Below are positions 1 through 64,000 of a DNA stretch of 64,000 nt, piece by piece. Source of the stretch: Termitidicoccus mucosus (lineage in GTDB: Bacteria > Verrucomicrobiota > Verrucomicrobiia > Opitutales > Opitutaceae); NCBI RefSeq assembly GCF_038725785.1, contig NZ_CP109796.1:4278001-4342000 (forward strand), read 5' to 3'. A program made the position numbers and the translations under genes. The notes beneath the pieces are model-generated. The model was not told the DNA's origin, searched no databases, and saw only the letters and a list, made by a program, of their open reading frames with translations. The stretch's first letter is position 1, and each line of letters begins with the position of its first letter.

Positions 1-1
1 T

Positions 2-133
2 GTCGAGCACGACGGCGAGATTTACTGGTTCAGCAAATACCCGAAGGACGGCACGATCTGGCTCAACGCCAAGCCGGCGAGGTCCGCGGCGAAAAAGAAA
101 TCCGCCGCCCGCACCCGCGCCAAAAGCAACTGA
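2..133 (+). CDS. C-terminal end of an unidentified protein (5' part outside window)
   Basis: An open frame enters from the left edge and ends at a TGA at 131-133. The visible 43 residues contain a hydrophobic/aromatic stretch (GEIYWFSKYPKDGTIWLN) followed by a basic Lys/Ala/Arg tail. High-GC codon use matches the neighbouring genes. I do not recognise the family from this fragment. The basic tail could contact nucleic acid, but that is a guess from charge only. Confidence 0.5.
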   Translation, partial: VEHDGEIYWFSKYPKDGTIWLNAKPARSAAKKKSAARTRAKSN

Positions 134-159
134 GAACGCGAGGAGCCGCCCAAAAAATT

Positions 160-233
160 AACCGCAAAGAGCACAAGGAGCGCAAAGATTGGAGAATATA
201 GTTTTCTCTGAGTTCCTTGCGTTCTTTGTGGTT
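160..233. repeat. Imperfect inverted repeat with AACCRCAAAG arms
   Basis: The left arm starts AACCGCAAAG at 160 and the right arm ends CTTTGTGGTT at 233. Each arm is about 30 nt, with short A/G-rich or C/T-rich internal repeats. Single-armed relatives occur near 22980 and 36043, so it appears to be a dispersed repeat and not a terminator of the upstream gene. It separates the partial gene at the left edge from rsmD. Confidence 0.6.
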
Positions 234-275
234 ATAAAACCAGACCCTGAACCGCGGCGAAGCCGTCCTTGAATC

Positions 276-905
276 ATGCGCATCACCGGAGGCATCGCCC
301 GCGGCATTCCGCTCGCGGTTCCCAAGGGTGACGCGGTGCGCCCGGCGACGGACGGGATGCGCCAAGCGGTTTTTTCGAGCATCGCGTCGCGCGTGCCCGG
401 CGCGTGGTTTCTCGATCTTTGCGCGGGCAGCGGCGCCTACGGCCTCGAGGCCGTGAGCCGCGGCGCGGCGGGCGGCGTGTTCGTGGAAAAAAACGCGAAG
501 GCCGCCGCCTGCCTGCGGCGCAACATCGAGGCCGTCGCCCAAAGCGCCGCTGCCGGCTCTTCCGGGAGCGCGGGCATTCCTGCCCGCGACACCGCTCCTC
601 ACGCTATCGCCGCCCGCCTCGCCATCGCGCAAACCGACGCGCTCACTTGGACACCCGCGCCCGGCGCGCCGCCGCCCGATCTGGTTTTTATCGATCCTCC
701 CTACGAAATCATCCCGGAATTTGCCCCGCGCATCTTCGCGATGCTGGCCGCGCTCCTCGCGCCGCATCCCGATCCCGTGATCATCTTCGAGATGCCCGGC
801 GAGCTCACCCTCGCCGCGCCCGCCGGCTGGGAATGCGCCAAACGCCTCGGCAAAGGTGCCCGCCAGCCCACTGCGGCGTTTTATAAAAAGAGCGCGGCCA
901 TGTAG
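276..905 (+). CDS. rsmD: 16S rRNA (guanine(966)-N(2))-methyltransferase RsmD
   Basis: A SAM-dependent class I methyltransferase that methylates G966 of 16S rRNA during 30S assembly. The N-terminus MRITGGIARG and the following 'RPATDGMRQAVFSSI' segment are typical of the family. The SAM-binding motif is FLDLCAGSGAYGLEAVSRG (residues about 46-64) and the catalytic N-methyltransferase motif is IDPPY. The 209 residues slightly exceed the usual 180-200. The excess lies at about residues 90-115, where the DNA carries an 18-bp palindrome (570-587) that recurs at 16963 and 20969, so this stretch looks like a repeat inserted in frame. ATG at 276 is the only start that keeps the conserved N-terminus. 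Confidence 0.93.
   Translation: MRITGGIARGIPLAVPKGDAVRPATDGMRQAVFSSIASRVPGAWFLDLCAGSGAYGLEAVSRGAAGGVFVEKNAKAAACLRRNIEAVAQSAAAGSSGSAGIPARDTAPHAIAARLAIAQTDALTWTPAPGAPPPDLVFIDPPYEIIPEFAPRIFAMLAALLAPHPDPVIIFEMPGELTLAAPAGWECAKRLGKGARQPTAAFYKKSAAM
570..587. repeat. 18-bp palindromic repeat inside rsmD
   Basis: GCGGGCATTCCTGCCCGC. Its reverse complement occurs at 16963-16980 and 20969-20986. Here it is translated as part of an extra peptide in RsmD. Confidence 0.7.
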
Positions 906-942
906 GAGTCCCGCAAGCGAGGCTCCATTTCGTATTCTAGAA

Positions 943-1101
943 CAATTTTCGTTTATTCTGTCGCAAATAAACAGCGGCCCCGTAGGGCCTGACCTTGCGT
1001 CAGGCCGCGATGTTTCCAGTGCGCAACGCGGCTCCTTCATCCATGCCATCCCGGCTCGACGCAAGGTCGAGCCCTACATGCGACAGAATAAACGAAAATT
1101 G
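943..1101. mobile_element. MITE-like element with perfect 23-bp terminal inverted repeats
   Basis: Positions 943-965 and 1079-1101 are exact reverse complements (23 bp), starting CAATTTTCGT. Between them are two GC hairpins (about 987-1006 and 1053-1073) whose loops, CTTGC and GCAAG, are complementary, so the whole 159 bp folds as one palindrome. It encodes no protein. It lies between the convergent ends of rsmD and the oxidoreductase gene, where it could also act as a transcription barrier. The size and terminal repeats fit a non-autonomous transposable element. No target duplication was confirmed. Confidence 0.7.
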
Positions 1102-1120
1102 CTCTATTATATCCAAAACC

Positions 1121-2143
1121 TCAATACGCCACCCCGGCCGCGCTTCGCCAGCGGTCGAGCGTGTCGAGGTTGCCGAGCGTGTCGGCCCAGCTCATCGGCG
1201 CGGCCTCCACGCGGCCGGCGGCGATCGCCTCCGCCACCACGTCGGCCTCCAGCGCGTATTCGTCGCCGGCAAAGGGCAGCACGATCTCCTCCGGCGCCGC
1301 CGCGCCCTCGCGGTGCAGCCAGATGCGCGCGTCGGCGTCGCCGTTGCGCGTCGGCTTCCACGGCCACGGCACATGCAGCCAGCCTTTTGTGCCGTAGATG
1401 CGCGCGCTGTTGTCCTGTTGCAGGCCGATTCCGGCCGACACCTGCGCGATCATCCCGGTCTCGAACCGCAGCGTCGCCGCCGTGTAAACATCCACGCCTG
1501 TCTCCGGGTGCGCCAGCCCCGCGCCCGTCACCTCCACCGGGTCGAGAAACGCCTTTCCCGCCGCCGCGCCCGCGACGAGGCGCGACAACGACACCGGGTA
1601 GCAGCCCACGTCGAGGATGCCGCCGCCGCCCAGCTCCCGCGCCCACAGGCGCGACTTCGGATCGAAGGGCCGGTTGATGCCGAACGCCGCCTGCACCAGC
1701 CCCACGCGGCCCAGCGCGCCGTCGCGCACCAGTTCCGCGATCTTCAAGGTCTGCGCGTGGCAGCGATACATGAACGCCTCCATCAGGAACACGCCGTGCC
1801 GCCGCGCCGCGTCGATCATCCGCGCGCCCTCCGCGCGGCTCATGCCGAGCGGTTTTTCGCAGAGGATGTGCTTGCCCGCCTCCGCCGCCTTCAGCACCCA
1901 TTCGAGATGCCCCGGGTGCGGCGTGGCGACATACACCGCGGCCACCTCCGGGTCGGCCAGCAGCGCCTCGTAGCTGCCATGCGCGCGCGGGATGCGGTGC
2001 TCGCCCGCGAAGCGCCGCGCCGATTCCTCCGTCCGGCTCCCGGCCGCCACCACCACGCCCGTGCGCGACGCCGCCACGCCCAAGGCGAATTTTTTGGCGA
2101 TGCCGCCCGTCGCGAGAATGCCCCATTTCAGTTTTGGTTTCAT
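1121..2143 (-). CDS. Gfo/Idh/MocA-family NAD(P)-dependent oxidoreductase
   Basis: A 340-residue cytoplasmic dehydrogenase of the glucose-fructose oxidoreductase / inositol dehydrogenase family, which oxidises or reduces sugar-type substrates. The start at 2143 gives KLKWGILATGGIAKKFALGV, a Rossmann dinucleotide site at residues 4-20. The family EKP motif appears in 'CEKPLGMSRAEGARM' (about residue 95). The C-terminal half has the usual 'GGGILDVGCYPVSL' dimer and substrate region. A longer frame extends to 2203, but the extra residues resemble no family N-terminus. The substrate is unknown. Context fits carbohydrate metabolism without specifying it. Confidence 0.85.
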   Translation of the reverse strand: MKPKLKWGILATGGIAKKFALGVAASRTGVVVAAGSRTEESARRFAGEHRIPRAHGSYEALLADPEVAAVYVATPHPGHLEWVLKAAEAGKHILCEKPLGMSRAEGARMIDAARRHGVFLMEAFMYRCHAQTLKIAELVRDGALGRVGLVQAAFGINRPFDPKSRLWARELGGGGILDVGCYPVSLSRLVAGAAAGKAFLDPVEVTGAGLAHPETGVDVYTAATLRFETGMIAQVSAGIGLQQDNSARIYGTKGWLHVPWPWKPTRNGDADARIWLHREGAAAPEEIVLPFAGDEYALEADVVAEAIAAGRVEAAPMSWADTLGNLDTLDRWRSAAGVAY

Positions 2144-2210
2144 ACGGCGACTACACGGGAAAGTTTCGTGTTTTGAAAACACAAATCCCAAAAGGCGCGG
2201 CACGGGGTGT

Positions 2211-2341
2211 AACTCAAAGTGGTGTCACTCCCTCTTTCTTCTTTCCTCTTTATCTTTCTCTTTCGTCAGGAACGGGCAGGGAGAAAGAGGAAAGATAAAG
2301 AATAAAGAGGAAAGATTCCGGCGGTGACATCACTTTGAGTT
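2211..2341. mobile_element. MITE-like palindrome with pyrimidine/purine repeat arms
   Basis: The outer arms 2211-2227 and 2325-2341 (AACTCAAAGTG... and its complement) match over 17 bp with one mismatch. Inside, a C/T-rich arm made of short CTTTCTC-like units pairs with a G/A-rich arm, around a GC-rich loop near 2265-2280. Related hairpins without the outer arms occur at 39747-39821 and 42753-42835. Confidence 0.6.
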
Positions 2342-2471
2342 GCACCCGCGACACGGACGCGACAGCGACTGGGAGCGCCGGCATCCTGCCGGCATTGGCG
2401 GCGCGAAGCGCCGAGGCATGGGCGTTCCCGCCCATGCCTCGCCATCCTGCGCGCGATATCAGTTGTTAACC

Positions 2472-2502
2472 GGGATTTGGATTTTTTTGGGATTTGGAAT
2501 TT
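2472..2502. repeat. GGGATTT-type heptamer array (four units, 3-nt slip)
   Basis: Units are GGGATTT, GGATTTT, then a TTT spacer, GGGATTT and GGAATTT. The same family appears as four contiguous units upstream of recA (49656-49683). In both places a GGGATTTCC or GAGATTTCC follows about 10 nt later. Confidence 0.6.
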
Positions 2503-2569
2503 CAAAACACGGGATTTCCGTTTTCCCTCGCTGCTCCCGCCGACAAAAACGGCGGGCCGCAGAACCATC

Positions 2570-3745
2570 ATGATACCGCGAAAATTTGATTTCGACACTG
2601 TCTGGCCGCGAGCGGGAACCGACTCGCAAAAGTGGCAGAAATACGCCGGCCGGGACATCCTGCCCATGTGGGTGGCCGACATGGACTTCCAGTCGCCGCC
2701 CGCGGTGCTCGAAGCGCTTTACCTCCGTGCCTCGCACGGCATCTTCGGCTACGCCCGCCCCACCAAGGCCGAGGTCGAGGCGGTGGTGCAGTCCATGCAG
2801 TCCCGCTATGCGTGGCGCATCGACCCCGCGTGGATCGTCTGGCTGCCCGGCCTCGTCGTCGGCCTCAATCTCGCCGCCCAGGCTTTCGCGCAGCCCGGCG
2901 ACCAGGTCGTCTGCAACACGCCCGTCTATCCCCCGTTTCTCACCGCGCCGCGCAACTCCGGACGCGAGGCGCTGGCCGTCCCGCTCGCCTATGACTCGGC
3001 CGCGCGCCGCTGGTCGATTGATTTCGACGCCCTCGCCGCCGCCGTCACCCCGCGCACCAAGCTCTATTTCCTCTGCAACCCGCACAATCCCGTCGCGCGC
3101 GTCTTCGACCGCGACGAACTCCTCCGGCTCGCCGCCTTCTGCCTCGAGCATCGCATCCTCCTTTGCTCCGACGAGATTCACTGCGACCTCATCCTCAACG
3201 AGTCCCGCCGGCACACGCCGGTCGCCTCGCTCGACGACGAGATCGCCGCCGGCACCATCACGCTCATGGCGCCGAGCAAGACCTACAACATTCCCGGCCT
3301 GGGCACCTCGTTCGCCATCATCAGCGACCCGAAACTCCGCGCCGCCTTTGTGCGCGCCTCCGCGGGGATCGTGGCCGAGGTCAATGCGTTCGGCTACGCG
3401 GCCTGCGCGGCCGCCTACCGGCACTGCGAACCGTGGCGCCGCACCTTGATCGGCTACCTGCGCGCCAACCGCGACCTCCTCGTCCGTCACGTCGAGCGGG
3501 ATCTTCCCGGTGTGACCATCGACGCGCCCATCGAGGCCACCTATCTCGGCTGGCTCAACGTCGGCGCGCTCGGGCTGAAGGACCCGGTCGGGCATTTCGA
3601 GCAGCACGGCGTCGGTTTGAGCGAAGGCGCGTATTTCGGCACCCCGCCCGGCCAAAACGTCCGCATCAATTTCGGCTGTCCCCGCTCCACGCTGGAGGAA
3701 GGCCTGCGCCGCCTGAAAGCCGGCATCCTCGCCGCGGGAAAATAA
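2570..3745 (+). CDS. PatB/MalY-type PLP-dependent aminotransferase / cystathionine beta-lyase
   Basis: A 391-residue fold-type I PLP enzyme. PatB and MalY proteins cleave C-S bonds of cystathionine-like substrates or act as aminotransferases. The N-terminus FDFDTVWPRAGTDSQKW and 'LPMWVADMDFQSPPAV' are hallmarks of the subfamily. 'CNPHNPVAR' binds the cofactor carboxylate, 'SDEIHCDLI' supplies the pyridine-nitrogen aspartate, and the Schiff-base lysine is in 'APSKTYNIPGL'. A longer frame from 2477 runs through the heptamer repeat, so ATG 2570 is preferred. No neighbour fixes the substrate. Confidence 0.88.
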   Translation: MIPRKFDFDTVWPRAGTDSQKWQKYAGRDILPMWVADMDFQSPPAVLEALYLRASHGIFGYARPTKAEVEAVVQSMQSRYAWRIDPAWIVWLPGLVVGLNLAAQAFAQPGDQVVCNTPVYPPFLTAPRNSGREALAVPLAYDSAARRWSIDFDALAAAVTPRTKLYFLCNPHNPVARVFDRDELLRLAAFCLEHRILLCSDEIHCDLILNESRRHTPVASLDDEIAAGTITLMAPSKTYNIPGLGTSFAIISDPKLRAAFVRASAGIVAEVNAFGYAACAAAYRHCEPWRRTLIGYLRANRDLLVRHVERDLPGVTIDAPIEATYLGWLNVGALGLKDPVGHFEQHGVGLSEGAYFGTPPGQNVRINFGCPRSTLEEGLRRLKAGILAAGK

Positions 3746-3789
3746 CCCGGACAGACGGCGCGTGGGGCGGCGCAGGCGTAGCGTAGCGC

Positions 3790-3896
3790 AGGCATCCTTG
3801 CCTGCCGTCGTTATTTTATCGCGCGAAGCGCTCATTTGTTTCTTGGAGGGTCAGCGGCGCTTCGCGCCTTCGGTTTCGACGGCAGGCAGGATGCCT
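3790..3896. repeat. Extragenic palindrome next to the IS110 element
   Basis: Outer arms of about 20 nt differ by a single inserted T. An inner GCGCGAAGCGC/GGCGCTTCGCGC pair extends the fold. The IS110-type leader begins immediately after it. IS110 relatives are known to target palindromic repeats in other bacteria, so this may be its target site. Confidence 0.55.
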
Positions 3897-4110
3897 TATA
3901 GGACACTGGCCAAGACAGGCGCAGTCCTATAACGAAGCCGGTCTTGGCCAGAGGTTCGGGGAGGGGCGTCCTGCAGGACGCCCCTCCCCTGTCCGCCGAA
4001 AGTCTGATGGGATGCCATGAGCCCTGGAGCTCGCAGCGCAGCGACAGACCCGGCGGGCACCGCTGGCAGCAACTCGAACCGTTGTCTGCGCCCTTGAGCG
4101 CGTCTCGATA
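3897..4110 (+). ncRNA. Candidate IS110 bridge-RNA region
   Basis: TATAGGAC (3897) pairs with GTCCTATA (3924), and CTGGCCAAGAC (3906) pairs with GTCTTGGCCAG (3941). These two pairs interlock like a pseudoknot. They are followed by a strong hairpin at 3958-3989. The position between the element's left end and the transposase fits the guide RNA of IS110-group transposons. Boundaries and transcription are inferred. Confidence 0.35.
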
Positions 4111-4125
4111 AGAAGGAGTCCTGCC

Positions 4126-5053
4126 ATGCCAAACCAATATAAACACATTGGCGTTGATCTCGCCAAGTCCAGTTTCGTCGCGGACCTGCCCAAGGACGTG
4201 ACGAGCTTCGCGCAGAGTCCTGCGGGCCTGCTGCGTTTCCTCTCGCAATTGCCCGCCCGCGCGTGGGTCGTGTGCGAGGCCACCGGCGGCTATGAAAGAG
4301 CCCTCGCGCGCGCCTGCCACCAGGCCGGCGTGCGCGTGAGCGTGGTCAACCCCAGGCGCGTGCGCGAGTTCGCCAGGTCCTAGGGCATCCTGGCCAAGAC
4401 CGACCGCATCGACGCGCGCCTGCTCAGCCTGTTCGCGCGCAAAACCGAAAAACTGCGCGCCAGCCGCGCGCCCGTCCCAGCCGAGGCGGTGCTGCGCGAA
4501 CTGCTCCAGGCGCGCGAGGCCCTGGTCGAGGCGCTCGAAGACGCCAACGGCCGAGCACGCCACCGGCCTGCCCCTGCTCGAAGGCCTGACCGCCGCGCGC
4601 CGCGCCCTGCTGGAGCGGCACATCAAGCAGATCGGCGCCGAGATGGAACGCGTGATTGCCGCCGACCGCGACCTGGCGGACCGCGCCGCACGCTGCGCCC
4701 AGGTCCAGGGCGTCGGCCCGGTCACCACCGCCGCCGTGCTCGCCCTCATGCCCGAGCTCGGCTCGCTCGAAAAGCGCCAGGCCGCCGCCCTGCTCGGCGT
4801 CGCACCCCTCCCCAACCAAAGCGGCACTTGCGACAAATCCCGCCACATCGAGGGCGGACGCCACCGCCTGCGCAAAACCGTCTACATGGCCGCACTGAGC
4901 GCCGCCCGCCACAACCCCGTTCTCTGCGCCTTCTACCAGCGCCTCCGCGCACGCGGCAAACCCGTCAAAGTCGCTCTCTCCGCCCTCATGCGCAAACTCA
5001 TCGAACTGCTCTATCTTCTCCTCAAATATCCTAACTCTTCTCTTGCGCGTTGA
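4126..5053 (+). pseudogene. IS110-family transposase, broken by a stop codon and a frameshift
   Basis: The first segment has the DEDD-type N-terminal domain (HIGVDLAKSSF, then VVCEATGGYE). It runs into an in-frame TAG at 4381 just before the conserved 'GILAKTDRIDARLL', where relatives have a sense codon. A +1 shift near 4545-4550 follows; frame 2 then continues with 'AEHATGLPLLEG' and the C-terminal transposase_20 region ('VQGVGPVTTAAVLALMPELG', 'ALLGVAPLPNQSG') to the stop at 5053. A good ribosome site (AAGGAG, 4113-4118) precedes ATG 4126. Intact length would be about 308 residues. Two lesions make it inactive in cis. Confidence 0.88.
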
Positions 5054-5128
5054 TCACCGTTGCTGCGCTACGGGTGGCGCACCGGCAGTCCCGGTGGCGC
5101 GCACATCTTTTTACCCGGCAGGTCTTGC

Positions 5129-7768
5129 CTAATGCTCAATGGTGATCTGGTCCACGACCACACTGGCATCGATGCCGTGGAGGCGGACCGTCCGGGCGGT
5201 GGCGGGGAGCGGCACGGAAATCGTGCGGCGGTTGGCCAGGACGCCTTGGGCCCAGGCGGGGCCGCCGTCGTCAATGTCGAGGGTGAGCAGTTGCGGCGGG
5301 GCGCCGTCGATGGAGAGCGCGAGCCGGAGCTGCCCGCCGCCGTCGATGGCATGTGTAGGTAAAATATGAATACGCAGGAAAAGCGGTTTTCCGGCGGCGC
5401 GGGTTTCGAGGTCGGCGGGAAGCTCGTAGAGAAGCGCGGGGGCGTCGGTCGCGGCGCGGTCGGACGGGATGGCGGCGGCGGTCACCGGCTCGATGACGTG
5501 GACGGTGCCCGCGCGTCCGAGACCGTTGACCGGCACCCAGCGGCTGGCCGCGCCGGGCGCGGCCCCGGAGAGGCGCGGCACGGCCACGGGATCGGCGGGG
5601 CGCGGCGGGAGCGGAGTCTGAAAGGCGGGCACGCGCCAGGGCGCGATGCGCATGCTTTTCCAGTCGCCGTCGGCGGGTTCGAGTTGCATCAGGCGGTTCC
5701 ACTTTCCGCCGGCGATTTGGGTGTTGTAGCGGCGGGTGAGGCGGGCGAGCTGCACGTTGAGCACGTCGCCGAGGTAGCCGAGTTTTTGCAGCGTGGCATC
5801 GTCGCCGCCGAGTCCCTTCAACGCGGCCTCCTCGCCCGCGAGGTAGCGGTTGTTGGCGAGGATGGAGCCTTGCACGGGATAATCGACGAGCTGGTAAAAG
5901 GCGTCCTGCTTGTGCGCGGGGATGCGGTGGCGCAGGCCGGCGAGCAGTTCCTGCATGGTGAGCGCGGCGGCGCGGCGGCGTTCGAGGCCGGTGGGCGCGA
6001 GGTCGGAGGGACGCGGCTTCTCGCGCGGGAGCCACCATTGGAGATGCTCGGGTTTCCGTTCGTAGTTGAATTGGTAATACATTTCCATGACGCGCGCGAT
6101 GTCGGGCGCGGCCTCGGCGCCGAATTCGCGCGCGGCCCATTCGGGCCAAAACCGGTCGAGATTTTCGCGGCGCCAGCGGCGGATGTCCCAGGCCATTTGC
6201 AGGAAGAACTCGGTGCAGGCCTCGGCGGGCTTGATGTCGCCGACGTTGACGATCCAGATGCGGTCCGCGCCGTGGGCGTGGGCCTTGTTCATTTCCTCCC
6301 AGATGAGCGCGGGCGGCGTGGTGCAGAGCCAGAGATAGGCGAGCGGCCGTCCGAGGTAGGAGATGTGGTAGTAGATGCCGAAACCGCCGGGATGGGACGA
6401 ACGCGGAGTTCGGAATGCGGAATGCGGAGTTTCGGCGGACGGCGCGGCGCTGTCCGCTCTTGTTACTTGCAACTTGTCACTTGCCACTTGCCCGCCGCCA
6501 GCGGCGGCGGGCGGCGGAAGATTGCGGATGTAGCCGAAGTTGTCGTCGGGAAACAGGATCGTCACGTCGTCGGGGACGCGCAGGCCCTGGCGGTAGAGGC
6601 CGAGGACTTCCTTGTAGGCGCAGAACATCTGCGGGATGCGCTCGACGGCGGTGTCCGGGATGTGCCTGGCGAGGAGCGCGCGCTGGTCGGCGAAGATTTG
6701 CTCCAGCGCGGCGATGCGTTCGGCGTCGGTTTTCGGGCCGACCATGCCGCTGTCGTGGATGCCGCGCATGCCGAGGGTGTAGATGTTTTCGTAGCGGGCG
6801 TTGGTCGCGACGCGCTCGTCCCAGTAGCGGAGCACGCCGTCGCGGTTGGCGGTGTAATTGTAGTCGGCGGCGGGCGCGGTCCACTCGGTGACGTTGTTGC
6901 GGAGCATGGGCTCGGCGTGCGAGGTGCCCATGACGATGGCGTAGTCGTCGGCGAGGGCGGCGCTGGCGGGATTGCTGTTGAAGGCGGGCGAGCATTTGTG
7001 CATCGCGGGCCAGAGCGTGTTGGCCTTCAGGCGGAGCAGCAGCTCGAAGACGCGGGCGTAGGTTTTCGGGCCGATGCCGCCATGCTCCGGCTCGAAGGTG
7101 TTCGCCGCCCACGGCTGGAGCCCCCAGTCCTCGTCGTTGATGAAGATGCCGCGGTATTTGACCGAGGGCGGCCCGAAAACGCGCGCGCCGGCGGGAAGCG
7201 TGTATTCGGTTTTTGGCGACGGGGCGACGTCGGCCCACCAGTGCCAGGGCGACACGCCGATCATCTGCGAGAGCTCGTAAACGCCAAACGCCGTCCCGCG
7301 CCGGTCGCTGCCGGCGATGACGAGGGCGCGCGCGATGCTGGAGCCGGGAAAAGGGTCGTCGACCACGGTGATGAGAAACGTTTCCCACTGCCCGCGCAGC
7401 GGCGCGATGTCGGCGGCGGCAAGTTTGCCGGAGGAAACCAGCGCATCGATGAGCGGGCTGCGGCCCAGCGTGCCGATGAGGACGGCGGCGGGGGAAAAAC
7501 CGGGGGCTGAAGGCTGAAAATCGAACGAAGGGGGAAGCGCGGCGAATGCGGGCTCACGTCCGGAGATGCGCCCGATGTCGGCGGCAAGATCACGGGCGGC
7601 GATGGCGACGACCTTATGATCTGTATCTGAAAACAGGATACCCGCCGCGCCCTCCGGCGAGAAAAGGGTGAACCCGGCGCGGGCGGAATCATCCGCGCGG
7701 GAAACGCACGCCGCGAGGCAAAGGGCCGCGAGCGCGATCAAGGCATGACGGAATGAGGCAGATGGCAT
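5129..7768 (-). CDS. Glycoside hydrolase family 115 protein (xylan alpha-1,2-glucuronidase type)
   Basis: An 879-residue secreted enzyme. GH115 members remove (4-O-methyl-)glucuronic acid from glucuronoxylan. The start at 7768 gives a signal peptide with a possible lipobox (LAALCLAACVSR). The alpha-glucuronidase-like N-terminal domain is followed by the GH115 core, with segments typical of the family: 'VKYRGIFINDEDWGLQPW', 'MHKCSPAFNSNP', 'GTSHAEPMLRNN', 'GMRGIHDSGM', 'FPDDNFGYIRNLP'. Residues about 416-458 look inserted: the DNA there has two four-unit heptamer arrays and a GC palindrome, and the protein resumes at 'GGFGIYYHISYLG'. The C-terminal beta-rich domain is complete. A GH43-like gene lies directly upstream (36 bp), suggesting a xylan-related operon. 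Confidence 0.88.
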   Translation of the reverse strand: MPSASFRHALIALAALCLAACVSRADDSARAGFTLFSPEGAAGILFSDTDHKVVAIAARDLAADIGRISGREPAFAALPPSFDFQPSAPGFSPAAVLIGTLGRSPLIDALVSSGKLAAADIAPLRGQWETFLITVVDDPFPGSSIARALVIAGSDRRGTAFGVYELSQMIGVSPWHWWADVAPSPKTEYTLPAGARVFGPPSVKYRGIFINDEDWGLQPWAANTFEPEHGGIGPKTYARVFELLLRLKANTLWPAMHKCSPAFNSNPASAALADDYAIVMGTSHAEPMLRNNVTEWTAPAADYNYTANRDGVLRYWDERVATNARYENIYTLGMRGIHDSGMVGPKTDAERIAALEQIFADQRALLARHIPDTAVERIPQMFCAYKEVLGLYRQGLRVPDDVTILFPDDNFGYIRNLPPPAAAGGGQVASDKLQVTRADSAAPSAETPHSAFRTPRSSHPGGFGIYYHISYLGRPLAYLWLCTTPPALIWEEMNKAHAHGADRIWIVNVGDIKPAEACTEFFLQMAWDIRRWRRENLDRFWPEWAAREFGAEAAPDIARVMEMYYQFNYERKPEHLQWWLPREKPRPSDLAPTGLERRRAAALTMQELLAGLRHRIPAHKQDAFYQLVDYPVQGSILANNRYLAGEEAALKGLGGDDATLQKLGYLGDVLNVQLARLTRRYNTQIAGGKWNRLMQLEPADGDWKSMRIAPWRVPAFQTPLPPRPADPVAVPRLSGAAPGAASRWVPVNGLGRAGTVHVIEPVTAAAIPSDRAATDAPALLYELPADLETRAAGKPLFLRIHILPTHAIDGGGQLRLALSIDGAPPQLLTLDIDDGGPAWAQGVLANRRTISVPLPATARTVRLHGIDASVVVDQITIEH
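6403..6430. repeat. Heptamer array GCGGAAT x4 inside the GH115 gene
   Basis: Four contiguous 7-nt units: GCGGAGT, TCGGAAT, GCGGAAT, GCGGAGT. A relative with the same unit lies in mnmG at 35142-35169. Confidence 0.75.
6466..6493. repeat. Heptamer array CTTGYCA x4 inside the GH115 gene
   Basis: Units CTTGCAA, CTTGTCA, CTTGCCA, CTTGCCC, followed at once by a GC-rich palindrome (about 6490-6517). The same array-plus-palindrome arrangement lies in mnmE at 36803-36850. Confidence 0.75.
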
Positions 7769-7804
7769 GAAAGAGATAGTAGGCGTTGGCCGCTGGCGGC
7801 GCAA

Positions 7805-8878
7805 TCAAGGCTTCAGGTCGATGCGGGTGACGGCGTCGCGGTCGCAGGAGAGGATGCCGTTTTCCTCGCGCAGCTCGACGACCTGGATCGAGCTGCGGCG
7901 GAGCGCGGACGCGTTCCGGTCGTCGGGCGAAATGGTGCCGTCGCGCCCGGGGTGCGTGAAATAAAAACACCACGCGCGCCCGCCGTCGGCGCTCACGACG
8001 ACGCAGCAGTGCCCGCCGTTTACGCCGTCGTCCGGGCCGCGCCCGGGCGTGGCGAGCAGGTTGTCCGCCTGCGCGGTCCAGTTGAGCAGGTCGTCCGAGC
8101 GGTAAACGCCGAGCCCGCGCCAGAGATCCACGAGCATCCAATGACGGCCTTTCCAGCGAAACACAAACGGTCCCTCGCCCGGCCGCTCGCCGACGCCGGA
8201 GACCTTGCCCTTGTCGGTCCAGTGATAGAGGTCGGGGCTGTCCGCGTAATAGATGGATTTGCCGTCGCGCTCGTTGTTATACCAGAGGCGCCAGCCGCCG
8301 CCGGGCAGCGGGAACACGCAGGCGTCGATCACGCGGTCGGAGGCGAGCTTGAGGGTGGACTCGTAGCGCCAGTCGATCAGGTCGCGGCTGGTCAGGTGGA
8401 CGATGTCGCGCGGGTGTCTCCAATCCTTGAATACGCCCGGCACGAGCGTGAGGAACATGTGGTAAAGGCCGTCGTGCCCGATCACGTCCGGCGCCCAGTG
8501 CGTGAGCAGGGCGTCCTTCCCTCCCGCCCCGGCTTCGCCGCCCTCCGGCGCGGGCAGGCCGTGAAAGCGCGCGTCGCCGCGCCGCGTCCAGGTCGCGCCG
8601 CCGTCGGTGGATTCGGCGATGCCCACGGGCGTGCCGTGCACCCAGGCCACGCCGTCGAGCCCGGCGACGTTGGCGCGGCGGTTGGTGTAGAACATGAACC
8701 AGCGTGCTTCAGCTTTGTTCCAGATGACGACGGGATCAGCCGCGCCGTCAAAGATCGGGTCGCGGAAAAGCGGCTTGGGCGCGGGTTTGCCGGGGCGTTC
8801 CGTCGCGGCGGGCGCGGCGGCGGCATCGGCCAAGGGAACCAGCGCGAGACAGAGGGCAAGAAGGGTAAGGCGAGGCAT
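7805..8878 (-). CDS. GH43-like five-bladed beta-propeller glycosidase, secreted
   Basis: 357 residues with a cleavable signal peptide (MPRLTLLALCLALVPLADAAAA). Segments typical of the GH43/GH117 propeller superfamily are 'DPVVIWNKAEARWFMFYTNR', 'HWAPDVIGHDGLYHMFLT', 'SRDLIDWRYEST', 'VIDACVFPLPGGGWRLWYN' and 'EGPFVFRWKGRHWMLVD'. The aspartate of 'DPVVIW' and the glutamate of 'GEGPFVF' sit where propeller glycosidases place catalytic acids. The likely substrate is an arabinose-, xylose- or galactose-containing side chain, which cannot be decided here. It probably shares a transcript with the downstream GH115 gene. ATG 8878 is chosen over the upstream frame because it begins the signal peptide. 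Confidence 0.75.
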   Translation of the reverse strand: MPRLTLLALCLALVPLADAAAAPAATERPGKPAPKPLFRDPIFDGAADPVVIWNKAEARWFMFYTNRRANVAGLDGVAWVHGTPVGIAESTDGGATWTRRGDARFHGLPAPEGGEAGAGGKDALLTHWAPDVIGHDGLYHMFLTLVPGVFKDWRHPRDIVHLTSRDLIDWRYESTLKLASDRVIDACVFPLPGGGWRLWYNNERDGKSIYYADSPDLYHWTDKGKVSGVGERPGEGPFVFRWKGRHWMLVDLWRGLGVYRSDDLLNWTAQADNLLATPGRGPDDGVNGGHCCVVVSADGGRAWCFYFTHPGRDGTISPDDRNASALRRSSIQVVELREENGILSCDRDAVTRIDLKP

Positions 8879-8997
8879 GATGCCGCAATGTGGCGGCGCG
8901 GTTTCCCGGCGCAATCGTGGGGCCGGCAAACAGTAAGAGCGAGATGTCGTGTATCTTCAGAATTGCCCGGAGAATGGCATTGCTCATAATCACGGGC

Positions 8998-9585
8998 ATG
9001 AAATGCGCTGCCCCTCACGTCTGCATCATTATAATTCTGCTTTTTTCCGGATGCCAATCGGCACGTCCGGTCATGCCTGCGCCTGTTATAGCATGGAGTC
9101 GGTTGGATTTCACACCGCGCGCACCCAAGGCACCGACCGAGCAACAACGCCAGGCGATGATGGCGATAAACCGCGCGACGGGGATTTCCGAGGATATCCC
9201 TCAAACACTACCAATGCCGCCTCAAATAGATTGCATCCCACTAAGCGAGGACGAAAAAACTGCGCTTCAAAAGAAAATCGGCGGTAGCTTCGATACCATG
9301 CGAAGGCTGAAAGAGCATGTGCCACCCAAGGTCCGTCCGCCAGTGTATCCATTCGCGGTTGCGAAACGAAATGAAAATGGCACGGTGGACCTGATCGTTA
9401 GAGTTTCGACCAATGGAAAAATCTATCCGACACTGGTCGTTAGCGCGACCAGCCAGGAACTGGTGGAAGCGGTGGTGGTCGCGATGCGCCGATGGGAACC
9501 AAAGCCAAGCACCGAAGGTTATTACAGGATACAATTTGATTTCACTATTAAAGATTCAACTTCGCGCATGGTTGAGTGGAAGTAA
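8998..9585 (+). CDS. Putative lipoprotein with TonB C-terminal-like domain
   Basis: 195 residues. The signal sequence ends in a lipobox (LLFSGC, Cys near residue 17), so the protein is likely anchored by lipid. The C-terminal 90 residues ('VAKRNENGTVDLIVRVSTNGKIYPTLVVSATSQELVEAVVVAMRRWEPKP') resemble the TonB_C fold found in energy-transducing TonB proteins, but the proline-rich spacer and transmembrane helix of true TonB are lacking. GC content and codon use are clearly lower than in flanking genes, hinting at transfer. Its role is unknown. It is transcribed divergently from the GH43-like gene. Confidence 0.65.
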   Translation: MKCAAPHVCIIIILLFSGCQSARPVMPAPVIAWSRLDFTPRAPKAPTEQQRQAMMAINRATGISEDIPQTLPMPPQIDCIPLSEDEKTALQKKIGGSFDTMRRLKEHVPPKVRPPVYPFAVAKRNENGTVDLIVRVSTNGKIYPTLVVSATSQELVEAVVVAMRRWEPKPSTEGYYRIQFDFTIKDSTSRMVEWK

Positions 9586-9761
9586 TACCAACGCCCTTTG
9601 AGATTTGAGCTTTGGAGGGATGATCCGTTTCCTCTTTCACGCCCCACGCGACGGATGTTGTGAGAAAGCTTTTGCGTATTTGAAAAGAAATAATTGCTTG
9701 CTCCGGTAGCATGACGTTGCCGCGCTTGCCGCGCGTCCGGTTTGCCGGTTGTGTCGTGCGC

Positions 9762-10178
9762 ATGAAATCCTACCGCAAGGAGCTTTGGTTTGAAATCCCG
9801 CGGCGGCGCGGGCTGGTCAACATCACGCCGGAGGTTTCGGCGGCATTGAAGGAAAGCGGCGTCCGCGAGGGTCTTTGCCTCGTCAACGCGATGCACATCA
9901 CGGCGAGCGTGTTCATCAACGACGACGAGCCGGGCCTGCACGCCGACTTCGAGCGATGGTTGGAAAAACTCGCGCCGGAAAAACCGTATTCGCACTACGC
10001 GCACAACGGCGCCGAGGACAACGCCGACGCTCACTTGAAGCGCACGATCATGGGCCGCGAGGTCGTCGTGGCCGTGACCGGCGGCAAGCTCGATTTCGGC
10101 CCGTGGGAGCAGATTTTTTATTACGAACTCGACGGCCTGCGCAGAAAGCGCGCGCTGGTCAAAATCATCGGCGAATAG
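9762..10178 (+). CDS. YjbQ family protein (UPF0047)
   Basis: 138 residues, the usual length for YjbQ/UPF0047 proteins, some of which show secondary thiamine-phosphate synthase activity in vitro. The physiological role is unsettled. The signature runs '[20 protein letters not shown]' and '[20 protein letters not shown]', with conserved His and Asp residues forming a metal-type site, then '[13 protein letters not shown]'. Start ATG 9762 gives the usual N-terminus. It faces nifJ tail to tail across a repeat and a terminator. Confidence 0.87.
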
Positions 10179-10195
10179 AGCATTTCCCTGCTTGT

Positions 10196-10274
10196 GGAGG
10201 GCCGAGCTCCCGCGAGGCCGTCGCGGTTAAATCCCGCATCCTCCGGCGACGGCCTCGCGGGAGCTCGGCCCTCC
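10196..10274. repeat. GC-rich palindrome with perfect 29-bp arms (family of four)
   Basis: Arms 10196-10224 and 10246-10274 are exact complements, beginning GGAGGGCCGAGCTCCCGCGA. Relatives are at 36114-36196, 53369-53457 and 55488-55572. It lies between the converging yjbQ and nifJ genes. Confidence 0.8.
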
Positions 10275-10281
10275 TGAACCA

Positions 10282-10318
10282 AAAAAGAGGGGCGCGTTGC
10301 TCACAACGCGCCCCCTTT
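10282..10318 (-). terminator. Intrinsic terminator of nifJ
   Basis: On the minus strand an 11-bp GC stem (GGGGCGCGTTG with CAACGCGCCCC, TGAG loop) is followed by TCTTTTTT. It begins 34 nt after the nifJ stop. The A-run on the other side could let it work weakly in the other direction for yjbQ. Confidence 0.8.
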
Positions 10319-10351
10319 GTGCTGGGCGTTACATGGAAGAAATTCGTTCCG

Positions 10352-13300
10352 TTATGCTTTCGCGGCGGGCTCGGGGGCCGGCGCGGGCGCGGCGGGCGAC
10401 GCTTCGGGCGCGGGCCACTTCTCGGCCAGCTTCTTGTAGGTCTGGTAGCGTTCGTTGACCCCGGCTTGCGCGGCGATCTCGTAGCGTTCCACCAACTCGG
10501 GATTGCGGCGCGCGATTTGCGCGTAGCGGTTTTCCGAGCGGGTGAGTTTCGAGAGCTCCGTCTTCGGCGCGGCCGAATCGAGCACGAGCGGATTCTCGCC
10601 CTTGGCCACGCGGCGCGGATCGAAGCGGTAAAGGGGCCAGTAGCCGGTGTCCACCGCGAGTTTCTGGTGATCCATGCCCTGGGTGAGGTTGAAGCCGTGC
10701 GCGATGCAGTGCGAGTAGGCGATGATGAGCGAGGGGCCGGGATAGCTCTCGGCCTCGCGGATGGCGTTGAGGGTCTGGGCGTCGCGGGCGCCGAGGGCGA
10801 CACGGGCGACGTAAACGTTGCCGTAGGTCATCGCGAGCATGCCGAGGTCCTTCTTGCCGCTGGCTTTGCCGGCGGCGGCAAACTTGGCGGCGGCGCCGAG
10901 CGGGGTGGATTTCGAGCACTGGCCGCCGGTGTTGGAATAGACTTCAGTGTCGAGCACCATGATGTTCACGTTGCGGCCGGAGGCGATGACGTGGTCGAGG
11001 CCGCCGTAGCCGATGTCGTAGGCCCAGCCGTCGCCGCCGAGTATCCAGACGGTCTTGTTGACGAGGTGGTCGGCCACGGTCGCGAGTTCGCGGGCGGCGG
11101 GGTCGTCGATGCCGGCGAGTTTTTCGCGCAGCGCGGCGACGCGGGCGCGTTGCTCGGCGATGGCGAGGTCGTTGGACTGGTCGGCCCCGAGGATCGCGCC
11201 GGCGAGATCGGCGCCAGCTTTGTCCGCGAGCTGGCCGAGGAGGCGGCGGGCGCGGGAGGCGGCGTTGTCGAGGCTGAGGCGCATGCCGAGGCCGAACTCG
11301 GCGTTGTCCTCGAAGAGCGAGTTGGCCCAGGCGGGTCCGCGGCCCTCGGCGTTGACGGTGTAGGGCGTGGTCGGGAGGTTGCCGCCGTAGATGGAGGAGC
11401 AGCCGGTGGCGTTGGCGATGACGGCGCGGTCGCCGAAGAGCTGGGTGAGGAGCTTGATGTAGGGCGTCTCGCCGCAGCCGGCGCAGGCGCCGGAGAATTC
11501 GAAGAGGGGCTCGAAGAACTGGACGTTCTTCGGGGTGTCGCCCTTGAACTTGGTGCGGTCAACCTGCGGGAGGGAGAGGAAGAAGTTGAAGTTGTCGCGC
11601 TCCTGGTCGCGGAGCGGGATCTGCGGCTCCATGTTGATGGCGCGGCGGTTCGGATCGGCCTTGCTCTTGGTGGGGCAGGAGGCGACGCAGAGTTCGCAGC
11701 CGGTGCAGTCCTCGGCGGCGACTTGGAGGGTGTAGTGCTGGCCCTTGAACTCGGTGGAGCGGAAGGGCACCGATTTGAAGGTGGCGGGCGCGCCGGCGAG
11801 CAGCGCGGGATCGTAGAATTTCGCGCGGATGGCGGCGTGCGGGCAGACTTGCACGCACTTGTTGCACTGGATGCAGAGCGCCGAGTCCCAAACCGGGATG
11901 CGGGCGGCGAGGTTGCGCTTCTCGTAGCGGGCGGTGGCGGTGGGCCAGGTGCCGTCGGGCGTGAAGGCGGAAACGGGGAGCTGGTCGCCGAGGCCGGCGA
12001 GGATGACGCCGGTGACGTTGCGCACGAAATCGGGGGCGTCGGTCGGGACCGGCGGCTGGCGGTGAATCGTGGAACTGGTGGCGGCGGGGATCTTGACTTC
12101 CTTCAGAGAGGCGAGGGCGCTGTCCACGCCGGCGATGTTTTTGGCCACGACGGCCTCGCCTTTGTTGGAATAGGATTTTTTGATGGCGCCCTTGATGCTG
12201 GTGATGGCCTGGTCAAGCGGCATGACCTTGCTGAGCTTGAAGAAGCAGACCTGCATGATGGTGTTGATGCGGCCGCCGAGCCCGGCGGCGCGGGCCACGG
12301 CCCCGGCGTCGATGGCGTAAACGCGGAGCTTTTTCGCAAGGATCTCGGCCTGGGTCTCGGCCGAGAGGCGTTCCCAAAGGGTCTCGGGATCGCCGGGGGC
12401 ATTGATGAGGAGATTGGCGCCGGTGGCGGCGTGCGAGAGGACGGGCTGGGTGTCGAGGAGGTGGAACTGGTGGCAGGCGACGAAGTCGGCGTTGCGGATG
12501 AGGTAGGGCGCGCGGATGGGATGGTCGCCGAAACGAAGGTGCGAGACGGTGAAACCACCGGATTTTTTCGAGTCGTAAACGAAATAGCCTTGGGCGTATT
12601 TGCCCGCCTCGGTGCCGATGATCTTGATGGTGTTCTTGTTGGCCCCGACGGTGCCGTCGGCCCCGAGGCCGAAGAAGACGGCGCGGGTGAGCGCGCCGGT
12701 GGTGTCCTCGATGTCGATGCTTTCATCGACGGAGAGGGAGAGGCCGGTGACGTCGTCGTTGATGCCGACGGTGAAGGAGTGGCGGGGCTTGGTTTGACTG
12801 AGTTCCTCGAAGACGGCGGCGGCGTGCGCGGGCGTGTATTCCTTCGAGGAGAGGCCGTAGCGGCCTCCGACGATTTTCACGCGGGTGTTGGCACCGAAGT
12901 GGTCGGCGTCCTCGGCCACGCGGACGGCGGTGGCGACATCGAGGAAGAGCGGGTCGCCGAAGGCGCCGGGCTCCTTGGTGCGGTCGAGGACGGCGATCTG
13001 GCGGACGGTCTTCGGAAGGGCCTTGATGAAGGCTTCGACGGGGAAGGGACGGTAGAGATGGACGGAGAGGACGCCGGTTTTCTGGCCTTTGGTGTTGAGC
13101 CATTTGGCGGTCTCGATGGTGGTCTCGGCCCCGGAGCCCATGATGACGACGACGCGGTCGGCGTCGGGCGCACCTTCGTAGCTGACGAGGCTGTAGGCGC
13201 GGCCGGTGAGTTGGGCGAACTTGTCCATCTCCTCCTGCATGATGGCGGGGACGGCGTTGTAGTAGGGGTTGCAGGCTTCGCGGGCCTGGAAAAAGACGTC

Positions 13301-13978
13301 GGGGTTCTGCGCGGTGCCGCGAATGGCGGGGTGGTCGGGGGTGAGGCCGCGGGCGCGGTGGGCGGCGAGGGCGGCGGGGTCGAGCAGGGAATTGAGCGCG
13401 GCGTCGTCGAGGCGCTTGACGGTGTTGATTTCGTGCGAGGTGCGGAAGCCGTCGAAGAAGTGGAGCACCGGGATGCGCGCGCGGAGGGTCGTGGAGTGCG
13501 CGATGGCGGCCATGTCCTGGGCCTGCTGCGGGGAGTTGGACGCGAGCATGATCCAGCCGGTCTGGCGGCAGGCCATGACGTCGGAGTGGTCGCCGAAGAT
13601 GGAAAGCGCGTGCGTGGCGAGGGTGCGGGCGGTGACGTGGAAGACGCAGGGGGTGAGCTCGCCGGCGATCTTATACATGTTGGGGATCATCAGGAGCAGG
13701 CCTTGCGAGGCGGTGAAAGTGCTGGAAAGCGCACCACCCTGAAGGGCGCCGTGGACGGCGCCGGCGGCGCCGGCCTCGGACTGCATCTCGACGATCTCGG
13801 GGACGTGGCCGAAGAGGTTGTTTTTCTTCGCAACCGCCCATTCATCAATAACCTCAGCCATCGGAGTCGAGGGCGTGATGGGATAGATGGCGAAGACCTC
13901 GGTCATGCGATAGGCGACGGAGGCGACAGCTTCGTTGGCGTCGATCGTGGCGCCGTGGGCGGTGGTGGAATTTTTCAT
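10352..13978 (-). CDS. nifJ: Pyruvate:ferredoxin (flavodoxin) oxidoreductase, single-chain
   Basis: A 1208-residue homodimeric-type enzyme that oxidises pyruvate and CoA to acetyl-CoA and CO2, passing electrons to ferredoxin or flavodoxin. Domain order is complete. The N-terminal pyrimidine-binding domain has 'YPITPSTPMAE', followed by the gamma domain, then two [4Fe-4S] motifs ('CIQCNKCVQVCP' and 'CTGCELCVASCP'), then the TPP domain with 'CAGCGETPYIKLLTQLFGD', a further cluster Cys, and 'GGDGWAYDIGYGGLDH'. The tail is Ala/Pro-rich. The gene implies anaerobic or fermentative pyruvate metabolism. It stands alone with an AT-rich upstream region and its own terminator. Confidence 0.96.
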   Translation of the reverse strand: MKNSTTAHGATIDANEAVASVAYRMTEVFAIYPITPSTPMAEVIDEWAVAKKNNLFGHVPEIVEMQSEAGAAGAVHGALQGGALSSTFTASQGLLLMIPNMYKIAGELTPCVFHVTARTLATHALSIFGDHSDVMACRQTGWIMLASNSPQQAQDMAAIAHSTTLRARIPVLHFFDGFRTSHEINTVKRLDDAALNSLLDPAALAAHRARGLTPDHPAIRGTAQNPDVFFQAREACNPYYNAVPAIMQEEMDKFAQLTGRAYSLVSYEGAPDADRVVVIMGSGAETTIETAKWLNTKGQKTGVLSVHLYRPFPVEAFIKALPKTVRQIAVLDRTKEPGAFGDPLFLDVATAVRVAEDADHFGANTRVKIVGGRYGLSSKEYTPAHAAAVFEELSQTKPRHSFTVGINDDVTGLSLSVDESIDIEDTTGALTRAVFFGLGADGTVGANKNTIKIIGTEAGKYAQGYFVYDSKKSGGFTVSHLRFGDHPIRAPYLIRNADFVACHQFHLLDTQPVLSHAATGANLLINAPGDPETLWERLSAETQAEILAKKLRVYAIDAGAVARAAGLGGRINTIMQVCFFKLSKVMPLDQAITSIKGAIKKSYSNKGEAVVAKNIAGVDSALASLKEVKIPAATSSTIHRQPPVPTDAPDFVRNVTGVILAGLGDQLPVSAFTPDGTWPTATARYEKRNLAARIPVWDSALCIQCNKCVQVCPHAAIRAKFYDPALLAGAPATFKSVPFRSTEFKGQHYTLQVAAEDCTGCELCVASCPTKSKADPNRRAINMEPQIPLRDQERDNFNFFLSLPQVDRTKFKGDTPKNVQFFEPLFEFSGACAGCGETPYIKLLTQLFGDRAVIANATGCSSIYGGNLPTTPYTVNAEGRGPAWANSLFEDNAEFGLGMRLSLDNAASRARRLLGQLADKAGADLAGAILGADQSNDLAIAEQRARVAALREKLAGIDDPAARELATVADHLVNKTVWILGGDGWAYDIGYGGLDHVIASGRNVNIMVLDTEVYSNTGGQCSKSTPLGAAAKFAAAGKASGKKDLGMLAMTYGNVYVARVALGARDAQTLNAIREAESYPGPSLIIAYSHCIAHGFNLTQGMDHQKLAVDTGYWPLYRFDPRRVAKGENPLVLDSAAPKTELSKLTRSENRYAQIARRNPELVERYEIAAQAGVNERYQTYKKLAEKWPAPEASPAAPAPAPEPAAKA

Positions 13979-14433
13979 GATATCTGGAAAGGCGATGGAA
14001 TGGCGGCGCGGAGATACGCCTTATGTGAAGAGGTCAAGTTTAGCAGCTCACTTCTTGTCATGCTGCGCATATCTTGCTCTTCGCTAGGCTACGCTTGTAA
14101 AAATTTCTCGATATATGTTCCTTCTGTAATTGAGACTAAAGCCGGGCAAATAATGGGCTTTATCGATTATTGATTTTATATAATAATATAATCTATATAT
14201 ACTTATATGAATTTATCGGAAATTTCTCTTTTGCATTAAATACTGATTCTTAATCTCATATAAGAGCTGTTGCGATTGGCAACATGGGCTGCGCAAAATA
14301 CGCGCAGTTTGAGCATGCGTTGGGGAATGTCGCCACGGATTTGCGCTTTTTTACGTTTTGGGAGATGGTTGATTTCGTCATCGGAAATCCGAGAATCCGG
14401 ACTTTGAATCCAGATATCCAGACGACAGGCATC
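13979..14433. other. 455-bp AT-rich intergenic region between divergent nifJ and msrB
   Basis: No gene is visible. From about 14085 to 14270 the sequence is strikingly AT-rich for this genome, with runs such as TATATAATAATATAATC. It presumably holds both divergent promoters. An in-frame extension of msrB to 14284 exists but gives no sensible N-terminus. Confidence 0.55.
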
Positions 14434-15069
14434 ATGAAAAAATCACACCCGGCATTTCGGGCTCTTCACGTTTTTGCGATGGGCCGGCCCATGCTGGCGG
14501 TGGCAATTCCGGCGGCGGTGCTTGCGATTGTTTTGTTGGGCGCGGCCTGCAACAATGCCCGTTCCGCGTCCAGTCCGTCCGCCGGCCAGCCAGCCGCGAC
14601 GGGCTCCGCCCTTTCCGCCAAACCTTCCACTCCCATGTCCGACAAAATCGAAAAAACGGATGCCGAATGGCGCGCCGAACTCACCCCGATGCAATACTTC
14701 GTGCTGCGCCAGCGCGGCACCGAACGCCCGGGCGCCGGCGAGTATCTGGACAACCACGCCCGCGGCATCTACGTGTGCGCGGGTTGCGGGCTGGAGTTGT
14801 TTTCATCCAACGCGAAATACGACTCGCACTGCGGCTGGCCGAGTTTCTACGAGGCGGTTTCCGACAAAAACATCGTCAAATCGAGCGACACCAGCCACGG
14901 AATGGTTCGCACCGAAATCACCTGCCCGCGCTGCGGCGGGCACTTCGGGCATGTGTTTGACGACGGCCCGCCGCCCACCGGCCTGCGCTATTGCATGAAC
15001 TCGGCCGCGATGAAATTCATCCCCGCCGCCGAGGTGGATGCGTGGCGGAAGGCGCGGGAGAAAAAGTAA
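14434..15069 (+). CDS. msrB: Peptide-methionine (R)-S-oxide reductase, exported lipoprotein form
   Basis: 211 residues. An N-terminal hydrophobic segment with a lipobox (LLGAACNN) predicts a membrane-anchored enzyme outside the cytoplasm. The MsrB domain covers residues about 75-205. It repairs methionine-R-sulfoxide in proteins. Zinc cysteines are in 'CAGCGLELF' and 'CPRCGGHFGHVF', the family motif is 'HCGWPSFYEAV', and the catalytic cysteine is in 'LRYCMNSAAMKF'. A Pro/Ala/Ser linker separates anchor and domain. It ends tail to tail with the G3E GTPase gene. Confidence 0.92.
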   Translation: MKKSHPAFRALHVFAMGRPMLAVAIPAAVLAIVLLGAACNNARSASSPSAGQPAATGSALSAKPSTPMSDKIEKTDAEWRAELTPMQYFVLRQRGTERPGAGEYLDNHARGIYVCAGCGLELFSSNAKYDSHCGWPSFYEAVSDKNIVKSSDTSHGMVRTEITCPRCGGHFGHVFDDGPPPTGLRYCMNSAAMKFIPAAEVDAWRKAREKK

Positions 15070-15159
15070 TCCGAACGGCGGAAAGTGGAAGCGGCATCCT
15101 GCCGCTTGTCCGCGCCTGCTCCCCAATCCACGCGTCCGGCGGGGGACGCCGCCGCTCCG

Positions 15160-16029
15160 TCAAACCAGGCAGGCCTTGAAGGCTTCGTTCAGGGCGGCGC
15201 GGTCGAGGTTCTTGCCGATGAAAACCAGCGTGTTGGTCCGCGGGTCGCCGCCCCATTCGCGGTCGAGCTTGGTGTCGAAGAGCATGTGCACGCCTTGGAA
15301 GACGAGGCGCTTGTTCACGCCTTTCACGCTGAGCACGCCTTTCATGCGGTAAATGTCACCGCCCTTGGTGCGGAGAAGCTCGTCGGTGGCGCGGCTGAGC
15401 TGGAAGCCGCCGACGTCGAGGACGGCGGCGAGGGGGACGCCGGCGTTGGTGGCGCGGTGGATTTTCGCGGCGGCGTTCATGCGGCGCACGCGGGCTTCGA
15501 GGGCGTCGAGCTCGGCGGGGGTGACGAGGTCGGTTTTGTTGAGGATGAGGACGTCGGCGAAGGCGATTTGTTTTTTCACCTCAGGCGAGTCGTCGAGGTG
15601 CTGGACGATGTGCCTGACATCGACAATGGTGACGATGGCATCAATGCGGTAGGCGGCGCGCATCTCGTCGTCGGTGAAGAAGGTTTGCGCGACGGGGCCG
15701 GGATCGGCGAGCCCGGTGGTCTCGATGAGGATGCCGTCGAGCCGGTCCTTGCGTTTCAGGAGGCGGCCGAGGATGCGGATGAGGTCGCCACGCACGGAGC
15801 AGCAGATGCAGCCGTTGTTCATCTCGAACAGTTCCTCCTCTCCCTGGATGACGAGCTGGTTGTCCACGCCGACCTCGCCGAATTCGTTTTCGATGACGGC
15901 GATTTTTTTGCCGTGCTGCCCGGTGAGGATGCGGTTGAGGAGCGTGGTTTTGCCTGCGCCGAGGAACCCGGTGAGGACGGTGACGGGGATGGGGGCGAGG
16001 GCGGCGGAGGAATTGTCGGAGGAGCTCAT
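15160..16029 (-). CDS. G3E (CobW-type) GTPase, putative metallochaperone
   Basis: 289 residues. G3E GTPases deliver metals such as zinc or cobalt to target enzymes. P-loop 'GFLGAGKTTLLNRIL', the family metal motif in 'NNGCICCSVRGDL' (CxCC), Walker B 'ILIETTGLADP' and G4 'LNKTDL' are all visible. The C-terminal CobW_C domain ends with 'VFIGKNLDRAALNEAF'. The upstream frame beyond 16029 is not used, since MSSSDNSSA is the first residue run leading to the conserved beta strand. The first 22 codons are duplicated at 16561-16626 as part of a local tandem duplication. Confidence 0.9.
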   Translation of the reverse strand: MSSSDNSSAALAPIPVTVLTGFLGAGKTTLLNRILTGQHGKKIAVIENEFGEVGVDNQLVIQGEEELFEMNNGCICCSVRGDLIRILGRLLKRKDRLDGILIETTGLADPGPVAQTFFTDDEMRAAYRIDAIVTIVDVRHIVQHLDDSPEVKKQIAFADVLILNKTDLVTPAELDALEARVRRMNAAAKIHRATNAGVPLAAVLDVGGFQLSRATDELLRTKGGDIYRMKGVLSVKGVNKRLVFQGVHMLFDTKLDREWGGDPRTNTLVFIGKNLDRAALNEAFKACLV

Positions 16030-16531
16030 GATGGCAGTAGCATAACAAACGCGTCCAGCGGGCGCGGCGCAAGCAGGGAGGTGGTTCTTAAAATCGTTCC
16101 CGGGGCGGAAACCTTTTGGTTGCGGAGGCGCGCCCCCCTGCCCTTCTGTTGTGGCTTCGTGGCGAAAAAACGCTTCAACGACCATCCTTTCCGCTATCAC
16201 GAGGAAATCGTGCTGGATCCATACGCTCACCAACCGGGGCGCGGGCTCAGCGCGTCGCGTTGCTTAACAGCAGCGCGACGGCGGCGGATGGCGGCAACGG
16301 CGAAAAAGGGGCGCGGACTTGCAGGCAGGTCGCTTCGCCCGGAACCGGTCCGCGACGACGCCACAGAATGCCCGCGCTCCGTTGACAGGGCGGCGGCAGC
16401 GGCAGCCGATGCCGCCACCGTCCAGCAAACCCGGCGGCTGGGTCGTGACGATGGTGCCGTTTGCGCTGCCGGGCGAGCGCGTCCGCGCGCGTGTTTCCGC
16501 AATCACAAGAATTACTCCGAGGCCGACCTCG
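15964..16531. repeat. Tandem duplication, left copy (degraded)
   Basis: It corresponds to 16561-17137. The offset is exactly 597 bp over the first 250 bp, then shifts through many 1-3-nt indels. The copy includes the 5' end of the G3E GTPase gene, the intergenic DNA and the start of an RNA methyltransferase gene. Confidence 0.85.
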
Positions 16532-16560
16532 TCGAGGTGCTCGCGCCGTCGCCGCGGCGC
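16159..16560 (+). pseudogene. Degraded N-terminal fragment of a TrmA/RumA-type RNA methyltransferase gene
   Basis: The frame starting at GTG 16159 (VAKKRFNDHPFRYHEEIVL) parallels the copy at 16756 but shifts after 'EIVL' because two bases are missing. More single-base losses and gains follow; it returns to sense at 'FRNHKNYSEADLVEVLAPSP' and is cut off at 16560, where duplicated GTPase-gene DNA begins. The last ten codons extend beyond what the right copy preserves, so this copy keeps sequence that the other has lost. Confidence 0.75.
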
Positions 16561-17137
16561 GAACCCGGTGAGGACGGTGACGGGGATGGGGGCGAGGGCG
16601 GCGGAGGAATTGTCGGAGGAGCTCATGATGGCAGTAGCATAACAAACGCGTCCAGCGGGCGCGGCGCAAGCAGGGAGGTGGTTCTTAAAATCGTTCCCGG
16701 GGCGGAAACCTTTTGGTTGCGGAGGCGCGCCCCCCTGCCCTTCTGTTGTGGCTTCGTGGCGAAAAAACGCTTCAACGACCATCCTTTCCGCTATCACGAG
16801 GAAATCGTGCTGGAGATCCATACGCTCACCAACCGGGGCGCGGGGCTCGGCCGCGTCGCGTTGCCCGGCAGCGGCGCGACGGCGGCGGATGGCGGCGGCG
16901 GCGAAAAAAGGGGCGCGGACTTGGCAGGCAGGTCGCTTCGCCCGGAACCGGTCCGCGACGACGCGGGCAGGAATGCCCGCGCTCCGTTGGACGAGGCGGC
17001 GGCGGCAACGGCCGATGCCGCCACCGTCCCGGCAAACCCGGGCGGCTGGGTCGTGATGGTGCCGTTTGCGCTGCCGGGCGAGCGCGTCCGCGCGCGCGTG
17101 TTTCGCAATCACAAGAATTACTCCGAGGCCGACCTCG
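16561..17137. repeat. Tandem duplication, right copy
   Basis: It begins inside a copy of the GTPase gene's codons 1-22 (complement, 16561-16626) and runs to the 'NYSEADL' codons of the methyltransferase gene. It keeps one open frame where the left copy has indels. Confidence 0.85.
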
Positions 17138-17992
17138 AAATCGAAGCGGCCTGACAATCCCAAGCAGCGGATGGCGATCGCCAGCAACGCCGCCGCCTCC
17201 GCCGCCGCGCTGCCGATCGGGTTTCTCCGCCAGGGCACGCGCTTCGACCTGCTCGACGTGCCGCGCTGCGACATCGCCACCGACGCCATCAACCAGCGCC
17301 TCGCCACGATGCGCGCCGACATCCGCGCGCGCGCGGCGGCGGGTGAATTCATCCGCGGCGCGACCCTCCTGCTGCGCGACGCGGACGGCGTGGTGACGAC
17401 GGACTACGACCGTGTCATCACCGAGACGGTGGGCGGCACGCGGCTGCGTTTTCTCGCGCGCGATTTTTTCCAGAACAACCCGTTCATCCTGCCCGCGTTC
17501 ACCGGGCACGTCCGCGACCAAGCGGCGGCCTCGGGCGCGCGGTTTCTGGTGGACGCGTATTGCGGCAGCGGCCTGTTCGCGCTCACGGCGGCGGCGGCGT
17601 TTGAGCGCGTGGCGGGCATCGAAATCAGCGAGAGTTCCATCGCGTTCGCGCGCGAGAACGCCGCGGCCAACGGCATCGGGAACGCGACATTCCAGGCCGG
17701 CGACGCGGCGGCGATTTTTGCCGGGCTGGAGTTTCCCCCCGCCGGGACGGTCGTGGTCATCGACCCGCCGCGCAAAGGCTGCGACGAAAATTTCCTCGAC
17801 CAGCTCTTCGCCTTCGGGCCGCGCGCCGTCGTGTATGTGAGCTGCGATCCGGCGACGCAGATGCGCGACCTGCGGCATTTCATCGCGCGCGGCTACGAAC
17901 TCGCCGAGGTGCAGCCGTTCGACCTGTTCCCGCAAACGCGGCATCTGGAGTGCGTGGTGACCCTGCGCAAGACGGCACGGGTGAACGGGTGA
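16756..17992 (+). pseudogene. TrmA/RumA-family RNA (uracil-5-)-methyltransferase, internally deleted and frameshifted
   Basis: The N-terminal part (GTG 16756 to about 17137) encodes a TRAM domain ('VLEIHTLTNRGAGLGRVALP' ... 'WVVMVPFALPGERVRARVFR') with a repeat-rich insert in the middle. The frame hits TGA at 17152. The C-terminal part continues in another frame from about 17138 (M at 17171) to 17992. It has SAM motif 'DAYCGSGLFAL', 'VVIDPPRKGC', the catalytic cysteine in 'YVSCDPATQMRDL', and 'QPFDLFPQTRHLECV'. The stretch that should hold the [4Fe-4S] cysteines (Cx5Cx2C) and following residues, roughly 100 codons, is absent. The gene is therefore broken, or the assembly is wrong here. Confidence 0.8.
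16963..16980. repeat. 18-bp palindromic repeat
   Basis: GCGGGCAGGAATGCCCGC, inside the TRAM-domain insert. It is identical to 20969-20986 and the reverse complement of 570-587. The left duplication copy has a damaged version. Confidence 0.7.
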
Positions 17993-18002
17993 TGTCGTAT
18001 TT

Positions 18003-18071
18003 CAATCGTTCTCGTTCTCGAAACGTTGCGCAAACAAAAGAGAGAACGAAGTAAGAGAACGAGAACGATTG
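18003..18071. repeat. Hairpin repeat with 17-bp CAATCGTTCTCGTTCTC arms (uninterrupted copy)
   Basis: The arms 18003-18019 and 18055-18071 are exact complements around a 35-nt centre containing further GAGAACGA-like units. The same hairpin occurs in opposite orientation at 31093-31324, where it is split by another element. Confidence 0.75.
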
Positions 18072-18145
18072 AGGGGAAAACACCGGCATTGCATCCGGCG
18101 CGGGGCGCGCCTAGCTTCTCCCTTCGCGCGCACCAAATCCCGGCC

Positions 18146-18496
18146 ATGTATCAAGTCACCTTTTCCGAACAGGCGATGCACGAGCTCAACAGGCTCGACA
18201 AATTCCTCCAGCTCGAGGTCATCCTGCCCATCAGCAGCCTGAAATCCTCCGACCTGGCCAACCCGCGCGAACCGCTCGGCCGCTTCAACCGCAACGGCCA
18301 GACGCTCTACCGCCTGCGCGCCGGCGATTTCCGCTTCTACTTCGAGCAGCACGGCGAGACGCTCCACACCCTTTACATCCTGCACAAGAACTCCCTCGAG
18401 GATTTCCTTCTCCGCAACAAACTCCCCGTGACGGAAAATCAGCTCGTCGAGCAACACTCGAAATTCTGGAAATACCTCGAAACACTCACGAAGTAA
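18146..18496 (+). CDS. RelE/ParE-superfamily protein without a partner antitoxin
   Basis: 116 residues. The fold signature is 'YQVTFSEQAMHELNRLD...PREPLGRFNRNGQTLYRLRAGDFRFYFEQHGETLHTLYILHKNS', matching RelE/ParE-type mRNA-interferase-like proteins. The basic-residue pattern of the superfamily is kept (RLRAGDFRFYF). An extra C-terminal tail of about 30 residues follows. No small antitoxin gene lies next to it; upstream is the repeat hairpin and downstream is pssA. A regulatory or housekeeping role is as likely as toxicity. ATG 18146 is chosen because the upstream frame is repeat DNA. Confidence 0.65.
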   Translation: MYQVTFSEQAMHELNRLDKFLQLEVILPISSLKSSDLANPREPLGRFNRNGQTLYRLRAGDFRFYFEQHGETLHTLYILHKNSLEDFLLRNKLPVTENQLVEQHSKFWKYLETLTK

Positions 18497-18578
18497 CCCG
18501 GCGCGGCGGGCCCGCGATTTCACCGCGCGCCCGCCGGCTCCCCCACCCTTTTTCGCCTTCCCGCACCTCCCTCCTTCC

Positions 18579-19505
18579 ATGGCAAAACCCGACCCGCGCG
18601 AAGATCCCTACACCGTCACTCAAGCCAGCCGGATTTACATCCTGCCGAACTTGATGACCGCGGGAAATCTGCTCTGCGGTTTCATGTCGCTCATCTGCTG
18701 CATCCAGGCGCAGCTCGCCGAGTCCGCGCTCGACGGCCTTTACGAAGGCGGCTCGATGTTCGACTATTACCGCCGCGCGGTTTACTTCATCCTCGGCGCG
18801 GCGCTTTTCGACTCGCTCGACGGCCGGCTCGCGCGCATGGGCGGGCGCGAATCGCTCTTCGGCGCGGAATTCGATTCGCTCGCGGACGTGATCTCGTTCG
18901 GCATCGCCCCGGCGATGATGATGTCGTTCTTCATCCTCTCGCCCTCGCAGGCGCCCGGCTTCGAGTGGTCGCTCAACATCGGCTGGGGCGTCGGCTTCAT
19001 CTACCTGCTTTGCGCGGCGATGCGGCTGGCGCGCTTCAACGTCATCACCAACCCCCTCCTGCACCGCGGCGCCAAGGAATCCAACAAGGACTTCATCGGC
19101 CTGCCCGTGCCCGCCGCCGCCGCGACCGTCGCGGCCACGGTGCTGTTCCTCATTGAGATGGCCGAGGACGAACGCCACCTCAATTACTGGGCGCTGGTGC
19201 TCCCGCCCCTCATGCTGCTCATCGCATTGCTCATGATGAGCACGGTGCGCTTCCCAAGCGGAAAAAACATCGGCATGCAGACGCGCGCCCGCCTCAGCAC
19301 CTTTGCGTTTCTGCTGGCATTGCTGGCTATCATATTCTTTTACAAGGAAATAGGATTCCTATGCATCTGCATCGGCTACCTTTTCTTCGGGCTTTGCCGC
19401 CACTGGCGCCGGCGTCCCGCGCTTCGGGCCGAGACGACCGTGCGGACGGCGGCTGAAAACGCTGCGAGCAAGTCCGCCAACAACCCGCCCAACAACTCCG
19501 AATAA
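18579..19505 (+). CDS. pssA: CDP-diacylglycerol--serine O-phosphatidyltransferase
   Basis: 308 residues. It makes phosphatidylserine, precursor of phosphatidylethanolamine, at the inner membrane. The CDP-alcohol phosphotransferase motif (DGx2ARx8Gx3Dx3D) is present in 'FDSLDGRLARMGG' and 'FGAEFDSLADVISFG'. The N-terminal 'YILPNLMTAGNLLCGF' and about six further hydrophobic helices are typical. The length exceeds the shortest Gram-positive enzymes and includes a polar Ala/Asn/Glu tail. ATG 18579 follows the RelE-like gene by 82 bp. The family assignment is firm; serine as acceptor is inferred from similarity to PssA rather than PgsA. Confidence 0.88.
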   Translation: MAKPDPREDPYTVTQASRIYILPNLMTAGNLLCGFMSLICCIQAQLAESALDGLYEGGSMFDYYRRAVYFILGAALFDSLDGRLARMGGRESLFGAEFDSLADVISFGIAPAMMMSFFILSPSQAPGFEWSLNIGWGVGFIYLLCAAMRLARFNVITNPLLHRGAKESNKDFIGLPVPAAAATVAATVLFLIEMAEDERHLNYWALVLPPLMLLIALLMMSTVRFPSGKNIGMQTRARLSTFAFLLALLAIIFFYKEIGFLCICIGYLFFGLCRHWRRRPALRAETTVRTAAENAASKSANNPPNNSE

Positions 19506-19697
19506 CTTTCCCATTGTGAAAAACCCCGCCCTTGCTCCGAATTGCGCACCCGGTTGCTCACAGCGCGCCACCCGCCATTTTCAAAGGAGATTTGGCTGGT
19601 TATTCCCGTTTTTCACAGCCCATACTGATACGGATAAATCTTCATTATTGAACTAAGAATTATTTAACCTTTGTTAGTTTCCCAAAAACCGCAGCGC

Positions 19698-20822
19698 ATG
19701 AAATTCAAAATCAATCGCGACCACTTCAGCAACGGGCTTGCCCAAGTCCTCAACGTCGTTGGCTCGAAAGCCACGATGCCCATCTTGAGCAATGTGTTGA
19801 TTGAGGCCGACAAGGACTCCATTTCGCTCACCACCACGAACCTCGATCTCGGGATCCGATGCAAGGTGAAGGCCGAGGTGAAGGAGCCCGGCGCGGTCAC
19901 GCTGCCGGTCAAGCGTCTCGCCACCATCGTCAAGGAACTGCCCAGCACCGATGTGACCTTCGACGCATCGCCCACACACCAGATCAAACTCACCTCCGGC
20001 GGCTCCACCTTCCGCATCATGGGCATCGGCCGCGAGGAGTTTCCGCCGCTGCCGGAATTTGGCGAAGAGAAATCCTTCACCCTCGAACAAGGCGAGCTCG
20101 TCTCCATGCTCAAGAGCGTCGCCTACGCGCAGTCCACCGACGAGACCCGCTTCATCCTCAACGGCGTGTATTTTAATTTCAATGACGGCAAACTCTCGCT
20201 TGTCGCCACCGACGGCCGCCGCCTCGCGCTCATGAGCAAGGAAATGGAAGTCCCCGCCGAGAGCGCCGGAAACATCATTCTCCCCGCCAAGACCGTGGGC
20301 GAGCTCCTGCGCATGCTCGACAAGGGCGAAAAGCTCAAGGTGTCCTTCAACGACCGCCGCGCCGCCTTCCAGATCAACGTGGACAAGGACAGCGCCGGTT
20401 TCGTGGACAGCGTTTACCTCTACTCGAAAGTCGTCGAGGGCAACTACCCGAACTACAATCAGGTCATCCCGAAGGAAACGCACCAGCGCATCAAGCTCGA
20501 GCGCGAGCTTTTTGCCCAATGCGTGCACCGCGCCGCGCTCGTGTGCAGCGAGAAATCCAACTCGGTCAAAATCAAGCTTTCCAGCAACCTGCTCGAAATC
20601 ACCGCGCAGAGTCCCGATTTCGGCGAGGCGCACGAATCGATGGCCATCGCCTACAGCGGTCCGGAGCTTCAAGTCGGCTTCAACCCGCAATTCCTCCTCG
20701 ACCCGCTCCGCGCGCTTTCGAAGGACGAGATTTTCTTCGAGGTGAAGGACGAGGTGAGCCCCGGCGTGTTCAAGACGCTGGAAAGCTTCATCTGCGTCGT
20801 GATGCCGGTGCGTCTGAGTTGA
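19698..20822 (+). CDS. dnaN: DNA polymerase III beta subunit (sliding clamp)
   Basis: A 374-residue ring-forming clamp that tethers DNA polymerase III to DNA. Start ATG 19698 gives the family N-terminus '[37 protein letters not shown]'. The three clamp domains follow, including '[15 protein letters not shown]' and the C-terminal '[17 protein letters not shown]', whose Met-Pro-x-Arg-Leu ending lines the partner-binding pocket. The upstream 190 bp has an AT-rich stretch (about 19625-19680) that probably holds the promoter. No dnaA or recF adjoins it, so the classical origin cluster is split in this organism. Confidence 0.97.
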
Positions 20823-20868
20823 GCGCCAAATCATCCCACGCGAAAGGAGCGCGGGCCATTTCTGCCAT

Positions 20869-20940
20869 TTAGGTAGGGCGAGGCGTCCCGCCGAGCCGTT
20901 GCTCGGTCTCCGGCTCGGCGGGACGCCTCGCCCTACCTAA
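20869..20940. repeat. GC palindrome with perfect 30-bp arms after dnaN
   Basis: Arms 20869-20898 and 20911-20940 are exact complements (TTAGGTAGGGCGAGGCGTCC...). The same core recurs at 31142-31209 and 36251-36319 and, degraded, near 22000 and 23090. A GACTTGGTATAAG end at 20947-20959 matches the right end of other copies. It may double as a terminator for dnaN. Confidence 0.75.
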
Positions 20941-20968
20941 AATTGGGACTTGGTATAAGTTCAAACCC

Positions 20969-20986
20969 GCGGGCAGGAATGCCCGC
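20969..20986. repeat. 18-bp palindromic repeat
   Basis: GCGGGCAGGAATGCCCGC, identical to 16963-16980. Intergenic here. Confidence 0.7.
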
Positions 20987-21060
20987 GCTCCTTTCCACAC
21001 GGACACTTTCCGCATCGCCTTGCCAGACGCGGGCGCGTCAGTTTCTTGAGAAGGCAAAAC

Positions 21061-21954
21061 ATGGAAAACACGACCGAATATTTCTCCCTGCTGGTGCTGG
21101 CCGCGGCCTTGGCGGTCATCATGCTGGCGCGCCTGAACGCCCGGCTGGCTTCGCCCGTGCTTTCCATCATCAACCGCTGGCTGCGCTGCCTCGTCTTCTC
21201 CGGAAGCGCCGCGTATCTTTTCCAAAGAATCGGCGGGTTCAACCGGCCCTACTGGCTGCTTGCGCTCGTGTGCCTGCTGGTCTGGATTCTGGCCGAGACG
21301 CTTTACAACTGGATGATGGTCAAGGCGCTCAGCATGAGTCCGCTGCCGTTGTTTCCGCATTACAGCGTCAATACCTCCGGCGACGAATGGCCCACGCACC
21401 CGCGTTTCCTGAAAGTGCGGGACTGGCTGCGCACGCGGGGATTTTCGCAGGTGCAGGCGTTGCGCGCCGAAATCAGCAATGACCTTTATCTGCGCGTGTC
21501 GGTTTATCAGGACGCGGATGCGGTGGTGCGGCTGCAAATCACGTTTCTGCCCCAGCCGGGCGGCGCGATCGCGCTGTGCGCGAGTTTTTCCACGCGCATG
21601 CTGAACGGCTATCGTTACGTGACGGACAACCTGTTTTTGCCTTTTGCCGGGTTTTATCCCGAGAACTGGCTCGTGGAACGGAACCCTTGGCGCGTATCGC
21701 TGGAAGGTTTGTATAAACGCCACCGTGCGCGGCTGGCGCGGCGCGGCGAGATCATACAACCTTGGGACGGCGAGCCGCTGGAGGACCTGAACGTGCAGCA
21801 ACGCGAGATGGACAAGATCAACACCGAGCTCGGTTTCCTGATGCCCTACGCGCAGCGCGAGGAACACGGGAAAATCACCTACGAGGGGCGCTTTCGTGTC
21901 TGGAAGGAAATCTGGTCGTTGAATTACCTCGGCCGCAGCGCGCGGTATGAATAG
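21061..21954 (+). CDS. Hypothetical two-helix membrane protein
   Basis: 297 residues, not recognised. Two hydrophobic helices lie near residues 8-28 and 64-88 ('YWLLALVCLLVWILAETLYNW'). A soluble region of about 200 residues follows, containing a beta-rich segment ('LYLRVSVYQDADAVVRLQITFLP') and a charged C-terminal part. The arrangement suggests a membrane-anchored cytoplasmic or periplasmic domain. The start at 21061 follows a purine-rich stretch and precedes the first helix. Codon use is typical for the genome. It is flanked by repeats on both sides, with no functional clue from neighbours. Confidence 0.6.
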   Translation: MENTTEYFSLLVLAAALAVIMLARLNARLASPVLSIINRWLRCLVFSGSAAYLFQRIGGFNRPYWLLALVCLLVWILAETLYNWMMVKALSMSPLPLFPHYSVNTSGDEWPTHPRFLKVRDWLRTRGFSQVQALRAEISNDLYLRVSVYQDADAVVRLQITFLPQPGGAIALCASFSTRMLNGYRYVTDNLFLPFAGFYPENWLVERNPWRVSLEGLYKRHRARLARRGEIIQPWDGEPLEDLNVQQREMDKINTELGFLMPYAQREEHGKITYEGRFRVWKEIWSLNYLGRSARYE

Positions 21955-21969
21955 CGCGGGAAAATAATA

Positions 21970-22056
21970 TATATAGTATTTTCTTTCAATATTGGCCCAA
22001 ATGGCAGGGCGAGGCGTCCCCGCCGTGCCGCGGCTCAGCCGGAGGCTGAGCCCTAC
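21970..22056. repeat. MITE-like remnant with TATATAGTATTTTCT end
   Basis: It starts TATATAGTATTTTCTTTCAA and continues into the GGGCGAGGCGTCCCCGCCG core with a small hairpin at about 22031-22052. It is the left part of the same element seen complete at 23054-23190, in the same orientation. The right terminal repeat is missing. Confidence 0.6.
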
Positions 22057-22080
22057 AAACTAACGGCATCCATACCGCCT

Positions 22081-22968
22081 TTACAGCGGCAGCATGGGGC
22101 CGGTGCGCTCGTCGTGGAGTCTGCCGGTGTCGAGGCCGTCGAGGACAAGCACGCCTTGCAGCGATGAAATAAACGCGGGGTGGCTCCACTGCCAGACGAT
22201 TTGCGTGTCGGCGTCGAACTCGAGAAGTTGCACGCCCGACTCGCCGTGACCGGGGCCGTGGCCCTGCCAGTTGGCGAGGACGATGTGGCCATTGGCGAGA
22301 AGCTGGAAGGTGGCGTAGAAATAGGGATTCACTGCGGCGGGGACATCGGCCCGGCCGCCGAATTTGCGGAGGACGCGGCCGGCGGGATCGAGCTCGACCA
22401 GAAAGGCGCCGTAACCGGCGGATGCGAGGATGCGCCCGTCGGGCAGCGGGACGGCTTTCCACATGTGCGCGAAGCCGTCGACGGGAATTTCGCGGAGATA
22501 GTTGCCGAGGTAGTCCGCCTCGCGGAGGCGGGTGTCGCACATCATGAGGAGCGTGTGCGAGGGGGTCTGGCGGATGAGGCGCACGTAGTCGCCGGGATAA
22601 CGGACTTGGCGGCGCGTGACATGCCCGGCGTCGAGCTCGAGGAGGGAGACGCCGGGAAGGTTGGGGAGGTTGACGCCGGCGACGAGGGTGCTGCCGTCGG
22701 GCTGGCGGCGGGCGGAGGTGACGCCGAGGAAGCGTTCGACGGCGACGAGAATTTCGCCGGTGTCGAGGTCGATTTCGGAGTAACCGCGATTATGGCTGAC
22801 GAGGAGGCGGTTGCCGCCGATGAGCTGCATGTCGCGCACCTGGGTGCGGCCGGTGCTCATGTGCCAGACGGGTTCGGTGGACGAGCGGTTTTCGTCGATG
22901 CGGAAGATTTTGTTCAAACCTTCGTCGATCGCGATAAAATCGTGGCGAATGGGAGCGGCGGGCTGCAT
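22081..22968 (-). CDS. Beta-propeller (PQQ/arylsulfotransferase-like) protein
   Basis: 295 residues without a signal peptide. About six repeated four-stranded units are visible, with hallmarks 'LLVSHNRGYSEIDLDTGEI', 'PDGSTLVAGV', 'LPDGRILASAGYGAFLVELD' and 'LLANGHIVLANWQGHG', as in propellers of the PQQ-like or arylsulfotransferase-related group. Conserved 'NGHIVLANW' and 'FDADTQIVWQW' repeats support this. No catalytic motif could be assigned. The gene sits between two same-orientation copies of a MITE-like repeat (21970 and 23054). Confidence 0.6.
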   Translation of the reverse strand: MQPAAPIRHDFIAIDEGLNKIFRIDENRSSTEPVWHMSTGRTQVRDMQLIGGNRLLVSHNRGYSEIDLDTGEILVAVERFLGVTSARRQPDGSTLVAGVNLPNLPGVSLLELDAGHVTRRQVRYPGDYVRLIRQTPSHTLLMMCDTRLREADYLGNYLREIPVDGFAHMWKAVPLPDGRILASAGYGAFLVELDPAGRVLRKFGGRADVPAAVNPYFYATFQLLANGHIVLANWQGHGPGHGESGVQLLEFDADTQIVWQWSHPAFISSLQGVLVLDGLDTGRLHDERTGPMLPL

Positions 22969-23308
22969 GGCTTGCTTTTAACCACGAAGGCCGCGAGGGA
23001 TGCGAAGTTATTTTTGGCCATCCCGCAGAGACACGGATGAGGCGAGGAGGCGGGATTATATAGTATTTTCTCTCAACATTGGCCCAAATGGTGGGGCGAG
23101 GCGTCCCGTCCTCGACGAGCCGCGGCTCAGCCGGAGGCTTCGCCCTACCGGCGCTGCCGCGCCAATGTTAATCGAAAATATTATATAATACCCTTTGCAG
23201 ACCAAAATGAAATTCTCGGCGAATTTCTGAATCAGCAAAAGGAACGCGATTATATACAGAGGATCACGGAAATGTTTTATCGGGCCGGAGCGGAGAGCGT
23301 CGCGCGGT
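22969..23308. other. 340-bp intergenic region with a MITE-like element
   Basis: No gene is visible. It contains a single-armed AACCACGAAGG repeat (22980-23010), the element at 23054-23190, and about 115 bp of ordinary sequence before the atpC stop. No convincing terminator for the atp operon was found here. Confidence 0.55.
23054..23190. mobile_element. MITE-like element with AT-rich terminal inverted repeats
   Basis: The left end (23054-23080, TTATATAGTATTTTCTCTCA...) and right end (23161-23190) are imperfect complements of about 27 nt, both ending in CCAATGTT/AACATTGG. The interior is a degraded form of the GGGCGAGGCGTCCC palindrome family. Confidence 0.65.
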
Positions 23309-23716
23309 TCACCGGCGGCGGTTCTTTTGGGCGAGCTGGGCCATGACAAAGCGGAGGGCCGCCTCGTCGCGCGCGATTTCCTCGGGAGTGAGTTTCTCGC
23401 GATTCTTGAGCGCCTCCTCGGCGCGCTGACGCGCCTTTTCGACCGCCTCGAAGTCGATCTTTTCCTCTTCGATGGCGTTCTGCGCGAGGATGGAAACGGT
23501 GTCGGCCTCGATTTCGGCGAAGCCGTCGCCGATGATAAGTTCGCTGGTCCTGCCGTCCTTGGTGACCCGCAGCTCGCCGGCGGTGACTTGGGTGAGGAGC
23601 GGGATGTGCCCGGGCAGGATGCCTATCTCCCCGGTCGTCGTGGGAATGACCACGGTCTCAATCGTGTCGGAATAGACCTCGGCTTCGGGAGTGACGATTT
23701 TTAGCGTAAGAGACAT
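23309..23716 (-). CDS. atpC: ATP synthase epsilon subunit
   Basis: A 135-residue F1 central-stalk subunit. The N-terminal beta sandwich carries 'TPEAEVYSDTIETVVIPTTTGEIGILPGHIPLLT', a family signature, and a C-terminal helical hairpin of about 50 residues follows ('EEEKIDFEAVEKARQRAEEAL'). It is the last gene of the atp operon, 86 bp after atpD. The gap contains a hairpin built from a heptamer array. Confidence 0.95.
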   Translation of the reverse strand: MSLTLKIVTPEAEVYSDTIETVVIPTTTGEIGILPGHIPLLTQVTAGELRVTKDGRTSELIIGDGFAEIEADTVSILAQNAIEEEKIDFEAVEKARQRAEEALKNREKLTPEEIARDEAALRFVMAQLAQKNRRR

Positions 23717-23723
23717 GATGAGA

Positions 23724-23787
23724 AATTACGAATTACGAATTACGAATTACGAATGAGGGGGCCGGTTTTTATTCGTCATTCGTAATT
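23724..23787. repeat. Heptamer array AATTACG x4 with inverted partner, between atpD and atpC
   Basis: Four perfect AATTACG units at 23724-23751 are followed by a partial inverted copy (ATTCGTCATTCGTAATT, 23771-23787), so the transcript could form a hairpin between the beta and epsilon cistrons. AT-rich units are unusual for this genome. Confidence 0.8.
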
Positions 23788-23802
23788 TTTCATCCGTCAT
23801 TT

Positions 23803-25344
<1,542 letters not shown>

Positions 25345-25371
25345 TCACATTATTCATTGGCCGCGGGGAGA

Positions 25372-26253
25372 TCAGGTCGCGGCGGCGTATTGGGCGGCGG
25401 CGATTTCGAGGATTTCGTTGGTGATGGCGGCCTGGCGGGCCTTGTTGTATTTGAGCGTGAGGTCGTCGAGGAGGTTGGTGGCGTTGTCCTTGGCGGTCTT
25501 CATCGCGACCATGCGGGCGCTGTGCTCGGAGGCTTTGGCGGCGAGCGCGAGCTGGTGGATGGTGCGGTTGACGTAGAAGGGGAGCAGGGCGCTGAGCACC
25601 TCGGCGGAGCTGGGCTCGAAGAGCATGTCGCGGGTGTCGGGGGAGGATTCGACGCCGGCCTGTTTTTTCAGGCGTTCGACCATCGCGGCGAGATTGTCGA
25701 GCGGGAGGATGGGGGCGATGGCGGGTTCCTGAACGAGGGTGTTTTTGAAATGGGGATAGATGACTTCGAGCGTGTCGATGACGCCGTCGAGATATTGTTT
25801 GACCAGAAACTCGATGATGACGCGGACCTCGGCGAAGGTGACGCGGTCGCTGATGATGAAGTCGGCGAGGAGGTCGCGTCCGGTGCGGGCCAGGTATTGG
25901 GCGCCCTTGCGTCCGACGGCGACAAACTTGGCGGGGGCCTTGATGTCGGCGACGAGGCGGAAGAGATTGGAGTTGAGCGGGCCGCAGAGGCCTTTGTCGG
26001 TGGTGAGGAGGAGAATGCCGCGGGTTTTGATTTCGCGGCGGATGAGGAAGGGATGGAGGTTGTCCATGTCCTCGACGCGGTGAGCGAGGTTGGCAAGCAT
26101 GGTGGCGAGGAGGCGGGCATAGGGGCGCCCGGCCATCGCAGCCTGCTGCGCCTTCTTCATTTTCGACGAGGCAACGAGTTCCATCGCCTTGGTGATCTGG
26201 CGGGTGTTTTTGACCGATTTGATTCGGCGGCGAATGTCTCTTGTCGATGCCAT
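25372..26253 (-). CDS. atpG: ATP synthase gamma subunit
   Basis: The 293-residue rotor shaft of F1. The N-terminal helix is 'STRDIRRRIKSVKNTRQITKAMELVASSKMKKAQ' and the C-terminal helix 'ARMVAMKTAKDNATNLLDDLTLKYNKARQAAITNEILEI'; both coil inside the alpha-beta hexamer and are strongly conserved. The middle Rossmann-like part has 'LLTTDKGLCGPLNSN'. It follows atpA by 51 bp. Confidence 0.97.
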   Translation of the reverse strand: MASTRDIRRRIKSVKNTRQITKAMELVASSKMKKAQQAAMAGRPYARLLATMLANLAHRVEDMDNLHPFLIRREIKTRGILLLTTDKGLCGPLNSNLFRLVADIKAPAKFVAVGRKGAQYLARTGRDLLADFIISDRVTFAEVRVIIEFLVKQYLDGVIDTLEVIYPHFKNTLVQEPAIAPILPLDNLAAMVERLKKQAGVESSPDTRDMLFEPSSAEVLSALLPFYVNRTIHQLALAAKASEHSARMVAMKTAKDNATNLLDDLTLKYNKARQAAITNEILEIAAAQYAAAT

Positions 26254-26304
26254 GAAGGGAGAAGTGTTTTAACGGCAGAGGGATGCCAGTGGGCTCTCGC
26301 TGTT

Positions 26305-27867
26305 TCAGGCGGCCGGGGCGGCGGCGGGTTTCCCGGCTTTGGGCTGGGTCGCTTTCCACTCGTCGGTGGCGGTCTTGAGTTTGGCTTCGATGGCGTCGTC
26401 GAGTTTGGCCTGGATGCGGATTTCCTCGAGGAGCGCGGTCTGGCGCGCGGTGAAAAATTGGCGGAGGCTGGCGGCGGCGGGAGCGACGGCCTTCAATTCG
26501 AGGTCGTCGTAATAGCCTTTTTGCATGGCCCAGAGGGTGACGACCTGCTGCTCGATGGGAATCGGCGCGGCGGCGGGCTGCTTGAAGAGTTCGACGATGC
26601 GGGAGCCGCGGTCGAGCTGGGCCTTGGTGCGGGCGTCGAGGTCGGAGCCGAATTGGGCAAAGGCGGCGAGTTCGCGGAACTGGGCGAGTTCGCCCTTGAG
26701 CTTTCCGCCGACCTGCTTGGTGGCCTTGATTTGCGCGGCGGAGCCGACGCGGGAGACGGAGAGGCCGACGGAGACGGCGGGGCGGGTGCCTTGGTTGAAG
26801 AGGTCGGTTTCGAGGAAGATTTGCCCGTCGGTGATGGAGATGATGTTGGTCGGGATGTAGGCGGAGACGTCGCCGGCCTGGGTTTCGACGATGGGGAGGG
26901 CGGTGAGGGAGCCTTTGCCGGCGAGGCGGGCGGCGCGTTCGAGGAGGCGGGAGTGAAGGTAGAAAACATCGCCGGGATAGGCTTCGCGGCCGGAGGGACG
27001 TTTCAAGATGAGACAGATCTGGCGGTAGGCGACGGCGTGCTTGGAGAGGTCGTCATAGACGATGAGGGCGTCCATGTCGTTTTCCATGAACCATTCGCCC
27101 ATCGCGGCGCCGGCGTAGGGGGCGATGTATTGGTTGGCGGGATTGTCGGCGGCGGGGGCGGCGACGATGATGGTGTATTCGAGCGCGCCAGCGGCTTCGA
27201 GGGTGGAGATGGTGCGGACGATGTTGGAGTTTTTCTGGCCGACGGCGACGTAGATGGAGTAAACGGGGCGGAATTTCGGGTCGCCGGAGGCGAGGCCGAT
27301 TTTGTTGATCTTGGCCTGGTTGATGATGGTATCGATGGCGATGGCGGTCTTGCCGGTGCCGCGGTCGCCGATGATGAGTTCGCGCTGGCCGCGTCCGATG
27401 GGAATCATGGAGTCGATGGCCATGATGCCGGTAAAGAGGGCTTGGGAGACGGACTTGCGGGCGATGATGCCGGGGGCGATGCGTTCGACGGGATAGGTTT
27501 CTCTGGCGTCGAGGGGGCCTTTGCCGTCGACGGGGTTGCCGAGGGCGTCGACGACGCGTCCGAGGAGGGCTTTGCCGACGGGGACGGAGAGGAGGCGGCC
27601 GGTGGTCTGGACTTCGTCGCCTTCCTTGAGTTGGGAGATGTCGCCAAGGACGATGGTGCCGACTTCGGTCTCGCCGAGGTTGAGGGCAATGCCGATGGCG
27701 CCGCCGGGGAACCGCACCATTTCGTTATACATGACGTCGGAGAGGCCGTCGATGGTGGCGACGCCGTCGGCGACGGCGCGGATGGTGCCGGTGTTTTTCT
27801 TGACCGCCTTGTTCTGCAACTGGGCGATTTGCTGTTCGATTTGGGCTATGACGTTGGTGTCGCTCAT
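26305..27867 (-). CDS. atpA: ATP synthase alpha subunit
   Basis: The 520-residue non-catalytic nucleotide-binding F1 subunit. Start at 27867 gives '[18 protein letters not shown]', then '[20 protein letters not shown]'. Walker A 'GDRGTGKTA', '[21 protein letters not shown]' and the arginine finger in '[13 protein letters not shown]' are present. The frame stays open far upstream but that part is out of family. A Pro/Ala tail ends the protein. Confidence 0.97.
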
Positions 27868-27941
27868 TTCGTGAAAGGGATGGTGGCGGGTCTTGGGTGG
27901 CGTGATATTTTGAAAAATGGGTGGCGCGCGGCGGGGGCGGC

Positions 27942-28337
27942 TCAGGTGCGGGCGGCGAGTTCGGCGAGGCGGGCGGAGACGGAGGTGTCGTAGAGGTCGT
28001 CGCCGACGCGGACGCGGACGCCGGCGAGGAGCGCGGGATTGGGTTTCGCGGAGGGCGCGATGGGGTGGCCGTAACGGGCCGACATCGCGGCGGCGATCGC
28101 CTGGATGGTGGCGTCGGAGACCGGGCCGGCGTGCTCGATGCGGGCTTCGCTGCGGGCGAGTTCGGCGGCGACGAGGGCGCGATAAGCTTTGAGGACGGAG
28201 AGGTGGCGGTGCGGCGGCGGATTTTTGTCGAGGTAGGCGACGACACCCGCCACGCGTTCGGCCGAGATGCGCCCGTCCGCAAAGCTGAGGCTGTAAAGAT
28301 GGCGGGCGAGGCGCTGGGATTGTTTGTCGGGCTTCAT
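27942..28337 (-). CDS. atpH: ATP synthase delta subunit, unusually short
   Basis: 131 residues against the usual 175-185. Position between atpF and atpA and the pieces '[18 protein letters not shown]' and '[41 protein letters not shown]' identify it; the last segment is the conserved C-terminal signature of delta. Part of the N-terminal helical bundle seems reduced. Start ATG 28337 is preferred to a TTG two codons earlier. It should link F1 to the b subunits of the peripheral stalk. Confidence 0.88.
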
Positions 28338-28358
28338 CGGCAAGAAACTGGAGAGTGC

Positions 28359-28907
28359 TCAGTTTTTGATGAGTTCCTGCGACGCGGCTTCGTTGTAGGA
28401 GGCGCGGTCGGCGTCGGTGAGTTTCCTGGCAAGGACGCGCTCGGTGGTGGCGACGACGAGGCGGGTGATTTCGCCCCGGGCGTCGGCGAGCATTTTCTTG
28501 TGTTCGAGTTCGACGGCCTGCTGGGCCTTGGCGAGGATGTCGCCGGCCTTTTCGATGGCCTCCTTTTGCTGCGCGTCGGCGAAGTCTTTCGCGGTTTTCT
28601 GCGCGTCGGCCATGATTTGCTGGGCCTTGAGCGAGGCGTCCCGGAAGATTTCCTCGCTGCGGGCCTGGGCGGCGGCGAGTTCGGCCTTCATTTTCTCGGC
28701 GTAGTCGAGGCCGTCGGCGATTTTTTTCTGGCGTTCGTCGAGGGTGGCCAGGACGGGCTTGAAGGCGAATTTCCAGAGCAGGAACGCCACGATGCTGAAG
28801 CAGATTATCTGCGCGACGAGGAGCGGGATATCGATGCCGAATTGGTGGGCAATCTGCGTGATGGTGTCGCTGAGTCCGGCGGCGATTGGGAGCGGCGCGA
28901 GTGTCAT
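28359..28907 (-). CDS. atpF: ATP synthase b subunit
   Basis: The 182-residue peripheral-stalk subunit. One transmembrane helix ('[22 protein letters not shown]', about residues 28-49) is followed by a long charged, Ala-rich coiled coil up to the C-terminus. The short N-terminal segment faces the periplasm. Only one b-type gene is present, so the stalk is probably a homodimer. Confidence 0.95.
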
Positions 28908-28982
28908 GGCGGGTTGAGGGAAAAACGGGTCGGGAAAAAAGGGGCCGCGCCGCCGGGTGGCGGCGGCGCGGCTGGGAGTGGC

Positions 28983-29204
28983 TTACTTGCCGAGGAAGAG
29001 CGCGTAGAACGCGACCGCTTCGGCGAGCGCCATGCCGAGGATGGCTTGGACGAGGATCTTGCCGGACGCGCCGGGGTTGCGGCCGACGGCCTCGACGGCC
29101 TTCGTGCCGACCAGGCCCACGCCAAGGGCGGCGCCGAGGCAGCCGAGGGCGCCTTGGATGCTGCCGGTGATTCCGGTGGAGGCTTGTGCGATGATGTCGA
29201 TCAT
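28983..29204 (-). CDS. atpE: ATP synthase c subunit (proteolipid)
   Basis: 73 residues forming a two-helix hairpin. The polar loop is '[11 protein letters not shown]' and the ion-binding glutamate of helix 2 lies in '[15 protein letters not shown]'. The residue after that glutamate is Ala rather than Ser/Thr, so the usual Na+-binding pattern is not evident and proton coupling is more likely. The frame is open further upstream, but ATG 29204 gives the standard length. Confidence 0.96.
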
Positions 29205-29283
29205 GGTTGGTATTTGTTGGTTGGTTGGGTTTCCGCCGTGCGCACAAACTTCGGCACGCTCCCGGCGGGAAATGAGTTTTCGG

Positions 29284-30168
29284 TCAGTGCGAGGCGGCTC
29301 CCGGGGCGTGTTCGTCCTCCTCGTGGTTGCAGACGAGCCCGATGTAAACGGCAACGAGGAGCGTGAAGACGAGCGCCTGCACCACGCCGATCAGGATTTC
29401 GAGAAAGTAGAAGGGAATCGGCAGCCCCCACTTGAATATGCCGAACATGGAATGCATGAGGTTTTCCCCGCCGAAGACGTTGCCGAAAAGACGGAACGAG
29501 AGCGAAACCGGACGGAAAACCATCGAGATCAGCTCCACGACGCCGACGCCGAGGAATATCACCGTAAGCAAAAGATAGATGGGGAGCGGGATTTCCCGGC
29601 GGTCGGCCTTGTTGCCGAACGTGTGGGAGACAAAATACTTGAGGCCGGCGTAGCGCAGGACAAACCACGCCCAGGCCGCCATGGCCACGATGGCGAGCGC
29701 GATGGTGCTGTTCATGTCGGCGTTGCCGGGGCGGATGATTTCTTTCCATTCGCCGTGTTCACTTATGAAGAGGGAGCCCACGCCGGGCAGGAGGCCGCTC
29801 CAGTTTTGGATCAGGATGAAGCAGAAGAGGGCGATCAGCAGCGGGAAGGCGTGCTTGGCGACGTGCTTGCCCGTGATGGGCGAAATGAGGTCGAGAATCC
29901 CCTGCACCACGCTCTCGACCAAGGCTTGGGCGCGGGTGGGAACGAGTTTGGGGCGGCGGATGGCGAGGCGGATGAGGGCGATGAGGGCGAGCGCAATCAC
30001 CCAGCTCGTGACCATGCTGTTCGTGACCGGAAGCGGGCCGATGTGAAACAATGTCTCAGCAGCGGTGGCGATTCCCGAATGGGCACCTTCTTCCGAGGCG
30101 GCAATGACAGAAACGGAGGCTCCGAGGAAGCCTATGGGCAGCAGGGTTAGTTTTTTACCTCGTGTCAT
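29284..30168 (-). CDS. atpB: ATP synthase a subunit
   Basis: 294 residues with an N-terminal signal-like helix and five to six membrane helices. The essential arginine lies in 'SLSFRLFGNVFGGENL'. Other conserved pieces are 'PITGKHVAKHAFPLLIALFCFILIQNWSGLLPG' in the middle helices and 'VFTLLVAVYIGLVCNHEEDEH' at the C-terminus. It is the first gene of the operon; no atpI precedes it. ATG 30168 fits the first hydrophobic helix. Confidence 0.95.
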   Translation of the reverse strand: MTRGKKLTLLPIGFLGASVSVIAASEEGAHSGIATAAETLFHIGPLPVTNSMVTSWVIALALIALIRLAIRRPKLVPTRAQALVESVVQGILDLISPITGKHVAKHAFPLLIALFCFILIQNWSGLLPGVGSLFISEHGEWKEIIRPGNADMNSTIALAIVAMAAWAWFVLRYAGLKYFVSHTFGNKADRREIPLPIYLLLTVIFLGVGVVELISMVFRPVSLSFRLFGNVFGGENLMHSMFGIFKWGLPIPFYFLEILIGVVQALVFTLLVAVYIGLVCNHEEDEHAPGAASH

Positions 30169-30364
30169 GATGCGAAGGTGCGCAGGCAGCGAAAAATCGG
30201 TGTATGAAAGGGTGGCGACGTAGGCAAACGTCACTTCCCTCGTCAACCAAAGAAATAAATAATGCTTATCCTAATCAGTAAAGATCCTGCTAATCTATTT
30301 TTGTTTGAACGTCATCTTTTATAACTTATTTTTATATAGATTGATAAGGAAGGCATGAATCCGG
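30169..30364 (-). promoter_or_regulatory. AT-rich region carrying the atp operon promoter
   Basis: 196 bp between trmB and atpB, with marked AT richness at 30247-30350 (TTTTTATATAGATTGATAAG on the plus strand). It is the only plausible promoter position for the eight-gene operon. Exact -35/-10 boxes were not assigned. Confidence 0.45.
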
Positions 30365-31018
30365 TCATAAAATTCGCCGGGCGACAAAAGATTGATATAT
30401 TTTAGCACGATTTTGGAAAACGGTCTCCTGTTCGAATGGCCATGAAAGCGTAGGATCGATCTCCCAGTTTGCATGTGCTGTCATGGTTTCGCATGCGTCC
30501 TCGAAATAGGGGGCGTAATCGGTGCGGAAGCACAGGCGCGTGTCGATGCCGGAGCGCGTGGCGAGCGCCGTGAGAATTTCGGGCTGGATGAGCCGGTTTT
30601 TGTGGTGGCGGCGTTTTGGCCACGGATCGGGGAACAGGATGAAAATATCCGCAAAGGCCACATGGGCCGGCAGCGAGGCGAGGAATTCGCCCGCCTCGGC
30701 CTGGAGGAACGCGAGATGCGGTTCGAGTCCGGCGCGGGCGGCCTTGCGGCGGGCGCGCGCGATGCGTTCACCGATGAGGTCGATGCCGATGCAAAAAGGC
30801 GTTTGTGGCCGCCGCTCGGAGGCTGAAAGTCGATGGAATGCGGAAAGCGAGACCGATTGCGCGGCGGCGTAGGCGGTGAGGAAGTGGCCGTGGCCGCAGC
30901 CGAGCTCGAGTGTGATGCGCGGATGGCCGCGCAGGAGCACGGCAAGGGTTTCGCGCAACGCGGCAAGGCGCGCGTCGCGGCGGGCAAGAAAATCGGCGGA
31001 GCGGGCTGGGTTTTCCAC
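30365..31018 (-). CDS. trmB: tRNA (guanine(46)-N(7))-methyltransferase
   Basis: About 217 residues. It methylates G46 in the variable loop of tRNA. SAM motif 'TLELGCGHGHFLTAYA', then 'IGIDLIGERIARARRKA', and the family hallmark 'IFILFPDPWPKRRHHKNRLI' are clear; the C-terminal 'FRTDYAPYFEDACETM' is also typical. Residues about 56-73 ('SVSLSAFHRLSASERRPQTP') interrupt the usual Ala-to-CIGID spacing and come from repeat-like DNA. The start is uncertain: no ATG lies near the conserved N-terminus, so GTG 31018 is used. An upstream ATG at 31135 would lie inside the MITE-like insertion. Confidence 0.87.
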   Translation of the reverse strand: MENPARSADFLARRDARLAALRETLAVLLRGHPRITLELGCGHGHFLTAYAAAQSVSLSAFHRLSASERRPQTPFCIGIDLIGERIARARRKAARAGLEPHLAFLQAEAGEFLASLPAHVAFADIFILFPDPWPKRRHHKNRLIQPEILTALATRSGIDTRLCFRTDYAPYFEDACETMTAHANWEIDPTLSWPFEQETVFQNRAKIYQSFVARRIL

Positions 31019-31092
31019 GGGCGGGAGCGGGAGAGCCGGTTGTCTTGGGGCAAAAGCGGCCCCCGCGCAAGCCGGGCATGTGAGCGCCCACT

Positions 31093-31324
31093 CAATCGTT
31101 CTCGTTCTGTTATACCATTTGCAGTCAGAAATCACACTTCAGGTAGGGCGAGGCGTCCCCGCCGAGCCGCGAGCGGTTCACGCGGCTCGGCGGGACGCCT
31201 CGCCCTACCATTAACGGTTTCCATAGTGTGATTTTCATTCGCAAATGGTATTACTCGTTCTTCGTTCTCTTTTGTTTTCGAAATGTTTCGCGAACGAGAA
31301 CGAGTAAGAGAACGAGAACGATTG
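31093..31324. repeat. Hairpin repeat (CAATCGTTCTCG arms) interrupted by a MITE-like element
   Basis: The left arm 31093-31108 and right arm ending 31324 match the uninterrupted hairpin at 18003-18071 in reverse orientation. About 145 bp of unrelated sequence sits between the left arm and the hairpin centre. Confidence 0.75.
31110..31253. mobile_element. MITE-like element with ATACCATTTGC terminal repeats
   Basis: ATACCATTTGC (31112-31122) and GCAAATGGTAT (31241-31251) are exact complements; a second pair (TCACACT, AGTGTGA) lies inside. The core is the GGTAGGGCGAGGCGTCCCCG palindrome also found at 20869 and 36251. It is inserted in the hairpin repeat. Confidence 0.75.
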
Positions 31325-31344
31325 AGGGCCGGCACAAAGCCCTG

Positions 31345-32649
31345 TCACTTTTCCGGCAGGGTGAAATAAAAGACGCTCCCCTGCCCTTCCGTGCTTTCGG
31401 CGCGGACCTGGCCGCCGTGAAGCTGGACGATGTGTTTCACGATGCTCAGGCCGAGGCCCGTGCCGCCTTTGTCGCGGGACCGGCCTTTGTCCACGCGATA
31501 AAACCGTTCGAAAATATGAGGCAGGTCGGCGGCGGGGATGCCGGGGCCGTTGTCGCGCACCGCCACCTCGATCATGCCAGCGCCGGCGCGGCGCGCGCTC
31601 ACTTGGACAAGCGCGGTGGGCGGCGTGTATTTGAGGGCGTTGTCGAGGAGGTTTTCGAGGGCCTGGGTGATTTTGAGCGGGTCGAGCTGGAGTTCGCCGA
31701 TGGCGGGGTCGAAGTCATGCCCCAGCCGCCGCCCGGCCGCGGCGGGCCGGGCGCGATAGTCGTCGAGGATGGTCGCGAGGAGCTTTGTGAACGCGACGGG
31801 CTCGCGGCGCAGGCCGGCGTTGGCGGATTCGAGGCGGGAAAGCGTGAGCAGGTCTTCGATGAGGGAGTTGAGGCGCTCGGCGTGGCGCTCGATGGTGCGC
31901 AAAAAACGATCGCGATCCGCCTCGGGCATGTCCACGTGCCCGTCAACCAGCGTCTCGGCGTAACCCTTGATGATGCTGAGCGGGGTGCGGAGTTCGTGGG
32001 AGACATTGGCGACGAACTCCTTTCGCACGGCCTCGAGTTTTTTCTGCTTGGTGATGTCGTGAAGGACAAAAAGCGCCCAGGCTTCGTCATCGCCGGTGAG
32101 CGCGGGGATGGTGGTGCCGGTGACTTCGAGCCAAAGGTGGCGGCCGGCGCGGGAGGTCGCGGCGGCGGGGGACGGCGTGGAAGGAAACTCGATCTCATGC
32201 TGCGGACGGGCGGTGCCGCGGCGGACGGCCTCCACGTATTCGAAAAACGCGGCGCCGTGGATGATGGTTTCGAGGCGGTGGTGGAGGAGGTTGGTATTGG
32301 CGGCGGCGCGGGGGAAGAGGGCTTGGAGGGCTTGGTTGGCGAGAAGGATGCGGTTGTCGCGATCGACCAGCAGCACGGCCTCCTGGAGGCTGCCGAGGGT
32401 GGCGTCGAGCTGGGCGAGCTGGCTGGTGCGGAGCTGGCGCAGGCGGATGTTTTCGGAGATGAGGTCGTTGGTCTCGCTGACGAGCGCGTCCCAATGCGGC
32501 CCGGACGCCCCGGGGATGTCTTCGCGGAGAAAGGGCTGCTTGGTGATGATCGCCTGCGAAAGCCCGCGCGCGGCCCGGCGGTATTGCGCGATCTGCAAAA
32601 GCGCGACGCAAAGGGCGATTCCGAGGATGATGATAATTGCGAAAAGCAT
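31345..32649 (-). CDS. phoR: PhoR-type sensor histidine kinase
   Basis: 434 residues. One N-terminal membrane helix (residues 2-22), a linker, a PAS domain (about 85-190), a HisKA domain with the phospho-accepting H-box 'VANVSHELRTPLSIIKGYAE', and an ATPase domain with N-box 'ALENLLDNALKYT', G1 'VRDNGPGIP', F-box 'FERFYRVDK' and G2 'GGTGLGLSIVKH'. The architecture and the adjacent PhoB-like gene indicate the phosphate-starvation system. A repeat lies just downstream. It is separated from phoB by 419 bp, so it may have its own promoter. Confidence 0.88.
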   Translation of the reverse strand: MLFAIIIILGIALCVALLQIAQYRRAARGLSQAIITKQPFLREDIPGASGPHWDALVSETNDLISENIRLRQLRTSQLAQLDATLGSLQEAVLLVDRDNRILLANQALQALFPRAAANTNLLHHRLETIIHGAAFFEYVEAVRRGTARPQHEIEFPSTPSPAAATSRAGRHLWLEVTGTTIPALTGDDEAWALFVLHDITKQKKLEAVRKEFVANVSHELRTPLSIIKGYAETLVDGHVDMPEADRDRFLRTIERHAERLNSLIEDLLTLSRLESANAGLRREPVAFTKLLATILDDYRARPAAAGRRLGHDFDPAIGELQLDPLKITQALENLLDNALKYTPPTALVQVSARRAGAGMIEVAVRDNGPGIPAADLPHIFERFYRVDKGRSRDKGGTGLGLSIVKHIVQLHGGQVRAESTEGQGSVFYFTLPEK

Positions 32650-33068
32650 TTTATTGGCCGGCCACTAATAGACATTCATATGCAGCCGCTCATTTTCACT
32701 GACGAGATGGAAAAAGGATGAATCGGGAAATATGAAAAATTCGGGGAAAAGAGGGCGGGAAATTACCGGCGTTATCGGGACGGATGTGATCCGCAATAAT
32801 CACTATTTTGCAAGTAAAACAATTTCAACAAGTTTCGTTGTTTAGTGGATTGATTGATAATAAACCGGCCCTGGATTGTATTTTCCTTGTATCCGCGGGG
32901 TTTCTCGTGGCTGAACACTTGGCCTGAAATTGATTTTGCGCATTTCGCGTTTTTTGCGGTTGATTTCGCACGATTGGGCAATGGCAAAATCTGTATCAAA
33001 CCATCAGTATTTATTGGCGGTTTGATAATCGGCGCGCACCTGGCGGCCAAAAGTTTGGCCCAAAAAAC
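32650..33068. other. 419-bp gap between phoB and phoR
   Basis: Lower in GC than its surroundings. It contains a possible open frame of 86 codons on the plus strand (32854-33114) with no recognisable features; it overlaps the phoB 3' end and I do not accept it as a gene. Some dyads (for example TTGGCCTG/CCAAAAG near 32920 and 33050) are weak. The gap is unusual for a phoBR pair and could be a former repeat insertion or a promoter region. Confidence 0.45.
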
Positions 33069-33821
33069 TCACGCGGCGGGGCTGTTGGTGACACGGCGTT
33101 CCGCCAGACGGTAGCCCACGCCCCGGATGGTTTCGATCCAGTCGGCCTCGGTCCCGAGTTTTTCGCGGAGGCGGCGGATATGGGTGTCAACGGTGCGCGT
33201 CTCGATTTCGGTTTCGTAGTTCCAGACGTTGAGGAGCAGGTGCTCGCGGGTTTGCACGCGGCCGCGGCGTTCCATGAGGAGCTGGAGGAGCTTGAACTCG
33301 GTCGCGGTGAGCTCGATGGGCTGGCCGTGGACGGTCACGGCGTGGCGCTCGACATCGAGGTTGATGTCACCGACCTGATGGCGGGTGGCGGAGGACGGGC
33401 TGGAGGGCGCGGCCGCTGTGGTGATGCCGGCGGCCGAGCGGCGGAGGATGGATTGGATGCGGAGGGTGAGTTCCTTTGTGCTGAAGGGCTTGCAGATATA
33501 GTCGTCGGCACCGATTTCGAGTCCCTGCACGCGGTCATGCTCCTCGGCCTTGGCGGTGAGGAAGATGACGGGCACGTTTTTGAGCTGGGGATCGGCACGG
33601 AGCATTTTACAGATCTGCACGCCGCTCAGATCGGGCATCATCACGTCGAGGATGACAAGGTCGGGCAGGAAGGAGCGGGCGACCCCAATGCTGCTGGTGG
33701 GATCGTTGAGGGTTTCGACGGTGCAGCCTTTGGCGCGAAGGTTGTAAGCGACGAGGTCGGTGACATCGGCTTCGTCATCCACGATGAGGACTTTTTTGGC
33801 TTTCAAATCGGCGGAAGTCAT
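33069..33821 (-). CDS. phoB: PhoB-type OmpR-family response regulator
   Basis: 250 residues. The receiver domain has the acidic pair in 'KVLIVDDEADVTDLV', the phospho-acceptor Asp in 'PDLVILDVMMPDLSG' and 'VIFLTAKAEEHDRV' with the conserved Lys. The C-terminal winged helix begins 'INLDVERHAVTVHGQPIELTATEFKLLQLLMER' and ends 'TRTVDTHIRRLREKLG...ETIRGVGYRL'. A linker of about 20 Ala/Thr/Pro residues joins them. It activates phosphate-scavenging genes in relatives. phoR is downstream in the same direction. Confidence 0.92.
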   Translation of the reverse strand: MTSADLKAKKVLIVDDEADVTDLVAYNLRAKGCTVETLNDPTSSIGVARSFLPDLVILDVMMPDLSGVQICKMLRADPQLKNVPVIFLTAKAEEHDRVQGLEIGADDYICKPFSTKELTLRIQSILRRSAAGITTAAAPSSPSSATRHQVGDINLDVERHAVTVHGQPIELTATEFKLLQLLMERRGRVQTREHLLLNVWNYETEIETRTVDTHIRRLREKLGTEADWIETIRGVGYRLAERRVTNSPAA

Positions 33822-33933
33822 GAGCAGTCACGGTTAAATATGGCGTTTCGATGGCACAGTGCCGAGCAGTTTACGTGTGCGTTTCGCAATTGTTACAAAG
33901 GAAAATGAGGACCCGCATGGGGCAGGGCATCCC

Positions 33934-36015
33934 CTACCCTGCTCGGCGGGACTCGATAAGAACCATTAAGATGTTGATATCCGCTGGATTAACTCCACTT
34001 ATACGGCTGGCCTGGCCCAAGGTATAGGGCTTTACATCGTTCAACTTGAGCGCGCTTTCGCGACGCAGGCCGCGAACTTTCAGGTAGTCAATGGAGGGCG
34101 GAATTTTGATTTTTTCGATTTCGCTGAGCTTGGCGATCTGGCGTTTTTCGCGGGCGAGATAACCCGCGTAGCTGACGCGGTAGAGCACCTCGTCGCGGAT
34201 GGGGGCGGGTTGGGCGAGGAAATCCGCCGGAAGATCGAGGGTGTCCGGCTGATTTGGAGGGACGGCCTCCGTGCCGTCCTGTTTCGGTGTCGAAAGGCAA
34301 GAGGACGGCGCGGAGATCGTCCCTCCGGCAGAGAGCTTGCGCCGGATGACATCGGCCCAGGTCCCCTGCCCTGCCCTTGCTTTGTTTGCATCGAGCCAGT
34401 GCGCCCACTGCTCGATTTGGCGATGTTTCTCCTCAATGCGGGCCAGACGGCTGGCGGAGACGAGTCCATGCTCGCGAATATGATGGCGAAGACGCAGCTC
34501 GGCGCTGGCGTGGTTGAACAGCAGCCGATACTCGGCCCGGCTGGTGAACATGCGATAGGGCTCGTTGGTTCCCTTGGTGACAAGGTCGTCGATCATCACG
34601 CCGATATAGCCCTCGTGCCGGGCAATGATGAACGGCGGCTGCCGGCGGAGTTTGCGGACGGCATTGACGCCGGCGACGAGTCCCTGCCCTGCCGCCTCCT
34701 CATAGCCGGAGGTGCCGTTGATCTGGCCGGCGAAGAAAAGGTTTTCGACCTTCTTGGACTCGAGCGACGGAAACAACTGCGTGGGCGGTGCAAAATCGTA
34801 TTCGACCGCGTAGGCGGGGCGCATGAGGACGGCGTTTTCGAGCCCGGGAACGCTGTGGACCAAGTCGAGCTGCACCTCGAAAGGCAATGAGGTGGAAAGG
34901 CCGTTGACGTAATATTCGTTGGTCGAGCGACCTTCGGGTTCGAGGAAGAGGAGGTGGCGGGGTTTGTCGGCGAAGCGAACAATCTTGTCCTCGAAACTCG
35001 GGCAATAACGCGGACCGACGCCCTCGATCTGGCCGGAATACATGGCCGAGCGGTGGAGATTGGCACGGACGATCTCGGCGGTGCGGCCGGTCGTGTAGGT
35101 CATCCAGCACGAGACTTGGGCCGTGCCGGGCGGAAAGAAATGCGGAATGCGGATTGCGGAATGCGGATTGGGAAGGAATGAAGCGGCGCTTGGCGACGCT
35201 TGTTCCACGTGGAACAATGGCGAAGTGTCCGCGGCGGAAGTTTTTATTCCGCGTTCCGCCTTCCGCGTTCCGCCTTCGGATTGTTCCACGTGGAACAAAT
35301 CTTCCGGGTCGCGGGTGTCGTGAAAGGCGAACAGCGTGGGCGTGGCGTCGCCTTTTTGTTCCTGCATCACGCTGAAGTCGATGCTGCGTCCGAGAAGTCT
35401 CGGCGGTGTGCCGGTTTTCAGGCGATGGAGTTCGATGCCGGCTTCGCGAAGGCTGGCGGAAAGGGTGCGCGCGCTGAAATCGCCGAGACGGCCGCCTTCG
35501 TTCTTGTTGGAGCCGATATGCATGAGGCCGCGCAAAAAGGTGCCGGTGGTGACGATGATGGTGTGGCCGTGAAACTCGATGTCGAGGTTGGTCTGGACTC
35601 CGATGACTTTGCCGGCGGAGTAGATGAGGGCGGTGACGGTGGCCTGAAAGAGTTGCAGGTTGGGCTGGAGTTCGAGCGTGTGCTTGAGGCGAAACTGATA
35701 GGCTTTTTTGTCGCATTGGGCGCGGGGCGACTGGACGGCGGGGCCTTTGGATTCGTTGAGGAGGCGGAACTGGATGCCGGTGGCATCGGTGTTGATGGCC
35801 ATTTCGCCGCCGAGGGCGTCGATTTCACGCACAATCTGCCCCTTGGCCTGGCCGCCGATGGCGGGGTTGCAGCTCATCTGGGCGATGGTGTCGAGGTTGC
35901 CGGTAAGGAGGAGTGTCCTCGCACCCATGCGGGCGGCGGCGAGCGCGGCTTCGCAGCCGGCGTGTCCGGCGCCGCAGACAATGACGTCAAAGGGTGTGGT
36001 CGGATTGTAAATCAT
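33934..36015 (-). CDS. mnmG: tRNA uridine-5-carboxymethylaminomethyl modification enzyme MnmG (GidA), with two repeat-derived inserts
   Basis: 693 residues against the usual 620-630. With MnmE it modifies the wobble uridine of certain tRNAs using FAD, NADH and folate. The dinucleotide motif 'VIVCGAGHAGCEAALAAARMG', 'CNPAIGGQAKGQIVREIDALG' and 'GYIGVMIDDLVTKGTNEPYRMFTSRAEYR' are intact, as are the C-terminal helices. Insert 1 (about residues 230-300) carries two 'LFHVEQ' peptides encoded by palindromes TGTTCCACGTGGAACA and is bounded by heptamer arrays. Insert 2 (about 562-588) is a GC palindrome relative. Both keep the frame and lie outside recognisable conserved blocks. mnmE lies upstream on the same strand. 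Confidence 0.93.
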   Translation of the reverse strand: MIYNPTTPFDVIVCGAGHAGCEAALAAARMGARTLLLTGNLDTIAQMSCNPAIGGQAKGQIVREIDALGGEMAINTDATGIQFRLLNESKGPAVQSPRAQCDKKAYQFRLKHTLELQPNLQLFQATVTALIYSAGKVIGVQTNLDIEFHGHTIIVTTGTFLRGLMHIGSNKNEGGRLGDFSARTLSASLREAGIELHRLKTGTPPRLLGRSIDFSVMQEQKGDATPTLFAFHDTRDPEDLFHVEQSEGGTRKAERGIKTSAADTSPLFHVEQASPSAASFLPNPHSAIRIPHFFPPGTAQVSCWMTYTTGRTAEIVRANLHRSAMYSGQIEGVGPRYCPSFEDKIVRFADKPRHLLFLEPEGRSTNEYYVNGLSTSLPFEVQLDLVHSVPGLENAVLMRPAYAVEYDFAPPTQLFPSLESKKVENLFFAGQINGTSGYEEAAGQGLVAGVNAVRKLRRQPPFIIARHEGYIGVMIDDLVTKGTNEPYRMFTSRAEYRLLFNHASAELRLRHHIREHGLVSASRLARIEEKHRQIEQWAHWLDANKARAGQGTWADVIRRKLSAGGTISAPSSCLSTPKQDGTEAVPPNQPDTLDLPADFLAQPAPIRDEVLYRVSYAGYLAREKRQIAKLSEIEKIKIPPSIDYLKVRGLRRESALKLNDVKPYTLGQASRISGVNPADINILMVLIESRRAG
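34256..34326. repeat. Palindromic repeat inside mnmG (GGAGGGACGG family)
   Basis: Arms 34256-34280 and 34302-34326 match at about 22 of 25 positions. The left arm shares GGAGGGACGGCCTCCGTGCC with the hairpin at 53606-53633. It is translated in frame as an extra peptide near residue 575. Confidence 0.65.
35142..35169. repeat. Heptamer array GCGGAWT x4 inside mnmG (left arm of inverted pair)
   Basis: Units GCGGAAT, GCGGATT, GCGGAAT, GCGGATT. The inverted counterpart is at 35246-35273. Confidence 0.8.
35201..35216. promoter_or_regulatory. parS-like site 1 (within mnmG)
   Basis: TGTTCCACGTGGAACA, a perfect 16-bp palindrome fitting the chromosomal parS consensus TGTTNCACGTGNAACA bound by ParB. 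It lies between the two heptamer arms of mnmG insert 1. Confidence 0.65.
35246..35273. repeat. Heptamer array NTTCCGC x4 inside mnmG (right arm of inverted pair)
   Basis: Units ATTCCGC, GTTCCGC, CTTCCGC, GTTCCGC, the reverse complement type of the 35142 array, 76 bp away. Confidence 0.8.
35282..35297. promoter_or_regulatory. parS-like site 2 (within mnmG)
   Basis: A second identical TGTTCCACGTGGAACA, 81 bp from the first and just outside the right heptamer arm. Each is extended by one base pair of dyad (T...A). Confidence 0.65.
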
Positions 36016-36113
36016 GAGAGGGGAGGGCGATTTTTGGAACCGCGAAGGGCATGAAGGATGCGAAGAGAGCGACTGCGCGGCCAGTTGGAGTTGAAACACG
36101 AGGACTTGGACTG

Positions 36114-36196
36114 CTGGAGGGCCGAACTCCCGCGAGGCCGTTGCGGTCGAGCGCCGCGTTTTTCGGCAACGGCCTCGCGGGAGCTCGGCCCTCCAG
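36114..36196. repeat. GC palindrome with 31-bp arms (one mismatch)
   Basis: Arms 36114-36144 and 36166-36196, CTGGAGGGCCGAACTCCCGC..., belong to the family at 10196, 53369 and 55488. Confidence 0.8.
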
Positions 36197-36216
36197 TAGA
36201 AGTCTGGTTTTCGTTG

Positions 36217-36352
36217 TTATACCATTTCCGAACCATTTTCACACTTATCAGGGTAGGGCGAGGCGTCCCCGCCGAGCCGTTGCTGGCCTGCGGCTCGGCG
36301 GGGACGCCTCGCCCTACCCAAAGGGGGGATTTTAATTGGGAATTGGTATTAA
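36217..36352. mobile_element. MITE-like element with ATACCA/TTGGTAT ends
   Basis: The core arms 36251-36279 and 36291-36319 are perfect complements (29 bp). The outer ends TTATACCATTTCC and AATTGGTATTAAT are similar but imperfect. It is the same family as the insertion at 31110-31253. Confidence 0.7.
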
Positions 36353-37897
36353 TCATTTTCCGATGCAGAAGGTCGCGAAAAGATGGTCCAGCATGCGTTC
36401 GTTGTCGATGCGACCCGCGATTTCGCCGAGGGCGTCGAGGGCCGCGCGGAGATCACTGGAGAGAAGCTCCACCGGGCCGTCGGCATCGAGGTTGGCGGCG
36501 GCATCGGCGAGGCTGCCACGTGCGCGTGCGAGGGCATCGGCGTGCCGGGCATTGATGGCGATAAGATCACCGCCTTGGTCGAGGCGGAATGCCTCGGCTC
36601 GAGCTATAATCGCCTCCACGAAAGCCGGGACACCTTCGCCTGTGAGGGCGGAGAGGGGAAAGGCTGAAAGACGAAACGTGGAAGGGTGGGGGAGGGAAGT
36701 GGAAGAGGATGCAAAATGGGTTATGTTGTCTTGTAATTCTTTTATTAGTAATATATTGTGATTTTTTTGTAATTTAGAATTTGATTGATTGGGATCTTCA
36801 TTCTTGTCACTTGCCACTTGCCACTTGTCACTTCCCGCGCCAGCGGGCGCGGGCATGGGCCAAAGGTCGCATTTGTTTAGAACCACCACGGTGTTTTCCG
36901 GGGTTAGGCGTTCCATGATCTCCCGGGGCAGGGCGGGTGCGGGGCGGGTGGCGTCGAGGACGAGGATGAGCAGGTCGGCCTCGGCGGCGCGATCGAGGGT
37001 CTTGTCCATGCCGAGCTTTTCGAGCGGCGCGGGGGAGGGATTGAGGCCGGCGGTGTCGATAAGGCGCAGGCAGTGCGGGCCGAGGATGAGGCGTTCTTCG
37101 ATAAAGTCGCGAGTGGTTCCGGGCTCGTGACTTACGAGGGCGCGGTCACGGCCGACGAGACGGTTGAGAAGCGAGCTTTTGCCGGCGTTGGGCTCGCCGA
37201 GGATGACGGTTTTGATGCCTTCGCGCAGGATTTCGCCATAGTGTTGGGTGGCGAGCAGGCGGTCGGTGCCTTGGGTGAGCGTGGCGAGGGCGCGGCGGAC
37301 AAGGGTGCGATCCTCGGCGGGGAGATCCTCGTCCGGAAAGTCGATGTAGGCCTCCACGCGGGCAAGGGCTTGGAGAAGTTCGTCGGTGAGCGCGGCCACA
37401 TGGCGGCCCAGCGATCCGCGAAGTTGTTGGTTGGCAGCGGCCAGCGCGCGTTCACTGCGGGCGTGGATGAGATCCATGACCGCCTCGGCCTGGCTGAGGT
37501 CGATGAGGCCGTTGAGAAATGCGCGGCGGGTAAACTCGCCCGGCTCGGCGGCGCGGCAGCCGCGGGCAAGCAGGTCCTCGAGGATTTTTTGGGCGATGAA
37601 GGGGTTGCCGTGGCAGGAGATTTCGAGGGAATCGTCACCCGTGTAGGAGTGCGGCGCGGCAAAATAGGTGGCGAGGACATCGTCGAGGACCGTGCCGGAG
37701 CGGTCACGATAGTCGGCATGGATGGCGAGGCGGGGTGGGGGAGGGGGGGAGGCGGCGGGCGTGTCGGGTGCCCGGCCAAGTGCAAGTGCGTCGGCCGCCA
37801 GCTTGGCGCAGGCAGGGCCGCTGGCCCGCACGACAGCGATGGCTGAGGTGCCGATGGGCGTGGCCAGCGCGGCGATGGTGTCGGAGAAAGTGGTCAT
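36353..37897 (-). CDS. mnmE: tRNA modification GTPase MnmE (TrmE), with a repeat-derived insert in the G domain
   Basis: 514 residues against the usual 450-460. It works with MnmG on wobble uridines. The N-terminal folate-binding domain ('FSDTIAALATPIGTSAIAVVR') and helical domain are present, followed by the G domain: G1 'GEPNAGKSSLLN', G2/G3 'GTTRDFIEE' and 'LIDTAGLN', G4 'VVLNKCDL', G5 'SALTGEGV', and the C-terminal 'FATFCIGK' with the essential cysteine. Between G4 and G5 (about residues 349-412) lies an extra, partly low-GC stretch ('NEDPNQSNSKLQKNHNILLI') flanked by a CTTGYCA heptamer array and a second degenerate array. An ATG five codons upstream (37912) is also possible. Confidence 0.93.
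   Translation of the reverse strand: MTTFSDTIAALATPIGTSAIAVVRASGPACAKLAADALALGRAPDTPAASPPPPPRLAIHADYRDRSGTVLDDVLATYFAAPHSYTGDDSLEISCHGNPFIAQKILEDLLARGCRAAEPGEFTRRAFLNGLIDLSQAEAVMDLIHARSERALAAANQQLRGSLGRHVAALTDELLQALARVEAYIDFPDEDLPAEDRTLVRRALATLTQGTDRLLATQHYGEILREGIKTVILGEPNAGKSSLLNRLVGRDRALVSHEPGTTRDFIEERLILGPHCLRLIDTAGLNPSPAPLEKLGMDKTLDRAAEADLLILVLDATRPAPALPREIMERLTPENTVVVLNKCDLWPMPAPAGAGSDKWQVASDKNEDPNQSNSKLQKNHNILLIKELQDNITHFASSSTSLPHPSTFRLSAFPLSALTGEGVPAFVEAIIARAEAFRLDQGGDLIAINARHADALARARGSLADAAANLDADGPVELLSSDLRAALDALGEIAGRIDNERMLDHLFATFCIGK
36657..36684. repeat. Degenerate GAAA-type 7/8-nt array inside mnmE
   Basis: Successive units GGAAAGG, CTGAAAG, ACGAAAC, GTGGAAG are translated as 'STFRLSAFPLS'. 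Similar repeats occur in the CBM9-like gene (42664-42697) and trmB (about 30815-30850). Confidence 0.55.
36803..36830. repeat. Heptamer array CTTGYCA x4 inside mnmE
   Basis: Units CTTGTCA, CTTGCCA, CTTGCCA, CTTGTCA, followed by a GC palindrome (about 36833-36855), the same composite as at 6466-6517. Confidence 0.8.
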
Positions 37898-38036
37898 GAC
37901 GTGTTTTGCCACAAGAGCCGTGGCATGGTTTGGTCACAACCTGTAAGACAGGCATTGGCCAAAATCGAATGATTTTGGCTTGGATCGAGGGCTACCTACA
38001 TAAGGCGATGGCCCTCACTGCAAATTGGGCGTCGCA

Positions 38037-39689
38037 TTATTTGACGGTTTCGTCTTGGGCGGAGGATTTATCGATGTCCGGCAGCGTGCCGCAGTCGCGA
38101 GCGGTGAAATCGGTCGTGTCGCGGAGAAGGGCGAAGGGCTGGCCGGGTGCGCGCTGGATATTGACTGAGCGGAAGGTCGCGCCTTTCACGTCCTGAAGAA
38201 CCACGGGAATGCGTTCGTCCGGGGAGGCATAGGTGACGGTGACGTCGCGGAGGGTGAGATTCTTTGCATGGCGGGCGTAGAGCGCGCTGGCGGGCAGGAG
38301 GCCGAACATGCTGGGCTCGGGATAGGCGACCGGGCGTTCGGGGACGGCGTAGATGTCGGGGCGCGGGCCGCTGGCGGCGGGGCCGGTGGTGTCCTTGCCT
38401 TGCGAGCGGAGGAAGAAGGAGTTGACGAGGTGCGAGGGCTGATCGCGGATTTCGTCGAGGGTGAGACCACCGCTTTTGGCGATGTGGATGCCGTCGATGC
38501 GCACGTCCTCGACCGGGTGTCCGGGGAGGCCGTTGATGATGACGGGGAAACGGGCGTCGGCGGAGGAGGCGACGAGGTTGTCGATGCTGACGCGGCGGAT
38601 GGCGCCGACGGGCGTGCCTTCGGGACCGCGGGCGCGGTCGCCGATGACGAGGAAAATGGCTGCGTTGGAGACGTCGCGCAGGGTGATGTTGGAAATGGCG
38701 ATGTCCTCGATGACGGCGCCGTCCACGCTTTCGATGGCGATGCCGCGGGAGCGGTCGAAGACGCAGTTGGAGATGGTGATGTTGCGAAAGTCGCCGTTGG
38801 ACTCGGTGCCGAGTTTGATGCGCCCGGTGGGGCCGTCGCGGTCGGGGGCGCGGACGGACTCGCGGGTGAAGGTGCCGGCGAGGAGGGAGCCGGGGTCGTA
38901 ACCGCTGACCTGGCAATTGGTGATGGTGACGTTTTCGGTGGGGCGGAGAAAGCCGAGGGCGTAGGAGGTCTTGAGGACGATGGCGTCGTCGTTGAGGGTG
39001 TTGACGGTGCAGTTGGAGATGCGGACGTGGCGGCAGGAGTCGATGTCGAGGCCGTCGCGGTTGGTGTCGATCTTGAGGTTGTCGATGGTGAGGTTGTCCA
39101 CCCCGGTCGCGAGGACGGAGAAGTGGCCGGTCATGAGCATGGAGAAATCGCGGAGGATGACGTTGCGGCAGAGTTTGAGCGCGATGGATTTGTTGGCTGT
39201 GCCGGGGTGCGAGGCGCGGCCGCGGTTGAGGCCGTCGCCGCGGATGAGGCCTTGGCCGGTGATGGCGATGTTTTCGAGCTGCTCGCCCCAGATGAGGCTG
39301 TTGCGCCAGTGGCTGTGTCCAAAATCCTGATACTGGTGGACGTCGCCCCACTCGTTGGGCTCGTAGGGGTCGTAGCCGCCGCCGGCCTCGGCGGGAGGCG
39401 GCTCGGCGGCGACAAGGATGGCGCCGGGATCGAGGTGCAGCGTGATGTTGCTTTTGAGGCGGACGGAGTAGCTCAGGTAGGTGCCCGCAGGGAGGCGCAC
39501 GGTGCCGCCGCCGGCCGCCGCCGCGGTCTCGATGGCGCGGTTGATGGCGCCGGAGTCGATGGTCTGGCCGTCGCCGGTGGCGCCGAATTCGCGGACGTTG
39601 TAATCGCGGGCTTGCAAGGTGGTCATGGCGAAAAAAGTGACGATGCAGGTGAGGGAGGCCGAAGTGGTGAGAAACAAACGACGGAGCAT
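38037..39689 (-). CDS. Secreted GH28-type (polygalacturonase/rhamnogalacturonase-like) beta-helix enzyme
   Basis: 550 residues with a signal peptide (MLRRLFLTTSASLTCIVTFFAM). The N-terminal 'YNVREFGATGDGQTIDSGAINRAIETA' is the standard entry of pectate-lyase-3/GH28 helices. GH28-like catalytic elements are 'DTNRDGLDIDSCRHV' and 'NDDAIVLKTSY', then 'GHFSVLATG' and 'RIKLGTESNGDFRNI'. GH28 enzymes hydrolyse galacturonan or rhamnogalacturonan backbones. The C-terminal region adds further helical turns. It is the promoter-distal gene of a four-gene minus-strand cluster with GH105, which supports a pectin role. Confidence 0.8.
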   Translation of the reverse strand: MLRRLFLTTSASLTCIVTFFAMTTLQARDYNVREFGATGDGQTIDSGAINRAIETAAAAGGGTVRLPAGTYLSYSVRLKSNITLHLDPGAILVAAEPPPAEAGGGYDPYEPNEWGDVHQYQDFGHSHWRNSLIWGEQLENIAITGQGLIRGDGLNRGRASHPGTANKSIALKLCRNVILRDFSMLMTGHFSVLATGVDNLTIDNLKIDTNRDGLDIDSCRHVRISNCTVNTLNDDAIVLKTSYALGFLRPTENVTITNCQVSGYDPGSLLAGTFTRESVRAPDRDGPTGRIKLGTESNGDFRNITISNCVFDRSRGIAIESVDGAVIEDIAISNITLRDVSNAAIFLVIGDRARGPEGTPVGAIRRVSIDNLVASSADARFPVIINGLPGHPVEDVRIDGIHIAKSGGLTLDEIRDQPSHLVNSFFLRSQGKDTTGPAASGPRPDIYAVPERPVAYPEPSMFGLLPASALYARHAKNLTLRDVTVTYASPDERIPVVLQDVKGATFRSVNIQRAPGQPFALLRDTTDFTARDCGTLPDIDKSSAQDETVK

Positions 39690-39746
39690 GGCAGCGGGAA
39701 GGGAACCGGGCGAATGGTTTTGAAACGGACTGTCTGTTTTTGGTCT

Positions 39747-39821
39747 CAATCTTTCTCTTTATTCTTTCTCCTCCGAGGAGGCTGGGGTGCACGGGAGGGT
39801 TTTTGAGAAAGAGAAAGATTG
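39747..39821. repeat. Pyrimidine/purine hairpin repeat
   Basis: CAATCTTTCTCTTT (39747-39760) and its exact complement (39808-39821) flank a GC-rich centre. Similar in design to 18003-18071 and 42753-42835. It lies between the GH35 and GH28 genes. Confidence 0.65.
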
Positions 39822-39829
39822 CTTGGCGA

Positions 39830-41521
39830 TTATTTCGCCTGCGGGAAGCGATAGAGTTTGGCGCGCATGATGGCGGGTTGCGGACTGGAGAAGCGCAGGC
39901 CGGTGCCGGTCTGGCGGGCGGCGGCCTGCGTGCCCAGGTCGTAGTCGAGCATGATTTCGTCGCCGTTGAGGCGGCGGCCGGGAATCCACTTTCCGGACGC
40001 GTCGAAGACGCCTTCCTCGACCTGCGCGAGGCCGACGGTGTCGTCGCCGGCGGGATCGGTGGCGAAGGTGACCTGGAGGTTCGCGCCGACGGCGAGGAAT
40101 TCGTCGGGGCCGGTGGCGAGGATGAGGCCGTAGGCACGTTCGGGCACGCCCTTGGCGCGCCAGCCGGTGAAGAGCGCGGCTTTCAAATCATAGCCGCCGA
40201 GCTTGATGCGCTCGGAGGGATTTTGCGGGTCGAGCGAGACGGCGGCGATGTTGTCGCGGGTTTGTTGCGCGAGAATCTGCGGGGCGAGCTGGCTGAGGAT
40301 GGCGTAGGCGCGGACGAGCGGATCGTCGGCGAGGTTCTTTTCATCGAGGCGGCTGTCGATGCCGAAGGGCGAGTAGCCGAGCCCGCCGAAACGCCCGATG
40401 GCGACAAACGCATTGGCGGCGCCGGTTTCCCCGGCAAAGGACTCGGGCACGAAAAACGGCGCGCCGGGGCGGGCGTATTCGGCGCAGATCTGGGTGAAGT
40501 TGGGCAGGTAGACATCCGGCGCGAAAATGTCGATGTGCGGGGCGGCGGCGCGCCAGAGGTCGAGCACGTGGGCCTGCGGGCCGCCGGAGGGATATTCGCC
40601 GGGGAGTTCGTCGGAGGGCTGCACGATCCAGGCGTTGACGAAGGCGGGGAGCGCGTGCTCGCGTTTGCCGGCGGCGGCGACGTGGTCGGTGTAGCGCGCG
40701 TAGTGCCAGGCCATGAAGGCTTCCTCGGCGCGCGGGCCGCGGCCGAACACATCCGCCCAAGTGCCGGCGGTCTTGAAGCCGGTGTCGCGCCAGAGGGCGC
40801 GCAGCGCGGGCGCGAGGGTCTCGCGGTTTTGCCGGAGGTGGTCGAGGAGCGCGGCGGGGACGGGTTGCGCCCAGGCGGCGTCGGCGAGGGCGGAGCGGTC
40901 GCGGGCATCGGCGTGGAGGCCGACCTCGTTTTGCACCTGCATCATGATGACGGTGTGGCGGTCGCCATCGGTTTCGCGGAGGTGGCGCAGGAGGGCGGCG
41001 TAGGCGCGGGCGTCGGCATCGCGGTTGGCCTCGGAAAAGACGGAGAGGATTTCGAGCGTGCCTTGCGCGGTGCGGGCGCGGGGAAAGCGGGCGGTGTCGG
41101 CCTTCACCCAGGCGGGGGCGTAGTGGCTGAGCCCGTTTTTCCAACTGCCGAACCAGAGCAGGACGAGGCGGAGGTCGTGCGCGCGGGCGTCGGCGATGAG
41201 GTGGTCAACCAGGGTGAAATCGAACCGGCCCTCGGCGGGCTCGATGACGTCCCAAGGCACGGCGGCGAGGACGGTGTTGAGATGCGCGGCGGCGAGCCGC
41301 GGCCAGTGCGGGGCCATGTAGGCGCGGCTGGTGGAGCTGGAGTTGTGGAGTTCGCCGGCCAGCGCGAGGAAGGGCTGGCCGTCAACGATGAGCTGGGTGG
41401 CGAGCCCGCGCTTTTCGAGCCGGGGCAGTTCGGCGGCAAAGAGTGAAGAGTGAAAGGTGAAGAGTGAAAGAAGCAGAAAAGCGGAAAGTCGCCGGAGGTT
41501 GGAGCAGGTTGTTGTTTTCAT
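39830..41521 (-). CDS. Secreted GH35-type beta-galactosidase (DUF5597-containing)
   Basis: 563 residues. GH35 fold with 'AGELHNSSSTS' near the N-terminus, acid/base glutamate in 'VIMMQVQNEVGLHAD' and nucleophile glutamate in 'PFFVPESFAGE'. The C-terminal domain resembles DUF5597 found in bacterial beta-galactosidases. It likely trims galactose from pectin side chains. The signal peptide (residues 1-29) is partly encoded by a four-unit GAGTGAA heptamer array (41441-41468, complement), giving 'LSLFTFHSSLF' as the hydrophobic core. Start ATG 41521 begins that peptide; the upstream frame is discarded. Confidence 0.82.
   Translation of the reverse strand: MKTTTCSNLRRLSAFLLLSLFTFHSSLFAAELPRLEKRGLATQLIVDGQPFLALAGELHNSSSTSRAYMAPHWPRLAAAHLNTVLAAVPWDVIEPAEGRFDFTLVDHLIADARAHDLRLVLLWFGSWKNGLSHYAPAWVKADTARFPRARTAQGTLEILSVFSEANRDADARAYAALLRHLRETDGDRHTVIMMQVQNEVGLHADARDRSALADAAWAQPVPAALLDHLRQNRETLAPALRALWRDTGFKTAGTWADVFGRGPRAEEAFMAWHYARYTDHVAAAGKREHALPAFVNAWIVQPSDELPGEYPSGGPQAHVLDLWRAAAPHIDIFAPDVYLPNFTQICAEYARPGAPFFVPESFAGETGAANAFVAIGRFGGLGYSPFGIDSRLDEKNLADDPLVRAYAILSQLAPQILAQQTRDNIAAVSLDPQNPSERIKLGGYDLKAALFTGWRAKGVPERAYGLILATGPDEFLAVGANLQVTFATDPAGDDTVGLAQVEEGVFDASGKWIPGRRLNGDEIMLDYDLGTQAAARQTGTGLRFSSPQPAIMRAKLYRFPQAK
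41441..41468. repeat. Heptamer array GAGTGAA x4 in the GH35 signal-peptide codons
   Basis: Units GAGTGAA, GAGTGAA, AGGTGAA, GAGTGAA. The inverted partner array is at 41555-41582, so the two arms flank the GH35 start codon. Confidence 0.8.
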
Positions 41522-41554
41522 AGGAAAATCGTGTGTTGGTTTGATGGTTTGTTT

Positions 41555-41582
41555 TTCACTCTTCACCTTTCTCTCTTCACTT
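41555..41582. repeat. Heptamer array TTCACTC x4 upstream of the GH35 gene
   Basis: Units TTCACTC, TTCACCT, TTCTCTC, TTCACTT, filling the gap between the CBM9-like gene's stop and the GH35 gene's start. Inverted relative to 41441-41468. Confidence 0.75.
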
Positions 41583-41583
41583 T

Positions 41584-42732
41584 TCAGCGTAGCTGCACGT
41601 CCCAGACTTTGGAGAGGCGGGACTTTCCGGCGGGGCCTTCGACTTCGAGAATGACGGTGCGGCTGCGGGTGTCCGCGTAGGCGTGGAGCGGGTGTTGCTC
41701 GGCGGAGGTTTGGCCGTCGCCGAAGTCCCAATGCCACGCGGTGACCTCGCCGCGCGACTCGTCCTTGAAGGCGACGAGGCGGCGGTCCATGTCCACGACG
41801 GCGAACGACCAGCGGGCCTCGATTTTCTTTTTTTCCAGCGCGGGCTCCAGCGGCATGAGGCGGAAGGCGGGGAGCGCGCTGGCGTCGCCGAACATGGTGT
41901 AGCGGCGGCCGAGCGACCAGAAGCCGCGTTTCGCTGGGTCGGGGTCGCCGTCGTAGTCGATGACGATCCAGCCGAGACCGATGAGCTTGTTTTCACGGAG
42001 GACGGACTCGACGGCGCGTTGCGGCCCTTCGGGGCCGGCGTAGTCGAACGGGGTTATCCAGAATTCGAGCGTGAATTTTCCCGGCTCCCCGTGCTTGAAA
42101 TCGAAGCGCGAGGCGGCGTTGGCGAAGGGAAATTCCTTCGTCCAAGTCGGCGAGCCCCAGGCCAGCGCCCAGTCCTTGTCCATGGCGGGCGTGAAGATAT
42201 GGTAGTTCTGCGCATGCACGCCGTGCGCGGCCCAGTGGCGCTCGGCGTCGGGGATGCGCGGATCGGTGTCGAGGACGGCGCGCTGCCGTCCGACGACATC
42301 GGCGGTCCAGAAATCGCGGTGCTCGGAGTCGATGAACGGGCCGCCGGAGGCGTCGCCATCGACGATGACCTCGAAGGTGTCGTTGCGCAGCCCGGGGTCG
42401 GAGAAGTCCCAGAAATTGTCACGGGCCTCGTAGAGGAAATAGAGGCGGTTGAGCCCCTTCACCCAGCCGACGCGCACGCGCACGTCGAGGTCGGCGGGAT
42501 CGGGTTTCTTTTTGGTTTCGCCGAGGTCGACAAGCTGGCCGGCGCCGACGACGTAGGATTCGGGAACCATGGCCCAGTCGGAGGCGTCGCCGTCGATGCG
42601 CGGCATCTGGTCGGCGGGAAACTGGAAGACGGGAAAGGTGACTTCGGGACGGTCGAGGGAAAAGGCCGAAGGGCGGAAAGGCTGAAGGGCGGAAAGCAGC
42701 GCAAGGGCGGCGATGAAACGTGACGGGCGCAT
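41584..42732 (-). CDS. Secreted CBM9-like / PKD-domain protein
   Basis: 382 residues with a signal peptide whose later part ('ALQPFRPSAFSL') is coded by 8-nt repeats. Residues about 40-290 resemble carbohydrate-binding family 9 / DOMON-like domains ('PRIDGDASDWAMV', 'LYFLYEARDNFWDFSDPGLRNDTFEVIVDGD'). A short PKD-like domain follows ('AWHWDFGDGQTSAEQHPLHAYAD'). No catalytic motif was seen. It probably binds polysaccharide near the cell or assists the neighbouring GH35, GH28 and GH105 enzymes. Confidence 0.7.
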   Translation of the reverse strand: MRPSRFIAALALLSALQPFRPSAFSLDRPEVTFPVFQFPADQMPRIDGDASDWAMVPESYVVGAGQLVDLGETKKKPDPADLDVRVRVGWVKGLNRLYFLYEARDNFWDFSDPGLRNDTFEVIVDGDASGGPFIDSEHRDFWTADVVGRQRAVLDTDPRIPDAERHWAAHGVHAQNYHIFTPAMDKDWALAWGSPTWTKEFPFANAASRFDFKHGEPGKFTLEFWITPFDYAGPEGPQRAVESVLRENKLIGLGWIVIDYDGDPDPAKRGFWSLGRRYTMFGDASALPAFRLMPLEPALEKKKIEARWSFAVVDMDRRLVAFKDESRGEVTAWHWDFGDGQTSAEQHPLHAYADTRSRTVILEVEGPAGKSRLSKVWDVQLR

Positions 42733-42752
42733 GGCGGGGAGGGGGTCTTAAT

Positions 42753-42835
42753 CTTTCCTCTTTCTCTTTCTTTTTTCCTCTGGGAAACCGGAGCGCGGGA
42801 TGGATTTGTTTTTTTGCGAAAGAGAAAGAGGAAAG
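42753..42835. repeat. Pyrimidine/purine hairpin repeat
   Basis: CTTTCCTCTTTCTCTTTC (42753-42770) and its exact complement (42818-42835) enclose 47 nt. It sits between the GH105 gene and the CBM9-like gene on the same strand. Confidence 0.7.
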
Positions 42836-42884
42836 AAGGAAGACGACGAAGGCGGTTCGGGATGTTGTCGTTATTTGAAAAACC

Positions 42885-44297
42885 TCACCACAGCCGCGTG
42901 GGCACCTTGCCGAAGTGGACGCCGCCGTCGTGGACGACGGCATCGGCGCCCAAGCCCTTGCGGAGCGTGATCATCTCGGCTCCGGCGAGAAGGACGGGGC
43001 CGTAGCCGTGCGCCGCATACGGGCTGGTGTTGCGGTAGGCGTAGAACACGGGGTCGAAACCCATGCCGGTGCCGACGCAGACGTTTTCCACCTGGCCGCG
43101 CGCGTTGACTTGTTTCGCGACGGCGTTCCAGCCGATGGAGGCGACGGGGCCGTAAACGAGCGGGTCGAGCCAGCCGCGATTGATGGCGCGGGCGAGGCCG
43201 TAGACGAACATCGCGCTGGCGGAGGTTTCCTCGTAGGTCTCGGGGCGGTCGAGGAGTTGGTGCCAGAGGCCGTTGATGCCTTGCGTGGCGGCGAGGCCGC
43301 GGGCGTGGTCGCGGAGGATGGCGAGGAGCGCGGGGCGGCGCGGATGCGCGTCGGGGAGGACGGAGAGGAGCTCGACGGTGGCGAGGATGGCCCAGCCGTT
43401 GGCGCGGCCCCAGTGGTAGGCGGGGTGCTCGGTCATGCCCGCGACCCAGCCGTGCATGAAGAGGTTTTTGGCGGGGACGAACATGCGGGCGTGGAACTGG
43501 AGGATTTGTTGCGCGGCGTCGTCGAAGTAGCGGGCGTCGCCGGTGAGCCGGCCCATTTGCGCGAGGGCGGGGACGCTCATGTAGAGGTCGTCGAGCCAGA
43601 GGCTGTCGGGCATGGGGCGGTCGCGCGCGAGGGTGCCGTCGGCGAGGCGTTTTTGGCCGCCCGAAATATGCGCGAGGTAGCGGTCGATGATGGGACGGAG
43701 GTCGGCGGCGGTGGCGCGGGCCTGCAGGGCCTTGATCATGCCGGCGGCCATCGCGCCGGAGTCGTCGAGCGAGGCGGGGGCGACGACGCTGCGCAGGAGA
43801 TAGCGTTGCGGGCGCCCGGCGGGCGGGAGCGCGGAGAAATGCTTCGCGAGCGCGGCGATGGCGGTGAGGCGTTCGTCGGTGTAGCGGGTGTAGCGCGCGT
43901 CGCCCGTCGCGGCGGCGGCGTGGAGCATGCCGGCGTAGGTGACGCCCCACTCGTAGCTGACGATGAGAAACGGGCCGCGTTCGACGGCGAGGTTGCGCGG
44001 GAGCGGTTTCGTGAAATCGGCGACGCGCTCCTTGGTGTCGGTGTTGGTGACGATGACGGGGCTGGCGGTTTCGAGGTAATCGAGGACGCGGCGCATGACG
44101 GCCTCGATGTCGGCGACCTCGGCGGGCGGGTAGGGGATGGGCGTCGGCGAAGGGACGCGCCAGAGGTTGGTGATGGTGGCGAGGTCGGGCTCGGCGGCGG
44201 CGGGAGAGGGCGGCGATGTTTGCGCATAAGCGGAGCTGGCGGTGGCGAGCGCGAGGCCGGCGGCGAAGAGGATGTTTCGGGAAGGGAGGACTTGCAT
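42885..44297 (-). CDS. GH105/GH88-like unsaturated (rhamno)galacturonyl hydrolase
   Basis: 470 residues with a signal peptide (LFAAGLALATASSAYAQ). An (alpha/alpha)6-barrel with GH105 landmarks: 'SYEWGVTYAGMLHA', 'WLDDLYMSVPALAQMGRLTGD', 'FMHGWVAGMTEHPAYHWGRANGWAI' and 'YEETSASAMFVYGLARAIN'. The aspartate of 'WLDDLYMS' corresponds to the catalytic acid region of the family. GH105 enzymes remove the unsaturated uronic acid left by pectate or rhamnogalacturonan lyases. It is probably the first gene of the pectin cluster. Confidence 0.85.
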   Translation of the reverse strand: MQVLPSRNILFAAGLALATASSAYAQTSPPSPAAAEPDLATITNLWRVPSPTPIPYPPAEVADIEAVMRRVLDYLETASPVIVTNTDTKERVADFTKPLPRNLAVERGPFLIVSYEWGVTYAGMLHAAAATGDARYTRYTDERLTAIAALAKHFSALPPAGRPQRYLLRSVVAPASLDDSGAMAAGMIKALQARATAADLRPIIDRYLAHISGGQKRLADGTLARDRPMPDSLWLDDLYMSVPALAQMGRLTGDARYFDDAAQQILQFHARMFVPAKNLFMHGWVAGMTEHPAYHWGRANGWAILATVELLSVLPDAHPRRPALLAILRDHARGLAATQGINGLWHQLLDRPETYEETSASAMFVYGLARAINRGWLDPLVYGPVASIGWNAVAKQVNARGQVENVCVGTGMGFDPVFYAYRNTSPYAAHGYGPVLLAGAEMITLRKGLGADAVVHDGGVHFGKVPTRLW

Positions 44298-44460
44298 GAT
44301 AGGCAACGAAAAATACGTCCGGCGGGAGCGGGAGCATTGAATCACCGGGGCAGACGCAAGCATCCACCGGGAGTTGCGGCGGTGCGGAGCCCGGGTCGTG
44401 CCTTACAGTCAGAACCGAAGGGTGCCCGCCGGGGCGCCAGGGCATCGCTTGCCGAAGCCG

Positions 44461-45516
<1,056 letters not shown>

Positions 45517-45540
45517 GCAGACCGCCCAGCAAAGCCGCAA

Positions 45541-45756
45541 GGCCGCTCCGCGGCCAGTTTAAGTTGAAACGGCCGGTTTGAAAAATTCTCCCGCAAAATC
45601 CAAAGCGCGACAGCGCCGGTAGGGAGGCCTCTCCGAGGCCTCCGCAAGAACGCCTGAAACACCAACGAATCACGAAACACATCACCACGCCCGACGGAGG
45701 CCTCGGAGAGGCCTCCCTACCGTCCGCTTAAACTCAAACTGGCCGCGAAGCGGCCC
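45541..45756. mobile_element. MITE-like composite palindrome ending at the PHP gene's stop codon
   Basis: The inner arms 45617-45644 and 45695-45722 are exact complements (28 bp, GGTAGGGAGGCCTCTCCGAG...). The outer ends 45541-45570 and about 45727-45756 are imperfect complements sharing GCGGCCAGTTT. A stray copy of the outer end lies near 36075. It fills the space between rlmN and the PHP gene. Confidence 0.65.
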
Positions 45757-46977
45757 TCACTCCACGGGAACCGCCAGCGGCTGGCCTTTGCCGACGAACC
45801 AGTTTTCCACCGTGATTGTTTTTATCGAGTCGGTTCGCCCGGCCCCGGCGGTGGCAAGCGGGGCGAGTTCCACGGTTTGCCCGCCGACCTTGAGCACGAC
45901 CGGGATGCTGCCGCGGTTTGCAAAGGCAAATCGGCCCGGCTCCTTTTTGATTTCGACGCAGGCGTCGAACAACGGGCGCACGAATTTTTCCTGGCCGAAA
46001 ATCATGTCGGCGGCCCAGCCGATGGTGCGCTTCGCGAAAAACGCCTCTTTCACCGACTCCAGCGTTTTTTCCCGGGCGAACACCAGCGTCACCGGGCGGC
46101 GCGGGTTGCGCAGGCCGTACTGCCGGCTTTCGGGCGGGTGGATGTCGCTGTTGGCGAAGGCGGCGAGGTTTTTGTCGGTGCACCATTTGGCGACGACGGG
46201 GTAAAATTCTTTTCCGTTGAACGCCTCGATGCCGTCCATGTAGCCCCGTTTATAAATTTCCTCGTGGATTTTGGTGAATGTCGTCGGCGCGCCCTTCTCG
46301 ATGCCGCCGCTTTTCGGCGCCTCCCAGCCGGGATGGTTCCAGAGCAGAAAGGCGCCCTGCGCCCTGGCCTCGGCGAACATTTTCCAGTAGTCGTCCTGCA
46401 CCGCGGCGATTTTGTTGACGTCCTGCACGAACAGCGCATTGAAGTGCCCGGGCGGCATGGTTTTCTTGGTGATTTCGGTGCCGCGGATGATCAGGAGTTC
46501 ACTTTTGTTTTTGCTGGCCTTCTTGTTTGCAGCGGCCTGTTTTTGCGCGATTTCGACGGAAAGGTTGTAGTTTTCGGAGTCCTCCTTGCGCAGCATCGGC
46601 TCGCCCGGATTGCCCCGGTTGAGGCGCGGACGGTATTCGATGTGGTCGGTGATGGCGATCACGTCGAGGCCGTTTTCCTCGGCCTCATACACGCGCTCGG
46701 TCGGCCAGACCCAGCCGTCGGAAAACAGCGTGTGGATGTGGAAGTCGCCCTTCAGCACGCGCAGCTCGCCGGCGTCCGGCAGCGTGACGTTCGGGATGGT
46801 GATTTCGCGCTTCGGCGGGATGTCGGTGACCTGCTTGCCCAGGTGCACCGTGTAACTGATGTCCGGGTCTTCGGCGGCGCCGGCGGACGCGTGGCCGTGA
46901 GGGCCGTCGTGAGCGAGGATGCGCGGCGCCATCGCCAGAAGCGCGGCGGCAAGCATTAAAACACCCGCCTGTTTCAT
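45757..46977 (-). CDS. Secreted PHP-domain phosphodiesterase
   Basis: 406 residues with a signal peptide (MLAAALLAMAPRILA). The PHP metal ligands are visible: 'GDFHIHTLFSDG' (HxH), 'VIAITDHIEYRP', 'LLWNHPGW' and 'FANSDIHPP'. It resembles the Sb-PDE-type family of PHP phosphoesterases. A C-terminal beta domain of about 80 residues completes it. The substrate is unknown; an extracytoplasmic phosphodiester is likely. A good ribosome site (AAGGAG) precedes ATG 46977. Confidence 0.8.
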   Translation of the reverse strand: MKQAGVLMLAAALLAMAPRILAHDGPHGHASAGAAEDPDISYTVHLGKQVTDIPPKREITIPNVTLPDAGELRVLKGDFHIHTLFSDGWVWPTERVYEAEENGLDVIAITDHIEYRPRLNRGNPGEPMLRKEDSENYNLSVEIAQKQAAANKKASKNKSELLIIRGTEITKKTMPPGHFNALFVQDVNKIAAVQDDYWKMFAEARAQGAFLLWNHPGWEAPKSGGIEKGAPTTFTKIHEEIYKRGYMDGIEAFNGKEFYPVVAKWCTDKNLAAFANSDIHPPESRQYGLRNPRRPVTLVFAREKTLESVKEAFFAKRTIGWAADMIFGQEKFVRPLFDACVEIKKEPGRFAFANRGSIPVVLKVGGQTVELAPLATAGAGRTDSIKTITVENWFVGKGQPLAVPVE

Positions 46978-47309
46978 ATATTCTCCTTGCTGGGTCATGA
47001 GGGGTCCTTTTTTGAAGGGTGAACGCGAGATTCGCCTCGTAACGCAGCAGAGCGAGGCGTGTTTATCAACAAAGATGCCGCGGCGTTCCGCGCGGGGAAT
47101 AAAATAATTATTTGCCGCTTGAGGATGTCGCCCGCCCGGGACGAGGCCAGCGATTCACCACGGAGACCGGGGACGGCCGCGCGACGCGGCCTCCACGCTG
47201 AAAGCGGCGGGGCGCCGGAAAACGCCGCTTCCTGCTCTCTCGTCCTCCCTTTGCGGGCCGCCGCTTCAAATGATTGCATCCGCCGCCGTTTCCGCGTTTT
47301 CCTCGCGTC
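46978..47309. other. 332-bp divergent intergenic region
   Basis: No gene is visible. An AT-rich block (AATAAAATAATTATTTGCC, about 47098-47116) is the best promoter candidate between the PHP gene and the rightward gene. The rest is GC-rich sequence without clear repeats. Confidence 0.5.
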
Positions 47310-48812
47310 ATGGGATTTTTCGACCGTTTCAAAAAAACCGCCCGTCCGCAATCGCAGCCCGCCCCGGCGTCCGCGCAGCCGTCCGCCCCTCCCGCCGGCG
47401 CAGCCGGTGTCGTCCCCCCGTCCGATCCGCTCCAGCCGGGTTCGTCCGCCACGCTCGTGCAACCGCCGCCCGGGCTCGCCGCCGCCGGCGCGCCCGCGCC
47501 GGACGCCCCCGCCATTCCCGCGGAGCTTTCCAACGCCTCCGTCAAGACCCTGCTCCTCGCCGCCTGCGAGAAACTCCAGTCCCGCGACCTCCCCGGCGCG
47601 CTCGCCATCTACGAATCCCTCCTGCGCGACGCCGGCGACCGCGCCGACGTGCTCGTCACGCTTTCCGCCGACCTCGGCACCAACGGTTACATCGAGCAGA
47701 TCGTCGAACTCGTCGCCCCGCGCTACGATGCCGAGCGCCACGGCCCCGCCACCGGCATCAACCTCCTCCAGGCCTACCTCGCCACGCGCAACACCACCGC
47801 CGCCCAGCACCTGCTCGACATCCTCTTCGCCCTCGACCGCCCCGAGCTCGAAGAGCGCCTCCACGGATTTTCCAACGCCCTCGCCGAGCTCATCGAGGCC
47901 GAAAAAAGCGGCACGCTCGCCCCGCCCCCGGCCGCCCGTCCGGACGGCACTTCCGCCGCCCCGCCCGCGCAAAAAACCATCCACCTCGCCTCCATCAGCC
48001 GGCCCATCTGGTCCTACGGCCTCGAAGCCGTCCCCTCCGCGCTGCCTCCGCCGAAGGAGGGCCGCGCGCGCCGCGTCGCATTCTGCCAGCTTTCGCAGCT
48101 CGGCGTCACCGACCCGATGGAGCACGCCGCCAGGCCCGAGGACGCCGTCGCCCGCCTCACCCGCGGGCTCCCGCTCTGGTTTGCCGAGACCTTTTATTTC
48201 GCGCCGCACTATGCCCCGCTCGCCGTCGTCGCGCTCCTGGGCGACGCCAGCTACGCCGTTTTCCCCACCGAGTGGACGACCGACAACCTCCGCCAGCTCG
48301 TCTCCACGAGCGGCGATCCCATCGACTACGTTTTCACCGGGGCGCTTCGCAACACCAACGACGACTACGAACTCACCCTGCGCGTGTGGGAGGTGAAAAA
48401 ATTCCGCGAACGCAGGCAGTTCACCGCGCGCTGGACGCCCGCGACCATCGACGCCGCGCTCGCCGACTTGCACGCCGCCGTCTGCCAGTTCATGGAGTGG
48501 AAACCGTATCCCGGCGGCCCCGCCTACGGCCGCGCGTCCGCGCCCGCCGCGTGGTGCGACACGCTCGGCGCGTCGCTCTCCTGGTTTCTCGCCGACAAGC
48601 AGACCCTGCCTTCCGGCTGGCTCGCGGAGCCCGCCGCGACCGCCGCCGCCCTCGCCGCCCGCGCCGCGACCGGCGAGCGGGAATCGCTCGCCTGGCTCAC
48701 CTTCCGCGACCGCGCCGCCCGTATCGGATTATCGGATACGCTTCCGCCCGCCGCGCCCGCCCTCGCCGCCACGCCGCTCGTCGATGCGGCAAGACAGGCG
48801 CTCGGCGGATAG
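47310..48812 (+). CDS. Hypothetical protein with helical (TPR-like) N-terminal region
   Basis: 500 residues, not recognised. A short amphipathic start (MGFFDRFKKTA) is followed by about 60 Pro/Ala/Gly-rich residues, then a helical region (about 75-210) that reads like degenerate TPR units ('LAACEKLQSRDLPGALAIYESLLRDAGDRADVLVTLSADLG'). The C-terminal half (about 240-490) has mixed alpha/beta composition with 'LWFAETFYFAPHYAPLAVVALLGDASYAVFPTEWTT' and Trp-rich segments. There is no signal peptide. The codon pattern is normal. Neighbours do not suggest a role. Confidence 0.6.
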   Translation: MGFFDRFKKTARPQSQPAPASAQPSAPPAGAAGVVPPSDPLQPGSSATLVQPPPGLAAAGAPAPDAPAIPAELSNASVKTLLLAACEKLQSRDLPGALAIYESLLRDAGDRADVLVTLSADLGTNGYIEQIVELVAPRYDAERHGPATGINLLQAYLATRNTTAAQHLLDILFALDRPELEERLHGFSNALAELIEAEKSGTLAPPPAARPDGTSAAPPAQKTIHLASISRPIWSYGLEAVPSALPPPKEGRARRVAFCQLSQLGVTDPMEHAARPEDAVARLTRGLPLWFAETFYFAPHYAPLAVVALLGDASYAVFPTEWTTDNLRQLVSTSGDPIDYVFTGALRNTNDDYELTLRVWEVKKFRERRQFTARWTPATIDAALADLHAAVCQFMEWKPYPGGPAYGRASAPAAWCDTLGASLSWFLADKQTLPSGWLAEPAATAAALAARAATGERESLAWLTFRDRAARIGLSDTLPPAAPALAATPLVDAARQALGG

Positions 48813-48877
48813 GGGGATGCCGCGGGCCGCCGCCGTCGGGACCCGGACAAGGCGCCCGCCCGGGGTCGCGCCGCCTT

Positions 48878-49453
48878 TCACTCCGCCCGGTCGGGATTCT
48901 GGAGCTGCGCGCCGAGGGTCACGGTGGCCTTGCCCGGACGGCGTTTGATGATGCGCTGGAAAAACATGTTGTTCGGCACCTGCACCAGCGAGCCGTCGTC
49001 GTTTTCGAGCGTCGTGTACATGAAGTTCAGGTTCACGACGCGGCCTTTGATGACGGGTTCCATGAACTCGATCTCGTCGCCGACCTCAAAGGGATGCGTG
49101 AACAGGATGATCATCGTGCAGAGCGCGTTGCTGAGCACGCTCCACATGGCCACGAAGCCGACCGCGACCATCGCCATCGCGGCGGAAATCATCGTCCAGA
49201 TGCCGCCCAGATCGACGCCCAGCGCGCCCATGATGAGCACGGCGCAGATGGCGACGACGAGCATTTTCATGACGCGCTTGGCGGCATCCACAAACGGGAA
49301 GTGGATCCTCGGGCCGACAAGGCCGATGAGGCGGCTTGTCACCGCATGGATGACAAACCCGAAAAAAACGATGAAGACGACCAGCAGCCATCCTCGCATG
49401 TTGGTGACGGTTTCGATGATTTGGTGGAGAAAGGTGGTGATTTGTTCAGGCAT
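48878..49453 (-). CDS. Small MscS-type mechanosensitive channel
   Basis: 191 residues. Three hydrophobic segments precede the pore-lining TM3 region ('AAMAMVAVGFVAMWSVLSNALCTMIILF'), and the MscS beta domain follows ('PFEVGDEIEFMEPVIKGRVVNLNFMYTTLENDDGSLVQVPNNMFFQRII'). The C-terminal alpha/beta domain of larger MscS proteins is nearly absent, so this is a minimal form. It should open under osmotic downshock to release solutes. It lies head to head with recA across repeat-rich DNA. Confidence 0.85.
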   Translation of the reverse strand: MPEQITTFLHQIIETVTNMRGWLLVVFIVFFGFVIHAVTSRLIGLVGPRIHFPFVDAAKRVMKMLVVAICAVLIMGALGVDLGGIWTMISAAMAMVAVGFVAMWSVLSNALCTMIILFTHPFEVGDEIEFMEPVIKGRVVNLNFMYTTLENDDGSLVQVPNNMFFQRIIKRRPGKATVTLGAQLQNPDRAE

Positions 49454-49795
49454 GATTCGATCGAGGCGGCAAGCCGGCGATTAAAGGGTTGCGGGAAGAT
49501 GCCCAAAGGCAAACGCCGGTCAACGTTTCGGCAAGCCGCATTTGGCGCGCGCCCCCGAACCGGCGCGGGGCTGCACGGATCTGGCCGAATCGCCCGGCTT
49601 CGCTTCCCGTGCCGCCTGCAGGCGAAACCCGCTTTTTGGTGATTGAAATTTTTCCGGGATTTGGGATTGGGAACCTGGAATTTCACCATTCGAGATTTCC
49701 CGCCCGCCACTCCGCGCTTGCCGCGCCCGCCGCCCTCGCGCACCGTTTGCCTTTCACTTTCCCAACCAAAACAACAACCCGCAACCCACACCGCC
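49454..49795. other. 342-bp divergent region upstream of recA
   Basis: No gene is visible. It contains the GGGATTT-type heptamer array (49656-49683). No TGTTC-N4-GAACA box, the reported verrucomicrobial LexA site, was found, so SOS control of recA is not evident from sequence. Confidence 0.5.
49656..49683. repeat. GGGATTT-type heptamer array x4 upstream of recA
   Basis: Units GGGATTT, GGGATTG, GGAACCT, GGAATTT, 113 bp before the recA start. It is a relative of 2472-2502. Confidence 0.7.
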
Positions 49796-50878
49796 ATGGC
49801 CAAAGCCTCCCCCGCCAAAACCGACACCGCCTCGCCCGCCGCCCTCGATGTCGCCACCCGCAAGAACCTCGACCTCGCGGTCTCCGCCATCACCAAGCAA
49901 TTCGGCGAAGGCTCCATCATGCGCCTCGGCGACGCGCACAAGATGCAGGTCGAGACCATCTCCACCGGCTCCATCGCCATCGACCTCGCCCTCGGCGTCG
50001 GCGGCCTGCCCCGCGGCCGCATCATCGAAATCTACGGCCCCGAATCCTCCGGCAAAACCACCTTCTGTCTGAGCGCCATCGCCGAGGCGCAGAAGCGCGG
50101 CGGCCTCGCCGCCTTCATCGACGTCGAGCACGCCCTCGACCCGAAATACGCCCGCATCGTCGGCGTGAACCTCGACGACCTCCTCGTCTCCCAGCCCGAT
50201 TCCGGCGAGGACGCGCTCAACATCATGGAGACGCTCATCCGCTCCAACTCGATCGACATCATCATCCTCGACTCCGTCGCCGCGCTCACCACGAAGGCCG
50301 AGCTCGACGGCCAGATGGGCGACGCCACCGTGGGCGCGCAGGCCCGCCTCATGAGCCAGGCCATGCGCCGCCTCACCGCCGTCGTCAGCAAGACCCAGTG
50401 CGTCTGCATCTTCACCAACCAGATCCGCGAAAAGATCGGCGTCATGTTCGGCAACCCCGAGACCACCTCCGGCGGCCGCGCCCTGAAATTCTTCGCCTCC
50501 ATCCGCATCGACATCCGCCGCAAGGAGCAGATCAAGCTCCCCGACGGCAAGATCGTCGGCAACCGCACGAAGATCAAAGTCGTCAAGAACAAGGTCGCCC
50601 CGCCCTTCACCGAGTGCGAGTTCGACATCATGTATGACGAAGGCATCTCGCGCGTCGGCTCCATTCTCGACCTCGGCATCGAGCACAAGGTGCTGGAGAA
50701 AAAAGGCGCGTGGATTTCCTATCAGGGCGAGCTCGTCGGCCAGGGCCGCGACGCCGCCAAGCAGACGCTTCGCGACAAGCCCGAGCTGGCCGACAAGATC
50801 ATCCAGACCGTGCTGGAAAAAGTCACCGTCACCGGCGGCACCAGCATCACCGGCGACGAGGAAGTGCCCGCCGAGTAA
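49796..50878 (+). CDS. recA: Recombinase RecA
   Basis: 360 residues. It promotes strand exchange and LexA autocleavage. Walker A 'GPESSGKTT', '[15 protein letters not shown]', Walker B '[13 protein letters not shown]', L1 '[24 protein letters not shown]' and '[30 protein letters not shown]' are intact, and the C-terminal acidic tail is short. Start ATG 49796 gives an N-terminal extension of about 15 Ala/Pro/Thr residues before the core. The upstream frame runs through the heptamer repeat. Confidence 0.97.
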
Positions 50879-50907
50879 GGCGGACGCGGCTTGAAGCACC
50901 ATCCGAT

Positions 50908-50961
50908 GGGCGCGCCCCGGCGCGCCCAAGGCGGCGCAGGCGGAAATGCCTGCGCCGCCTT
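50908..50961 (+). terminator. Double GC hairpin after recA
   Basis: A 9-bp stem (GGGCGCGCC/GGCGCGCCC, 50908-50927) is followed at once by a 14-bp stem (AAGGCGGCGCAGGC, 50928-50941, with its complement at 50948-50961). There is no U-tract, so it may be a repeat or a Rho-type stop. Confidence 0.4.
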
Positions 50962-50988
50962 GCATGTTCCGCTGTTTCGGCAAAGGCA

Positions 50989-51015
50989 CTGAACGATTTC
51001 GGCAAAGGCGGTTTC
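50989..51015. promoter_or_regulatory. Candidate operator, copy 1 (upstream of beta-helix gene 51125)
   Basis: CTGAACGATTTCGGCAAAGG and the following GCGGTTTC. The dyad is CTGAA-CGAT-TTC(G)G. Near-identical copies are at 53512 and 58036. It lies 109 bp before the start codon. Confidence 0.45.
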
Positions 51016-51124
51016 GTTCCTGGCCCCGGCGCGCAGAATATCGGCGCGCAGAACCGCCGGGATGCGGTTTTGTGATGTCATCCGCCCTGCTCCCCGTTTC
51101 ACCTCCATCCCGTTTTTTGTTTTT

Positions 51125-53341
51125 ATGAAGACACGCTTTTTTGCCGCCGTCATTTTCACCGTCGTGTCCGCCGGGTTCCTTTTCGCACCATCGGCGGCGC
51201 GGGCCGCGCTTTTTGTCGTGGACAACGGCCACCCCGCCGCCGCCGACACCAATCCCGGCACGGCGGACAGGCCGTTGCGCACCATCAATGCCGCCGCGCA
51301 ACTCGCGCGGCCCGCCGACACGATCGAGGTCGCGCCCGGCGTTTACCGCGAACGCGTCATGCCGGCGCGGGGCGGCGAGGAAGGCCGGCCCATCACGTAT
51401 CGGGCGCGCAAGCCCGGCGCGGTCGTGGTCAAGGGCTCCGACGTGTGGCGGCCCGCTTGGACGCGCGAGCCGGACGCGGTTTCCGGCGGCGGCGCATTTG
51501 CGGCGGCGATTTTTTCCGCGCCCATCGAGCCCGCGCTCTTCAAAAACTGGCGCGAGGGCCGCGACCCGCGCCTGACGGATTATCCGACGCCCTTCCACGA
51601 GGAAATCAACCCTTCCAACGGTCAGGACAAGCTCGCCGACGCCGACAAGCTGCTCGGCCTGCGCCTCACGGTGCTGGCGCGGCCGGTCGCCGATTCCGTC
51701 GCGGCCGCGCACGCGGCCGGGCCGCCCGCGACGACGACGGACTGGCTGCCGGTGGTCGGGCAGGTTTATGCCAACGGCGAGCCGCTCCGCCAGGCGCGCG
51801 ACCACGCCGAACTGGCGTCGTCGCCCGGCAGCTTCCTGGTCAACGCCGACGCCACCCGCCTGCTCGCGCACCTGCCGCCCGGCTTTGTCGCGCCGTCGGA
51901 GCTGGACTGGGAAATCGCCGCGCGCGACATGGTGTTCGCGCCGGTGGCGCGGCGGCTGGGTTATATCATTGTGGACGGCTTCATATTCGAGCACGCCGCC
52001 AACCAGGCGCCGTGGCCGAGCTGCGGCATGGTCAGCGTGCGCAACGGCCATCACTGGATCATCCGCCGCTGCGTGATCCGCCACTCGCAGTCCATCGGCC
52101 TCGACATCGGCGGCGAGTTCTTCGACGGGCGGCGGCTCTACGGCGACGAGCCCGATTCATACGGCCACATCGTCGAGGACAACGTCATCCACGACCACGG
52201 CCTCGCCGGCATCTACGGCTACGAAGTCCACGATGCCGTCATCCGGCGGAACGACATTTATCGCAACAACCGCCTCGGTTTCATCGTCGCGCTGACCGCG
52301 CGCTGGGAGGAATACGCGGGCATCAAGCTCCTCCACGCTCCGCGCGTGCGCGTCGAGGACAACCTCATTCACGACAATTTCGCCCACGGCGTCTGGTTCG
52401 ACAACCAGTGGCAGGGTTCGCGCGTCTCGCGAAATCTCATCGTCGGCAACCAGTTCAGCGGCGTCTTCATCGAGTTTGGCGAGTCGCCCGGCGCGCCGCT
52501 CCTCATCGACAACAACATCATCGCCTTTTCCGACGAGGGCCCGGGCGTCTATTGCCATGACTCCAGCGACATCGTCGTCGCGCACAACCTGCTGTATCAG
52601 AACAAGGACTACGGCGCGTGGTTCTGGGCCGTGAGCCCGCGCGCCGGTCCCGGCGGGAAAGGCGGCGCGCGCAACAACCGCGTCATCGGCAACGTCATCT
52701 ACGGAAACGGCGCCGGCTGCGTCGGTTTTCCCGCCCGGGGGCCGTGCGATCACGACAATGTTTCCGACCACAATCTCCTGCTGGACAAAACCTGGTCGCG
52801 CGCGGGCGACACGCCCACATTTTCGCTGCACGAAAGCAGCGCGCGCCACCCGGTCTCGAAGGCCGGCATCGTCGCGCAGATCACGGCGGGCCTGAAGGCC
52901 GGCGGCCATCCGGACGCCGCGCTTACGGCCGATTTCTGGCAACGCCAGCCGGCGCGCGCCATCACGCTTTCGCAATGGCGGGCGATCACCGGCAACGACC
53001 GGCACAGTCTCGAAGGCTCCATGGAGCGCTCCATCTACCGCGGCGCGTTGCGCCAGTTCGAGTTTGTGCCCGACGACGCCTGGCGCTCCCTGCGGGTTCC
53101 GGCCGTGGCCGGCGTGACGCGCGATTATTTCGGGCGCGCCTATCCGGCGGATGGCGCCGGGACCGTCGCCGGGCCGTTTCTTTTTTCGGAGGCGGACCTC
53201 AAGCGCCCGGCATGGGTGTCCACCTTCGCCCGCGATGCCGCGCAGAATCTCATCCGCAAGGACATTCCGCAACCCGGCCGCCAGCGTTTGAACCTGTGGC
53301 CGAAAATGGCGGACCAGGAAACCGCCGGGCGCGGCGAATAA
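51125..53341 (+). CDS. Secreted right-handed parallel beta-helix protein (DUF1565-type)
   Basis: 738 residues with a signal peptide (FFAAVIFTVVSAGFLFAPSAARA). It starts with a DUF1565-like segment ('FVVDNGHPAAADTNPGTADRPLRTINAAAQLARPADTIEVAPGVYRE'), then about 10 beta-helix coils rich in N-x-I and H-N-x-I patterns ('VEDNVIHDHGLAGIYGYEVHDAVIRRNDIYRNNRLG'). A C-terminal domain of about 150 residues ends the protein. Such proteins are often polysaccharide lyases or glycosidases; the exact activity is not assignable. It is the first gene of the right-hand carbohydrate locus. Confidence 0.75.
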   Translation: MKTRFFAAVIFTVVSAGFLFAPSAARAALFVVDNGHPAAADTNPGTADRPLRTINAAAQLARPADTIEVAPGVYRERVMPARGGEEGRPITYRARKPGAVVVKGSDVWRPAWTREPDAVSGGGAFAAAIFSAPIEPALFKNWREGRDPRLTDYPTPFHEEINPSNGQDKLADADKLLGLRLTVLARPVADSVAAAHAAGPPATTTDWLPVVGQVYANGEPLRQARDHAELASSPGSFLVNADATRLLAHLPPGFVAPSELDWEIAARDMVFAPVARRLGYIIVDGFIFEHAANQAPWPSCGMVSVRNGHHWIIRRCVIRHSQSIGLDIGGEFFDGRRLYGDEPDSYGHIVEDNVIHDHGLAGIYGYEVHDAVIRRNDIYRNNRLGFIVALTARWEEYAGIKLLHAPRVRVEDNLIHDNFAHGVWFDNQWQGSRVSRNLIVGNQFSGVFIEFGESPGAPLLIDNNIIAFSDEGPGVYCHDSSDIVVAHNLLYQNKDYGAWFWAVSPRAGPGGKGGARNNRVIGNVIYGNGAGCVGFPARGPCDHDNVSDHNLLLDKTWSRAGDTPTFSLHESSARHPVSKAGIVAQITAGLKAGGHPDAALTADFWQRQPARAITLSQWRAITGNDRHSLEGSMERSIYRGALRQFEFVPDDAWRSLRVPAVAGVTRDYFGRAYPADGAGTVAGPFLFSEADLKRPAWVSTFARDAAQNLIRKDIPQPGRQRLNLWPKMADQETAGRGE

Positions 53342-53368
53342 GACCCTTTCCCCATGAAAATAACCCTT

Positions 53369-53457
53369 CTGCTGGAGGGCCGAGCTCCTGCGAGGCCGTC
53401 GCGGAAAAAAGTCGCGTATGGCTGCGACGGCCTCGCAGGAGCTCGGCCCTCCAGCAG
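53369..53457. repeat. GC palindrome with perfect 34-bp arms
   Basis: Arms 53369-53402 and 53424-53457 (CTGCTGGAGGGCCGAGCTCC...). It is the longest perfect arm pair of the four-member family. Confidence 0.8.
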
Positions 53458-53511
53458 AGTGAATTTCGTTCGGAATTGGTATAAGGCGCGGCGGCGGGAT
53501 TTGTCCTCTGG

Positions 53512-53538
53512 CTGAACGATTTCAGCAAGGGCGGTTTC
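53512..53538. promoter_or_regulatory. Candidate operator, copy 2 (upstream of FAD oxidoreductase gene)
   Basis: CTGAACGATTTCAGCAAGGG followed by CGGTTTC; a perfect CTGAA-CGAT-TTCAG dyad, 122 bp before the start codon. Confidence 0.45.
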
Positions 53539-53605
53539 GTTTGCCGGAACGCAGGGGATAATACCATGCACGAGCAAGAAAGGCGCTTGGGTTGCCCTGT
53601 TGTTT

Positions 53606-53633
53606 GGAGGGACGGCCTCCGTGCCGTCCCTCC
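53606..53633. repeat. Short hairpin GGAGGGACGGC/GCCGTCCCTCC
   Basis: An 11-bp stem with a 6-nt loop. The left half matches the mnmG insert at 34256. It is 27 bp before the FAD oxidoreductase start and could affect translation. Confidence 0.6.
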
Positions 53634-53659
53634 GGTCAAAACGCCGTTTTTTTAATTCC

Positions 53660-55477
53660 ATGACTCATCACGAAATTTCCACGGACCTTGTTGTCGCCGG
53701 AGGCGGGATGGCCGGGGTGTGCGCGGCGCTGGCCGCGGCCCGCAACGGCGCGCGCGTCGTCCTCGTGCAGGACCGCTCCGTGCTCGGCGGCAACGCCTCC
53801 AGCGAAATCCGCATGCATATCGTCGGCGCGGACAACCACGGGACGCGCCCCGGCGCGCGCGAGTCGGGCCTCATCGAGGAACTGCGGCTGGAGGACGCGG
53901 CGCGTAATCCGCGCGACTCCTACTCGCAATGGGATTTGCTGCTCTACGACAAGGTCGTGAGCGAGCCGAACATCACGCTGCTGCTCGACACGGTTTGCGA
54001 GGGCTGCGAGGTGGCGGCGGGGGCGGACGGCTCGCGGCGCATCGTGTCGATGCGCGCGGTCCGGCATTCGACGGAGGATGTGTTCACGGTGCGCGCGCCG
54101 GTGTTTGCCGATTGCACGGGCGACGGGCGGCTCGGGGTCGAGGCGGGCGCGGAGTTTCGCTCGGGGCGCGAGGCGCGGGATGAGTTTGGCGAAGGCCTGG
54201 CGCTGGAAAAGGCCGACCGGCGGACGCTGGGCAGCTCCATCATGTTCACGGGGCGCAGGCATGACGCGCCGCAGCCGTTTCGCGCGCCGTCGTGGGCGCG
54301 TCGTTTCAAACGCGAGGATTTCAAGCTGCGCCCGATCAGCAGTTACGAATACGGCTACTGGTGGAGCGAATGGGGCGGGCAGCTCGACACGCTGAAGGAC
54401 AACGCGGCCATCCGCCACGAACTGCTGCGCATCGCGCTTGGCGTGTGGGACTACGTCAAAAACTCCGGCGACCACCCCGGCGCGGCCAACTGGACGCTCG
54501 ACTGGGTGGGCATGATTCCCGGCAAACGCGAGTCCCGGCGCTTCACGGGGCCGCACATCATCACGGAGCGCGACATCGTGGCGGGGCGCCTGTTCGACGA
54601 CGGCGTGGCCTACGGCGGATGGCCGCTGGACCTGCATCCGCCGGGCGGCATCGACGCGGTGGACGAGCCGCCGTGCGTGCAGCACGAGGTGCCGCATTTG
54701 TTCACGGTGCCGCTGCGGGCCCTGTATTCGCGCAACGTGGGCAACCTGTTCCTTGCGGGGCGCAACATCAGCGCGACCCACGTGGCGTTTGCCAGCACGC
54801 GCGTGATGGCCACGTGCGCGGTCATCGGCCAGGCGGCGGGCACGGCGGCGGCGTTTTGGAAAAAACACGGCGCGCCGCGGGACGCGACGATCGCCTCCGT
54901 GTTTGGCGCGGGGCAGGTCGCGGAGTTGCGGCAATGGCTGTTGCGCGACGACGCCTTCATCCCCGGCCTGCGCAACGAGGACCCGGCGGACAAGGCGCGC
55001 GCCGCGGCGTCCGTGCGCGCCTCGGGCGAGCGCGCGGGCGCGGAGGCGGCCAGCGTGATCGACGGCGTGACGCGCGAGCTGTTCGCGCACCTCGGCCCGT
55101 GGGCCGACGGGCGCGCGCACCGTTGGGAATCGACGGCGCTGCCGGCGTGGATCGAGCTGGAGTGGCCGGAGGAGCAGCCAATCGGCGAGGTGCACCTGAC
55201 ATTCGACTCGGGATTGCAGCGGGAGTTGATTTTGAGCCCGAGCGCCTGGCAGACCAAAAACGTGATACGCGGGCCGCAGCCCGAGCTGGCGCGGGACTAT
55301 GAGATTCTTTGCGACGGCCGCGTGGTGGCGTCGGTGCGCGACAACATCTGGCGCAAGCGCGTCCACCGCCTGGAGCGGCCGGTGCGCGCGCGGCGGCTGC
55401 GCGTGGCGGTGTCGGCCGCGCATGGCGTGGCGTCGGCGCGGCTGTTTGAAATACGGGTTTATGCCAATTCCCAATGA
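53660..55477 (+). CDS. FAD-dependent oxidoreductase (FAD_oxidored family)
   Basis: 605 residues. The N-terminal FAD site is 'DLVVAGGGMAGVCAALAAARNGARVVLVQ', followed by 'RSVLGGNASSEIRMHIVGAD', typical of the PF12831-type group found in verrucomicrobial and planctomycetal glycan loci. 'VFADCTGDGRLGVEAGAEF' and 'NLFLAGRNISATHVAFASTRVMATCAVIGQAAGTAA' complete the flavoprotein core. The last 140 residues form a beta-rich domain resembling a discoidin-like fold. There is no signal peptide. The substrate is unknown; context suggests a sugar derivative. Confidence 0.82.
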   Translation: MTHHEISTDLVVAGGGMAGVCAALAAARNGARVVLVQDRSVLGGNASSEIRMHIVGADNHGTRPGARESGLIEELRLEDAARNPRDSYSQWDLLLYDKVVSEPNITLLLDTVCEGCEVAAGADGSRRIVSMRAVRHSTEDVFTVRAPVFADCTGDGRLGVEAGAEFRSGREARDEFGEGLALEKADRRTLGSSIMFTGRRHDAPQPFRAPSWARRFKREDFKLRPISSYEYGYWWSEWGGQLDTLKDNAAIRHELLRIALGVWDYVKNSGDHPGAANWTLDWVGMIPGKRESRRFTGPHIITERDIVAGRLFDDGVAYGGWPLDLHPPGGIDAVDEPPCVQHEVPHLFTVPLRALYSRNVGNLFLAGRNISATHVAFASTRVMATCAVIGQAAGTAAAFWKKHGAPRDATIASVFGAGQVAELRQWLLRDDAFIPGLRNEDPADKARAAASVRASGERAGAEAASVIDGVTRELFAHLGPWADGRAHRWESTALPAWIELEWPEEQPIGEVHLTFDSGLQRELILSPSAWQTKNVIRGPQPELARDYEILCDGRVVASVRDNIWRKRVHRLERPVRARRLRVAVSAAHGVASARLFEIRVYANSQ

Positions 55478-55605
55478 TAATTGGACAGCTGGAGGGCCGA
55501 GCTCCTGCGAGGCCGTCGCCGGAAAACGCTGCGTCCGACCGCGACGGCCTCGCAGGAGCTCGGCCCTCCAGCAAAAAAAGATATTTTTTTATTGGGAATT
55601 GGCAT
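55461..55605. mobile_element. MITE-like element with perfect 15-bp ends that overlap two genes
   Basis: ATGCCAATTCCCAAT (55461-55475) and its exact complement (55591-55605) enclose the GC palindrome with 32-bp arms (55488-55519, 55541-55572). The left end supplies the last codons and part of the stop of the FAD oxidoreductase gene, and the right end contains an ATG (55604). Confidence 0.75.
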
Positions 55606-55630
55606 GACTGAACGCGCCCAATCCATCGTC

Positions 55631-56905
55631 ATGAAGACGCTTCTTGTCCTGCTGTCCTGCCTGCTCGCAGTCGGCCCGGCGGTCGCCGCCGTCCCGGAGC
55701 TGGCGCCCTTTCACGCGCGCGGCGGGCTGCCGAACTTCCGCGCGAAGGCGGAGCGCGGCGGCGAGGTGCGCGTGGCTTATCTGGGCGGCAGCATCACCGC
55801 GGAGGAGGGATGGCGGACGCTTTCGCTGGAGTTCCTGCGCGAAAGGTTTCCCCGCGCAAAGGTGGCGGAGATATTTGCCGCCGCGCCGGGCACGGGTTCC
55901 GATCTCGGCGTGTGCCGGTTGCAGGCCGACGCGCTGCGGCATGCGCCGGATTTGCTGTTCGTGGAGTTTGCGGTGAATGACGAGACGGCGCGGGACGAGC
56001 GCGTGCTGGCCACGATGGAGGGCATCGTGCGCCAGGCGCGGCGGATGCGCCCGGAGCTGGATATTTGCTTCGTTTACACCCTGTCGTTCCGCGGGCTGCC
56101 GGATTTGCGGAAAGGCGGCGGCACGCGCACCGTGCGGGTGATGGAGCGGGTGGCGGAATTTTATGGCGTGCCGAGCGTGCACATGGCCGCGACGGTGGCG
56201 CGGCGGCTGGATGAAGGCTCGCTGGTGTTTGGAAAGAAAGACGGCGACAGATGCGGGCCGGGGCAGGTTTTGTTCACGCGCGATGGCGTCCATCCCACGG
56301 CGGAGGGGCATCGTGTGTGCATGGAAACACTCGCGGCGGCGCTGCCGGTGCTGCTGGGAACGGGCGCGCCGGCCGCGCACGGCCTTGGCGAACCGCTGGC
56401 GGCGGACAACTGGGAGCGCGCGACGATCATGCCGGTCGCGGCGCTTGGCCGCAGGGACGGCTGGACAAGGCTGCCGGCGGACGGCCGCCACCTGGCGCAC
56501 CAGCCGGGCCTCATCGCGCCGGAGACGTGGGCAGCGCCGGAGGCGGGCGCGGCGCTGGAGTTCACCACCCGCGGCCCGGTGCTCGGGCTGGCGGGCATGA
56601 GCACGCCGGACAGCGGCCAGTTCTCCGTGACGGTGGATGGCGGCGCGCCGGTGACGGCATCGTTTTTCGACCGGTTCACGCGGGCGGATTTCATGCGCAT
56701 GACGGCGTGGTTTTATCCGCTGCCGCTGGACGACGGCGCACACCGGGTGCGGGTGGAGTTGACCGGCGCCCGCCTGGACAAGGCGAAAATCAAGGACGGG
56801 CCGCTGGAGGACGCGGCTTTGTATGAGGGACACGGGATGTTTGTCGGCGGGGCGCTGGTGGCGCCGCCTGATGGAGCCCGTCGCGAGTCCCGCCAGCCGC
56901 GCTGA
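55631..56905 (+). CDS. Secreted SGNH/GDSL-family hydrolase (carbohydrate esterase-like)
   Basis: 424 residues with a signal peptide (MKTLLVLLSCLLAVGPAVAA), hence start 55631 rather than the ATG at 55604 inside the MITE-like end. The SGNH blocks are visible: the nucleophile serine in 'VAYLGGSITAEEGW', the oxyanion Asn in 'FVEFAVNDETARD', and the catalytic Asp/His in 'RDGVHPTAEGH'. A C-terminal beta domain of about 150 residues follows. Such proteins often remove acetyl groups from polysaccharides. It probably acts with the neighbouring beta-helix enzymes. Confidence 0.82.
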   Translation: MKTLLVLLSCLLAVGPAVAAVPELAPFHARGGLPNFRAKAERGGEVRVAYLGGSITAEEGWRTLSLEFLRERFPRAKVAEIFAAAPGTGSDLGVCRLQADALRHAPDLLFVEFAVNDETARDERVLATMEGIVRQARRMRPELDICFVYTLSFRGLPDLRKGGGTRTVRVMERVAEFYGVPSVHMAATVARRLDEGSLVFGKKDGDRCGPGQVLFTRDGVHPTAEGHRVCMETLAAALPVLLGTGAPAAHGLGEPLAADNWERATIMPVAALGRRDGWTRLPADGRHLAHQPGLIAPETWAAPEAGAALEFTTRGPVLGLAGMSTPDSGQFSVTVDGGAPVTASFFDRFTRADFMRMTAWFYPLPLDDGAHRVRVELTGARLDKAKIKDGPLEDAALYEGHGMFVGGALVAPPDGARRESRQPR

Positions 56906-56980
56906 CGCCGCCGCACGCGGAGCCCTGGTCCGGGATTGCCCCGGGCGGGAGCTTCTGGTGTTGTCCCGTCATTCCCCGCC

Positions 56981-58039
56981 ATGAGCACCCTGCCTCCGCG
57001 TTGCACGATCAAGGACATCGCCGCCAAGGCGGGCGTGGCCGTGTCCACCGTGTCGTATGCGCTGCGCAACCATCCGAGCATCCCGCGCGCGACCTGCATG
57101 CGCATCCAGGAAATTGCCACCAGGATGGGTTACCATCCCGACCCGCAAATTTCCGCGCTGATGGCGCATATCGGGCGGGGAAGGCCGGTTTCATCGTCGT
57201 CGGGGCTGGTGGCGCTGGTGTGGGTGCACGGCACGCGGGAGACGACGCGCCGGGAGCATTTTTTCCGGCAGGTGCTGGCGGGGGCGAGCGAGCGGGCCGC
57301 GCTGCGCGGCTACCGCGTGGAGGAGTTCTGGCCGGCCGAGGACGGGTTGAGCGGGCGGCGGCTCTCGGGCATTTTTTCCGCGCGGGGCATTCGCAGCGTG
57401 CTGCTCGCGCCGGGCATCGCCGGGGTGAACGTCGATTATGCGCTGGACTGGAAGGAGCTGGCCTGCGTGGTGCTCGGCTACGCGCGCTGGCCGGTGGAGC
57501 TGGACCGCGTGGCGCACGACCATTTCCACGGCTTTTGCGAATGCCTGCGGCGGATGGCGCTGGCGGGCGCGCGGCGGCCGGCCGCCGTGATTTCGCGAGA
57601 GGTCAACCTGCGGGCCGATCATGCGCTGGAGGCGGCTTTCATCACGCACCATCCGGATGAGCGGCGCGCCCGGGAGTTTGTGCATGCGGTGGACGCGCCG
57701 CGCGCGCCGGGGTTTGCCTCGTGGTGCCGCCGGATGAAGCCCGACGGCCTGCTGCTGCTGAACCGGCCGATGTGGGAGCGGATTGACTCGCCCGAGGCGC
57801 GGCGGCTGCTGAAGGCGGGCAGGGTGTGGAACGCCGAGTGGCAGCCGGACGACCCGCTGCGCCTGCCGGGGGTGCTGCAGCGCTACGACCTGGCCGCGCG
57901 CGCGGCGGTGGAGATGGCCATCGGCCTCGAGCAAAGCCGCGGCTACGGCGTGCCGGGGCATCCGCAATGGCTGCAACTGCGCGGCGACTGGCGCGAGCAC
58001 GGACCGGCGGAAGGGCACGCGGCGCGCGATGAGGACTGA
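56981..58039 (+). CDS. LacI-family transcriptional regulator
   Basis: 352 residues. The N-terminal helix-turn-helix is 'CTIKDIAAKAGVAVSTVSYALRNHPSIP' and the hinge region is 'IATRMGYHPDPQISALMAHI', as in many verrucomicrobial LacI proteins. The C-terminal effector domain is a periplasmic-binding-like fold and probably senses a sugar from this locus. It lies between the esterase and transporter genes. The three CTGAA-CGAT-TTCAG dyads upstream of 51125, 53660 and 58133 are natural candidate targets. ATG 56981 is chosen because it gives the standard N-terminus. Confidence 0.88.
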   Translation: MSTLPPRCTIKDIAAKAGVAVSTVSYALRNHPSIPRATCMRIQEIATRMGYHPDPQISALMAHIGRGRPVSSSSGLVALVWVHGTRETTRREHFFRQVLAGASERAALRGYRVEEFWPAEDGLSGRRLSGIFSARGIRSVLLAPGIAGVNVDYALDWKELACVVLGYARWPVELDRVAHDHFHGFCECLRRMALAGARRPAAVISREVNLRADHALEAAFITHHPDERRAREFVHAVDAPRAPGFASWCRRMKPDGLLLLNRPMWERIDSPEARRLLKAGRVWNAEWQPDDPLRLPGVLQRYDLAARAAVEMAIGLEQSRGYGVPGHPQWLQLRGDWREHGPAEGHAARDED

Positions 58040-58063
58040 ACGATTTCAGCAGGAGGCGGTTTC
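58036..58063. promoter_or_regulatory. Candidate operator, copy 3 (upstream of MFS transporter gene)
   Basis: CTGAACGATTTCAGCAGGAG followed by GCGGTTTC. The dyad is perfect. It overlaps the last codon and stop of the LacI-type gene and lies 70 bp before the transporter start. Confidence 0.45.
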
Positions 58064-58132
58064 CCCCGGCGGACGATCCGGCCTTCCATCAGGCGCACCC
58101 TGGCCGCTCCCCGGTGCCGAACTGTCGCAATC

Positions 58133-59386
58133 ATGACCCCTTTTCGCGTTCCCACCCGCAGCTGGATTCTTCTCGCCCTGTTGTTCGCAGTCGGGCTGCT
58201 CAACTATCTTGACCGGCAGACGCTGTCGATTCTCAAGGGCACGCTGCGCGAGGCGCTCGGCATGACCGACACAAATTATTCGTGGCTCATCGGCGCGTTC
58301 ATGGCGCCCTACATCGTTTTTTATGTGGTGAGCGGGCGGCTGGTGGACCGCTTCGGCACGCGCCTCAGCCTGGGTGTGTTTGTGGGCGTGTGGTCGCTGG
58401 CGAACATGGCTTGCGGGGCCGCGGGCGGCATCGGCGCGCTCGCGGCGGGGCGCATGCTGCTGGGCGCGGCGGAGCCGGGCGCGTTTCCCGCCATCCAGCG
58501 GGTGATGATGACGTGGTTTCCGGTGGAGCGGCGCGCGTTTGCCTGGAGCCTGCTGAGCCCGTGCACGACGCTGGGGGCGATCATCGCGCCGCCGTTGATC
58601 GCGTGGCTGACGGGGCACTGGAACTGGCGCGGCGCGTTTATCATTCCGGGGGCGATCGGGCTCTTCGTGGCGGCGGCATGGTGGATGGCGGATAAAAACC
58701 CGCCGGTGTTTCCATCGGAGGCCGCAAGGCCGGAGCCGGAAAAACCCGCGCCGATGCGCGAGATTTTGCGCGACCGGCGCGTGTGGCTGCTGCTCGCGGT
58801 GCGCGCCATCACCGACCCGGTGTGGTATTTTCTTTTGTTCTGGCTGCCCGGCTACCTGCAGGAACGCATGGGACTGACGTTGCAGGAGCTGGGCTGGGTG
58901 GCGTGGATTCCGTCATTCGCGGCCTCGGCGGCGGTGATGGCCACGGGGCGCGCGACGGACTTTTTTGTCGGGCGCGGACGGCGGCCGGTGCGGGTGCGGG
59001 TGACGATGTTCGTCATCGCGGCGTGCTTCGCGCCGGTCGGCGTGCTGACGACATTCGCGCCGTCGTTGTTCTGGGTGCTGGCGGTGTTTTCCGTCATGTC
59101 GATCGTGTGCCAGATCTGGTTTTTCGGCCAAAGCCTGCTGGTGGCCGACGTGTTTCCCAAAACCTCGGCGGCGACCATGGCGGGATTGCTCGGCGCGGTG
59201 GGCGCGACGGGCGGGCTGATTTTGAACGTGCTGGCCGGCCCGGTGATCGAGCGCTTCGGCTACCTGGTGGTGTTTTCAACGCTGGCGGTGCTGCATCCGT
59301 TGGCGGCGGCGCTGTTGTTCCGGAATACAAGGCGGCTGGAGGGCGCGCCGGCCCCGGCGGCCGATGGAAAGGAAATCACTGCATGA
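58133..59386 (+). CDS. MFS transporter, hexuronate/anion:cation symporter type
   Basis: 417 residues with about 12 membrane helices. The N-terminal 'LNYLDRQTLSILKGTLREALGMTDTNYSWL' and loop 2-3 'SGRLVDRFGTRLSLG' are typical of the ACS family (ExuT-like transporters of uronates and aldonates). 'AAEPGAFPAIQRVMMTWFPVERR' in helix 4-5 is also characteristic. A uronate or similar acid sugar is therefore the likely cargo. It overlaps the next gene by 4 bp (ATGA), so the two are probably translated together. Confidence 0.87.
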   Translation: MTPFRVPTRSWILLALLFAVGLLNYLDRQTLSILKGTLREALGMTDTNYSWLIGAFMAPYIVFYVVSGRLVDRFGTRLSLGVFVGVWSLANMACGAAGGIGALAAGRMLLGAAEPGAFPAIQRVMMTWFPVERRAFAWSLLSPCTTLGAIIAPPLIAWLTGHWNWRGAFIIPGAIGLFVAAAWWMADKNPPVFPSEAARPEPEKPAPMREILRDRRVWLLLAVRAITDPVWYFLLFWLPGYLQERMGLTLQELGWVAWIPSFAASAAVMATGRATDFFVGRGRRPVRVRVTMFVIAACFAPVGVLTTFAPSLFWVLAVFSVMSIVCQIWFFGQSLLVADVFPKTSAATMAGLLGAVGATGGLILNVLAGPVIERFGYLVVFSTLAVLHPLAAALLFRNTRRLEGAPAPAADGKEITA

Positions 59387-61263
59387 AAACGAAACGCGTG
59401 GGAAGCTGGATGGGCGCGGCCCTGCTGGGTTGCGCCGCGGCCTTCGGCGCGGCGCCGCGCGAGTTTTTTGTCGCGCCGCCGCCCGCGGGAGACGACGCGA
59501 ACGCGGGCACCGCGGCGGCCCCGTTTGCCTCGCTCGAACGCGCGCGGCTCGCGGTGCGCGCCCGCCTGGACGAGGATCGCCGCCCCGGCGCGGGGGAGGC
59601 GGACGACATCACGGTGTTTTTTCGCGGCGGCCGGTATGAGTTTGCAAGGCCGGTGATATTCCGGGCGGAAGACTCGCCGCAGGGGAAAAACCGCGTGGCC
59701 TACCGGGCGTGGCGCGATGAGAGGCCGGTGTTCAGCGGCGGCGCGCGCGTGACCGGCTGGAGCGAGGAGGCCGGCGGCGTGTGGCGCGCGGACGTGGGCG
59801 CGGACGCGGATTTCCGCCAGCTTTGGGTGAACGGGATGCGCGCGGTGCGCGCGCGCGCGCCGAATGCCGGGCAATTCATCACGCTGCCGAACGAGCGCGA
59901 GGAAGGCGGCGACGGGCTGGATCTGCCGCGGTGCGTGCCGGACGGCCTGGCGCCCAGGCCGGACGAGACCGAGCTTTCCGTGCAGATCGCCTGGATGCAC
60001 AAGCGCCTGCGCATCTCGCGTGTGTATTCGAAAAACGGATATACGCGCGCGGTCATCAATCCCGCCGAATGGGACGCCGTCTGCGCGCAGCCGCAGGGCG
60101 ACCGCAACTACAAGGGGCGGCGCGCGTGGCTGGAGAATGCGAGGGCGTTTCTGGACGAGCCGGGCGAGTTTTTCCTGGACCGCGCGGCGGGGGTCGTCTT
60201 CTACTTGCCGCGCCCGGGCGAGGACATGCGCGCCGCGGAAGTCATCCGGCCCGTGGCGGAATCGCTGGTGCGCCTCGACGGCCCGGTGGCGGCCCCGCCG
60301 CGCGGGCTGGTGTTTTCCGGCCTGACGTTTTGCGAGACCGGCTGGACGCGCCCGAACCGCGCCGGTTTTGTCGATGTGCAGGCCAACTCGCTCGTGCCGG
60401 AGGACATCGGGGCGGCGAGGGACGACCAATACCGCCACGGCCAGAAAAAAGACCGGGTGCCCGGCGCCTTTCACGCCGAGGCGGCGGAAGACGTGACGGT
60501 GGAGCATTGCCGCTTCGAGCGCATCGGCGGAACGGCGGTGCTGTTTGTCACCGGACAGCGCGTGACCGTCGCGAACAACCGCATCGCCGACATCGCCGGG
60601 GGCGGCATCGAACTGGGCAATGACGCGTTTGCGCCGAAGGATGCGCGGATGGTCCCGGCGGACTGCGTGATCCGCGGCAACCGCGTGTCGCGCGTCGGGC
60701 GGGATTATCTCGGCGCGGTGGGCATCCTGGGCTACTACACGGCCCGCTCGCTGGTGGCGCACAACGAGGTGACGGACTGCCCCTACACGGCGATCAGCTG
60801 GGGTTGGGGCTGGGGCAAACAAGCCGACCCGGACGACCGCGGCGGGAACCGCATCGTCGGCAACCGCGTGCGCGGGTTTCTCCAGGCGCTCGACGACGGC
60901 GGCGGCGTGTATGTCGTGGGCCGCCAGCCGGGCTCGGAAATCGCGGGCAATGACATCGCGGACATGCTTCCGCCCGACCCGGCGACGGCCATCGGCGGAG
61001 CGATCTACCCCGACCAGGCGAGCGAGGGATTTCGTATCCAAAACAATGTGACACGCCGGGTGGCGAAGTGGCTCTACATCTGGACGGAGTCGATCACGGG
61101 CAACCGCGTCACGAATAATTTTTCCGACACGATTGCCCTGCGGAATGACGGGAAGGGCAACGTGGTCGAGTATCCGGCGATGGTGGACGGGGGCGGGGAC
61201 GCGAAGCTGCCCGAGGCGGCCCGGAAAATCGTGGAGGCCGCCGGGCCGGAAGCCGCGCCCTGA
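59383..61263 (+). CDS. Secreted right-handed beta-helix protein (GH141-like)
   Basis: 626 residues with a signal peptide (GAALLGCAAAFGAAP). It begins 'EFFVAPPPAGDDANAGTAAAPFASLERARLAVRARL', then 'VFFRGGRYEFARPVIFRAEDSP', and passes through about nine helix coils ('VEHCRFERIGGTAVLFVTGQRVTVANNRIADIAGGGIELGN'). This organisation resembles GH141 and related glycan-active helices, but the activity cannot be fixed. The start codon overlaps the stop of the transporter gene (ATGA at 59383-59386), indicating translational coupling of an exported enzyme with its importer. Confidence 0.78.
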   Translation: MKTKRVGSWMGAALLGCAAAFGAAPREFFVAPPPAGDDANAGTAAAPFASLERARLAVRARLDEDRRPGAGEADDITVFFRGGRYEFARPVIFRAEDSPQGKNRVAYRAWRDERPVFSGGARVTGWSEEAGGVWRADVGADADFRQLWVNGMRAVRARAPNAGQFITLPNEREEGGDGLDLPRCVPDGLAPRPDETELSVQIAWMHKRLRISRVYSKNGYTRAVINPAEWDAVCAQPQGDRNYKGRRAWLENARAFLDEPGEFFLDRAAGVVFYLPRPGEDMRAAEVIRPVAESLVRLDGPVAAPPRGLVFSGLTFCETGWTRPNRAGFVDVQANSLVPEDIGAARDDQYRHGQKKDRVPGAFHAEAAEDVTVEHCRFERIGGTAVLFVTGQRVTVANNRIADIAGGGIELGNDAFAPKDARMVPADCVIRGNRVSRVGRDYLGAVGILGYYTARSLVAHNEVTDCPYTAISWGWGWGKQADPDDRGGNRIVGNRVRGFLQALDDGGGVYVVGRQPGSEIAGNDIADMLPPDPATAIGGAIYPDQASEGFRIQNNVTRRVAKWLYIWTESITGNRVTNNFSDTIALRNDGKGNVVEYPAMVDGGGDAKLPEAARKIVEAAGPEAAP

Positions 61264-61278
61264 AGAAGGCATCCGCGC

Positions 61279-63453
61279 TTATCGCGTTTCCCTCCTGAGC
61301 AACGCCACGCCGCCGGTCCATTCGCGGGTGTCGGCCAGCGTGAGCGCACCGCCGTCGAGGGCAACCGCCGGGCGCTCGGAAAACTCCCGCGCCAGCCGCC
61401 ACGCGCCGGGCGCGGGAAGCGCGTGCGTGACTTCATTTTGCCCGCCGGCGAAACGGTGCCACACGACAAGCACGGTTTGCGCGGCCTCGTCGCGGGCGGC
61501 GGCAAGCTGCCAGCCGCGCGGATGCTGCCACGAGGGGCCGGTTTCGCGGCGCGTGCGCCACTGCCCGTCGCGGATGAGCGGGACGGCCTCGCGGTAGGCG
61601 GCGAGGCCGTCGCGGACGAGGCCCCATTGGGTTTCATCGAGCGCGCCGATGTCTCCAGAAAGGCACATGCGGCCGAGGAAGGTCGCGGCGAGCGAGTAGG
61701 CGAGGCGCTGCGGGGAATCGGAGGCGCGGAGCACGGCCCAGATTTGCGACTGCGCGGGCAGGATGAGGCGGTGCAGGCTGGCGGCGATGACAGGGATGTC
61801 CGGCGTCTCGTGCGCGTCGGTGGCCGAGCCGAGCGCGGACAGCGCGAGCCACGAGGGTTCGAGGCGGTGCCCGCCGGAGGCGCAGGTTTCGATGACGAGG
61901 TCCGGGAGCCCGTCGCGCAGGCGGACGAGGAACTGTTGCACGCCGGCGAGGTGCCGGCGGAGGTTTTCGCCGGGGGATTCGGGGCCATCCACGCCGGGGC
62001 CGAGCGTGTCGTTGTGGTCGATTTTTAGGTAACCGATGCGGCTGTCGCGGAGCAGGGCGGTGACGCGGCCGGCGAGAAAATCATGCACCCAAGGGTCGCG
62101 GAAATCCCAGAAGCGGCGGTTGCCGACCTGAAGCGGCGCGCCGTCGCGGTGGAGCTGGTGCGAGGTCTCGTCCCACGCGCGCGAGCCGGGATTGACGGCC
62201 TCGAATTCAAACCAGAGGCCGGGAACGAGGCCGCGCGCGCGGATGGCGTCGGCGGTGGCGCGCAGGCCGGCGGGAAACGCGGCGCGGTTGACGAGCCAGT
62301 CGCCATTTTGCTGGAAACCGCGCGAGGGGCGCTCGGCCCAGCCATCGTCGATGACGAGGTATTTGACTGCGCCCCCGGCGCGGGCGGCGAGCGTGCCGGC
62401 AAGGGCGGTGAGGCTGTCGTGGGTGGGCGCGCCCCAGCTTGAGCACCATTCGTTGAAGATGACCGGCAGCTCCCGCTCGCCCGGCGGCTGGGCGGCGAGC
62501 GGGTGGCGCTGGAGCGCGGTGAGGCGGGCGCACGCGTCGTCGAGCGTGCCGGCGACGGCGGTGACAAACGCGTCGGGCAGCGCGAGCGTTTCCCCGGGGC
62601 GGAGGGTTTTGCCCCACTCTCCGGCATGGCGGTCGGCGAGGCCGCCGGCAAGGGCGAGCTGGTCGGCGCGCCGGAAGAGTTCGAGCTGCCAGGAACCGGC
62701 GGCGGCGAGTTGCGCGGCCCAGAAGACTCCGGCGGCGGCGTCCTCGACGGCGGCGAAGGGATGCCAGCCGTTGACGGGCATGGAGCCGGCCTGCGAGATG
62801 CGCTCGACCTGGATGCCGTGGCCGGACCAGGTGCGTTCGAGATGGAGTTCCTCGATGGAACGCCTCTCGTGGCGGGCCTCGGCGCTCCACGCGGAGCGAA
62901 AACGGTGAAGGTGGAGGCGGCCGGGCGCGTCATCGGCGGCGAAAGGCGTGATGCCGCCGAGGCAGAACGAGGCGGCGAAATCGAGCGTGAGCGGGGCGGC
63001 GCCGTCGTTGCGGAGCGTGATGCGGATGACGAGCGCGCGGTCGCCGTCGTGGTGGACGATGTCGTGGATGCAGACGAGCCCGCCGGGCGACGCGAGGGCG
63101 GTGCGCAGCGTGGTGACGCCGTTTTCGCGAAGCGCGGCGTGGTCGCGAACGGCGAGGGTTTGCGCGGTCGGGGAGGCGAGCAGGGTGCGTCCGTTTGAAA
63201 AGGCGGGCGGAAGCGGATCGCCCCGGCGGTGCAGCGCGACGAGCGGCGCGACTTCCCACGCGCGGATGGGCAGAAACGCGCCGGGAAGCGCGAGCACCGG
63301 GGGCGTGCCGAGATTTTCGCGGGGCGCGACGGCCTGGTTTTCGATTGCGGCGGGGACGAGCGAAAGCCCCCACGCGCCGGGGGCGTCGTGCGGCGCGTGG
63401 TAGCGGACGACGATGTCGGCGAGCTGGTGGCGGGCCTGGAGACGAAGGGGCAT
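61279..63453 (-). CDS. GH36-type alpha-galactosidase (melibiase family)
   Basis: 724 residues, cytoplasmic (no signal peptide). The family-36 beta-sandwich domain is followed by a TIM barrel with 'NEWCSSWGAPTH', 'LVIDDGWAERPSRGFQQNGDWL' and 'FPAGLRATADAIRARGLVPGLWFEFEAV'. The nucleophile aspartate is in 'IGYLKIDHNDTLG' and the acid/base in 'GSATDAHETPD', preceded by 'ETCASGGHRLEPSW'. It removes alpha-galactosyl residues. It is transcribed toward the beta-helix gene, leaving a 15-bp tail-to-tail gap, and starts just below the receptor gene's terminator. Confidence 0.85.
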   Translation of the reverse strand: MPLRLQARHQLADIVVRYHAPHDAPGAWGLSLVPAAIENQAVAPRENLGTPPVLALPGAFLPIRAWEVAPLVALHRRGDPLPPAFSNGRTLLASPTAQTLAVRDHAALRENGVTTLRTALASPGGLVCIHDIVHHDGDRALVIRITLRNDGAAPLTLDFAASFCLGGITPFAADDAPGRLHLHRFRSAWSAEARHERRSIEELHLERTWSGHGIQVERISQAGSMPVNGWHPFAAVEDAAAGVFWAAQLAAAGSWQLELFRRADQLALAGGLADRHAGEWGKTLRPGETLALPDAFVTAVAGTLDDACARLTALQRHPLAAQPPGERELPVIFNEWCSSWGAPTHDSLTALAGTLAARAGGAVKYLVIDDGWAERPSRGFQQNGDWLVNRAAFPAGLRATADAIRARGLVPGLWFEFEAVNPGSRAWDETSHQLHRDGAPLQVGNRRFWDFRDPWVHDFLAGRVTALLRDSRIGYLKIDHNDTLGPGVDGPESPGENLRRHLAGVQQFLVRLRDGLPDLVIETCASGGHRLEPSWLALSALGSATDAHETPDIPVIAASLHRLILPAQSQIWAVLRASDSPQRLAYSLAATFLGRMCLSGDIGALDETQWGLVRDGLAAYREAVPLIRDGQWRTRRETGPSWQHPRGWQLAAARDEAAQTVLVVWHRFAGGQNEVTHALPAPGAWRLAREFSERPAVALDGGALTLADTREWTGGVALLRRETR

Positions 63454-63467
63454 GGCTGAAGCGTATG

Positions 63468-63499
63468 GAAAAAGGGCGGCGTGCCAAAACACGCCGCCC
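63468..63499 (-). terminator. Intrinsic terminator after the TonB receptor gene
   Basis: On the minus strand GGGCGGCGTG (63490-63499) pairs with CACGCCGCCC (63474-63483) and is followed by TTTTTCC. It lies 30 nt after the receptor stop and 15 nt before the GH36 start, so GH36 either depends on read-through or has a promoter inside the stem region. Confidence 0.75.
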
Positions 63500-63529
63500 G
63501 GAAGCAGACCGTTGGTTGGCCGCTGTCGC

Positions 63530-64000
63530 TCAGAGCGAGAGCGCCGCTTGGAACATGACCGTAAGCGGCGGCGAATAGGAGCGCCCGCCCGAGGAGTAGA
63601 GTTTGTCGGTGAGGTTATAAACGTTGAGCTGGAGGGAGACGGGCTTGTTGAAGGGCCTGATGGTGTAGCCGGCGGCGGCATCGAGGACGGTGTAGCCGGG
63701 CACCACGGTGCCCCACGAGGCGGTGGTGGAGTTGGGCATGAAGTTGCTTTGCGCCTTGATGCCGAGGCCGAACCAGAGCGATTTCATCGCGCCGTCGGTG
63801 AACTGGTATTTCTGCCAGATTTTCAGCGTGTCGTCGGGCGTGTTGGGCAGCGGGCGGCCGTTGCGGATGAACCATTCGCCATAGGCGGTGGTCTTCAAGT
63901 AAGCGTCGGTGGTCGTGTTGAAGATCGGCTTGGCGAGGGTGATTTCGTTTTTGATCAGGTGGCTGGCTTCGAGGGAGAGCGAGTAATTGCGGACGGGCTG
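63530..64000 (-). CDS. TonB-dependent receptor, C-terminal part (5' part outside window)
   Basis: The frame stays open to the right edge; 156 residues are visible. Alternating beta strands ('NYSLSLEASHLIKNEITLAKPIF', 'KSLWFGLGIKAQSNFMP', 'VSLQLNVYNLTDKLYSSGG') and the terminal strand 'LTVMFQAALSL' match the last barrel strands of TonB-dependent outer-membrane receptors ('NVYNLTDK' is the standard late signature). It probably imports oligosaccharides for the adjacent locus. Confidence 0.85.
   Translation of the reverse strand, partial: QPVRNYSLSLEASHLIKNEITLAKPIFNTTTDAYLKTTAYGEWFIRNGRPLPNTPDDTLKIWQKYQFTDGAMKSLWFGLGIKAQSNFMPNSTTASWGTVVPGYTVLDAAAGYTIRPFNKPVSLQLNVYNLTDKLYSSGGRSYSPPLTVMFQAALSL

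Follow-up and report, generated by a model that had tools for sequence, protein, structure and literature searches.

The arrangement at positions 31093-31324 of the window, i.e. of the whole stretch of 64,000 nucleotides analysed here, raises the question of whether a hairpin repeat has been invaded by a separate mobile element, or whether the hairpin and the unit within it belong to one and the same repeat. An earlier note had taken the inner unit for a discrete element of the mobile type and the hairpin for a repeat in its own right, and both parts of this view are supported by the analyses described below. The outer part of the inner unit, with its terminal repeats, is called the shell here, and the palindrome at its centre the core. 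The following features define the locus, the outer repeat, the inserted element and core A being delimited on the sequence:

31093-31324, no strand: outer hairpin repeat with the insertion, ends CAATCGTTCTCGTTCTC...GAGAACGAGAACGATTG
31113-31250, no strand: inserted element (shell and core), 138 bp, ends TACCATTTGC / GCAAATGGTA
31110-31112, no strand: left copy of the 3-bp target duplication, TTA
31251-31253, no strand: right copy of the target duplication, TTA
31142-31209, no strand: core A, a GTAG-type REP-like double palindrome (GC), GGTAGGGCGAGGCGTCC...GGGACGCCTCGCCCTACC, its GTAG tag compared with PMC3733652
31301-31324, no strand: opposite hairpin arm with the unoccupied site, a single undivided TAA at 31305-31307
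18003-18071, no strand: paralogous hairpin without insertion, its sole TNA triplet (TAA, 18052-18054) intact

The outer hairpin reads CAATCGTTCTC...GAGAACGATTG, with CAATCG at 31093 and GATTG at 31324, and the unit in one of its arms is of the form TACC...GGTA, with terminal repeats that are perfect over 11 bp (ATACCATTTGC and GCAAATGGTAT). This unit has the terminal repeats of its own and the GC palindrome core that had been ascribed to it, and measures 138 bp. Its insertion point, which had been placed near a TTA, is at TTA in the sequence and is more exactly a duplicated TNA triplet. The hairpin copy at 18003-18071 is uninterrupted, as the earlier note had stated; it is a paralogous and not an allelic empty site, and the opposite arm of the 31093 hairpin is the better control. 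We conclude that 31093-31324 is a real and well-supported nested insertion, in which an older hairpin repeat has apparently taken up, in one of its arms, a short element without genes that copied three target bases.

The ends of the unit are dispersed over the genome. In the 7.9-Mb genome of the window (G000), the motif ATACCAWTT has 95 + 89 = 184 matches, compared to 6 + 5 = 11 for the reversed control, so that short terminal inverted repeats in multiple dispersed copies, as in MITEs, are present. Shells were sampled in approximately 0.41 Mb of G000 (114 stretches), at further G000 loci and at loci of G001 and G002, two genomes that belong to the same genus. Ends were paired at distances of 60-270 bp with at most one mismatch in all, which gave 92 pairs, reduced to 90 when identical and to 82 when nested pairs were dropped. 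The tests took in the 64 G000 and 16 G002 pairs with enough flanking sequence, which cover part of the shell family; a single G001 pair and another pair with a short flank were excluded. Shell lengths are partly set by construction, as the search for end pairs was confined to distances of 40-400 or 60-270 bp. Pairs without a recognised core (five in G000 and three in G002) were counted throughout, and some of them, such as the 61-bp pair at 2777354, could have arisen by chance. The termini and the target duplication, which the earlier note had left to be defined by alignment of the copies, are, for these 64 and 16 shells, TACCAWTT ends and, in a share of the copies well above that of the shuffles, a 3-bp TNA duplication. 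The window itself contains three further copies:

36220-36348, no strand: second shell, core A, flanks TTA/TTA
53342-53481, no strand: third shell, degenerate left end GACCCTTT, core B, flanks TAA/TAA
55462-55604, no strand: fourth shell, degenerate, core B (TGCCAATT...AATTGGCA), flanks TTA/TGA

The sequence TNATACCAWTTCCGAAYGA was present in two of 76 genomes, G000 (22 matches) and G002 (13 matches), both of one genus; it was absent from G001 of the same genus, though a diverged shell end is found on contig C359 of that genome. A scan of 84,980 species, which may omit the window's own genome, detected TNATACCAWTTCCGAACGARATT in 11 stretches, all of them in the MAG Opitutaceae bacterium Ct408_bin80, which is taken as G002. 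As far as these data show, the shell is a new, genus-specific MITE family whose frame contains varied palindromes, and a new kind of mobile element is not indicated.

The triplets that adjoin the shells on the left and on the right are in most cases TNA. Since the outer T and A of such triplets also fit an extended inverted repeat, the middle base alone discriminates between duplication and palindrome. This base is identical on both sides in 37 of the 64 G000 shells, compared to a mean of 19.2 and a maximum of 33 in 20,000 shuffles of the right flanks. It is complementary in only 12 of the 64, and a longer inverted repeat was therefore rejected. Exact TNA duplications flank 27 of the 64 G000 shells (null mean 10.7, maximum 24 in 20,000 shuffles) and 11 of the 16 G002 shells (null mean 6.2, with 144 of 20,000 shuffles reaching 11), i.e. 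more than the shuffles in both genomes, as in the target site duplications of MITEs; the other 37 G000 shells have no exact TNA duplication. Sorted by length from 1 to 7 nucleotides, the exact duplications in G000 number 9, 3, 27, 0, 0, 1 and 0.

For the shell, the TNA duplication suggests an enzyme of the DDE type, whereas REPs are linked to tyrosine transposases. In our judgement, the inner unit is quite probably a non-autonomous MITE of a genus-specific family, moved in trans by a TNA-duplicating DDE transposase that may be of the IS1031 type. Movement would thus be by transposition, with an enzyme that has been lost or was not found. An enzyme of the IS5/IS1031 type would be the most likely one, since the IS1031 group is reported to be marked by TNA duplications of 3 bp. 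According to PMC12016507, this group of IS5 elements prefers TNA and makes an exclusive 3-bp direct repeat, and the shells share the TNA insertion and the 3-bp duplication; however, they end in TACC, without resemblance to the GAACCTG ends of the group member given in PMC12016507.

A transposase with matching ends, for which the earlier note had proposed to look, was not encountered among the PF01609, PF13340 and PF01797 matches examined. Neither the surroundings of the 18 PF01609 matches in G000 nor those of 20 PF13340 loci, out of 31 matches in G000, G001 and G002, contained a plausible pair of shell ends. The two DDE families searched therefore provided, among the matches examined, no autonomous relative with shell ends and no IS5/IS1031-group transposase with matching ends, and none of the seven PF01797 (Y1) matches in G000 fits the shell ends. 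The commonest IS, which has GGGCGTGTTAACA-type ends and TA flanks, accounts for eight of the 18 PF01609 matches and for nine of the 13 PF13340 matches of G000.

The contents of the shells were sorted into core classes by strict patterns, the letters A to F being our own labels. Core A is present in 30 of the 64 G000 shells and core B in 17, followed by C (5), E (2), C together with F (2), A together with C (1), D (1) and a AACCGCAAAG hairpin (1), five shells having none recognised. The 16 G002 shells enclose a CTTTCTCTTTCC low-complexity hairpin (5), core A (5), C together with F (2), a CACGGATTG hairpin (1) or none (3). Between four of the classes (A, B, C and the CTTTC hairpin; 132 arms), the identity of the arms at positions 9-24 is 0.46-0.63, compared to 0.28 for shuffled letters, and at positions 30-44 the identity between content classes is 0.27-0.35. 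On sequence grounds, the shell is one frame, with arms of about 28 bp, around different palindromes, which comprise several REP-like types and, in G002, low-complexity hairpins as well.

Cores A, B and C have starts of the GTAG or GGAG type and form inverted pairs as in REP dimers. Core A at 31142-31209, taken without the shell, is a GTAG-tag palindrome in inverted pairs as in the REP/REPIN definition of PMC3733652. At 10193-10278, the window also contains a core B palindrome without recognisable shell arms, which suggests that the cores may occur alone and that core and shell are separable. The cores would be REP-type palindromes with RAYT-type mobility of their own, and shell and core would represent separate layers.

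The presence of such cores could also be read in another way, in that a RAYT (IS200/IS605-type, single-stranded) might move the entire inner unit as a large REPIN, the terminal repeats being no more than its outer stem. The GTAG/GGAG-type starts of the cores, as in the REPs of PMC3733652, and the seven Y1 transposase matches in G000 fit this reading, which we nevertheless consider unlikely. It is also favoured by locus L176 (G000 C1:274354-277557), where a shell right end adjoins a gene that matches PF01797 at 22.9 bits, just under the cut-off of 23, and that would be of the RAYT type according to our own reading. GTAG-type palindromes flank this gene; the adjoining shell right end is followed by TGA, and the other side ends in ACTGATGTTACGCGG. 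However, no core A-E pattern, with up to two mismatches, was present in the 1.5-kb flanks fetched for the seven Y1 loci of G000, unrelated cores, including the low-complexity hairpins of G002, are found in the same shell, and core B at 10193 does without the shell arms. Moreover, IS200/IS605 insertion is not known to make a target duplication, and the direct TNA duplications of the shells are unexpected of it.

A quite improbable explanation is that the hairpin and the inner unit form a single composite repeat, which spreads or undergoes conversion as one block, the other copies being the products of later decay or of interior exchange. The best 30 matches of the hairpin search correspond to 28 distinct loci, some of which are only half hairpins. 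Four of these 28 are shelled, i.e. the window copy and those at 2797450, 771315 and 3808034, the last of which has diverged shell ends, was recognised by eye and by its core A, and has TTG as its right triplet. The element search adds two shelled hairpins (4532185 and 2634532) and a remnant at 4447633. In all six shelled hairpins, the shell is located at the equivalent TTA/TAA, as a composite repeat would have it, with contents that differ. In contrast, the other 24 of the 28 best-scoring hairpin loci have neither paired shell ends nor core A, B or D. The hairpin and the inner element are thus not always joined, a finding that also holds from the side of the shells. Only six of the 64 G000 shells exceed the 99th percentile of mismatched flank pairs in the complementarity of their flanks (0.6 expected), the other 58 being not above chance; this measure is an undercount, as the in-hairpin shell at 2634532 was missed when the finder chose a false right end. 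The hairpin as an obligatory target was rejected on the same count.

The position of the shells within the hairpins also argues against a block. Relative to the asymmetric hairpin middle, the shell occupies the GAAACG-side arm at 4532185, 771315 and 3808034, and the AAAGAG-side arm in the window copy, at 2797450 and at 2634532. This use of either arm requires two independent insertions or more, and the shells concerned contain core A or D. An exact TTA..TTA or TAA..TAA surrounds the shell in five of the six (all but 3808034), and the unshelled copies have one such triplet. The opposite arm keeps one undivided TTA/TAA in three of these five (the window copy, 2797450 and 2634532); at 4532185 and 771315 the triplet is missing from the opposite arm, and the comparison relies on the unshelled copies. 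The hairpin would be a repeated but not obligatory target of the shell, probably as a tolerated intergenic sequence that offers TTA/TAA.

The orthologous sites of the sister species bear on the same question. At the site orthologous to 31093, contig C359 of G001 carries the left half of the hairpin, in which a shell left end stands at that same TTA and the interior is a different one, and contig C421 of G002 shows a hairpin remnant and a shell right end with TTA after it. This shared position with differing interiors would be compatible with a composite repeat, whereas contig C617 of G001 carries an intact hairpin beside the right flank of the orthologous site. The slot is common to the sister species and its contents differ, which may reflect either an old shell with exchanged contents or repeated insertion. 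After the shell left end on contig C359 (L237), the open frames suggest phage-like genes, including a DNA-methyltransferase-like one.

At the 18003 site, hairpins of the same word type are present in G000, G001 and G002 with different additions, and the contents of the orthologous sites are unrelated at 20868 (G001 and G002) and at 36219 (G001). A clean allelic empty site between species was found neither at the window sites nor around loci L275 and L276. Both flanks could be matched for two of 48 end pairs from G001/G002 and for eight of 119 from G000, two sets that overlap; the intergenic content of these pairs differs, and several of them are overlapping readings of one site or coding sequence.

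Insertions are also seen in other hosts. Contig C259 of G002 has a shell in another hairpin, with TAA on both sides, and on contig C419 of the same genome (L276) an IS1-type transposase gene contains a shell at 13653-13843 that has TTA on either side. The portion of this gene beyond the shell gives a match to NF033558 that begins at position 110 (68.4 bits), and both sides read together match its positions 68-196 (92.5 bits); the upstream part alone gives no IS1 match, and its frame differs from that of the downstream part. Between 13600 and 14420 of L276, a shell end with core D and another shell, of 78 bp, come after the IS1-type gene. In G002, contig C246 ends in a long fold-back palindrome (L242, 4200-4672), which takes in gene-flank sequence and may be an assembly artefact.

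A functional hairpin (transcription terminator or small RNA), whose copies would be alike through structural selection and not mobility, is suggested by the strong palindrome and by the same-word-type hairpins at the 18003 site of the three genomes, but, although it may still be a secondary role, it is highly improbable as an explanation, given the conservation of the ends at the sequence level with TNA duplications, the shell inserted in a transposase gene, and five Rfam matches that are miRNA hairpins far under their gathering scores.

The MITE reading can tentatively be taken one step further. It is conceivable, although we would not count on it, that the shell serves as a reusable TNA-duplicating frame whose centre accepts and exchanges unrelated palindromes (several REP types and low-complexity hairpins), and that palindromes are stacked at intergenic sites of this kind in layers, each with a turnover of its own between sister species. 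The palindromic shell would perhaps extrude a hairpin, the tip of which would be the target for other palindrome-forming elements.

Among known systems, the shell resembles the bacterial MITEs listed in PMC3733652 (RUP, NEMIS, ERIC, Nezha and others), which are non-coding, multicopy elements of 70-300 bp with inverted ends of 15-30 bp that are mobilised in trans. It differs from those listed by its TNA duplication and by a centre with different, unrelated palindromes, and no parent IS was identified for it. The same source describes Opitutus terrae, another member of the Verrucomicrobia, as highly enriched in GTAG repeats, and its section 7 mentions REP dimers (GTAG-15) inside long palindromes in Anabaena variabilis. 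As in that case, REP dimers are found here at the centre of a larger palindrome. The A. variabilis case, as presented there, concerns one REP family, no palindromes free of REPs are described for it, and the word 'duplication' is absent from the main text of PMC3733652, whereas the shell has several REP-like types, low-complexity hairpins, the TNA duplication and a further outer layer. The shell with its different palindromic cores thus extends the brief note of that section on REP dimers in larger palindromes. The IS elements of PMC1525189, which target REP palindromes, likewise use palindromic repeats as insertion sites; unlike them, the incoming shell is gene-less, and only a minority of its copies are in hairpins. 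The analysis separates three palindromic layers (low-complexity hairpin, TNA-duplicating shell and REP-type core) that could be taken for a single intergenic repeat, and the shell family provides a countable system for how palindromes insert into palindromes, which is of interest for the evolution of REPs and MITEs.

The insertion also touches an adjacent gene:

30365-31135, minus strand: putative trmB-like open frame (name from the earlier note), whose 5' end enters the element

The element had been said to supply an upstream ATG to trmB, which is wrong, as none of the first 110 codons is an in-frame ATG. The in-frame starts in this stretch are GTG at 31135, the sole one inside the element, GTG at 31018, TTG at 30958 and GTG at 30940. 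In G001 and G002, an ATG (ATGACAACC) stands at the position of an AAG in G000, and immediately downstream the sequences differ in length. The usual start of the trmB-like gene seems to be lost in G000, which could be a real change of start or a sequencing error.

Nesting of hairpins is also seen elsewhere in G000. Around 1360-1540 of locus L046 (G000 C1:1553849-1556887), a hairpin of CTTTCCTC words is located at the centre of a CAATCGTTCTC hairpin, i.e. a hairpin within a hairpin. The window also contains an exact direct repeat of 254 bp (15964-16217 and 16561-16814), whose copies are 597 bp apart and belong to a longer duplicated stretch. At 41439-41584, 2286-2317 and 18003-18071, it has several hairpin or inverted-repeat families that are unrelated to one another and whose arms consist of short words in repetition (CGTTCTC, AGAGTGA, AGAGGAAAGAT), and other short-word hairpins are present at orthologous intergenic places in the sister species.
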